Below are positions 1 to 35,425 of a stretch of DNA of 35,425 bases, in pieces (the stretch's first letter is position 1; every line of letters starts with the position of its first letter). A program made the translations under genes and the position numbers. The notes beneath the pieces were generated by a model that saw only the letters and a list, made by a program, of their open reading frames with translations, did not search any database and was not told where the DNA came from. The stretch comes from Lachnospiraceae bacterium. GTDB lineage: Bacteria > Bacillota > Clostridia > Lachnospirales > Lachnospiraceae. Where the stretch lies: the NCBI GenBank assembly GCA_017622795.1, contig JAGAQI010000011.1, positions 1-35,425 on the forward strand, written 5' to 3'.

Positions 1-79
1 GTAAAAATACTACCGGGAGTCTTTTTTTTACTGTATTTTGTCACAAGTATTTACGGTATTCTTTAGGACTTGAAAAGAG

Positions 80-85
80 TATAAT
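80..85 (+). promoter_or_regulatory. Possible -10 box upstream of the sugar ABC transporter operon
   Basis: A perfect TATAAT lies 75 bases before the transporter start. No good -35 is seen at 16-18 bp spacing, so the promoter may depend on an activator; this is inference. The window opens with CCGGGAGT followed by seven T at 14-28, which may be the right arm of a terminator for a gene outside the window. Confidence 0.4.
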
Positions 86-159
86 AACCTCATAAAACAA
101 AGAGGATGTCTTTGAAGCCTTATAAGCAACAGAATAGGGCAAAAAATAAGGAGGCTATT

Positions 160-1611
160 ATGAAAAAAACGAAAGTACAAGGTAATGGATGGACCGACAA
201 GGTCTATTATGTTACAAGATTCGGTACGATTCTTGGACTCATGATGATGTTCTTTCCGGCAGCAAATCCGGGTTATGTATGTAACTTAATCAATAAGAAT
301 TTATCGCTTTTCACTACAGCAGTTTCTTATGATTCCCTTACTACACTGGCCATGAGACCGTTAGACAAAGGCTGGGTGCAGAACAGCAGTTTTCTTATGC
401 TGATGACTGCAGCAGCAGTTTTATGCGTGGGAATAGCGCTTGGCGCGGTGGCTGCCTGCATGTCGGTAGGCAACTTAAAACTTAAACGTATCGGTAACTG
501 GTTTGGCCTTGGCGGTGCGGCTGTTATGGCTGTGGGCTTGGGTGTTATGTATAAGGCATATGAAAGCTTCGGCAATTCCAGCAGACCGGAAAAGGTGTAT
601 AATATATTCCCTAACGGTATGTACATATATGCAGGCCTTACTGTGATACTTTTGGTGGCAAATATCATAATTATTCTGTTCCAGCCAAGAGCAGCAAAAG
701 AAGATCAGTGTGAAATCAAAACTCCGATGAAGCTGTTTTTGATGTTTGTTCCGATTATTGCCTTCGTATTTGTATTCTCTTACCTGCCTCTTTGGGGTTG
801 GAGATATGCATTCTTCGATTACAAGGCCGGTGAAACCCTGACTATGGATAAGTTCGTAGGATTTAAGTGGTTTACCTTCCTGTTTGAAAACGAAGCCACC
901 AGAGGCGATATCATGCGTGTATTAAAGAACACTTTGATTATGAGTGGTCTTGGTATTGCAACCAGCTGGATTCCGATGGCCTTTGCAATTTTTCTTACAG
1001 AAATCAAGTGCGGCTGGTTCCGTCGCATGGTGCAGACATTCACTACCATTCCTAACTTTATCAGCTGGGTATTGGTGTATGCGATTGCCTTTGCAATTTT
1101 CTCTACCGAAGGTTTTGTTAATAACTTTTTAACTGATATCACAGGAGATCCGCATTCTACTAACTATCTGTTAAGTGAGTCCGGAACCTGGTTTAAAATG
1201 CTGGCCTGGGGTATGTGGAAGGGCACCGGTTGGAGCGCTATTATTTACATCTCCGGTATCTCCGGTATCGACCAGCAGTTATATGAAGCTGCTACCGTAG
1301 ACGGTGCAGGACGTTTCCAGAAGATGTGGCATATCACAGTGCCGGGCTTAATTCCAACCTTCTGCGTGTTACTGCTTATGTCCGTTGCGAATATTTTAAG
1401 TAACGGTATGGACCAGTACTTAGTATTTGAAAATGCAAAAAATGCGGTAGATATTGAAGTTCTTGACTTGTATGTTTATAAAATCGGTATCGGTAAAGGC
1501 TTAGTTCCTCTGTCCACTGTAGTAGGTATGGTAAAAACCCTTGTCAGCGTTACCTTGCTGTTCCTGGCAAACGGTGTTTCCAAAGCCATCCGTGGCGAGA
1601 GTATTATGTAG
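160..1611 (+). CDS. Carbohydrate ABC transporter permease (LplB/MalF-like) with an extended N-terminal membrane region
   Basis: This is one of two integral membrane subunits of a binding-protein-dependent sugar importer. The ATG at 160 is preferred over an in-frame ATG at 106 because AAGGAGG lies 6 nt before it; this gives 483 residues. The C-terminal ~290 residues are the usual LplB-type permease: a helix with SYLPLWGW, then the EAA loop YEAATVDGAGRFQKMWHIT followed by VPG, which docks on the ATPase. The first ~190 residues add about four hydrophobic segments that family members of ~300 residues lack. The second permease follows after 15 nt and the binding protein after that. No ATPase gene is present, so a shared MsmK-type ATPase elsewhere is likely (inference). 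The substrate is probably a glucan oligosaccharide, judged only from the GH5 enzyme downstream. Confidence 0.9.
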   Translation: MKKTKVQGNGWTDKVYYVTRFGTILGLMMMFFPAANPGYVCNLINKNLSLFTTAVSYDSLTTLAMRPLDKGWVQNSSFLMLMTAAAVLCVGIALGAVAACMSVGNLKLKRIGNWFGLGGAAVMAVGLGVMYKAYESFGNSSRPEKVYNIFPNGMYIYAGLTVILLVANIIIILFQPRAAKEDQCEIKTPMKLFLMFVPIIAFVFVFSYLPLWGWRYAFFDYKAGETLTMDKFVGFKWFTFLFENEATRGDIMRVLKNTLIMSGLGIATSWIPMAFAIFLTEIKCGWFRRMVQTFTTIPNFISWVLVYAIAFAIFSTEGFVNNFLTDITGDPHSTNYLLSESGTWFKMLAWGMWKGTGWSAIIYISGISGIDQQLYEAATVDGAGRFQKMWHITVPGLIPTFCVLLLMSVANILSNGMDQYLVFENAKNAVDIEVLDLYVYKIGIGKGLVPLSTVVGMVKTLVSVTLLFLANGVSKAIRGESIM

Positions 1612-1626
1612 TGGAGGTGAGAGGCT

Positions 1627-2598
1627 ATGGCGAAAACAAAACAGGAAAAGCTGGACTTAAAAGCAGAAAAGCGGTATTATAAAACCCATAAGAAAAAGCA
1701 GAAATTCACGGCGGGTGATGTTGTTTTCAACATCCTTAACTATGCGTTTTTCGGAATCTTTACGATAAGCTGTATCTTCCCGTTTTATTATCTGTTTATT
1801 AACACAATTTCAGATAATTCTTTGGTAAGAATCGGCGCTATCAACTTTATTCCAAAGGGATTGCATTTGGAGAACTACCTGTCTCTTCTTGGTGCGGAAG
1901 AAATTCTGGATGCTTTTGTGGTATCTGCATCCCGAACAGTTATCGGTACAGCACTGATGGTTGTGGTATCTGCCCTGGCAGGTTATCTTATGACCAAGCA
2001 GGAAATGTGGCACAGAAAAATCTGGTATCGTTTTCTTGTAATTACCATGTATTTTAATGCAGGTTTAGTACCTACCTACCTAAACTTTTTAATGTTAGGT
2101 TTAACCGAAAATTACCTGGTATATATTATACCGGCCATTGTTCAGCCGTATAATATTATCCTTGTAAAAACTTACATAGAATCTATTCCGGCAGAACTGG
2201 AGGAAAGTGCCTTCATCGATGGCGCCAGTCATATGAAGATTTTCCGCAACATTATCTGGCCGCTCAGTAAGCCGATTCTTGCTACCATTGCTATCTTTGG
2301 TGCGGTTGGTCACTGGAACTCTTTCATGGATTCCATTCTTTACATGAGTGGTACACCGGAATTACAGACTTTACAGCACAGATTGTATATTTATCTGAAC
2401 CAGACCACCAGCCTGGCTAACTTTATGAACGGTAATATCGGTAGCGGAGCTGCAGCAGATGCAATGGCGTCGGTGATGGATGCAAAGACGATCAAGTATA
2501 CCATTTCCATGGTAACGGTTATTCCTATCTTGGCAGTATATCCTTTCATGCAGCGTTATTTCGAAAAGGGTATTATGTTAGGCGCGGTTAAGGGCTAA
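1627..2598 (+). CDS. Carbohydrate ABC transporter permease (YtcP/MalG-like)
   Basis: This is the second permease subunit of the sugar importer, 323 residues, typical for the MalG/YtcP group. It has a basic cytoplasmic N-terminus (residues 1-30), about six membrane segments, and an EAA loop near residues 195-215 (LEESAFIDGASHMKIFRNI followed by WPLSKP). It ends PFMQRYFEKGIMLGAVKG, the usual tail of this subfamily. GGAGGTGAGAGGC precedes the ATG. It lies 15 nt after the first permease and 77 nt before the binding-protein gene, so the three form one unit. It should pair with the first permease in the membrane and move substrate delivered by the lipoprotein. Confidence 0.93.
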   Translation: MAKTKQEKLDLKAEKRYYKTHKKKQKFTAGDVVFNILNYAFFGIFTISCIFPFYYLFINTISDNSLVRIGAINFIPKGLHLENYLSLLGAEEILDAFVVSASRTVIGTALMVVVSALAGYLMTKQEMWHRKIWYRFLVITMYFNAGLVPTYLNFLMLGLTENYLVYIIPAIVQPYNIILVKTYIESIPAELEESAFIDGASHMKIFRNIIWPLSKPILATIAIFGAVGHWNSFMDSILYMSGTPELQTLQHRLYIYLNQTTSLANFMNGNIGSGAAADAMASVMDAKTIKYTISMVTVIPILAVYPFMQRYFEKGIMLGAVKG

Positions 2599-2637
2599 AA
2601 AATGATTTTTACAGGTCGGAGGAGGCCTGTTGAAATA

Positions 2638-2652
2638 CGGGAATGCTTCCCG
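2638..2652 (+). other. Small hairpin in the leader of the binding-protein gene
   Basis: CGGGAA and TTCCCG pair around a 3-nt loop, 9 nt before AAAGGAGGA and the lipoprotein ATG. A second weaker ACAGG/CCTGT pair lies just upstream (2611-2630). Such structures between permease and binding-protein genes can protect the 5' end of a processed message. That role is inferred. Confidence 0.35.
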
Positions 2653-2675
2653 GAAAATAAAGGAGGACAATAAAA

Positions 2676-4463
2676 ATGAAGCATTTATGGAAAAGAGTGC
2701 TGGCAATGTTACTTGCAGCTACTATGGTGTTTTCTTTAGCAGCCTGCGGCAGCAAGGATGACAATAAGGGTAGTAATCCTACATCCGCACCTGGTGAAAG
2801 CAGCACAAACAACGGCGGTAATACCGCAGACACAGGAAATAAAAAGGAAGACAGAGGTGAGCCGGTGGAGCTTACTGTATACAGCCAGTTAGCAAACTTC
2901 TCCGGTGAACAGGTAGGTTGGTTTGCAAAGCTTATGTTAGATAAGTTTAATGTTAAGTTAATGATTATTCCTGACTCTGACGGTGTATTTGATACCCGTA
3001 TGGAATCCGGTAATCTGGGTGACCTGGTAGTATTCGGAAGTACCGGTGCGGACTATAAGAGAGCCGTAGCGGAGGATATGTTATTTAACTGGGAAGAAGA
3101 TGACTTGCTTTCCGAATACGGTCCTTACATCAAAGAGAATATGTCTATTGCATTAGAAGCAAACAGAAACTTAAACAATGACATTGCAGGTAAAAACAAT
3201 ATTTACGGTTTCGGTCATGGTGTAGCCAAGGCAGATGCCGGCAGCATTGAAGAATTTTTCTATACATGGGATCTCCGTTGGGATTTATACAAGCAGTTAG
3301 GCTATCCGGTAGTGAAGAGCTTAGATGACATGATTACCTTATTCAAGGACATGAAGGCAATTTGCCCAACCGATGACAATGGCAAGGAAACCTACGCTAT
3401 GTCCTTATGGCCTGACTGGGATGGTAACATGGTTATGTATGTTAAGTCCATGGCAACTGCATGGTATGGTTATGATGAATTCCACTTAGGTCTTTACGAT
3501 TGTGATACCGGTAAGTTCTACGGTGCCCTGGATGAAAACGGTCCTTACATTGAAATGTTAAGATTCTTTAATAAGATGTACCGCGAAGGCTTGCTTGATC
3601 CGGATTCCATGACCCAGACTTATGATGAAATGGCATCCAAGGTAATTGCAGGTGGTGTTTTCTTCTCTATCTTTAACTATGCAGGTAGTGCAGCATACAA
3701 TACAGAAAATCATTTAGCAGAAAATAAGTATATGGCAACAATGCTTCCGGAAGGTGCTTCCCCAATCGTTTACGGCTTAAGTCCATACGGTGGAAACAGA
3801 GTTTGGTCCATCGGGGCAAACAGCCAGTATCCGGAGCTTTGTATGGAAATTCTCAACTGGTTATCTACACCGGAAGGTTATCTGACTTCTGAATACGGTC
3901 CTAAGGGATTAATTTGGGACTACGATGCAGAGGGCTACACATATTTGACCGAGTTTGGTAAGAAGTGTATCACTACGGGTGAAACCATGATGGAAGGTGA
4001 ATATGCAGGATTCTCCTATAATGACGGACGTCAGCAGATGAACAACATCACCTGGTCCAGAAATGCAATGAACCCGGATTCCAATGGAGAAACCTACAAC
4101 TGGGAAGCTTGGAGGAGCAATGTAGCAGAGGCTTCCTGTGAAATGGCACAGGACTGGAGAGACTATACCGGTGCTGTAAGACCAAATGAGTACTTAAAGT
4201 CCAAGAACTATAAGGTTGCTCCGGCTACTACCTATGCCGAAACTGCAAAGAGCGATGAGCTGGAAGTTATTTGGAATCAGGTAACTAACTGTATTACAAC
4301 CGGTTCCTGGAAGTGTATCTATGCAAAGTCCGATGGTCAGTTTAATAAGGAACTCAAGCAGATGATCACTGACGCGAAAGCATACAATTATGATAAATGT
4401 ATCGAATGGTGCGAAGAAAATGCAAAGATTCGTCATCAGTTAGAGGAAGCAACAAGACAGTAA
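2676..4463 (+). CDS. Extracellular solute-binding lipoprotein of the sugar ABC transporter
   Basis: This protein captures the sugar outside the cell and hands it to the permeases. The N-terminus is a lipoprotein signal: a basic start, a hydrophobic stretch and the lipobox SLAAC with Cys24 as the lipidated residue. A Ser/Thr/Asn/Gly-rich linker follows to about residue 60, then a family-1-type binding fold with many aromatic residues (WDLRWDLYKQLGYPV, MSLWPDWDGN) that suit sugar stacking. At 595 residues it is long for the class but typical of LipO/YtcQ-type proteins. A near-consensus AAAGGAGGA precedes the ATG. A strong terminator 16 nt after the stop probably makes this the most abundant product of the operon. 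The exact ligand cannot be read from sequence. Confidence 0.92.
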   Translation: MKHLWKRVLAMLLAATMVFSLAACGSKDDNKGSNPTSAPGESSTNNGGNTADTGNKKEDRGEPVELTVYSQLANFSGEQVGWFAKLMLDKFNVKLMIIPDSDGVFDTRMESGNLGDLVVFGSTGADYKRAVAEDMLFNWEEDDLLSEYGPYIKENMSIALEANRNLNNDIAGKNNIYGFGHGVAKADAGSIEEFFYTWDLRWDLYKQLGYPVVKSLDDMITLFKDMKAICPTDDNGKETYAMSLWPDWDGNMVMYVKSMATAWYGYDEFHLGLYDCDTGKFYGALDENGPYIEMLRFFNKMYREGLLDPDSMTQTYDEMASKVIAGGVFFSIFNYAGSAAYNTENHLAENKYMATMLPEGASPIVYGLSPYGGNRVWSIGANSQYPELCMEILNWLSTPEGYLTSEYGPKGLIWDYDAEGYTYLTEFGKKCITTGETMMEGEYAGFSYNDGRQQMNNITWSRNAMNPDSNGETYNWEAWRSNVAEASCEMAQDWRDYTGAVRPNEYLKSKNYKVAPATTYAETAKSDELEVIWNQVTNCITTGSWKCIYAKSDGQFNKELKQMITDAKAYNYDKCIEWCEENAKIRHQLEEATRQ

Positions 4464-4478
4464 TATGGTAAAATTCAG

Positions 4479-4511
4479 AAAGGGGCGGCGCAAAGGTGCC
4501 AGCCCCTTTTC
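4479..4511 (+). terminator. Intrinsic terminator inside the glucan-utilisation operon
   Basis: AAGGGGC pairs with GCCCCTT and is extended by GGCGC/GTGCC around an AAAG loop, with one bulged A, and ends in TTTT. It lies between the binding-protein gene and the YesL-like gene. I see no convincing promoter in the 24 nt after it, so the two downstream genes probably depend on read-through. Confidence 0.8.
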
Positions 4512-4535
4512 TTGCAAAGATAAGGTATTAAGTAT

Positions 4536-5156
4536 ATGAAGCTTTTTAGTGTAGACGGACCGTTATACAATTTTTTCAGCCGTTTGTTAGATATGATAAA
4601 ACTGAATATTTTATGGTTTTTGTTTTCTCTGCCGATTGTAACCATTGGTGCCTCTACGGTCGCCGCTTTTTCTATCACATTAAAAATGATAGATGAGAGA
4701 GAGGGTTATATAGCAAAACAATTCTGGACAGCATTTAAATCAAATTTGAAACAGGGAATTCCGGCAGGAATTCTAAACCTGTTTTTTGCGTATGCGTTAT
4801 ATTTGGATTTTCAGTTGTTTCATGCGGTGGAAGGTAATCCGATTTACTTTTTGATTCTTGGAATTGTGGGCTGTGTTATGTGCTTTTGCTATTTTATTTA
4901 CGCTTATGCACTGATGGCCAGATATGATAACACGTTACTGAAAACCTTGAAAAATTCTATGGATATCAGTGTAAAATATTTTGGAAGAACGGTAATGATT
5001 GCAGTGGTTGTGGCAATCGAAATTATTGTATTCATGTTTAATACAACTACGATGTTTTTAGGTCTGCTGATATGCCCTGCGGTAATTTTTTTGACAATCA
5101 GTGGTCCTGCAATGTATATCTTTAGGGATATCGAAAGAAAATCAAAGGAAGGTTAA
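4536..5156 (+). CDS. YesL-like (DUF624) membrane protein
   Basis: This 206-residue protein resembles the YesL/DUF624 family, which is usually encoded beside LplB/YtcP sugar transporters and YesM/YesN regulators. Its biochemical role is unknown. It has about five hydrophobic segments. The family hallmark is the early FLFSLPIVTIGASTVAAF at residues 29-46, followed by a short loop with an acidic ERE; the C-terminal tail is charged. It ends 2 nt before the GH5 gene and is probably co-translated with it. The family assignment rests on the motif and the context. Confidence 0.82.
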   Translation: MKLFSVDGPLYNFFSRLLDMIKLNILWFLFSLPIVTIGASTVAAFSITLKMIDEREGYIAKQFWTAFKSNLKQGIPAGILNLFFAYALYLDFQLFHAVEGNPIYFLILGIVGCVMCFCYFIYAYALMARYDNTLLKTLKNSMDISVKYFGRTVMIAVVVAIEIIVFMFNTTTMFLGLLICPAVIFLTISGPAMYIFRDIERKSKEG

Positions 5157-5158
5157 CT

Positions 5159-7867
5159 ATGAAAGTTTGGAAAAAAAGAGGCTTAGCCTTATTACTTAGC
5201 ACAGCGATGGTGTTTTCCCTGGCAGCCTGCGGAAATAAAAACACTACACCGGAGATAACTCCTACGGTGGCTCCGAGCGCAACCGAAGCGGTTGAACCAA
5301 CCGCAGTGCCAACAAAAGCGCCGGCTGCACCTACTGCGGAGCCAACAGCTAGAACAGCTCCGACAGAAGCTCCAACAGCAACACCGGAGCCAACAGCAAC
5401 GCCAAAACCAACAGCAACACCAAAACCAACGGCAACTCCGTTTCCTGTTGCTGCCGGTACGGAAGCTTTTCGAGAGTTAACAGCGGAGCAGATGGTCGCG
5501 GAAATGGGCACCGGTTGGAACCTTGGTAATACCATGGATGGCCACACCGGTTTTACTCCGCTGGAAACGCAGTGGCAGCCGTATGTTACTACCAAAGAAC
5601 TGATTACTGCGGTGCACGATGCGGGATTTAATACGGTGCGTGTTCCTGTTACCTGGGGAAACATGATTGATGATGAAAATGGTTATGCCATTAACGAAAA
5701 GTGGATATCAAGAGTGCAGGAAATCGTAGATTACTGTGTTTCTCAGGATATGTATTGTATTATAAATATTCATCATGACGGAGCAGAGCAGACCGGCTGG
5801 ATTCGTGTGGCCGCCGATGACCTGGGTCCGGTAAAAGAAAAGTTTGCAGCGGTGTGGAAACACATAGCAGAACGCTTTAGAGATTATGATGAACATTTGA
5901 TTTTTGAATCCATGAATGAAGTGACAGGTCCGGATGGTTCCGCTGCCGGAATTAAGAAGGATATGCAAGTCATCATGGAATTGAATCAGATTTTTGTAGA
6001 TACGGTTCGTGCGACAGGCAGCAATAATGTAAAGCGATGGCTGTCAGTACCGGGCAGATATACCAATATTAAAAATACAACCAATGAGGAATATGGCTTC
6101 GAAATGCCAAAGGACGAGGCTGGTCATTTGTTCCTTGCAGTGCATGACTATGACTGGAATTTTGGTCTGAATGAAGACAGTCCTTCTAAGACTTACGGAG
6201 AAGCAGCGGCAGCCAGTCTGGAGGCAAATATGCAGAAGCTTTCCAAGTTTATTGACGCAGGCTATCCGGTTATTTTGGGCGAATACGGTGCAATTGATAA
6301 AAACAACACCACAGAACGCGCATACTATGCAGAAGCGGTCAATTATATGTGTAAAAAGATCGGTATTGTTCCGGTGTGGTGGGATGCCGGCGCATTTAAT
6401 CATGATGACCCGAATAAGACAGATTTCTGCTTTACTCTGATTCGTCGTGATACTTATGAATTGATGTATCCGGAATTAACCTATGGCATTATGCGTGGTT
6501 TTAACTTAGATTACACCAGTCTTGCCGATGTTGTGAAGGGTTGTGACACAGTGGCCATGACCGACATCCTGTTGGATTCTGCCGGCACGGTAGTTGCCGA
6601 TGGCAAGGTATCTTTAGAGGTTGGTAAGTATGTTACGATAGAGAGTGAAAAAAATCCTGCGGAATGTAACGATGTGATTCTGTGGAAAACTTCTAATCCG
6701 GATGTGGCTACTGTTTACAATGGTATGATCCATGGAAAGAGTATTGGTACGGCAATCATCACAGCATATTCCATGTATGGTGATGTGCAGGAGGAAATTA
6801 CGGTTATTGTAAACGCACAGACTTCTAAGGCGAAATGTACCAAAATTGTACTCCCTCAAACTACAATTACGATGCAGCAGGGTACACATACCAATCTGCA
6901 GGCAAAGATGAAGCCGGATAATACCGATGCAGTACTTTCTTATAAGTCTACAAATGAGAAAATCTGTACGGTAAATGAATTTGGTGAAATTACAGCTCAT
7001 CAGGCAGGAATCGCATATGTTGTAATTCAGTCTTCCACCGGTTTTTGTAAGGAAGTAAAGGTTAAGGTTTCCGCAGTATCTTCTACCGGTGAAATTCAGG
7101 TGGCATTGAATGCATATTTCAGTGATGGTGCACACAATTATTACGGCAATGATATAGGTGAGGCTGTAACTATCACAGGAAATGGCCAGTACACCGTAGT
7201 GATTGATGCATCCACCGACCTTTCCGATGCGGCTAAGGCAGCAGGTGTAACCAGTCTGGCAGGTATTGGCTCCTTGTATATTAAGGATTATCTGGTAACA
7301 ACAGCAGTAAAAGCAAAAACAGAAGCGGCAACCTGCGAAATCAAGTATGATAAGATTGTGGTAGACGGTCAGGAATTAACGATTACCCAGACGGCCCCAA
7401 AGAGTGCATTGAAGGGCGGAATACTGGATACCGGAGACCCATTTAACGCATGGGACGGTTCCGCTGTGGCAGAGGTTACTGCAAACAGTGACTTCTCCTT
7501 AAATATTGCAGGACATCCGGAACCAAAGCGTATTGAAGTAACCTTTACGGTTTCCAATCTGGTATTTGAATCGACAGAGACCGTGGAAACCGTTCCAATT
7601 ACTTCCATTAAGGCAACGGAGACAGAGGCAACCATGGCAGTAGGTGAAACAAGGGAATTCACCATTACTGTAGAACCTGGTATTACAACAGAAAAAATTG
7701 CATTTATGTCCGATGACAGTTCTGTAGCTGTCGTTGAAGTAACAGGAAAATTACCGGAAGATGGCAAGGTAACGGTTAAAGTAACCTGCCTTAAGGCCGG
7801 TAAAGCAAATATTACCGCTATGGGTGAGCAGAGAGGTAAAGTAAAGATAAAGATTACTGCTAAGTAG
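5159..7867 (+). CDS. GH5-family endoglucanase-like lipoprotein with Ig-like (Big_2) domains
   Basis: This is a surface-anchored beta-glucan hydrolase of 902 residues. The lipobox SLAAC places the lipidated Cys at 24. Residues 30-97 are a Pro/Thr/Ala/Glu linker with ATPKPT repeats, suited to span the cell wall. The GH5 catalytic domain covers ~105-450: GTGWNLGNTMDG at 117-128, the HH pair at 205-206, FESMNEV with acid/base Glu254, HDY at 329-331, ILGEYGA with nucleophile Glu375, and VWWDAGAF at 406-413. Two Big_2-like beta domains follow (~480-552 and ~558-638). Next comes a ~160-residue region (~643-803) resembling a beta-rich carbohydrate-binding module that I cannot name, then a third Ig-like domain (~812-902). 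It probably generates oligosaccharides for the upstream transporter. The specific substrate (cellulose, mixed-linkage glucan, mannan) is uncertain. Confidence 0.9.
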   Translation: MKVWKKRGLALLLSTAMVFSLAACGNKNTTPEITPTVAPSATEAVEPTAVPTKAPAAPTAEPTARTAPTEAPTATPEPTATPKPTATPKPTATPFPVAAGTEAFRELTAEQMVAEMGTGWNLGNTMDGHTGFTPLETQWQPYVTTKELITAVHDAGFNTVRVPVTWGNMIDDENGYAINEKWISRVQEIVDYCVSQDMYCIINIHHDGAEQTGWIRVAADDLGPVKEKFAAVWKHIAERFRDYDEHLIFESMNEVTGPDGSAAGIKKDMQVIMELNQIFVDTVRATGSNNVKRWLSVPGRYTNIKNTTNEEYGFEMPKDEAGHLFLAVHDYDWNFGLNEDSPSKTYGEAAAASLEANMQKLSKFIDAGYPVILGEYGAIDKNNTTERAYYAEAVNYMCKKIGIVPVWWDAGAFNHDDPNKTDFCFTLIRRDTYELMYPELTYGIMRGFNLDYTSLADVVKGCDTVAMTDILLDSAGTVVADGKVSLEVGKYVTIESEKNPAECNDVILWKTSNPDVATVYNGMIHGKSIGTAIITAYSMYGDVQEEITVIVNAQTSKAKCTKIVLPQTTITMQQGTHTNLQAKMKPDNTDAVLSYKSTNEKICTVNEFGEITAHQAGIAYVVIQSSTGFCKEVKVKVSAVSSTGEIQVALNAYFSDGAHNYYGNDIGEAVTITGNGQYTVVIDASTDLSDAAKAAGVTSLAGIGSLYIKDYLVTTAVKAKTEAATCEIKYDKIVVDGQELTITQTAPKSALKGGILDTGDPFNAWDGSAVAEVTANSDFSLNIAGHPEPKRIEVTFTVSNLVFESTETVETVPITSIKATETEATMAVGETREFTITVEPGITTEKIAFMSDDSSVAVVEVTGKLPEDGKVTVKVTCLKAGKANITAMGEQRGKVKIKITAK

Positions 7868-7884
7868 AATTTATAGTTTTTCAT

Positions 7885-7920
7885 AAAAGACCCCGGAATG
7901 ATTTGATTCCGGGGTCTTTT
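7885..7920 (+). terminator. Intrinsic terminator after the GH5 gene
   Basis: A perfect 15-bp stem, AAAAGACCCCGGAAT with its complement, closes on a 6-nt loop and ends in TTTT. It lies 18 nt after the stop codon. It closes the transporter/glucanase operon. Confidence 0.92.
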
Positions 7921-8007
7921 GCGAATATAGAAATTTAATTCTACGGTAATCTTTATTCCTGATAATTCATACAGCTGGAAATCAGAGAGAAAAAACCACA
8001 GAAAATC

Positions 8008-8037
8008 TTGCGCAGTTCGACAAAACTAGTGTATAAT
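8008..8037 (+). promoter_or_regulatory. Sigma-A-type promoter of the response regulator gene
   Basis: TTGCGC and TATAAT are separated by 18 bp, 42 bases before the coding start. The -10 is perfect and the -35 is partial. Confidence 0.6.
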
Positions 8038-8078
8038 ACAGTATAAAGGAATAGTATGCCATTTTTAGGGAGAGCAGT

Positions 8079-9641
8079 ATGAAGGAAATCATGGAAACCG
8101 TATTTATAGCGGATGATGAAGCGAATATCAGAGAGGGGCTAAAGTGTATTATTGACTGGGAAGAACTGGGTTTTACAGTCTGCGGAGAAGCGTCAAACGG
8201 AGAAGAAGCACTGCAGGAAATCCTCCGTTTACAACCTTCTTTGGTTCTGATGGATATCCGTATGCCAAAGCTATACGGTCTGGAGGTAATTGAGCAGGCA
8301 AGAAAGCAGGGATATTTCGGAACTTTTGTTATTTTAAGCGGTTATTCTGATTTTAAATATGCCCAGACTGCCATGAAGTTTGGGGTGAAATATTATCTCA
8401 CCAAGCCGATGGACGAGGAAGAGTTGGAAAAGGTAGTAAAAGAAGTTTATGTAACGATTCAGGATACACGTCAGAAAAAAGAAGATGATGAATTCTTCCG
8501 CAGAAAATCCAAAAAAGAAATCCTGCAGGATATCTTATTAGGTAAAGCACGGATGGAGTTGTTAAATTTAGCAGAGTTAAAGCTGGACGCGGAAGTGTAT
8601 CAGGTTGTGCTGTACGAAAATTTCCAAATCGGTGAGGTGGAACTGCCATACCAGTTTGCCGACATGTTTATGGTGGCGGATACCGGAAGTGATTCCTTCG
8701 AACACTTTGTAATAAAAGAGAAGAATATTTTATTGTTAAAGGGAAATTTTGCCGTTGAAAAATTCAAGCGTTTCTTGCGGCATTACGAATCCGCACCGCA
8801 AAAAGGAAGTCCGCTGGATACGTTGTTCCTTTCGTACGGCGTCGAAGTAACGGATATTAGTGAATTGAAGAGGTCCTATGAACAGGCAGCTGCACTTCTG
8901 GGCAGACGTTTTTTCTGTGAAAAGGGTCAGCATGTATTGGGATATACGGAGCTCCCGGAAAGCCGGGAAGAAAAAATGGCCATAGATCGTGCAAAAGCAG
9001 AGGAATATTGTGCAAAACTGACGGATTATTTACAGACCTTTAACCGACGTAAGGTACAGGAAACTTTACGGGAATTGGAGGCGTATTTATATCAGGTGGA
9101 AACCGATATTTCTGCGGTAAAACTGTTTACGACAGATTTATATTTGCAAGTAAAGGATACCATGAACCATCGCTATAATTCTATGGATATCCCGTTTGAT
9201 TCAAATCAGGATATTATTGCGTTTATCAATCAGCAGAATTACTTATATGAGATTACCGACTATTTTGCAGAGCAATTTGAAACGGTGATGAGTTCCATCG
9301 GTAATTCGTCCAGAGACAGTGTGCTGGATGACATTTTATATTACATAGAACATAATTATCCTTCCAATTTAAAGCTGGAGGGAATTGCCGCTTTGTTTGG
9401 CTATAACAGTTCCTATCTCGGAAAAATATTTAATAAGAGTGTTGGAGAAAGCTTTAACTCTTATGTGGATCAGGTACGTGTGAAGCACGCAATTGAGCTG
9501 TTAGTGGAAAATAAGCATAAGGTATATGAAATTGCGGAAATGGTCGGCTATAAAAATGTGGATTATTTCCATAAGAAATTTAAGAAATACGTAGGAGAGA
9601 GTCCGGCAGAATACAGAAAGAAGCTGGATAATCAGGAATAG
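8079..9641 (+). CDS. YesN-like response regulator with AraC-type DNA-binding domain
   Basis: This is a two-component transcription factor of 520 residues. The receiver domain (residues ~6-122) has the acidic pair Asp12/Asp13, phospho-acceptor Asp59 in VLMDIRMP, Ser87 in ILSGYSDF, and Lys109 in LTKP. A ~290-residue middle region is typical of the YesN class. The C-terminus (~415-515) carries two helix-turn-helix units, the first near LEGIAALFGYNSSYLGKIF and the second near VYEIAEMVGYKNVDYFHKKF, ending SPAEYRKK. A second in-frame ATG at 8091 could also be used. YesN proteins normally pair with a YesM-type histidine kinase; none is encoded here. The adjacent glucan operon is the likely target, by context only. 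Confidence 0.92.
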   Translation: MKEIMETVFIADDEANIREGLKCIIDWEELGFTVCGEASNGEEALQEILRLQPSLVLMDIRMPKLYGLEVIEQARKQGYFGTFVILSGYSDFKYAQTAMKFGVKYYLTKPMDEEELEKVVKEVYVTIQDTRQKKEDDEFFRRKSKKEILQDILLGKARMELLNLAELKLDAEVYQVVLYENFQIGEVELPYQFADMFMVADTGSDSFEHFVIKEKNILLLKGNFAVEKFKRFLRHYESAPQKGSPLDTLFLSYGVEVTDISELKRSYEQAAALLGRRFFCEKGQHVLGYTELPESREEKMAIDRAKAEEYCAKLTDYLQTFNRRKVQETLRELEAYLYQVETDISAVKLFTTDLYLQVKDTMNHRYNSMDIPFDSNQDIIAFINQQNYLYEITDYFAEQFETVMSSIGNSSRDSVLDDILYYIEHNYPSNLKLEGIAALFGYNSSYLGKIFNKSVGESFNSYVDQVRVKHAIELLVENKHKVYEIAEMVGYKNVDYFHKKFKKYVGESPAEYRKKLDNQE

Positions 9642-9652
9642 AGGTGAAACGA

Positions 9653-10621
9653 TTGCAAAAAAAGCAGATGCTGTATACGGTATTGCTGTTGCTTCTTTTT
9701 GCGGGCTGTGGTTCCAACGGGGAAGAACCCCCGAAACAGCCGGAGCCGTTTGTAGATGAAACAGTGATTGGTACAGTGGATTCGGAACAGGATGTCATTG
9801 CGGAAGAACCTGCGTTGCCGGATGTTTTGGAGCCGGAGGCTTCGGGTGTGGCAGTAGAAGAGAATGAAAAGGCAATTATCGACTATTCCAACATGACAGA
9901 CGGATATGTTATGGTTAAGTTTATTGCCGAAACAGAAAAACGGTTGAAGGTTCAGGTCAAAGGCCCGGCAATCACATATAAATATGACATTAACGTTGGT
10001 GAGTGGGAGACGTTTCCTCTGTCAGACGGTAACGGTACCTATCAGATAACGGTTTTTGAAAATGCAGAAGGAAATAAGTATGCGGCAGTACTTTCCGTAT
10101 CTGCCGAGGTGGAATTGAAGGATGAGTTTGCACCGTTTATACGACCAAACCAGTATGTAGACTATGGAGTAGCCACTGAAACCAGAAAAATGGCAGCAAG
10201 ACTCACTGTGGGAAAAGAAACAGAGCTGGAAAAAGTACAGGCGGTGTATGAATATGTGGTGAATAATATCACCTATGATACGGAACTGGCGGAAACCGTG
10301 AAAAGTGGCTATCTTCCTGTGTTAGATAAGGTACTGGAAAGTAAGAAGGGAATTTGCTTTGATTATGCAGCTTTAATGACCGGTATGTTAAGAAGCCAGT
10401 CTGTACCATGTAAACTTGTCGTAGGGTATGCCGGTGAGGTATATCATGCCTGGATCAGTGTCTATACAGAAAAAGACGGATGGATAGACAATGCCATTTA
10501 TTTTGACGGTACTGCCTGGAAGCGGATGGATCCTACTTTTGCGGCTTCCGGAAATCGTAGCGAGGAAATTATGAAGTATATTGGAGACGGTTCCAATTAT
10601 ACAGTAAACAAAATATATTAA
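9653..10621 (+). CDS. Lipoprotein with a transglutaminase-like domain
   Basis: Residue numbers here follow a longer reading from a GTG at 9644. The TTG at 9653 is preferred because GAGGTG sits 6 nt before it, while the GTG itself forms part of that ribosome site. A short hydrophobic signal with FAGC marks a lipoprotein (Cys22). An acidic Pro/Glu-rich linker runs to ~75, then a beta-rich region to ~160. The transglutaminase-like core (~185-300) shows the triad: Cys238 in GICFDYAAL, His268 in VYHAWI, Asp296 in MDPTF. Bacterial members act as cysteine proteases, crosslinkers or binding modules. The substrate is unknown, though a cell-wall or surface role suits the location. The gene starts about 11 nt after the response regulator gene and is probably co-transcribed with it. 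Confidence 0.85.
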   Translation: MQKKQMLYTVLLLLLFAGCGSNGEEPPKQPEPFVDETVIGTVDSEQDVIAEEPALPDVLEPEASGVAVEENEKAIIDYSNMTDGYVMVKFIAETEKRLKVQVKGPAITYKYDINVGEWETFPLSDGNGTYQITVFENAEGNKYAAVLSVSAEVELKDEFAPFIRPNQYVDYGVATETRKMAARLTVGKETELEKVQAVYEYVVNNITYDTELAETVKSGYLPVLDKVLESKKGICFDYAALMTGMLRSQSVPCKLVVGYAGEVYHAWISVYTEKDGWIDNAIYFDGTAWKRMDPTFAASGNRSEEIMKYIGDGSNYTVNKIY

Positions 10622-10635
10622 GAGGTAAAAGCCTC

Positions 10636-10661
10636 TGCCCGCATAGGCGGGCGGGCATTTT
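10636..10661 (+). terminator. GC-rich hairpin between the transglutaminase and pilus genes
   Basis: TGCCCGC pairs with GCGGGCA and is followed by TTTT. A small AGAGG/CCTCT hairpin precedes it and a TTTTCC/GGAAAA hairpin follows. It may be a weak terminator or attenuator ahead of the pilus operon. No clear promoter is visible in this gap. Confidence 0.5.
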
Positions 10662-10685
10662 CCTTCGGAAAACAGGGAGGCTATA

Positions 10686-11726
10686 ATGAGACAGTTAAAC
10701 TATAAGGAAATTGCATCATTTTGCCAGGAAATCGCCTGGCTGGTACATTCCGGGGTACGTGTCGGTGACGGTTTACATCTTTTAGCGGAAGAAGAAAAGG
10801 AAACGGTGTGGAAGGATTGCCTGATTTCCATGGCTGAGCAGGCAGATGAAGGCTTGCCGTTATCTGAAATTGTTAAAAATTCCGGATGTTTTCCGGTTTA
10901 TGTCCAGGGAATATTAAATGTGGGAGAAACCACGGGACGTTTGGAAGAATCCCTGTTGGCAATTAAAAAATATTATGAGGGCAGGGAATACATGAACAAC
11001 CGGGTGCGCAGTGCGCTGCTGTATCCATCGATTTTGCTTCTGTTAATGCTTGTGGTTATCGTTGTTTTATTAACCCAGGTGCTTCCGATTTTCCAATCGG
11101 TATTTGCTTCCCTTGGCGGAAAGATGGGCGGTCTTGCAGGCGGTTTATTAACCTTGGGTGTTGTGATTAATAAAGCAATGCCGTTCCTGTGTGTTTTAAT
11201 GGCTGTTGTGGTTGCGTTTGTAATTGCATTTTCTGTCAGCAACGGATTCCGTGAGAAAATGTTGGGCGCATGGAAGAAAAAGGCTGGTGATAAGGGTGTT
11301 ATGCGTAAGATGAATGATGCCAGCTTTGCCCAGGCAATTTCCATGGGACTATCCAGCGGACTTCCGTTAGAAGAAACCATGGAATTGGCGGCAGAGGTAT
11401 TAAATGATATTCCGCAGGCCAAAGAACGGTGTTTAAATTGTAAGGAGGAACTGCTTAGCGGAATTCCGTTGGCGGATGCATTAAAGAAAGCAGATGTTTT
11501 CCCTCCTGCCATGTGCCGGTTGCTTAGCCTTGGTATGCAGAGCGGAAACGGCGATGCGGTTATGGTGGAAATTGCGGACCGTCTTACGGAGGAAGCTGAT
11601 GTGGCACTGGCTGCCAGGGTGGAAAAAGTAGAACCGACACTGGTGCTGATTACTTCGATACTGGTCGGAATTATTTTGCTGTCGGTGATGCTGCCCTTAA
11701 TGAACATTATGGAAGCAATCGGGTGA
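10686..11726 (+). CDS. Type IV filament inner-membrane platform protein (PilC/GspF family)
   Basis: This is the membrane core of a type IV pilus or type II secretion machine, which couples the cytoplasmic ATPase to pilin insertion or removal. The 346 residues contain two T2SSF repeats (~8-130 and ~210-335). Each has the helical pattern with LP/FP-x-G and LxxGxxxGxxxxxL (GILNVGETTGRLEESL near residues 76-91, SLGMQSGNGDAVMVEIADRL near 280-300). Three membrane helices are seen near 114-135, 160-182 and 318-340. It is somewhat shorter than PilC proteins of ~400 residues, lacking an N-terminal extension. GGGAGG precedes the ATG. It opens a six-gene cluster that ends with a PilT-type ATPase. Confidence 0.9.
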   Translation: MRQLNYKEIASFCQEIAWLVHSGVRVGDGLHLLAEEEKETVWKDCLISMAEQADEGLPLSEIVKNSGCFPVYVQGILNVGETTGRLEESLLAIKKYYEGREYMNNRVRSALLYPSILLLLMLVVIVVLLTQVLPIFQSVFASLGGKMGGLAGGLLTLGVVINKAMPFLCVLMAVVVAFVIAFSVSNGFREKMLGAWKKKAGDKGVMRKMNDASFAQAISMGLSSGLPLEETMELAAEVLNDIPQAKERCLNCKEELLSGIPLADALKKADVFPPAMCRLLSLGMQSGNGDAVMVEIADRLTEEADVALAARVEKVEPTLVLITSILVGIILLSVMLPLMNIMEAIG

Positions 11727-11730
11727 TCGT

Positions 11731-12054
11731 ATGAAAAAGAAACTGCAACAAGGAATTTCAGGAATGTTGTTTCCTATTTTAGCGGTAGGAATTTTGTTGT
11801 TCTTTTTGGCGTCTGTTAATAATTTAGATAACGGAAAGCGGGAGGAAGGAAAAGAACAGTTGGAACAGGCATTAAAGCGGTGTGCGGTGACCTGTTATGC
11901 AACGGAGGGAATTTATCCGCCGGATGTAGAATATATGAAGGAACATTACGGGATTCAGATTGATGAGGAACGGTATCTGGTCAGATATGAGATATTTGCA
12001 GAAAATCTCATGCCGGATATAACGGTAGTGGAAAAAAGAGATGAGAAAAAGTGA
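11731..12054 (+). CDS. Small single-helix protein, pseudopilin-like (pilus operon)
   Basis: This 107-residue protein has a basic N-terminus (MKKKLQQGISG), one hydrophobic helix at ~12-28, then an acidic/helical stretch (KREEGKEQLEQALKRCAVTC) and a small domain with two Cys (~52, 56). The layout of a basic leader, a Gly and a hydrophobic helix is pilin-like. However, the residue five after the candidate Gly is not Glu, so it is not a canonical prepilin. It starts 4 nt after the platform gene and overlaps the next gene by 14 nt. I do not recognise a named family. Confidence 0.72.
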   Translation: MKKKLQQGISGMLFPILAVGILLFFLASVNNLDNGKREEGKEQLEQALKRCAVTCYATEGIYPPDVEYMKEHYGIQIDEERYLVRYEIFAENLMPDITVVEKRDEKK

Positions 12055-12529
12055 GAATAAAACACAGATAGAGGGTTTGCTGGTATTGGTGCTGTTCGGT
12101 GTCTTTGCTATATGTATATTGTCGGTGCTTCTTACGGGAGCCGGCGCATATGGGAGGCTGGTGGACAGACAGCAGGCATCTTATGAAGAGCGGACAGTAC
12201 CACAGTATATTGCGACAAAGGTTCGGCAAGCAGATGTTTCCGGTGGAGTGACAATCGGTGATTTTTGCGGTGTAGAAGCATTGGAGCTGATGGAATTGCC
12301 CGGCAAAGAATATGTCACCAGAATATATTGCTATGACGGTTATCTGCGGGAATTGTTTTCCACGGTAACAGGAAGCTTTGAACCGGAAGCGGGAGAAAAA
12401 ATACTGGAGGCCCAGCAGGTGGATTTTATCCTAAATGAAAATTGTCTAAACGTATTTGTGACAGGAACAGACGGAGAAAAAACAGAAGTTAAGCTGACCT
12501 TACGGAGTAAAAGGAGAGGAGGCAGATAA
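12041..12529 (+). CDS. DUF4860-like membrane protein, pseudopilin-like
   Basis: This 162-residue protein has a short polar leader (MRKSENKTQIEG), a hydrophobic helix at ~13-34, and a beta-rich extracellular part (RIYCYDGYLRELF, VDFILNENCLNVFVTG). It resembles DUF4860, a small family seen beside PilC/GspF genes in Clostridia; I recall this rather than having searched it. The layout resembles GspH/GspI-type minor pseudopilins, but no Glu is found at +5 after the Gly. It overlaps the genes on both sides (14 nt upstream, 1 nt downstream), consistent with coupled translation. Confidence 0.74.
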   Translation: MRKSENKTQIEGLLVLVLFGVFAICILSVLLTGAGAYGRLVDRQQASYEERTVPQYIATKVRQADVSGGVTIGDFCGVEALELMELPGKEYVTRIYCYDGYLRELFSTVTGSFEPEAGEKILEAQQVDFILNENCLNVFVTGTDGEKTEVKLTLRSKRRGGR

Positions 12530-12954
12530 TGAAGAGCAAAGCACCATTAGTTATGATGGAACAGATAGTAATGGTTTTAATATTTGCCTTAGCTGCCGCA
12601 CTATGCTTACAGACCTTTGTTCTGTCAGGAAAAATTTCAAAAAATACCGAGGAGTTAAACCGGGCATCCATAGAGGCACAGAATGCAGCGGAAACCTTGA
12701 AGGCGGTAGGCCTGGGCAGTTATTTACTGGATAAAAATGCAGTGTCTGTTAAGGGTGGCTATCAGATAGCGCTTGATGAGGCGTGGAATCATAGTTCCGA
12801 TCCGGGGAAAGCGGCATATTATCTGCTGATTTGTCCTGAAAACCATGACAGCGATTTTTTTTGGAAAGCAGAGCTCGTGGTAGCAAGGAAGGACGGAACA
12901 GAGTTGTTTCGAATTCCGGTTGCCGGACAGACGGAGGTGACGGAATATGAGTAA
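12529..12954 (+). CDS. Pilin-like single-helix protein with a Glu near the helix start
   Basis: This 141-residue protein begins MKSKAP, then LVMMEQIVMVLIFALAAALC, a hydrophobic helix with Glu11 positioned like the +5 Glu of type IV pilins if cleavage were after Pro6. The usual Gly at -1 is absent. An amphipathic helix (SKNTEELNRASIEAQNAAETLKAV) continues from the membrane helix, as in pilins. A small domain follows with YYLLICPEN. It shares one base with the preceding stop and overlaps the next gene by 8 nt. It is the most pilin-like of the four small proteins, but processing cannot be confirmed. Confidence 0.74.
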   Translation: MKSKAPLVMMEQIVMVLIFALAAALCLQTFVLSGKISKNTEELNRASIEAQNAAETLKAVGLGSYLLDKNAVSVKGGYQIALDEAWNHSSDPGKAAYYLLICPENHDSDFFWKAELVVARKDGTELFRIPVAGQTEVTEYE

Positions 12955-13348
12955 GCGGGAAGCACCACCGGCAGTGGGCGGAAGTTCCCTGCTTGTTATT
13001 TTTGCCGTACTTTGTCTGACGATTTTTGCTTTGCTCAGTCTGTCTACCGTGCAGGCAGACCGGCGGCTTGCAGAAGCATCGGCAGAGGCAGTGCAAAAGT
13101 ATTATGAAGCTGATGTAAAAGCAGAAGTACTGTTAGCTTCTATCAGACAGGGACAAGTACCGGCGGACGCAGTAGAAAAAAACGGTGAAGTTTATTATTA
13201 TCGGCAGAAAGTCTCTGAGGTTCAGGCTTTGGAGGTAGAAGTAAAGGTATCGGACGAGGAGTATGAAATAATGCGCTGGCAATTGGTCTCCACTACAGAA
13301 TGGGAAGAGGATGACAGCATGGATGTATGGAACGGAAGCTTGGAATAA
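12947..13348 (+). CDS. Small membrane protein with pseudopilin-like N-terminus
   Basis: This 133-residue protein starts with a polar leader ending AVGG, then a hydrophobic helix (SSLLVIFAVLCLTIFALLSL) at ~13-32. Next comes an Ala/Glu-rich helix (ADRRLAEASAEAVQKYYEAD) and a C-terminal beta part (VYYYRQKVSEVQALEVEVKV). The Gly-Gly before the helix fits a prepilin-peptidase-like site. The +5 residue is Val rather than Glu, as in GspK/PilX-type tip pseudopilins, which also lack it. It overlaps the previous gene by 8 nt and its stop abuts the ATPase ribosome site. No named family is recognised. Confidence 0.73.
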   Translation: MSKREAPPAVGGSSLLVIFAVLCLTIFALLSLSTVQADRRLAEASAEAVQKYYEADVKAEVLLASIRQGQVPADAVEKNGEVYYYRQKVSEVQALEVEVKVSDEEYEIMRWQLVSTTEWEEDDSMDVWNGSLE

Positions 13349-13362
13349 TGGAGGAAAATAAA

Positions 13363-14418
13363 ATGGAAGTATTGGATTATTTGAAAAAAGCGGTGGAAGA
13401 GGGGGCATCGGATATCTTTTTTCTGGCAGGTAGTCCTGCAACAGCAAAAATAGAAGGACGTATTGTACGTATCGGAGAAGAACGCCTTCTTCCGAATCAT
13501 ACCAGAGAGTTAATCGGACAGATATATGAAGTGGCAAAACGAAGTACAGAATATTTCGAAAAGACCGGTGACGATGATTTTTCCTTTGCGGTACCGGGAA
13601 TTGCCCGCTTCCGTGTAAATGCATACCGGCAGAGAGGTTCCTGGGCTGCGGTAATCCGTACCGTATCCTTCCATATTCCGGATTGGAGAGACTTAAACAT
13701 CCCGGAAGAGGTTATGAAGCTGGCAGATGTAAACAGCGGAATGATTCTGGTTACCGGAACTGCCGGCAGTGGTAAATCTACAACCCAGGCATGTATCATT
13801 GACCGGATTAATCATACGCAGGAAGCTCATATTATTACGCTGGAGGACCCGATTGAGTATCTTCACGGACATGATAAGAGTATTATCAGCCAGCGTGAAA
13901 TTGCTATTGATACGGAGGACTATCTCTCCGCGCTCCGTGCGTGTCTGCGTCAGGCACCGGATGTTATTCTTATGGGAGAAATGAGAGATACCGAAACTAT
14001 CCGAACTGCTATGACTGCAGCAGAAACCGGACATTTAGTTATCGCAACCTTACACACGAAGGGTGCGGTAAACACCATCGACCGTATTTTAGACTCCTTC
14101 CCAAGTACCCAGCAGGGACAGATTCGTGTGCAGCTTAGTATGGTGCTGCATACCGTAGTTTCCCAGCAGTTAATTCCTGATGTAAACGGGGAATTGATTC
14201 CGGCATATGAGATTATGCATATGGATAATGCAATCCGTAATATGATTCGTGATAATAAAAACCATCAGATTAACAATGTGATTGCGGCGGGCGGTGCCAG
14301 CGGAATGATTACCATGGACCAGTATCTGTTAAATATGTATCAAAAAAAGCAGATATCGAAAGAAACGGTGCTGGAATATGCGGATAATCCGGAACAATTA
14401 GTAAGAAGACTGGTCTAA
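13363..14418 (+). CDS. PilT-type type IV pilus ATPase
   Basis: This hexameric secretion ATPase is of the retraction (PilT) class. The ATG at 13363 is chosen because GGAGG lies about 8 nt before it; in-frame ATGs at 13327 and 13348 lack a site. This gives 351 residues, typical for PilT and shorter than PilB/GspE. Motifs: Walker A GTAGSGKS at 132-139, Asp box TLEDPIEY at 159-166, Walker B VILMGEMRD at 201-209, His box TGHLVIATLHT at 222-232, and AIRNMIRD at 290-297. The last matches the AIRNLIRE signature that sets PilT apart from extension ATPases. It closes the pilus operon. No PilB, PilM or prepilin peptidase is encoded nearby. Confidence 0.92.
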   Translation: MEVLDYLKKAVEEGASDIFFLAGSPATAKIEGRIVRIGEERLLPNHTRELIGQIYEVAKRSTEYFEKTGDDDFSFAVPGIARFRVNAYRQRGSWAAVIRTVSFHIPDWRDLNIPEEVMKLADVNSGMILVTGTAGSGKSTTQACIIDRINHTQEAHIITLEDPIEYLHGHDKSIISQREIAIDTEDYLSALRACLRQAPDVILMGEMRDTETIRTAMTAAETGHLVIATLHTKGAVNTIDRILDSFPSTQQGQIRVQLSMVLHTVVSQQLIPDVNGELIPAYEIMHMDNAIRNMIRDNKNHQINNVIAAGGASGMITMDQYLLNMYQKKQISKETVLEYADNPEQLVRRLV

Positions 14419-14435
14419 AACAATATATGTAATAC

Positions 14436-14465
14436 AAGCCGGATACCTTGTGGTATCCGGCTTTT
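14436..14465 (+). terminator. Terminator between the pilus operon and the convergent hypothetical pair
   Basis: AAGCCGGATACC forms a perfect 12-bp stem with its complement around a TTGT loop and ends in CTTTT. It lies 18 nt after the pilT-like stop. It can also act less strongly on the minus strand. Confidence 0.88.
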
Positions 14466-14479
14466 CAGTTGCAGAGTGT

Positions 14480-14740
14480 TTATAAAAGTTTTAACAGTGC
14501 AGCAATTTTTCTTCGTTCTTCCGGAGAAAGCTTTTTTGTCAACTCGGTAATCAATAGGTTTCTTTCTGCAGTTGTAAAGGCTTCGCCCTGTTTGTTTAAG
14601 GTGGCATTTGCTTTTAGCAGTAAAGGAAATGCTTTATCTAACGGTGTGTTGGCAGCCTTTTCCATCAGTTCGGCGATGACAGCTTTTTTCAGAGGGGAAA
14701 GATTTTGAAACAGTGGATCGTTTAAGATAGTGTTTTCCAT
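14480..14740 (-). CDS. Small helical protein of unknown function
   Basis: This 86-residue protein has no signal peptide or membrane segment and is predicted to be mainly alpha-helical, with repeated Leu/Ala/Lys patterns. It ends LSPEERRKIAALLKLL, which echoes LSPEQNDTLNLLKTLL at the end of the protein encoded just upstream. The two may be related or interact through this motif. AAGGAGG stands 9 nt before its ATG, in the 16-nt gap after the upstream gene. Family not recognised. Confidence 0.68.
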   Translation of the reverse strand: MENTILNDPLFQNLSPLKKAVIAELMEKAANTPLDKAFPLLLKANATLNKQGEAFTTAERNLLITELTKKLSPEERRKIAALLKLL

Positions 14741-14756
14741 AGGGATACCTCCTTTT

Positions 14757-15344
14757 TTATTCTGCGTCCAGCAGAGTTTTTAACAGGTTTAGTGTGTCGT
14801 TTTGTTCTGGGCTGAGCATGGAGGAGATGTTTCCTTCTGCCAGAACGGATGCCATATCAGGCATGGTAAAATCCTCAGGAGCAGGTGGTTCCTGTGTGGG
14901 TGATTCCTGCATAGATGATGCCTGAGTGGTAAACAGGTTGCCAATTCCATCGGCAGACATCAATGTACTTAAAATATCACCGTAATTATCGTAGAAATTT
15001 TTTGCCTGTATCAGATTGAGCAGTAAGGTAACAAATTCCTTTTCTTTGTCAGCACATACCAGGGAAAGACTTCGGAGCAGCCCCTCCGGGTCTTGGATAA
15101 ATCGGAAGAGGAAGGAAAAGATTCCCGGCTCATCTTTTCTTTGGGGCGATGGAGGGATATCGTGAGGAAAGGAAATTTCCCGGTAGAGCTTTACTGTTTC
15201 GGACAGTTCCAAAAATTTCATGGTTAGTTCGGCCGGATACTGATAGGAAGGCTGTAAAAACGGAAGTGCAGCAGCCAAAAGCAAAGCGGTATGACTATGA
15301 AAAGGCAGGGATAGCGTTGATTGTTCATCATCCGGATGTGACAC
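14757..15344 (-). CDS. Unrecognised protein paired with the downstream small helical protein
   Basis: This 195-residue protein starts at a GTG, with AGGAGGT about 10 nt before it. The N-terminal ~120 residues are helical and hydrophobic-amphipathic (FHSHTALLLAAALPFLQPSY, FLFRFIQDPEGLLRSLSLV) without a clear membrane anchor. Residues ~140-165 form a Pro/Gln/Glu/Thr-rich linker, and the tail carries LSPEQNDTLNLLKTLL. It is probably co-transcribed with the 86-residue gene. No function can be given from sequence. Confidence 0.68.
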   Translation of the reverse strand: MSHPDDEQSTLSLPFHSHTALLLAAALPFLQPSYQYPAELTMKFLELSETVKLYREISFPHDIPPSPQRKDEPGIFSFLFRFIQDPEGLLRSLSLVCADKEKEFVTLLLNLIQAKNFYDNYGDILSTLMSADGIGNLFTTQASSMQESPTQEPPAPEDFTMPDMASVLAEGNISSMLSPEQNDTLNLLKTLLDAE

Positions 15345-15459
15345 AGATAGGGGGACCTCCTTCCTTTTCCGTTACACCGCAAATAACGGTGTTTCTTCAT
15401 TATATGCGGTTTTCACCGATATATGATAAATGAATATATTAGAAAAACAGTTCTGTATA

Positions 15460-15488
15460 TTGACGCAAAATTCGATATGTTGTATAAT
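15460..15488 (+). promoter_or_regulatory. Strong sigma-A promoter of the chemoreceptor gene
   Basis: TTGACG and TATAAT are separated by 17 bp. The promoter lies inside an upstream in-frame extension of the chemoreceptor reading frame, so the protein must start downstream, at 15519. Confidence 0.85.
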
Positions 15489-15518
15489 AATTGTATAACA
15501 ATATTGGGAGGTGGTATT

Positions 15519-17228
15519 ATGAAAAAAAAGAAAGGATTATCATTGGTTGTTAAATTGATCTTGATTGCAGTGGTGCCTGTTCTTTTAACCGGGGGAATTG
15601 TTACATATGTAGGAATTAATGCATTAACCACCGGTATGCGAACAGAGAAACTGGATGATTTAACAACACTGGCTGACAGTATTGCAGCTGCTTATGATGC
15701 ACTGGATGATGGGGAATATTATCTGGATGGTTCAAGTTTAATGAAGGGGAATTTAAATATTACAGAACAGACCGCTTTACTTGATTCCTTTATGGCAGAT
15801 AACCATAATGAAGTTACTTTTTTCTATGAGGATACCCGGTATGCCACAACGATTTTGGATGCTTCCGGAGAGCGTATCGTGGGAACGTCCTGTACGGAAG
15901 AGGTAAAACAGGCGGTTATTATTGGCGGAGAAAATTATTCGGCTCCTAATGTGCCGATTAATGGGGAAGGCTATTACGCAGCATATATTCCTTTGAAAAA
16001 CGGGACACAGACGGTTGGTATGCTTTTTTGCGGTGCACCGCGGGCAGAAGTAGTAGAATATATTAATAGTCAGGCAGCAACCATGATTTTTGCTTTGGTT
16101 GCAGTGTTTGTTTTATCTATTGTGCTGGTAACAGTTTCAGTGCTTAAGCTTGCCAGGGGCTTGAAGGTAACAGAAAAAGCTGTGCTTGGTTTGGCAGGCG
16201 GTAATCTTTCTGTTGAAATTGATCAAAAAGGATTAAAACGATCGGATGAGTTGGGTGATATGATTCGGGGCGTTTCTGATTTGAAAAATCGCTTAGCTGA
16301 GGCAGTGAGAAAAATTCTTGCCGTTTCTAACGACCTGATGGCTACCGGTGCGGAAGTAAATTCTATGGCAGCAGAAATAAATTCTTCTTCAGAAGAAATA
16401 TCCAATGCAGTTAATGATATTGCAAAGGGAGCTTCTTCCCAGGCAGAAGAAATTGAAAATGCATCCGGACGTATCGGTGAAATGGGGAATGTAATCGAAC
16501 ACATTGTGGAAAGCGTTGCGGTTTTAAATGATACGGCAGGTCATATGATGAAGGCCGGAAATGATTCTTTGCAGATTGTACGTGATTTGTCCGGTTCTAA
16601 CGATCGTACGATGGAGGCTGTAGATAGAATCGCCAAGCAAATTAGTGCTACAAATGACTCTGCTAACAGGATTAGTGAAGCAGTAGAAATTATTACAGAT
16701 ATTGCAGAACAGACGAATTTATTATCTTTGAACGCTTCTATAGAGGCAGCGAGAGCAGGAGAGCAGGGGCGCGGCTTTGCAGTGGTTGCAGACCAAATCA
16801 GAAGTCTGGCGGAGCAGTCCGGAAGCTCTGCACAACATATTACATCAATTATTGAAGAATTGATTAAAGATTCCGAACAGACGGTAAAGGTAATGCAGGA
16901 GGTTCAGATAATTGTAAATGAACAGAAAGAAAAACTGGAGGAAACAAAGAACCAGTTTGCTGATGTAGCATCCGGAATTGAGGAATCCAGAGAAGAAACA
17001 AATGGAATTAAGAATCAAACAGAAATTTGTGATGAAGCAAGAGCTTCTGTGGTAGATATTATTTCCAACCTTTCAGCAATTTCCGAAGAAAATGCAGCAT
17101 CCTCCGAAGAGACTACTGCATCCATGGCGGAATTAAGCTCTACAATTGGTGCTTTGGCAAATTCGGCAGAACAACTGAAGAGAATATCCGAAGTACTGGA
17201 AGAAGAAATGAAATTCTTTCAATTATAA
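15519..17228 (+). CDS. Methyl-accepting chemotaxis protein with a single-Cache-type sensor
   Basis: This transmembrane chemoreceptor signals to CheA/CheW. The ATG at 15519 has GGGAGGTGG before it and lies 30 nt after the promoter, giving 569 residues. The layout is TM1 (~9-30), then a periplasm-equivalent sensor (~35-185) with an sCache_3-like pattern: [40 protein letters not shown]2 (~190-215) and a HAMP domain follow, then a long signalling coiled coil. The hairpin tip is present as [20 protein letters not shown], continuing [18 protein letters not shown]. The C-terminus lacks an obvious CheR-tethering pentapeptide. Ligand unknown. No other chemotaxis genes are close by, as is common for dispersed receptor genes. 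Confidence 0.94.
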
Positions 17229-17235
17229 AAAACAG

Positions 17236-17273
17236 AAAAGCGTATCTGCAAATAGAAAAGCAGATACGCTTTT
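17236..17273 (+). terminator. Bidirectional terminator between the chemoreceptor gene and luxS
   Basis: AAAAGCGTATCTGC forms a perfect 14-bp stem with its complement around a 10-nt loop. Seven T follow on the plus strand and a shorter T run on the minus strand. It serves both convergent genes. Confidence 0.9.
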
Positions 17274-17280
17274 TTTGTTT

Positions 17281-17760
17281 CTATGCCGGATAAACCAAAC
17301 GTTCTTCGGAAATAGTATCAAGTACTTCTTTTAAAAATTTATCTGCAAGATAATTTGCCATCGGAAGGTTCATATCCAGGTAATTTCCGCAGGCAATGGC
17401 GGAAGCTCCCGGTACTTCGTCTTTGTAATCACGGATAAAGGTAAACAGTTCCTTCATGAGTGGTACGATATCTTTGGATTCATAATCGCCTGCAAGAAGC
17501 AGATAACAGCCGGTACGGCAGCCCATTGGACCAAAATAGACCACTTTGGAGCCGAATTCGTTATGGTTTCTGAGAAAAGTGGCTGCAAGGTGCTCAATCG
17601 TGTGTAATTCAGCAGTGTTCATGACAGGTTCAAAGTTCGGCCGGGTCATGCGGATGTCAAAGGTAGTGATGGTTTCGGAACCGACCTTGTCTTTACGGGA
17701 CACATAAATGCCCGGAAGCAAAGTAAGATGGTTAATAGTAAAACTTGCAATAGGTTTCAT
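17281..17760 (-). CDS. luxS: S-ribosylhomocysteine lyase
   Basis: LuxS cleaves S-ribosylhomocysteine to homocysteine and DPD, the precursor of autoinducer-2, in the activated methyl cycle. The protein has 159 residues, normal for the family. Metal ligands are His53 and His57 in HTIEH plus Cys124 in IACGNYLDMN. The general base is Glu56, and the catalytic Cys81 lies in GPMGCRTGCYLL. The substrate-binding FDIRMTRPN is at 34-42. GAGG lies 9 nt before the ATG. It is the last gene of a LysR-HAD-luxS minus-strand group, 41 nt after the HAD gene. No methylthioadenosine/SAH nucleosidase gene is adjacent. Confidence 0.97.
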   Translation of the reverse strand: MKPIASFTINHLTLLPGIYVSRKDKVGSETITTFDIRMTRPNFEPVMNTAELHTIEHLAATFLRNHNEFGSKVVYFGPMGCRTGCYLLLAGDYESKDIVPLMKELFTFIRDYKDEVPGASAIACGNYLDMNLPMANYLADKFLKEVLDTISEERLVYPA

Positions 17761-17801
17761 GGGTAATCCTCTTTTCTAAGGCTGAATGCCTTTTTGTAAA
17801 A

Positions 17802-18422
17802 TTAGAAAATTTCTGCCAATTCCTCAAAGGAAGAAAGCTTGTAGTCATATTCGGTTGCTTCACCAAATCCGTAAGCGGCAAAGGCAAACGGTACACCGGC
17901 TTCTGCAGCAGCGGTCTGGTCGCCGTAGGTATCACCTACATAAACCGGCACTTTAAGCTGATGGCGTTCTACCATAAGCTTGATGTTATCCCCTTTAAGC
18001 AAGCCGGTAGTTCCCGGACAGGCAAAGTCCGTAAAATATTTACCAAAATCGTGACCTTCCAGATAAGACTGGATATAACCGTCTTCGCAGTTGCTGACGA
18101 TGAACAGCTTGTATTTTTCGGATAACTTCTTTAAAGTTTCCTCAATATTTCCGATGAGAATTCCGCCGTGTTCGGTAAGATACGGACACTGTTCCACAAC
18201 GCAGACACGCATAATTTCAATGCCTCGTTCTGCAGGGACACTGGTAAAAAGTTTTACGGCAATATCTACCAACGGAAGTCCATAGAGGGATTTCAATTTT
18301 GGACCGGTGATTTCATCGGTAACGTCAGGATAGCGTTTTACTACCTCGCTCCAAATTCTTGCGGCGTCTTCTGTGGTGTCCCACATGGTGCCGTCTAAGT
18401 CAAAAATAATACTGTCAATCAT
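17802..18422 (-). CDS. HAD-superfamily phosphatase (Gph/PGMB-like)
   Basis: This is a cytoplasmic haloacid dehalogenase-type phosphohydrolase. The ATG at 18422 is chosen for the AAAGGA site about 7 nt upstream, giving 206 residues. A longer in-frame reading to 18461 would run into the upstream LysR gene. Motif I is FDLDGTMWDT, with nucleophile Asp8 and acid Asp10. Motif II is IVSNCEDG, motif III the Lys in GLLKGDNI, and motif IV VGDTYGDQTAA. A helical cap sits between motifs I and II. It resembles phosphoglycolate phosphatase or beta-phosphoglucomutase relatives, but the substrate cannot be deduced. It lies between the LysR and luxS genes and is probably co-transcribed. Confidence 0.9.
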   Translation of the reverse strand: MIDSIIFDLDGTMWDTTEDAARIWSEVVKRYPDVTDEITGPKLKSLYGLPLVDIAVKLFTSVPAERGIEIMRVCVVEQCPYLTEHGGILIGNIEETLKKLSEKYKLFIVSNCEDGYIQSYLEGHDFGKYFTDFACPGTTGLLKGDNIKLMVERHQLKVPVYVGDTYGDQTAAAEAGVPFAFAAYGFGEATEYDYKLSSFEELAEIF

Positions 18423-18447
18423 GGGAAAATCCTTTCTTTTTGAAAGT

Positions 18448-19347
18448 TTATTGGTTTTCATGGGGTTCCTGCAACAGCTTTAAGAAAAATTGTGCAGGTT
18501 CGGTAAGTGGCAAACCGGAGTCATAAGCGGCAACCAGCTTGCGGGATGGAATATGGTCTTTTATTTTCAACGTATACAGATTGTCCGGCGTGTGTTCGTT
18601 TATACAGTAATCCGGGACAAAAGCGATGCCAAGTCCGATGGAGGCCAAATCTACCAAAAGATCATTACTGCTCAGTTCAATGGCAGGAGCCAGGTCGATG
18701 GAGTGACTTAAAAACTGTTCGTGCAAGAATACGCTTGTGGTAGAATTTTTATCTAACATCAGGATTGGTAAAGCAGATAATTCCCGCAGGGTGAGCTCTT
18801 TTTCCTCAAAAGGATATGCGGTTTTATCTGCGATAAAGATATCCTGAAACTCCTTGATTTCCGTAATGTGCATGGTATTGTTTAATGCCGGATTTGGAGA
18901 ATTGGTAATAATCAGGTCTGCCCGATTGCCATCCAAATAGCCTGCACAATGCTGGGAGGAGGCATTCATCACTTTAATATGGACATCCGGATATTCCTTA
19001 TGAAACCGGTTGAAATAAGGAACCAAAAAGTAACGGCAGATAGTATCGTTAGCTGCAATACGAAGCTGGACGCCGCCGGATTCCTTGGCGGATAATAATT
19101 GACCTTCGCCTTTTACAATCAGGTTAATCGCCGGTTCAATGTGCTTAAATAAAATTTCACCTTCTTTGGTCAGGGCAACCTTTTTGGTACTTCTGGTAAA
19201 CAGAGTTTGACCGAGACGGCGTTCCAGTACTTTGATGGACTGGCTGACAGCAGACTGGGAGATAAATAGTTCCTGTGCTGCATCGGAAAAGCTTAAAGAA
19301 CGGGCAACATGATAAAATACTTTATAAAGCTCGTAGTTGACGTCCAT
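18448..19347 (-). CDS. LysR-family transcriptional regulator
   Basis: This DNA-binding regulator has a LysR winged helix-turn-helix (residues ~5-63: SFSDAAQELFISQSAVSQSI, then LERRLGQTLFTRSTKKVALT) and a periplasmic-binding-protein-like effector domain (~90-295). The ATG at 19347 has AAGGAGGT before it and gives 299 residues; an upstream in-frame ATG at 19392 has no such site. The HAD gene starts 25 nt downstream and luxS follows. It lies back to back with a small unknown gene across ~205 bp, where LysR proteins often bind. On the minus strand a TATAAT sits near 19450 with only a weak -35. The effector is unknown. Confidence 0.93.
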   Translation of the reverse strand: MDVNYELYKVFYHVARSLSFSDAAQELFISQSAVSQSIKVLERRLGQTLFTRSTKKVALTKEGEILFKHIEPAINLIVKGEGQLLSAKESGGVQLRIAANDTICRYFLVPYFNRFHKEYPDVHIKVMNASSQHCAGYLDGNRADLIITNSPNPALNNTMHITEIKEFQDIFIADKTAYPFEEKELTLRELSALPILMLDKNSTTSVFLHEQFLSHSIDLAPAIELSSNDLLVDLASIGLGIAFVPDYCINEHTPDNLYTLKIKDHIPSRKLVAAYDSGLPLTEPAQFFLKLLQEPHENQ

Positions 19348-19552
19348 GAGTTGACCTCCTTTTTGTTTTTTTGGGGCTGATTTTGATATCATATGACAAA
19401 ATCAGCACGTCAAAATAAAAATGAGCGTAGAATAGGCTGTTTCGCCCCTTTATTATAATACATAAGTGAAAATAATAAAAGCATTAAAATTTATAATAGT
19501 TAAAATTATTTAATTTGTAAAAATCCGATGCCCGGGGAAGCCGAGGTATGAG

Positions 19553-19813
19553 ATGAATCAGCCGGTAAAATTTCAGGTGCAAATCAAGAATGTGCAGGAA
19601 GAAAAAATCGGTATTGTGGCCATCCGCGACGCATATGGTACGTTTTCCAATCCGAAGGAACCTTCTTACGACATATTTGGAATGTACGGGGAAAGCGTTT
19701 GCCTGTTTAAGCATCATCCGGAATCCACGGTGAAGGCGTTGACGGAGGAAGAAGTGAAGGAACATGCGGAATTGCTTTCTAAGCTTGCTGACGGATGGGG
19801 AAGAGAGGGATAA
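19553..19813 (+). CDS. Small cytoplasmic protein of unknown function
   Basis: This 86-residue protein has no signal or membrane segment. The N-terminal half looks beta-rich (VKFQVQIKNVQEEKIGIVAI) and the C-terminal half helical and charged (TEEEVKEHAELLSKLADGWG). GAGGT lies 7 nt before the ATG. It stands alone between the divergent LysR gene and purL. Family not recognised. Codon use and the ribosome site support it as real. Confidence 0.62.
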   Translation: MNQPVKFQVQIKNVQEEKIGIVAIRDAYGTFSNPKEPSYDIFGMYGESVCLFKHHPESTVKALTEEEVKEHAELLSKLADGWGREG

Positions 19814-19924
19814 CAGAAATTTGTGATAAGTCAAATTTATAAAACCATTAAAATATATTAATTTTCATAATAATAAACTCTGTGATACAATTAGACATGT
19901 AAGTTTTTAGAATGACAGAAAGTA

Positions 19925-19943
19925 GTGGCATCTTTGATGCTAC
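19925..19943 (+). other. Hairpin in the purL leader
   Basis: GTGGCATC and GATGCTAC pair (8 bp with one G-T) around a TTT loop, about 50 nt before the purL start. It has no U run, so it is not a terminator. I do not see the conserved core of a purine riboswitch. A weak -10-like TACAAT is at 19886-19891. Confidence 0.3.
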
Positions 19944-19992
19944 GTATGTCCGTTGTTGATAAAAATCACACACAAATCAAAGGAGGATTATC

Positions 19993-22900
19993 ATGGCTAA
20001 TGTAAGAAGAGTTTATGCCGAAAAGAAGCCGGCCTACGCAGTTAGAGCCGAAGAACTCATGAATGAAATCAAAGAATACTTAAACATCCAGACAGTGTCC
20101 GGTGTTCGTGTTCTTGTGCGCTACGATGTGGAAAATGTAAGTGAGGAAACTTATAAGAAAGCATTAGTTACCGTGTTTTCTGAGCCTCCTGTTGACTATG
20201 TATATGAAGAAACTTTCGAAAAGAACGCAGGTGATAAGGTATTCTCCGTAGAATATCTTCCGGGCCAGTTCGACCAGAGAGCAGACTCTGCAGAGCAGTG
20301 TGTAAAGCTCTTAAATGAGACCGAAGAGCCTGTGATCCGCAGCGCTACTACCTATGTACTCAGCGGTGACGTTACCGATGCAGAAGTAGAAGCAATCAAG
20401 AGCTACTGCATCAACCCGGTGGACTCCCGTGCGGCATCCGAGGTTAAGCCGGAAACTCTCAACACTGTATTTGAAGATCCTGCTGATGTTATCATCTATG
20501 ATGGTTTCAAGGATATGCCGGAAGCTGAGCTTAAGGCGCTGTACGATTCCTTAGGTCTTGCCATGACCTTCAAGGATTTCTTACATATCCAGAACTATTT
20601 CAAGAACGAAGAGAAGAGAGATCCATCCGTTACCGAAATCCGCGTGCTGGATACTTACTGGTCTGACCACTGCCGTCATACTACCTTCTCTACAGAATTA
20701 ACCAACGTTACTTTCGAAGACGGCGACTACAAGGCACCAATCGAGGCATCTTACCAGCACTATTTAAAGAGCCGCGAAGTGATGTATGCCGGCCGTGACG
20801 ATAAGTTTGTCTGCTTAATGGACCTTGCCGTATTTGCCATGAAGCAGCTTAGAGCAGACGGAAAGTTAGAGGATATGGAAGTATCCGATGAAATCAATGC
20901 CTGCTCCATCATCGTTCCTGTAGAAATCGACGGCAAGACCGAAGAGTGGTTAGTATTCTTCAAGAACGAAACCCACAACCATCCAACCGAAATCGAGCCA
21001 TTCGGTGGTGCGGCTACCTGCCTTGGCGGTGCTATCCGTGACCCACTCTCTGGCCGTGGTTATGTATATCAGGCAATGCGTGTTACCGGTGCTGCAGACC
21101 CAACCGTAGCAATTAAGGATACTTTATCCGGTAAGCTTCCTCAGAGAAAGATTGTTACCGGTGCAGCGAACGGTTACAGCTCCTATGGTAACCAGATTGG
21201 TCTGGCTACAGGCCTTGTAGATGAAATTTATCATCCAAACTATGTGGCAAAGAGACTGGAAATCGGTGCTGTTATGGGTGCCGCTCCAAGAAGAAATGTA
21301 ATTAGAGAAAACTCCGATCCGGGCGATATCATCATCTTAATGGGTGGACGTACCGGTCGTGATGGCTGCGGTGGTGCAACAGGCTCCTCCAAGGCTCATA
21401 CTACCGAATCCATCGCTACCTGCGGTGCAGAAGTTCAGAAGGGTAATGCTCCTACTGAACGTAAGCTCCAGAGATTATTCCGTCGTGAAGAAGTTACTAA
21501 GCTTATCAAGAAGTGTAACGACTTTGGTGCCGGCGGTGTTTCCGTTGCCATCGGTGAACTTGCCGACGGTCTTAGAGTAGACCTTGACAAGGTGCCAAAG
21601 AAGTACGCAGGTCTTGACGGTACCGAACTTGCTATTTCCGAGTCCCAGGAGCGTATGGCAATTGTTGTTGAGGCAAAGGATGTTGATGCAATGCTTGCTT
21701 TCGCAGCAGAAGAAAACTTAGAAGCAGTTCCTGTAGCAGTAGTAACAGAAGAAAAGAGACTGGTTCTTTCCTGGAGAGGCAAGGAAATTGTAAATATCGC
21801 AAGAAAGTTCCTTGACACCAACGGTGCTCATCAGGAAACAACTGCAGTTGTAACAATGCCAAAGGCAGAGGACAACTACTTCAACAAGGGTGCTGATTAT
21901 GCAGCAGCAAGAACAAACAAGAAGCTTGCTAAGAACGAAGGCGTTTTAGCAGGTAAGGAAGGCGTAGAACTTGCATGGCTTGCTATGCTTGCTGACCTTA
22001 ACTCCTGTTCCAAGAAGGGTCTTGTAGAAATGTTCGACTCCTCCATCGGTGCTTCCACAGTTACCATGCCTTACGGCGGTAAGTATCAGTTAACACCGGT
22101 ACAGACCATGATTGCAAAGCTTCCGGTTCTCCGCGGCAAGTGCGATACCGTTACCATGATGAGCTATGGTTTCGACCCATACCTGTCCAGCTGGAGCCCA
22201 TATCATGGTGCAGCATACGCAGTTATTTCCTCCGTTGCTAAGATTGTAGCAGCAGGTGGTGACTATACAAAGATCCGTTTCACATTCCAGGAATACTTCC
22301 GTCGTTTAGGTAACGATCCTAAGCGTTGGGGCGAACCTTTAGCAGCTCTTCTTGGCGCTTATGAAGCCCAGATGAAGCTTGGTCTTCCTTCCATCGGCGG
22401 TAAGGACAGTATGTCCGGTACTTTCCAGGATATCGACGTACCTCCGACACTGGTTTCCTTTGCAGTAGATATTGCAAAGACAGGCGATGTTATCACCGGT
22501 GAATTTAGGAAGGCAGGCAACAAGATTGTGAAGTTCGGCATGAAGAAGGATGCTTACAGCTTACCTGATTACGAAGACTTCATGGCTCAGATGACAAAGA
22601 TTACCGCTCTTGCAAGAGAAGGCGCTATCGCTTCCATGTACGCTCTCGGTGCAAAGGGTATTGCAGAAGCTGTCAGCAAGATGGGCTTCGGTAACAAGCT
22701 TGGTGCAAAGATTTGTGCAGGCTGTACTTCCGAAGAAGCATTATTTGCTCCTGCTTACGGTGAAATCCTTGCAGAAGTTACCGACGTTGCTAAGCTTGAT
22801 GCAGCAGGCGTTTCCTACTATGTAGTGGGTGAAGTAACTGAAGAGCCTGTATTTGCTTACGGCGGCGTAAAGGTATCTATGGAAGATGCTCTTGCAGCAT

Positions 22901-23811
22901 GGACCGATACTTTAGAAAGAGTATTCCCAACCCGTTCCAAGGTGAAGGAAACAGAAGCTCCAAAGGTACTCTTTGATGCAAAGACCATCTACACAGCAAA
23001 GAACAAGATTGCAAAGCCTACCGTATTTATTCCTGTATTCCCTGGTACCAACTGTGAGTACGATACCCTTCGTGCTTTCGAAGCAGCAGGTGCAAACGTA
23101 AATACTGTAGTATTCAAGAACAGAAATGAAGCAGACATCAGAGAATCCGTACTTGCTTTCGAAAAGGCTATCAAGGAAGCACAGATTCTTATGTTCCCTG
23201 GCGGCTTCTCCGCTGGTGACGAGCCTGACGGTTCCGGTAAGTTCATTGCAACTGCATTCCAGAATGCAAAGATTACCGACGCGGTTAATGCTCTCCTGAA
23301 GGAAAGAGACGGTCTTGCTCTTGGTATCTGTAACGGTTTCCAGGCTATCATCAAGCTTGGTCTGGTACCATACGGCGAAATCACTCCACAGAAGGATGAT
23401 TCCCCAACCTTAACAAGAAACAACATCGGACGCCACATTTCCAAGTCCGTTTACACCAAGGTTGTGACTAACAAGTCCCCATGGCTTATGAAGGCAGAGC
23501 TTGGCGGCGTTTACGCTGTACCTGCTTCCCACGGTGAAGGACGTTTCGTAGCAAGCAAGGAATGGTTAGAGAAGTTAGCGGCTAACGGTCAGATTGCTAC
23601 CCAGTACGTAGACCTTGACGGCAACTCAACCATGGACGAAGACTTCAATCCAAACGCTTCCTACTGGGCAATCGAAGGTATTACCAGCCCGGACGGCCGT
23701 GTACTTGGTAAGATGGCTCACTCCGAGCGTCGTGGTGATGGCGTGGCTCTCAATATTTACGGTGAGCAGAACCAGAGAATTTTCGAGAGTGGTGTAGAGT
23801 ACTTTAAGTAA
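19993..23811 (+). CDS. purL: Phosphoribosylformylglycinamidine synthase, single-chain clostridial type
   Basis: FGAM synthase converts FGAR, glutamine and ATP to FGAM in de novo purine synthesis. At 1272 residues it is the fused form carrying the PurS-like, synthetase and glutaminase parts that Bacillus encodes as purS, purL and purQ. Seen in order: the N-terminal PurS-like region; TYWSDHCRHTTF; ETHNHPTEIEPFGGAATCLG; GGAIRDPLSGRG; the second ATP-grasp-like half with GGKDSMSGTF; and the glutaminase domain from ~1010. There, GICNGFQ holds nucleophile Cys1113 and PASHGEGRF holds His1180 and Glu1182. AAAGGAGG precedes the ATG. Codon use favours C-ending and AAG codons more than neighbouring genes, suggesting high expression. 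It stands alone, with no other pur genes adjacent. Confidence 0.97.
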   Translation: MANVRRVYAEKKPAYAVRAEELMNEIKEYLNIQTVSGVRVLVRYDVENVSEETYKKALVTVFSEPPVDYVYEETFEKNAGDKVFSVEYLPGQFDQRADSAEQCVKLLNETEEPVIRSATTYVLSGDVTDAEVEAIKSYCINPVDSRAASEVKPETLNTVFEDPADVIIYDGFKDMPEAELKALYDSLGLAMTFKDFLHIQNYFKNEEKRDPSVTEIRVLDTYWSDHCRHTTFSTELTNVTFEDGDYKAPIEASYQHYLKSREVMYAGRDDKFVCLMDLAVFAMKQLRADGKLEDMEVSDEINACSIIVPVEIDGKTEEWLVFFKNETHNHPTEIEPFGGAATCLGGAIRDPLSGRGYVYQAMRVTGAADPTVAIKDTLSGKLPQRKIVTGAANGYSSYGNQIGLATGLVDEIYHPNYVAKRLEIGAVMGAAPRRNVIRENSDPGDIIILMGGRTGRDGCGGATGSSKAHTTESIATCGAEVQKGNAPTERKLQRLFRREEVTKLIKKCNDFGAGGVSVAIGELADGLRVDLDKVPKKYAGLDGTELAISESQERMAIVVEAKDVDAMLAFAAEENLEAVPVAVVTEEKRLVLSWRGKEIVNIARKFLDTNGAHQETTAVVTMPKAEDNYFNKGADYAAARTNKKLAKNEGVLAGKEGVELAWLAMLADLNSCSKKGLVEMFDSSIGASTVTMPYGGKYQLTPVQTMIAKLPVLRGKCDTVTMMSYGFDPYLSSWSPYHGAAYAVISSVAKIVAAGGDYTKIRFTFQEYFRRLGNDPKRWGEPLAALLGAYEAQMKLGLPSIGGKDSMSGTFQDIDVPPTLVSFAVDIAKTGDVITGEFRKAGNKIVKFGMKKDAYSLPDYEDFMAQMTKITALAREGAIASMYALGAKGIAEAVSKMGFGNKLGAKICAGCTSEEALFAPAYGEILAEVTDVAKLDAAGVSYYVVGEVTEEPVFAYGGVKVSMEDALAAWTDTLERVFPTRSKVKETEAPKVLFDAKTIYTAKNKIAKPTVFIPVFPGTNCEYDTLRAFEAAGANVNTVVFKNRNEADIRESVLAFEKAIKEAQILMFPGGFSAGDEPDGSGKFIATAFQNAKITDAVNALLKERDGLALGICNGFQAIIKLGLVPYGEITPQKDDSPTLTRNNIGRHISKSVYTKVVTNKSPWLMKAELGGVYAVPASHGEGRFVASKEWLEKLAANGQIATQYVDLDGNSTMDEDFNPNASYWAIEGITSPDGRVLGKMAHSERRGDGVALNIYGEQNQRIFESGVEYFK

Positions 23812-23812
23812 T

Positions 23813-24012
23813 TAACAAGGTTACTGTTTGAAAATTGAGAAAGTGGGATTTATCTGAGACAATATATTGTCTTATGATAAATCCCACTTTTTTAATTTGA
23901 AAAAGAAACCGCCAAATATATATGAGTAAAACAGTAGTTGCGAAGCAACGGCTGACGGCTTGGACGGCAGGTTTTACGAATATATTTGGCGGTTTAAACA
24001 GTAACCTTGTTA
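23813..24012 (+). repeat. ~200-bp structured inverted-repeat element, full copy 1
   Basis: The ends are a perfect 17-bp inverted repeat beginning TAACAAGGTTACTG (23813-23829 and 23996-24012). Inside are two side-by-side hairpins. Hairpin A (23840-23890) has a 15-bp perfect stem and a palindromic tip, followed by a run of T. Hairpin B (23906-23995) has a 16-bp outer helix, a GA/GA internal loop (23924-23925 with 23978-23979), a 7-bp helix and two small apical hairpins, one GTTGC-GAA-GCAAC. It starts one base after the purL stop. A highly similar copy lies inverted at 26574-26777. TA at both outer ends could be a target duplication, as in IS630/mariner-type MITEs. No coding capacity is credible. 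Confidence 0.9.
23840..23896 (+). terminator. Terminator-like hairpin A within repeat copy 1, downstream of purL
   Basis: AAAGTGGGATTTATC pairs perfectly with its complement at 23876-23890. The apex is a 16-nt palindrome around ACAATATATTGT, and a T-rich tract follows to about 23893. It is well placed to end the purL transcript. Confidence 0.75.
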
Positions 24013-24023
24013 TTTTGGGACAT

Positions 24024-24842
24024 TTAGTTTGTTTCAGTAACTTCGGAAGATACTTCAGAATTCTTGTTTCCCTTATATTTCACATAAATCACAATCGCCA
24101 CAATTGGAAAGATTCCTAATTCTAAAATATCTTCCGTTGTATAAATAATATCTGTCAGCAGTCCATACTGTATATTTTCGCAGAAATAGTTCGGAATACG
24201 GATTAAAATATCCCATACGGTATGTATTACCATGCATAGTACAAGATTTCCGGAGTGTAGATAAATTGCTGCAACAAATATTCCAAAGGCACTGGCATAT
24301 AAGGCTTGCCAGAGACAGGAAATTATGTCACTTCCAAACAGAAAATTCAGAATATGCGTTGCTCCGAAGCATAAACCGGTAAGAAATACCATTGCAAACC
24401 TGCCTTTTGCAGAATCTTTCCATTTGGCTAACATTCCACTCATTAAAATACCTTTGGAAGCAGCCTCTTCCCAAAAGCCGGTTCCGATTTGTTGCAGACA
24501 AGACCACAAAAAGCCGGAAATGTAGGCAGTTGTGAGACTTTCTGCAGTGGGAAGATGTAAAAATTGTATGAGAAGGTATAAGAACATTGGGATACAGTAC
24601 AACCAAGTACTTTTAGGTGGTCGGGTAGTGAACAGCTTGCCAAATTTATTTTTGTAAATTACTTTTAATAGTATGAGAGTTAAGATGCTTGTGATGATTC
24701 GCAGACAGGAGTCTACAATAACACCGCATTCGGAAATTCCGGTTGCGACTAAAAAATATTCAAACAGGATAAAGCAGATACTAATTCCCATGCCAAGTAT
24801 CAGTCCGATTAATATGGGAAACTTATTATACAGTTTTTTCAT
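24024..24842 (-). CDS. CPBP-family-like intramembrane protease homologue
   Basis: This multi-pass membrane protein has 273 residues from the ATG at 24842, which is preceded by AGAGG; an in-frame ATG at 24944 would add 34 residues without a good site. About seven to eight hydrophobic segments are seen. The CPBP (CAAX protease and bacteriocin-processing) motifs are recognisable. Motif 1 is GFWEEAASKG, with Glu125-Glu126 but Lys130 where Arg is usual. Motif 2 is FGATH (Phe159, His163). Motif 3 is HTVWD (His207, Asp211). Family members process peptides, bacteriocin or lipoprotein-related substrates, or give self-immunity. The target here is unknown. It is convergent with purL across the 200-bp repeat element and lies in the accessory patch. 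Confidence 0.78.
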   Translation of the reverse strand: MKKLYNKFPILIGLILGMGISICFILFEYFLVATGISECGVIVDSCLRIITSILTLILLKVIYKNKFGKLFTTRPPKSTWLYCIPMFLYLLIQFLHLPTAESLTTAYISGFLWSCLQQIGTGFWEEAASKGILMSGMLAKWKDSAKGRFAMVFLTGLCFGATHILNFLFGSDIISCLWQALYASAFGIFVAAIYLHSGNLVLCMVIHTVWDILIRIPNYFCENIQYGLLTDIIYTTEDILELGIFPIVAIVIYVKYKGNKNSEVSSEVTETN

Positions 24843-24953
24843 AAGACCTCTAGAGTATGATGTGATATATGAACTGAGTTTAACATGCTGATTATTGGAT
24901 TTCAAGCAGAATATTTTTTGACTATTAATAACACGTAAAAACAATACAAATAA

Positions 24954-24982
24954 TTGACAATGTAAATCAAAATGAATATAAT
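24954..24982 (+). promoter_or_regulatory. Consensus promoter of the toxin-antitoxin operon
   Basis: TTGACA and TATAAT are separated by exactly 17 bp, a perfect sigma-A match, 62 bases before the antitoxin start. Confidence 0.9.
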
Positions 24983-24996
24983 AAAAGAGAAGAGAG

Positions 24997-25013
24997 ATAC
25001 TAAAGTATAGTAT
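24997..25013 (+). promoter_or_regulatory. Possible autoregulatory operator of the toxin-antitoxin operon
   Basis: ATACTA and TAGTAT form an inverted repeat with a 5-nt spacer just downstream of the promoter. RelB/DinJ antitoxins bind such palindromes to repress their own operon. The assignment is by position only. Confidence 0.45.
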
Positions 25014-25043
25014 TTTGATTTTATATTAAGGAGTGTGGCTAAG

Positions 25044-25316
25044 ATGGCAACAGTACCAACACAGATTAGAATTGACGAAGATGTAAAGAAAAGTGCAGTA
25101 GAATTATTTGCTCAGCTCGGTATGGATATGTCCGGTGCAATTAATATTTTCTTAAAGCAATGTATTTTGAAGAATGGTTTGCCTTTTGCTGTGGAACTTC
25201 CAAAGTATAAGCCGGAGGTTTTAGAAGCAATGGAAGAGGCTAAAAGGATTAGCAGGGATCCGAATGTGAAGGGATACACTGATTTAGAGGAACTATTTAG
25301 GGAGTTAGATGCATGA
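25044..25316 (+). CDS. RelB/DinJ-family antitoxin
   Basis: This is the antitoxin of a type II toxin-antitoxin pair, 90 residues. The ATG at 25044 is chosen because AAGGAG is 10 nt upstream; a GTG at 25035 is too close to that site. The N-terminus (VPTQIRIDEDVKKSAVELFA, then QLGMDMSGAINIFLKQC) is the ribbon-helix-helix DNA-binding fold of RelB/DinJ. The C-terminal part (~55-90) is charged and should wrap around the toxin. The stop overlaps the toxin start by 4 nt (ATGA), the usual translational coupling. It is likely to repress its own promoter together with the toxin. Confidence 0.93.
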   Translation: MATVPTQIRIDEDVKKSAVELFAQLGMDMSGAINIFLKQCILKNGLPFAVELPKYKPEVLEAMEEAKRISRDPNVKGYTDLEELFRELDA

Positions 25317-25594
25317 TATATGAAGTTAAATGGTCGGCAAAATTTAAGAAAAGTTATAAATTAGCCCAAAAGCGAGGTTTGGATACAAAATTATTAGAGG
25401 GAATTGTTGATAAACTTCGTCATGGAATTCCATTAGAAGAAAAATATCATGACCATGAGCTGAAAGGAAAATACAAAGGCTTCCGGGAATGTCACATTCA
25501 GCAGGATTGGCTGTTAATGTATCTGAAGGAAGATGATATATTGGTATTGACCTTAGTTGATACCGGAACACATGCAGATTTATTTGATATGTAA
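25313..25594 (+). CDS. YafQ-family mRNA interferase toxin
   Basis: This is a ribosome-dependent endoribonuclease-type toxin of the RelE superfamily, 93 residues. Visible YafQ features are LAQKRG in the second helix, YHDHELKGKYKGFRECHI, QQDWLLMYL and TGTHADLF at the C-terminus. By alignment in the head with E. coli YafQ, the catalytic-site His, Asp-Trp and the His/Phe of TGTHADLF are kept. The residue before TGTH, Arg83 in E. coli, is Asp here. It is encoded immediately after its antitoxin. A short copy of the local repeat forms a terminator-like hairpin 5 nt after the stop. Confidence 0.92.
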   Translation: MIYEVKWSAKFKKSYKLAQKRGLDTKLLEGIVDKLRHGIPLEEKYHDHELKGKYKGFRECHIQQDWLLMYLKEDDILVLTLVDTGTHADLFDM

Positions 25595-25599
25595 AATAC

Positions 25600-25640
25600 C
25601 AAGGTTACTGTTCGGATTTTCAAGCAGTAACCTTGTTTTT
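25600..25640 (+). terminator. Short derivative of the inverted-repeat element acting as terminator
   Basis: CAAGGTTACTG pairs with CAGTAACCTTG (25625-25635), two further pairs extend the stem inward, and five T follow. The stem is the same sequence as the ends of the two ~200-bp elements, but the interior is only about 10 nt. It sits 5 nt after the toxin stop. It is either an internal deletion of the full element or an ancestral terminator from which it grew. Confidence 0.85.
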
Positions 25641-25733
25641 GCAATTATGAATTGCGTGACTTATTCTTTTAAAAAGTGTATGCTTATTACAGAAACGTTT
25701 CAAACAACAGCCATGAGGCAGAAAGGAGAAGGC

Positions 25734-26210
25734 ATGTTAGACTGTATTGCCGTGGGAAAAAAGATACAGGAATATCGCATAAAAAATAAGTATCATCAGG
25801 ACCAGTTGGCAGAACTGCTTTATGTAAGCAGACAAGCAGTATCCCGGTGGGAACTGGGACAGGCAGTGCCTACCATTGACAATCTGATAACGTTAACCAG
25901 ATTATTTGGGGTGTCGTTTGAAGAATTATTGTGTCTGAATGAGGAAAAAGATCCTGACCCGCAGAATCTCTTTCGGGGACATAACCGGGAGTATATTGTC
26001 CGCAGAATTTGTGACGGTGATTTAAAGGTGGATTTGCCTGAAGTGTTCTGGCAGTTTTCATCGGAGGAGAGGATGCAGGTGCTGAGCTCCATTAAGCGTA
26101 AGGGAGAAAAAATTGATGGAGCGCTATATGACCGGTTATCTACATCAGAACAAGTATTTATGCGTGATAATTTGAACTTTTTTAGAAAGAAAAATGCGAG
26201 GGATTTATAG
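25734..26210 (+). CDS. XRE-family transcriptional regulator
   Basis: This 158-residue protein starts at the ATG at 25734, preceded by AAAGGAGA; a long in-frame upstream extension crosses the repeat hairpin and has no ribosome site. The N-terminal helix-turn-helix (~5-62) is clear: YHQDQLAELLYVSRQAVSRW, then ELGQAVPTIDNLITLTRLFG and VSFEELL. The rest (~63-158) is charged and helical with DLPEVFWQFSSEERMQVLSS, and probably mediates interaction or sensing. The next gene starts 18 nt downstream and encodes a small helical repeat protein, suggesting a functional pair. Target genes are unknown. Confidence 0.87.
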   Translation: MLDCIAVGKKIQEYRIKNKYHQDQLAELLYVSRQAVSRWELGQAVPTIDNLITLTRLFGVSFEELLCLNEEKDPDPQNLFRGHNREYIVRRICDGDLKVDLPEVFWQFSSEERMQVLSSIKRKGEKIDGALYDRLSTSEQVFMRDNLNFFRKKNARDL

Positions 26211-26228
26211 CAGAAAGTGAGGACGATT

Positions 26229-26576
26229 ATGAGTCATGAATTAAAAAAGATGCTGCCTTTTTTAGGAACAGAAGAAATTGATATGATTGCTAAAAATGTA
26301 TTGGAAAGCGAGGCAGAGGAATGGAAAGGGTTCCGGTTAAATGATCTGTTTCCATTCATGAGTACCGCAGTGATTGACAAAATGTTTTTAGAAACAGTGG
26401 AATCCGGAAAAGATTACGGAAGATTTCTTCCGTTTATTTCAGGAAGAGTGATGCATGAAATTGTGGAGGATGTTATTGCTGGTAAAAGAGAAATGAATCT
26501 GGATGCAATGTATCCGTTTCTATCAAATGAGGATATGAAAAAGGTGTTTTATTATTATTTGGATAAAGAGGAGTAA
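26229..26576 (+). CDS. Small helical repeat protein with four xPF(L/M/I) repeats
   Basis: This 115-residue protein starts at the ATG at 26229, with GAGG 6 nt upstream; a GTG at 26217 is less likely. Four units of ~25-30 residues each begin with a PF signature followed by a helix: LPFLGTEEIDMIAKNVL, FPFMSTAVIDKMFLETV, LPFISGRVMHEIVEDVI, YPFLSNEDMKKVFYYYL. I recall similar repeats in the C-termini of some clostridial HTH proteins, so the unit may be a split partner of the XRE protein upstream (inference). The stop codon is the first three bases of the second ~200-bp repeat copy. Confidence 0.78.
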   Translation: MSHELKKMLPFLGTEEIDMIAKNVLESEAEEWKGFRLNDLFPFMSTAVIDKMFLETVESGKDYGRFLPFISGRVMHEIVEDVIAGKREMNLDAMYPFLSNEDMKKVFYYYLDKEE

Positions 26577-26777
26577 CAGGTTACTGTTTGGAAACCGCCA
26601 AATTGGATTCATAAAACCTGCCGGCAAAGCCGTCAGCCGTTGCTGCGCAACTTCTTGTTTTATTCATCCATATTTTGGCGGTTTCTTTTTCAAAATAAAA
26701 AGAGGGGATTTATCTTAGAACAACAAGTTGTCCCAGATAAATCTCCTCTTTCCATTTTTCAAACAGTAACCTTGTTA
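26574..26777 (-). repeat. ~200-bp structured inverted-repeat element, full copy 2 (inverted)
   Basis: Read on the minus strand, this copy matches copy 1 nearly throughout: TAACAAGGTTACTGTTTG, then hairpin A, a TTTGAAAAAGAAACCGCC linker, hairpin B and the closing repeat. The ends are 26574-26590 and 26760-26777, with one base deleted from the former. Hairpin A is 26699-26751 and hairpin B 26591-26685. In hairpin B the GA/GA loop is kept while the flanking helix is TGGAT/ATCCA instead of TATAT/ATATA, and the next helix swaps a G-C for an A-T pair. It begins directly after the stop of the antiporter gene, in sense with it, and overlaps the stop of the convergent repeat-protein gene. Confidence 0.9.
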
Positions 26778-27752
26778 TTACAGGAAGAACTGGCTTACGC
26801 AGAACGCTGCATAAATGCAAAGCAGTGTGATACCCTGCCAGCGGCCAAGTTTCTTCTTAAGTAATGCCGGAACAGTTAATAATAGCATTACAACCAGCAT
26901 CAGCGGAATATCCAAAATTAAGGAAGAGTTGATGCCGAAGAATGTTTTACCAACCGGTACTTCAAACGGAGCAAGTGCAACGGAAATACCGGAGACCAGT
27001 ACTAAGTTAAATACATTTGCACCGATAACATTACCGATACCAAGAGATGCACGGCCTTTCTTTAAGGAAGTGATAGTGGTAACAAGTTCCGGTAAGGAAG
27101 TACCAAGTGCTACGAAAGTAAGGGCAATTACGGTTTCAGGAACACCGAGCTTTGTTGCGATGATGGTACCGTGGTTAACTAAGAGTCTTGCACCTACTGC
27201 GATAACGGCTGCACCAACAACTAATAAAAGTAATTGCTGCCAAAGTGGTTTTTCACCGCCTTCTTCTGTGGCGGCTTCTTCGCTTTCACTTGGATTCTTT
27301 AAACCGTTACGGACATTAAATAAAGTATAAACTACAAAGATGGCTAACATAACAAAGCCCATCCAGCGAGGGAACTCGCCAAGACCGTAAGCTGCCAGGC
27401 AGTACAGGGCTGCGGAACCGAAGAAGAATAAAACAGGCATCTTCATGGTTTTTACATTAACCGGACCCGGATTGCAGGCAACGGAAATTGCAGCAATGAG
27501 GGCTGTGTTACAAATGATGGAACCGATGGCGTTACCGTAAGCCATGGCACCCTGACCCTGCAGGGCTCCGGTGGCGGAAACCATTACCTCAGGTAAGGTG
27601 GTTCCGATGGAAACTACGGTGGCACCTACCACAATATCAGGCAGATGGAAGCGAGTAGCAATGCCGGAAGCACCGTCTACGAACCAGTCGCCGCCTTTAA
27701 TAAGCAACACAAGGCCGACCGCAAACAACAGTACAGAAACTAACATTTCCAT
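26778..27752 (-). CDS. Calcium/sodium antiporter (CaCA family, YrbG-like)
   Basis: This membrane cation exchanger has 324 residues from the ATG at 27752, which has AAAGGAGAG before it; an in-frame ATG at 27791 does not. It has about ten hydrophobic segments in two inverted halves. The alpha repeats are clear: GATVVSIGTTLPEVMVSATG in the first half (~43-62), and FVALGTSLPELVTTITS (~213-229) with IGNVIGANVFNLVLVSG after it in the second. The acidic residues in the T-LPE motifs bind the cation. A short acidic cytoplasmic loop (~155-168) separates the halves. Na+, K+ or H+ as the counter-ion cannot be told. Its transcript should run into the repeat element. Confidence 0.93.
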   Translation of the reverse strand: MEMLVSVLLFAVGLVLLIKGGDWFVDGASGIATRFHLPDIVVGATVVSIGTTLPEVMVSATGALQGQGAMAYGNAIGSIICNTALIAAISVACNPGPVNVKTMKMPVLFFFGSAALYCLAAYGLGEFPRWMGFVMLAIFVVYTLFNVRNGLKNPSESEEAATEEGGEKPLWQQLLLLVVGAAVIAVGARLLVNHGTIIATKLGVPETVIALTFVALGTSLPELVTTITSLKKGRASLGIGNVIGANVFNLVLVSGISVALAPFEVPVGKTFFGINSSLILDIPLMLVVMLLLTVPALLKKKLGRWQGITLLCIYAAFCVSQFFL

Positions 27753-27860
27753 AGATAAACTCTCCTTTGTTTGTATATATTCTTTTGTCATGTGAGTGCG
27801 AGGGAACCTCCTCGCGTAAAAGCCATTATAACAGAATTCGTCTTTTTTATCAATATGAAC

Positions 27861-27889
27861 TTGATTACTCCGCGAAGAATTGATATTAT
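27861..27889 (+). promoter_or_regulatory. Likely promoter of the threonine aldolase/LicD group
   Basis: TTGATT and TATTAT are separated by 17 bp, 68 bases before the aldolase-like gene. Both boxes differ from consensus by one base. Confidence 0.55.
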
Positions 27890-27956
27890 TATAGTAGGGA
27901 AATCTTGTGGATTATAGTAGTGCGGAATTTCAAAGACAGAAAAGAGGACAGGCCTT

Positions 27957-28988
27957 ATGATAAGCTTTAAAAATGACTACAGCGAGGGTGCTTTGCCGGA
28001 AATAATGGAAGCACTGGTTAAAACGAATTTGGAATCTACCGTAGGATACGGAATGGATGAATACTGTGCTTCTGCATCGGAAAAGATTAAAAAAAGAATC
28101 AACCGTCCGGATGCCCAGGTGCATTTTCTGGTGGGAGGAACCCAGACAAATCAGACCTGTATCAGTGCGTTTCTCCGTTCCTTTGAAGCAGTTATCGGGG
28201 TAAAAACAGCCCATATCAACGTGCATGAAACCGGTGCGATTGAGGCAACCGGTCATAAGGTAATTGCGGTAGAAGGAAAAGAAGGAAAGGTGACACCTCA
28301 GGATATCCGTGCAGCAGTGGAATACCATTCCGATGAACATATGGTAAAACCGAAAATGGTTTATATTTCCGACTCTACTGAAATTGGTACGATTTACTAC
28401 AAAAAAGAACTGGAAGATATTTCTGCCTGCTGTAAGGAAATGGGGCTGTATTTATATTTAGACGGTGCCCGCTTTGGCAGTGCCTTAACCGCAGAGGGAA
28501 ATGATTTAACCATCGAGGATGTTGCGGCGCTGACGGATGCATTTTACATCGGTGGCACCAAAAACGGTGCATTATTTGGTGAAGCGGTAGTACTGCTTAA
28601 TCCGGAGTTGCAAAAAGAATTCCGGTATTCCATCAAGCAGCACGGAGGCATGTTGGCAAAAGGCAGACTTCTCGGAATACAGTTTGACCGGCTATTTACG
28701 GATGATTTGTTTTTCAAAGCTGCAATTCATGCAAATAAAATGGCTATGAAGCTGAAACAAGGACTAAAAGAATGCGGCATTGAGTTTATGGAAGACTCCG
28801 TAACCAATCAGCAGTTTCCGATATTTACAAATGATGAAATAGAAATACTGAACCGAAGCTTTTTATTTGAGTATAATGATAGGATAGATGAAAACCGTTA
28901 TGCCATCCGTTTTTGCACTTCCTGGGCAACGAAAGAGGAAGATGTAGAGAAATTGATAGAAGCAGTAAAATCTATGCCAAAACGATAA
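27957..28988 (+). CDS. PLP-dependent beta-eliminating lyase, low-specificity threonine aldolase-like
   Basis: This fold-type I PLP enzyme of 343 residues is normal in size for threonine aldolases, which split L-threonine (or allo-threonine) to glycine and acetaldehyde. Seen: HFLVGGTQTNQTCISAF for phosphate binding near 56-72, NVHETGAIEATGHK with His90 stacking on PLP, YLDGARFG with Asp169, and YIGGTKNGALFGEA with the Schiff-base Lys202. GAGGA precedes the ATG. The glycosyltransferase and LicD genes follow after 39 nt, so they may share a transcript, though a functional link is not obvious. It could instead act on another beta-hydroxy amino acid. Confidence 0.9.
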   Translation: MISFKNDYSEGALPEIMEALVKTNLESTVGYGMDEYCASASEKIKKRINRPDAQVHFLVGGTQTNQTCISAFLRSFEAVIGVKTAHINVHETGAIEATGHKVIAVEGKEGKVTPQDIRAAVEYHSDEHMVKPKMVYISDSTEIGTIYYKKELEDISACCKEMGLYLYLDGARFGSALTAEGNDLTIEDVAALTDAFYIGGTKNGALFGEAVVLLNPELQKEFRYSIKQHGGMLAKGRLLGIQFDRLFTDDLFFKAAIHANKMAMKLKQGLKECGIEFMEDSVTNQQFPIFTNDEIEILNRSFLFEYNDRIDENRYAIRFCTSWATKEEDVEKLIEAVKSMPKR

Positions 28989-29027
28989 AGGAGCAAAAAG
29001 CAGATACTCGGAAGGGGGAGAAAGTAA

Positions 29028-30005
29028 ATGGGAATTTTGAAAAGCAAAGTGGATGTAATTATTCCGGTGTGTCACTGGGGAAAGCGATTATTTAAACTGT
29101 TGGAAGGTTTGGCCGGTCAGACGGTTCTTCCGGAAAAAGTGGTTCTTCTTAATGTGGAAACCGGTTGGAAAGAAGATTCCTGTGAAGAACTTCAGAAGCA
29201 AATTTATAAGTACTTCGGAAAACATAAATTATTTGGTCACAGACTTCCTCTTTCTTTGGAAATTATTCCGGTAAAAGAGAAAAACTTTGATGAGGGTGCA
29301 ACCAGAAATGCCGGTGCAAAACGCACAGAAAGTCCGTTTCTTCTGTTTATGAAGCAGGATGCGATTCCTGCAGATGCTAAGCTTATTGAGGAATTGTTAT
29401 GGAGTATGGAAGGCGGTGCCGGTGTAGCCTGGGCAAGACATGTAACAGGCCCTGCGGCAGGAGTATTAAAAACATATATTAATTTATATGACTATCCATC
29501 CAAATCCTATGTGCGTAGTAAAGAGGATATAGAAACTTACGGTGTCCGTGCATTCCGGATTTCTAATGCCTGCGCTATGTACCGCAGAGATGTTTTTGAG
29601 TCCTTAGGTGGTTTCTCCGACAGAATTATTGCAGGAGAGGGAAATCTTTTTGGAGCTGATTTGTTAAAGACAGGCGGTAAAATTTCTTATTGCGCAGATG
29701 CAAAAGTCTATTTTTCGGAGAGTGATAACTGGATGTACCAGTTGCGGCGGAAATTTGACGAAGGGGTATCCCATGCGGACAATTCCAAAGTATTTAAGGC
29801 GGGAAGTGAAGAAAAGGCCGGATTCAAATACGGAACGGCAGTATTGTCCTACCTGATAAATCAGAAATATTATATGGAAATTGCAGATTTTGTCGGCGAA
29901 AATATTTTCAAAGCCGTGGGATATTTTCTTGGAAAGCATCATAAGTGGCTGAAAAAAGACTGGATTTTACATCTGACAAACAACCATTCGTACTGGAGCA
30001 GATGA
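29028..30005 (+). CDS. Family 2 glycosyltransferase
   Basis: This putative nucleotide-sugar glycosyltransferase has 325 residues. The N-terminal GT-A part starts VDVIIPVCHWGKRLFKLLEG, and the usual mid-domain follows: DEGATRNAGAKRTESPFLLF, then MKQDAIPAD, where QDA stands at the DxD-type metal-binding position. SNACAMYRRDVFESLGGFS matches the acceptor-side GGF motif of GT2 enzymes. The C-terminal ~80 residues are amphipathic and basic, consistent with membrane association. GGGGGAG precedes the ATG. The following LicD gene begins 1 nt after the stop. Together they point to making or decorating a surface polysaccharide or teichoic acid. The sugar is unknown. Confidence 0.88.
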   Translation: MGILKSKVDVIIPVCHWGKRLFKLLEGLAGQTVLPEKVVLLNVETGWKEDSCEELQKQIYKYFGKHKLFGHRLPLSLEIIPVKEKNFDEGATRNAGAKRTESPFLLFMKQDAIPADAKLIEELLWSMEGGAGVAWARHVTGPAAGVLKTYINLYDYPSKSYVRSKEDIETYGVRAFRISNACAMYRRDVFESLGGFSDRIIAGEGNLFGADLLKTGGKISYCADAKVYFSESDNWMYQLRRKFDEGVSHADNSKVFKAGSEEKAGFKYGTAVLSYLINQKYYMEIADFVGENIFKAVGYFLGKHHKWLKKDWILHLTNNHSYWSR

Positions 30006-30006
30006 C

Positions 30007-30849
30007 ATGACGAATTTACGCAAACTTCAATTAATTGAGCGGGATATCTTAAAGCAGATAATAGAACTATGTGAGAAGCATGAGTTGAGATATTATCTGA
30101 TGGGAGGAACCTTTCTTGGGGCTGTCCGGCATCAAGGATTTATTCCGTGGGATGATGATATTGATATCGGTTTGCCGAGGGCTGATTTTGAAAAATTTTG
30201 TAAGATTGCGCCGGTGGAACTAAAGGCTCCTTTGGGATATGTGCATTTCAGAACAAGTGAACAGCATATTTATTGTAATCCTAAGGTATACAATTATAAC
30301 AGCAGGGTCATTGACCGGTCCGGTGTGAAAGAAAAGGAAACTTATGCCTGGATCGATGTTTTTCCTTTGGACGGTATGCCGGGAAATCGTTTCCTTCGTA
30401 AGCTGTACGGGTTATATTTATTGTTTTTACGCTTCTTGTTTGTATATTCCCAGTTTGATAAAATTGTGGCAGTAAGTGTAAAAAAACGTGTCTGGTATGA
30501 GCAGATTCTTGTCAATATCGGTAAAGTAATTAAGTTTGATAAAATTTTAAATACCCGTAAACTGATGGAAAAGATTGACCGTGCATTAAAGCGGTTTGAT
30601 TATGAAACTTCTGCATATGTAGGAAATTTTATGGGTGCCTATCGGATGAAAGAGGTGTTTCCGAAAAAATATTATGATGAAACAGCAGAGTATGTTTTTG
30701 AAGGAATGATGTGCAAGGCTCCGAAAAATTATGATGCCATTTTAACCCAGATGTATGGAGATTATATGACTCCGCCGGTGGAAGACCTGCGCAATAAGCA
30801 TTATACAGAAGTGATAGATGCAGAATTGACATTGCAGAATGAGGAGTAG
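30007..30849 (+). CDS. LicD-family protein, first of a tandem pair
   Basis: LicD proteins are nucleotidyltransferase-fold enzymes that transfer phosphocholine or a similar phospho-group to surface glycans. This 280-residue copy has YYLMGGTFLGAVRHQGFIPW at ~29-48, then DDDIDIGLPR, the metal-binding acidic cluster. YAWIDVFPLDGMPG (~112-125) and the C-terminal YGDYMTPP are also typical. It starts 1 nt after the glycosyltransferase gene, so translation is probably coupled. A second, similar LicD gene follows after 20 nt. The transferred group cannot be inferred. Confidence 0.93.
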   Translation: MTNLRKLQLIERDILKQIIELCEKHELRYYLMGGTFLGAVRHQGFIPWDDDIDIGLPRADFEKFCKIAPVELKAPLGYVHFRTSEQHIYCNPKVYNYNSRVIDRSGVKEKETYAWIDVFPLDGMPGNRFLRKLYGLYLLFLRFLFVYSQFDKIVAVSVKKRVWYEQILVNIGKVIKFDKILNTRKLMEKIDRALKRFDYETSAYVGNFMGAYRMKEVFPKKYYDETAEYVFEGMMCKAPKNYDAILTQMYGDYMTPPVEDLRNKHYTEVIDAELTLQNEE

Positions 30850-30869
30850 AAAGGAAGAGGTAGCATAAA

Positions 30870-31703
30870 ATGCAGGAATTACATGAAAATCTATTGGAAG
30901 TGATGGATGTTTTTCACGGATTCTGCAAAGAGCAGGGCTTGACCTATTATATGCTGGGCGGTACTATGCTGGGGGCTTACCGGCATCAGGGTTTTATCCC
31001 GTGGGACGACGATATTGATATCGGAATGCCAAGGAAGGATTACGAAAAGCTGTTAGCATTAAAAGACAAAATGCCTGTCGGCTTTGGTTTACGCCATCAC
31101 CGGCTGGAATCCGGTATTCCATATGCGTTTGCCCATTTCGAAAATGTAAATACTACCTATATTGAGCAGCGACGGAGCAAGGATACTTATGTGGGTGGTG
31201 TGTATCTGGAAATTTTTCCGTTGGACGAAGCACCCGCCAAAGCGTGGCAAAGAAAATTAAAATATTATCAGATACGTCTGTATAAGCGGATATTGTATGG
31301 ATTGATACTGGATTTTCATGAGAAAAAACGAGCGCTTCCAAAAGTAATCATTATCCGGATGATTCAATTACTGTTTGATGTGGATGCAATTACAAAGCGT
31401 ATGGATAACTGCATAAGGAAAGGAACGAGCGGCAGTCCGTATTATTCTAATCTGTTAGGACACTGGGGACTCCGGGAGGACATAAAAAAAGAAATTTTTG
31501 GTGTGCCTCAAAGTTATTCATTTGAGCAGAGAAGTTATAACGGAGCAGAGCATCCGGAACAGTATTTGACTTGTTTATACGGAGAAAACTACATGACTCC
31601 TCCGTCGGAAGCGGAACGGGAAAAAGGGAAGCATCCGGCTGCCTATGTAGATTTTAATACGCCATATAAACTATATGATAAGAAAAAAGCAGCTGACAGA
31701 TAA
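30870..31703 (+). CDS. LicD-family protein, second of a tandem pair
   Basis: This 277-residue protein is a paralogue of the LicD protein encoded just upstream. It shares YYMLGGTMLGAYRHQGFIPW followed by DDDIDIGMPRKDYEKL, then GGVYLEIFPLDEAPA and the C-terminal LYGENYMTPPS. The middle parts are clearly diverged, so this is an old duplication and the two may act on different positions or donors. GGAAGAGG lies 14 nt before the ATG. The stop lies within a bidirectional terminator hairpin that ends the group. Confidence 0.93.
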   Translation: MQELHENLLEVMDVFHGFCKEQGLTYYMLGGTMLGAYRHQGFIPWDDDIDIGMPRKDYEKLLALKDKMPVGFGLRHHRLESGIPYAFAHFENVNTTYIEQRRSKDTYVGGVYLEIFPLDEAPAKAWQRKLKYYQIRLYKRILYGLILDFHEKKRALPKVIIIRMIQLLFDVDAITKRMDNCIRKGTSGSPYYSNLLGHWGLREDIKKEIFGVPQSYSFEQRSYNGAEHPEQYLTCLYGENYMTPPSEAEREKGKHPAAYVDFNTPYKLYDKKKAADR

Positions 31704-31717
31704 TGCCGGCTGCTTTT
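31685..31717 (+). terminator. Bidirectional terminator overlapping both converging stop codons
   Basis: AAAAGCAGC and GCTGCTTTT form a 9-bp stem. The loop contains the second licD stop codon, and the stop of apbE overlaps the right arm. T runs exist on both strands. Confidence 0.72.
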
Positions 31718-32864
31718 ATTCTGTTCTGGTCGGAATTGTTTCTAGGAATCCGTCGGAAAAATGTAAAGTGCCATCGGAAGTAATAAAAACAGCATAAACA
31801 TCGGGAAGGGAATGGATAAGCGCCATTCCTTTTTCTAATCCCAAAGCAAAACATGCGGTGCTTAATGCGTCACCAGTGGCAGAGTCTTTACTGATAATGG
31901 TTACCTGAAGCAGGTCGGTATCACAAGGATATCCGGTAGAGGCATCTAAGATGTGATGATAGAACTTACCGTTCGCATCGTAAAAATACCGTTCATAAAT
32001 ACCGGAGGAAACCATGGAGCAGTCTTTTAATTCGGAGATGGCAACAACAACCGCATCCCGGTCTTCAAACGGTTTCTGGATGCCTACATTGAATGCAGAA
32101 CCGTCCGGTTTTTCTCCTAATAAAAGAATATTACCGCCTAAGTTTATGAGGGCACTGGTTACACCTTTGGACAACAGAAAATCTTTTACACGGTCTGCAA
32201 TGTAGCCTTTGGCAACTGCGCCAAGTTCCAGCTGCATGCCCGGTTCTGTAAAAGTTACAACATTACCGTTTAATGAAATATTATTGTAATTTACCAATTC
32301 TTTTGCGGCTATGATGGCATCTGCTGCGGGGGCTGTTGTTTTGTGCTCCAAATTGGAGAAATCCCAAAGGGAGGAGAGGGGTGCAATACTGACATCCAGG
32401 GCACCATCGGAAAGTGCACCATAAGATAAGGAGAATTCCAGGATATCCTTTAACTCCTCTGAAACAGTGAATGTAGTTTGCGGCTGTTTATTATTGTCAG
32501 AGGCGTGGTTAATGCGGTACACCTCAGAACTTTCCAGGGTTCTGCTGAATATTTTTTCATAATAATCAATAACGGCAAAGCATTCGTTTAAAACAGTATA
32601 ATCGGTAGAGTCGTAAATCTGAATGGTACATACGGTGTGCAACAGGTCATAGCTGCAGGCGGAGATAGGCGATACATCACCGGTGGTTAGAGGAATTACT
32701 AAATAATCGGTACCGGAAACAACGATATTACTTTTATTCTCGTCGTTTGCGGGAGAATCAGGGATGTTATTTTCCGGGAAATTACATCCGGAAAACAGTG
32801 TAATAACAGATAAAAGGATGATCAAAAATGCAGAATAAAATCTGCCGGGGGTTCTTGAGTTCAA
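31716..32864 (-). CDS. apbE: FAD:protein FMN transferase, lipoprotein
   Basis: ApbE attaches FMN from FAD through a phosphoester bond to Thr in secreted flavoproteins. The 382-residue protein starts at a TTG with GAGG just upstream. The lipobox LFSGC gives lipidated Cys27, so the enzyme faces outside. ApbE features are ALSDGALDVSIAPLSSLWDF, LELGAVAKGYIADRV, ALINLGGNILLLGEKPDG, the substrate-pocket YHHILDASTGYPCD, and VTIISKDSATGDALSTACFALG with the metal-binding Asp/Thr region. The gene is divergent from a multi-domain FMN-binding protein, which is its probable substrate. A good promoter lies upstream on the minus strand. Confidence 0.95.
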   Translation of the reverse strand: MNSRTPGRFYSAFLIILLSVITLFSGCNFPENNIPDSPANDENKSNIVVSGTDYLVIPLTTGDVSPISACSYDLLHTVCTIQIYDSTDYTVLNECFAVIDYYEKIFSRTLESSEVYRINHASDNNKQPQTTFTVSEELKDILEFSLSYGALSDGALDVSIAPLSSLWDFSNLEHKTTAPAADAIIAAKELVNYNNISLNGNVVTFTEPGMQLELGAVAKGYIADRVKDFLLSKGVTSALINLGGNILLLGEKPDGSAFNVGIQKPFEDRDAVVVAISELKDCSMVSSGIYERYFYDANGKFYHHILDASTGYPCDTDLLQVTIISKDSATGDALSTACFALGLEKGMALIHSLPDVYAVFITSDGTLHFSDGFLETIPTRTE

Positions 32865-32906
32865 AACAACCTCTTTCTGCGCTGCGCGCGCGATGTCCTG
32901 CTTTGG

Positions 32907-32935
32907 ATTTTACTGGTTTTGTTTGAAACTGTCAA
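32907..32935 (-). promoter_or_regulatory. Promoter of apbE
   Basis: On the minus strand TTGACA and TAAAAT are separated by 17 bp, about 43 bases before the TTG start. The leader contains an alternating CG tract at 32878-32892. Confidence 0.8.
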
Positions 32936-32972
32936 TGGAAAATAATATCTTTGCAAAGGGAGCAAAAACCGC

Positions 32973-33001
32973 TTTACAGAGTTGGGATAATAAGTTATAA
33001 T
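32973..33001 (+). promoter_or_regulatory. Promoter of the FMN-binding repeat protein
   Basis: TTTACA and TATAAT are separated by 17 bp. The -10 box covers the first possible ATG of the reading frame (33000), so the real start must be downstream, at 33075. Confidence 0.82.
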
Positions 33002-33074
33002 GAACAAGCTACGGTGCATTAGGTTTAGGACTTATGTACTAGAGGTCGGAATTAATAAGAAAGTGAGTTTGTTT

Positions 33075-34676
33075 ATGAAAAAGAAAAAAGACAATGGTTT
33101 AAAAGCAGTGATTATACTGGCAGTGGCAACCATCCTGGTGGGAGGAGCGTCCATTGCAATTTCCAAAATGGAACACGCAGGAAGTGTTACTTTAGATGTA
33201 TCAGGTGCAAATTCCAAAATCAAAGAAGCCAGACAGAACGCAGACGGTACTTATACCGTGGTAATTTCCGAGAACGGTTATGTTGGTGAAATGATTATAG
33301 AAGCAACTTATTCTGCGGATGGTCAGACTTTGGTTTCTTATGATGTTACCAGTAGCATGGAAACTGAAAATATCGGTACTAAGGTAGATGAGGAGGCTTA
33401 TAAATCTGTTCTTTCCGGTGTAAAGCTTCCGGTAACCGCAAGCGGACTTGATATTTCTGCTATTCTCGGTATCGAATCAGAAAAAGCTTCTGTTGCAGGT
33501 ACATTAACAGACGGTGTATATAAAGCACAGGCAGAGCCGGATGAAAAAGGTAATTACGGTTTTGTAACCGTAACCATAGCAGACGGCAAGGTTACAAGTG
33601 TTGTATGGGATGAAATGTACGGCGGTGCTTCCAAGGCAGAACTGGCAGCGACCGGTCAGTATGTCATGGTAGAAGGTAACCCAACCTGGAAAGACCAGTC
33701 CGAAGCTCTCGGTGCATATGTGGTAGCAAATCAGACCACCGACGGCATTTTAAACGAAACCGGTTATACCGATGCGGTATCCGGAGTCAGCATTTATGTT
33801 GGCGGCTTTGTGGATTTAACCAATCAGGCAATGGCTCAGGCTTCCGGTGTTGCAGTATTAAAGGATGGTGTATACACTGCACAGGGCGAACCGGACGATA
33901 AGGGTAACTATGGATTCGTAACTGTAACTGTGGAAAAAGGCAAGATTGTATCTGCAGTATGGGATGAGATGTATGGCGGTGAATCCAAGGCACAGCTTTC
34001 CATAGACGGTAAGTATGTTATGAAGCCGGTATGGAAAACCCAATCCGACTCTCTTGGCGCCTATGTAGTGGAAAACCAGACCACTGCAGGTATTATGAAT
34101 GAAACCGGTTATACGGATGCAGTATCCGGTGTCAGTATTTATGTTGGTGGTTTTGTAGGACTTGTAGATAAGGCAATTGCCCAGGCCAACGGCCAGGATG
34201 GTGTTTATACCGTAGAAGGTGAAAAGGATGACAAGGGCAATTACGGCTTTGTAAACGTAACTATTGAGAACGGTAAGGTAACAAATGTCGTATGGGATGA
34301 AATGTATGGCGGCGTTTCAAAAGCACAGCTTTCCGCGGAAGGCAAGTATGTCATGAAGCCGGTATGGAAAACCCAGTCCGAATCCCTTGGTGCCTATGTA
34401 GTAGAAAACCAGACCACAGACGGTATCTTAAATGAAACAGGTTATACCGATGCGGTATCCGGCGTCAGCATTTATGTAGGCGGTTTCGTAGATTTAACCA
34501 ACAAGGCAATTGCACAGGCGTCTGAAAACGGAGAAGTACCGGGAACTTTAGCGACTCCGGCTTTTGATGCTACAAATGTTGATGTAGTATCCGGTGCTAC
34601 CTTCTCTTCTAAGGCAGTTCTTCGTGCCATCAATGAAGGTTTTGTATATTTGAGAGATTTTATATTAAATAAATAA
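33075..34676 (+). CDS. Membrane-anchored protein with repeated FMN-binding domains
   Basis: This is an extracytoplasmic flavoprotein candidate for electron transfer. Starting at the ATG at 33075 it has 533 residues: a basic N-terminus and one membrane anchor (~11-30), then a diverged N-terminal FMN_bind-like domain with METENIGTKV (~95-104). Three near-identical repeats of ~105-112 residues follow (~146-257, 264-371, 376-481). Each has KGNYGFV, VWDEMYGG, LGAYVV and TDAVSGVSIYVGGF. The C-terminus has DVVSGATFSSKAV (~503-515), the canonical [S/T]GAT flavinylation site of ApbE substrates. In the three repeats this reads SGVS, with Ser in place of the acceptor Thr. The divergent apbE strongly supports covalent FMN. 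RnfG/NqrC-like or PplA-like electron transport is possible, but the redox partner is not seen. Confidence 0.9.
   Translation: MKKKKDNGLKAVIILAVATILVGGASIAISKMEHAGSVTLDVSGANSKIKEARQNADGTYTVVISENGYVGEMIIEATYSADGQTLVSYDVTSSMETENIGTKVDEEAYKSVLSGVKLPVTASGLDISAILGIESEKASVAGTLTDGVYKAQAEPDEKGNYGFVTVTIADGKVTSVVWDEMYGGASKAELAATGQYVMVEGNPTWKDQSEALGAYVVANQTTDGILNETGYTDAVSGVSIYVGGFVDLTNQAMAQASGVAVLKDGVYTAQGEPDDKGNYGFVTVTVEKGKIVSAVWDEMYGGESKAQLSIDGKYVMKPVWKTQSDSLGAYVVENQTTAGIMNETGYTDAVSGVSIYVGGFVGLVDKAIAQANGQDGVYTVEGEKDDKGNYGFVNVTIENGKVTNVVWDEMYGGVSKAQLSAEGKYVMKPVWKTQSESLGAYVVENQTTDGILNETGYTDAVSGVSIYVGGFVDLTNKAIAQASENGEVPGTLATPAFDATNVDVVSGATFSSKAVLRAINEGFVYLRDFILNK
33510..34517 (+). repeat. Three tandem in-frame ~320-bp repeats in the FMN-binding gene
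   Basis: Units at about 33510-33845, 33864-34187 and 34200-34517 each encode one FMN_bind-like domain. Long stretches are the same at the protein level (for example NETGYTDAVSGVSIYVGGF in all three) and nearly so at DNA level. This points to recent duplication or ongoing homogenisation. Confidence 0.88.
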
Positions 34677-34695
34677 GGCGTAGAAAAATTTAAAA

Positions 34696-34741
34696 CCCTA
34701 TGTTATAATGGCAAGGTACGTTATAGCATAGGGATTTTTTA
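34696..34741 (+). terminator. Terminator after the FMN-binding gene
   Basis: CCCTATG with TATAA pairs with TTATA and CATAGGG across one unpaired base each side, around a 12-nt loop, and ends in ATTTTTT. It lies 19 nt after the stop. Confidence 0.82.
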
Positions 34742-34760
34742 TTTTTTTATGCTTTTTCAC

Positions 34761-34789
34761 TTGACATTATTAAAGTGTAGGGTTACAAT
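34761..34789 (+). promoter_or_regulatory. Promoter of the ilvN-ilvC operon
   Basis: TTGACA and TACAAT are separated by 17 bp, 63 bases before ilvN. The leader is too short for a T-box, and no leader-peptide attenuator is seen. Confidence 0.83.
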
Positions 34790-34852
34790 GATAGAAATTG
34801 AATTAACGCTATAACGAATTAAAGTGACAAATTCAGAAAGAGAGAGGATTCT

Positions 34853-35359
34853 ATGAGAAAGATGGTTTTATCTATTCTGGTAGATAACACTTTCGGTGTA
34901 TTAAGCCGTGTGGCAGGTTTGTTTAGCCGCAGGGGATATAATATCGACAGCTTAACCGTAGGTGTGACAGAAAACAGCAACTTCTCCCGAATGACTGTAG
35001 TGGTTACCGGAGATGAACAGATTCTGGACCAGATTAAAAAGCAGCTGGCAAAGCTGGAAGATGTAAGAGAGATTAAGGAGCTTCCGCCGGGACAGTCTGT
35101 TTCCAGAGAGCTTATTTTAGTGAAAGTAGCGGTAACTCCGGCAGAACGCCAGTCCGTTATTTCCATTGCGGATATTTTCCGTGCAAAAATCGTTGACGTA
35201 GCTCCTGATTCCTTAATGATAGAGCTTACCGGAAACGAAGCTAAATTAGCAGCATTTATTGAACTGCTGGAAGGCTACACTATTAAAGAAATTGCCCGCA
35301 CCGGTATTACCGGCCTTTCCAGAGGCGTTGGCGATATGGGCGAGTACATAGAAGATTAA
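34853..35359 (+). CDS. ilvN: Acetolactate synthase small (regulatory) subunit
   Basis: This is the regulatory subunit of acetohydroxyacid synthase, first enzyme of valine/leucine/isoleucine synthesis; it binds valine and activates the catalytic subunit. Of 168 residues, the N-terminal ACT domain (~2-78) shows LSILVDNTFGVLSRVAGLFS, then RRGYNIDSLTVGVTEN and SRMTVVVTGD. The C-terminal domain (~80-165) has LPPGQSVSRELILVKV and ELTGNEAKLAAFIELL, ending RTGITGLSRG. The length is typical of the IlvN/IlvH family. AGAGAGAGGA precedes the ATG. ilvC follows after 19 nt. The catalytic subunit gene (ilvB) is not upstream, so it must be elsewhere or further downstream. Confidence 0.95.
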   Translation: MRKMVLSILVDNTFGVLSRVAGLFSRRGYNIDSLTVGVTENSNFSRMTVVVTGDEQILDQIKKQLAKLEDVREIKELPPGQSVSRELILVKVAVTPAERQSVISIADIFRAKIVDVAPDSLMIELTGNEAKLAAFIELLEGYTIKEIARTGITGLSRGVGDMGEYIED

Positions 35360-35378
35360 AGAGAGTGAGGATAAAAAA

Positions 35379-35425
35379 ATGGCAAAGATTTATTATGAGC
35401 AGGATTGTAACATTTCCATGTTAGA
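35379..35425 (+). CDS. ilvC: Ketol-acid reductoisomerase, N-terminal fragment (cut by window end)
   Basis: Only 15 codons are visible: MAKIYYEQDCNISML. This matches the very conserved start of clostridial IlvC, which converts acetolactate to dihydroxy-isovalerate using NADPH. GTGAGGA precedes the ATG. Its position right after ilvN supports the call; the gene runs off the window. Confidence 0.85.
   Translation, partial: MAKIYYEQDCNISML

Follow-up and report, generated by a model that had tools for sequence, protein, structure and literature searches.

Two copies of a structured, MITE-like element in a Lachnospiraceae contig and their relation to the Clostridiales-1 motif

The window (the whole 35,425-nt stretch of Lachnospiraceae DNA analysed here) holds two inverted copies of a short palindromic repeat, which as a whole is probably best explained as a non-autonomous DNA transposon (MITE) with a fold conserved at the level of single-stranded DNA (ssDNA). 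Across the sets of relatives examined, one modular interior recurs under differing terminal repeats. It opens with a long hairpin A, whose tip is often G(CTTG)C; helix P1, a tandem GA/GA step and helix P2 follow, and one or two small hairpins form the cap. The stems of this interior vary in pairs, and its GA steps and loop types are constant.

Place and parts of the two copies

The coordinates of both copies (Table 1) are exactly those given in a preliminary description of the window. Both copies show MITE-type features, being short, bounded by terminal inverted repeats and devoid of a transposase gene; inspection of their flanks found no target-site duplication at either. A repeat search pairs the arms of the two copies with 83% complementarity over 104 nt and 87% over 54 nt. 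In the core of copy 1, the GA/GA step is formed by 23924-23925 with 23978-23979, and P2 (GTAAAAC/GTTTTAC) by 23926-23932 with 23971-23977. Hairpin A is tipped by TATA in copy 1 and by A(CTTG)T in copy 2, CTTG being common among relatives. A further hairpin between the copies, made of the terminal repeats alone, is either a deletion derivative or the parent stem of the element.

Table 1 Features of the element in the window.
Feature	Positions	Strand	Remarks
Whole element, copy 1	23813-24012	+	200 bp; opens TAACAAGG, closes CCTTGTTA; core orientation same as relatives
Whole element, copy 2, inverted relative to copy 1	26574-26777	-	204 bp
Left terminal inverted repeat TAACAAGGTTACTGTTT, copy 1	23813-23829	+	partner 23996-24012
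Right terminal inverted repeat AAACAGTAACCTTGTTA, copy 1	23996-24012	+	partner 23813-23829
Hairpin A, copy 1	23832-23898	+	long stem flanked by runs of A and of T; by eye like a terminator
P1 helix, 5' arm, copy 1	23906-23923	+	partner 23980-23995; sequence variable
Conserved core, copy 1	23923-23980	+	T-A pair, tandem GA/GA, P2, then two apical hairpins (three-way junction)
First apical hairpin (hp1) GTTGC-GAA-GCAAC, copy 1	23937-23949	+	C(GNA)G triloop
Second apical hairpin (hp2) CTGACGGC-TTG-GACGGCAG, copy 1	23952-23970	+	one mismatch more than copy 2
Core of copy 2	26608-26666	-	
Third hairpin, terminal repeats alone, CAAGGTTACTG...CAGTAACCTTG	25600-25635	+	followed by T run; terminator-like by eye

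A single base separates the start of copy 1 from the stop codon (23809-23811) of a purL-like (FGAM-synthase-like) gene, and a convergent CAAX-protease-like gene lies on the other side. Copy 2 sits between a gene without a Pfam match and a convergent Na/Ca-exchanger-like gene, its left end overlapping one stop codon and its right end abutting another.

The copies flank a genus-variable segment (23812-26777), which here carries the CAAX protease, a RelB-YafQ toxin-antitoxin pair and an HTH gene. The counterpart in genome G001 has two small ORFs (95 and 140 aa; by eye an antitoxin and a PIN-type toxin), and that in G003 has other genes; the region 3' of purL has the look of a hotspot of exchange. 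In G001 the exchanger gene is again accompanied by a truncated remnant of copy 2, and purL is followed by a degenerate hairpin whose tip resembles that of hairpin A. In G003 no copy can be recognised after purL, and the site of copy 2 is unmatched. Three TTGTACCGTACCTATGAGGAATT-type repeats with short spacers occur after purL in G003, by eye resembling a small CRISPR array. Elsewhere in the window, tandem copies of ~333-354 bp with 72-85% identity occupy 33510-34522, within an ORF at 33000-34676.

Distribution of the core

The preliminary description had looked to BLAST for further copies, and a search with copy 1 finds them: the core (TGAR-YAAAAC-hairpins-GTTTTRY-GAA) occurs at seven places in the host genome, namely the two window copies and five others with different outer sequences. 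Of 397 genomes of the window's family (Lachnospiraceae), 18 carry the pattern TGARYAAAAC-(22-52)-GTTTTRYGAA, with 78 matches summed over the full set, 50 of them in genome G303, as against 3 for a reversed control pattern. A narrower core pattern matches at least 120 stretches in genome contigs. Among the matches listed for it are Mediterraneibacter, Blautia, Dorea, Claveliimonas, [Ruminococcus] torques, Oribacterium and other genera, together with scattered matches from distant phyla, whose appearance suggests chance or other repeats. In three Desulfobacterales and deltaproteobacterial MAGs (loci L077, L139 and L158) the core pattern caught a different repeated single hairpin, TGAGCAAAACC..GGTTTTGCGAATGA.

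A phage or viral origin was rejected: 13 viral stretches match the core pattern without an excess of the fold (two hairpins in 4 of 9 distinct interiors and in 156 of 450 shuffles). A search of phage sequences gave just two partial matches (52% and 33% coverage), and one of plasmid sequences gave no match.

Terminal repeats and target duplications

The relatives of the window copies are a transposon (MITE) superfamily. Ends that occur in it include GTAACAGTTCAGCC and GATACCAGGGTCAAAAGG; elements in the copy-rich G303 and its kin have GTAACAGTTCAGCC at one end and GGCTGAACTGTTAC at the other. Exact 8-bp target duplications flank 18 of 53 end pairs of relatives; the 53 include three alternative pairings sharing an end (L112, L148 and L240) and some orthologous insertions. 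A match at 7 or more of 8 positions is found for 27 of the 53, where mismatched flanks would give 0.84%. Exact repeats of other lengths are scarce, with 4 bp in three end pairs, 6 bp in one, and 5, 7 or 9-13 bp in none. Within the window's own genus, locus L359 has a window-type core between GTAACTATTCAG ends, with the exact 8-bp duplication AAACATTT on both sides. On such grounds a MITE origin of the element is highly probable. The word 'mobile' in the preliminary description thus holds for the family, through terminal inverted repeats and the target duplications of relatives; the window copies themselves bear no direct sign of movement.

Deletion derivatives occur that lack hairpin A or the core, by eye with short direct repeats at the junctions, and one core-less derivative has an exact target duplication. 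Loci L006 and L035, from two species of the window's genus, show the same, hairpin A being missing in one; their 3' flanks are identical at 345 of 400 positions and their 5' flanks, compared ungapped, at only 104 of 200.

Searches for a mobiliser among IS66 genes and among ORFs between end pairs found no transposase with these ends. IS66 DDE matches occur in three of seven genomes and not in the copy-rich G303, which leaves such a role unsupported; none of ten ORFs between widely spaced end pairs is a transposase (Pfam), and the genes of L157 include none by eye. A SINE-like retro-element is not favoured, given duplications of fixed length and inverted repeats at both ends, and an integron attC site was rejected on the target duplications.

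Two further observations concern single loci. At L047 the outer palindrome runs on for ~12 bp past the ends in the form of an inverted repeat, flanked by TTGACA and a TATAAT-like hexamer (by eye), as if a fold-back copy had lengthened the arms. L157, from an Oribacterium MAG, carries another hairpin MITE at 770-932 and 7189-7352, with GYAACTATTCAG ends and exact 8-bp duplications and without the core pattern.

Conservation of the fold

Copy 1 folded as DNA reaches -61.3 kcal/mol (z -15.1) and copy 2 folded as RNA -95.7 (z -13.4), values matched by 0 of 200 shuffles in each case. From copy 1 to copy 2, TATAT/ATATA becomes TGGAT/ATCCA and GTAAAAC/GTTTTAC becomes ATAAAAC/GTTTTAT, and these paired helix swaps, described beforehand, are visible. 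The GA/GA loop and the GTTGC-3nt-GCAAC hairpin are unchanged; in the second apical hairpin copy 1 has a G-A mismatch (GGC/GAC) and copy 2 has none. Inverted copies that lie 2.6 kb from each other can exchange sequence, which makes paired changes in the two window copies alone weak evidence.

Support for the pairing from the wider family comes from an alignment of 23 window-type cores (A2), in which 88.2% of cells pair (shuffled 79.3, s.d. 0.8), 14 of 27 pairs have changed on both sides, both-side changes fill 72 cells (shuffled 29.3, s.d. 4.0) and covariation is 0.273 (shuffled 0.114, s.d. 0.011). None of 500 shuffles reaches any of these four values. Further pair types number 29 (shuffled 25.0), a value reached by 15 of 500 shuffles, and sliding the partners by 1-3 columns lowers pairing to 29-46%. 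Pairs in P2 that the search pattern forces are no evidence for pairing. When 78 closely related cores are judged against a stricter null that follows a tree, the two best-scoring column pairs are structure pairs, at E 0.4-0.6 per alignment; the remaining structure pairs do not stand out and the result is borderline. Covariation, proposed beforehand as a check, is upheld by shuffling and marginal under the tree. A 52-nt gapless set was too uniform to give strong covariation.

Lachnospiraceae and related clostridial records supplied 111 distinct interiors; 97 of them form two hairpins of at least 4 bp, compared with 798 of 5,550 shuffles (14.4%). The 14 interiors that fail include evident chance matches (L046, L059 and L121) and genuine cores whose stem is shorter or imperfect. 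Counted separately from the 111 were 14 distinct non-Lachnospiraceae interiors (three with two hairpins) and nine viral ones. In P2 the pattern does not constrain the Y-R pair, and 108 of 111 interiors have a Watson-Crick pair there (59 TA, 49 CG). Bulges ignored, pairing in P1 exceeds that of mismatched partners at position 2 (53 of 98 against 37.6) and position 3 (63 of 98 against 41.8), and somewhat at positions 4 and 6 but not 5. The preliminary reading of a structured element with compensatory changes is borne out by the two-hairpin interiors and the both-side changes in A2, and we consider it very probable that the branched fold has been maintained rather than left to drift.

Mutation by template switching is a serious rival to selection on the fold. 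As set out in PMC8794818, in the part of that work used here, template switching creates and repairs stems and can yield paired changes in inverted repeats, and the earlier assertion that a plain MITE would not keep its pairing is accordingly too strong. Hairpin-templated copying within the inverted repeats of an ordinary MITE, with no selection on the fold, would suit the long near-perfect stems, the deletion derivatives (which suggest slippage at hairpins) and the A2 changes, where both-side cells far outnumber one-sided ones (72 against 6). It leaves unexplained the conserved unpaired parts, namely the tandem GA/GA step and the G-N-A and G-N-N-A loops with their free N, as well as the two-hairpin branch shared across genera with different terminal repeats. 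We regard it as unlikely.

Relation to the Clostridiales-1 motif

The Rfam scan suggested in the preliminary description gave, at gathering scores, no match anywhere in the window. The Clostridiales-1 model (RF01699) matches neither copy at E<=1, both staying under its gathering cut-off of 48 bits, and has no match in the host genome at E<=0.001; an E-value search of Rfam with copy 1 returned weak microRNA and rliG matches, far below cut-offs. Relatives with the same core behave differently. Among 28 core-pattern loci searched by E-value, L045 matches RF01699 over the full model length at 49.2 bits, above the cut-off. Full-length matches below it are L057 (44.8), L058 (42.1), L106 (38.4), L047 (32.5) and L072 (32.1 bits), with weak matches at L052 (25.4) and L056 (24.0 bits); a gathering-mode search of 19 core-pattern loci, L106 included, gave no RF01699 match. 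The impression that the element belongs to no described RNA class thus stands for the window copies, which reach no Rfam family, and fails for their relatives, one of which scores above the gathering threshold.

The likeness is one of architecture. Clostridiales-1 and the window element share the order outer stem, hairpin A, CCGCC-type linker (by eye), P1, GA step, capped P2 and outer stem, and Clostridiales-1 has a CUUG-tipped hairpin A, a UGAG/CGAA tandem GA step and a multicopy, mostly Lachnospiraceae distribution. The tandem GA step is present in the window copies (UGAA/UGAA in copy 2), and TGAR..YGAA occurs in 62 of 66 RF01699-type elements. A G(CNNG)C tip on hairpin A is found in 59 of these 66 and in 72 of the 142 stretches that lie upstream of core-pattern elements. 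The window copies differ in their two-hairpin cap, longer P2 and other terminal repeats, and both lack the third hairpin that precedes the 3' outer strand in the RF01699 model and in bona fide copies.

In a survey of the window's family that scored at most nine candidates per genome, RF01699 occurs in at least 160 of 299 genomes (at least 129 above the cut-off); 53 genomes reached nine. First-look candidates, up to 218 per genome, are not copy numbers; the host genome had 32 and zero matches. The 5'-end pattern alone has 22 places in genome G251. In a sample of 391 Clostridia genomes RF01699 matches 15, the window's family accounting for 11.

Rfam types RF01699 as gene/sRNA, and Weinberg 2010 (PMC2864571) tables Clostridiales-1 as probably RNA and not cis-regulatory, with no mention of transposon-like ends or duplications in the portions of that paper drawn on here. 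In RF01699-type elements a 3' tail, outside the Rfam match, completes terminal repeats GAT[AG]CCAGGGTCAAAAGG...TTTTGACCCCAACATC. Among 55 elements with recognised ends, mostly from best-scoring matches, 38 have exact, AT-rich 7- or 8-bp duplications (~0.8 expected). At 26 of 90 RF01699 loci, some of the 90 being the same place twice, no end pair was recognised. The duplications and terminal repeats identify many copies of this described RNA motif as transposon copies. RF01699 is another branch of the same transposon superfamily, and a distant relative of the window element.

A broader proposal is more tentative: the Clostridiales-1 'RNA' and its relatives, the window element included, may be a transposon superfamily rather than RNA genes, their shared module being a selected ssDNA fold built of DNA-stable motifs (GNA, GNNA/GNAB and CNNG loops, tandem GA) under differing terminal repeats across Lachnospiraceae. 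If so, a catalogued candidate RNA present in over half the surveyed family genomes would be the conserved core of a mobile element, and covariation, normally taken as evidence for RNA, may report the fold of a DNA strand. The superfamily would then offer a test case for separating RNA from ssDNA selection by loop types, rarity of G-T pairs and orientation, and would point to MITEs in which the interior is better conserved than the ends.

RNA-level or DNA-level fold

The loops bear on this choice. With L046, L059, L078 and L121 dropped, and with counts that are phylogenetically non-independent, 110 core interiors hold 63 C-G-closed tetraloops starting with G: 40 GNYA, 19 GNRA, 4 GNAB and 0 other. 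All 63 fit the DNA-stable cGNNAg/cGNABg classes. Another 15 C-G-closed tetraloops belong to neither class, and a looser scan allowing G-T in stems adds one G-initial exception, GACT. C-G-closed triloops in the same interiors are GNA (71) or ANA (10) in 81 of 97 cases. In RF01699-type elements, 30 distinct core hairpins include 7 GNYA, 2 GNAB and 0 GNRA, and the last hairpin (n=36) includes 14 GNA, 10 ANA and 2 GNRA. The GA steps of the element family lie in a pyrimidine-GA-purine context, which favours sheared pairs in DNA. In A2, 8 of 548 paired cells are G-T (8 of 456 once pattern-forced pairs are removed), a share that is low for an RNA.

Selection experiments on DNA yielded cGNNAg, cGNABg and gCNNGc as stable tetraloops (PMC8373063), and d(GNA) closed by C-G is reported as a stable DNA triloop (PMC5815330), each as given in the part of the source cited. 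Weinberg 2010 (PMC2864571, in the passage on a different motif) argued from UUCG loops for RNA over ssDNA; applied to the window's element family, that loop-type argument points the opposite way, to DNA.

Orientation gives no hint of co-transcription. Among 107 core-pattern copies, 20 are parallel and 38 antiparallel to co-directional neighbours (20 of 58, no preference for co-transcription), 34 lie between divergent and 15 between convergent genes; 13 of the 107 contexts fall inside a called ORF, the ORF calling being crude. Clustering of 449 neighbouring proteins from 144 contexts gave, by eye, common ABC, two-component and regulator families and no recurrent neighbour family. Places in genome G251 are not biased to either replication strand (12 against 10 of 22, the terminus assumed opposite dnaA). 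The top strand folds better than the bottom in 100 of 111 interiors with RNA parameters and in 106 of 111 with DNA parameters; since both favour it, folding energies cannot separate RNA from DNA.

These counts also bear on a two-way transcription terminator, kept between genes with mobility incidental. Both window copies do lie between convergent genes beside stop codons, with A and T runs at hairpin A and a T run at the 25600-25635 hairpin. The convergent setting is nevertheless that of few core-pattern copies, fewer than are divergent, and of just 5 of 20 RF01699-type copies; a consensus terminator scan, limited in loop length and stem, lists neither hairpin, and the complexity of the core would be superfluous for termination. 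We hold this explanation to be quite improbable.

Selection may instead see a transcribed fold. In that case transposition would have spread a true structured RNA, either an sRNA of divergent Clostridiales-1 type or an element carried on mRNA. The sRNA typing in Rfam, the 'probably RNA' judgement of Weinberg 2010 (PMC2864571, as tabled) and the full-length RF01699 matches of relatives speak for it. RNA CUUG loops are stable, and the G(CTTG)C tips and GNRA loops would suit RNA too. Yet 44 of the 63 G-initial tetraloops are not GNRA, G-U pairs are rare, just 20 of 58 co-directional cases are parallel, and no recurring neighbour gene family (clusters by eye) hints at a regulated function. This alternative is doubtful. 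Loop types, rare G-T pairs and the lack of a co-transcription bias lean to a DNA-level fold, and the style of the fold fits folded ssDNA at least as well as RNA. Of the two forms named in the preliminary description, folded RNA and single-stranded DNA, the second is slightly favoured, and we hold with moderate confidence that the fold acts in DNA rather than in RNA.

A proposed folded mobile element and its known counterparts

The preferred reading, a MITE with a fold conserved in ssDNA, would work as follows. A transposase acting in trans on the terminal repeats would move the element, leaving a target duplication of 8 bp (GTAAC... ends) or 7-8 bp (GAT[AG]CC... ends); for the window copies this is extrapolated from the duplications of their relatives. 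The interior would fold, or be copied, on one (top) DNA strand when it is single-stranded, during replication, repair or excision. The folded form would keep the element stable and compact, and may serve as a recognition surface for mobilising or host machinery. Both window copies, lying where they do, may now act as borders or two-way terminators.

REP/REPIN elements mobilised with RAYT (IS200/IS605-like) are likewise intergenic and multicopy, and folding of a single strand is thought important for them. To our knowledge, fixed 7-8 bp duplications are not expected from single-strand HUH transposition. A RAYT/IS200 system was rejected, the Y1 transposase of the host being an IS200-like gene with no core in the flanks examined. 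This gene appears twice because its contig (G000:C8, 265,006 bp) looks mirrored: matches recur there at mirrored positions, as in a palindromic assembly artefact.

Other close counterparts are bacterial MITEs such as Correia/NEMIS, RUP, ERIC and CIR, which in the account drawn on from Delihas 2007 (PMC2229807) are also 100-200 bp long, intergenic and without an ORF, with terminal inverted repeats, a stable fold and high copy number in some genomes. The same part of PMC2229807 describes, for those MITEs, no branched core in which tandem GA and DNA-type loops occur. The present elements differ from them further in that the terminal repeats change between genera, whereas the interior fold is conserved.
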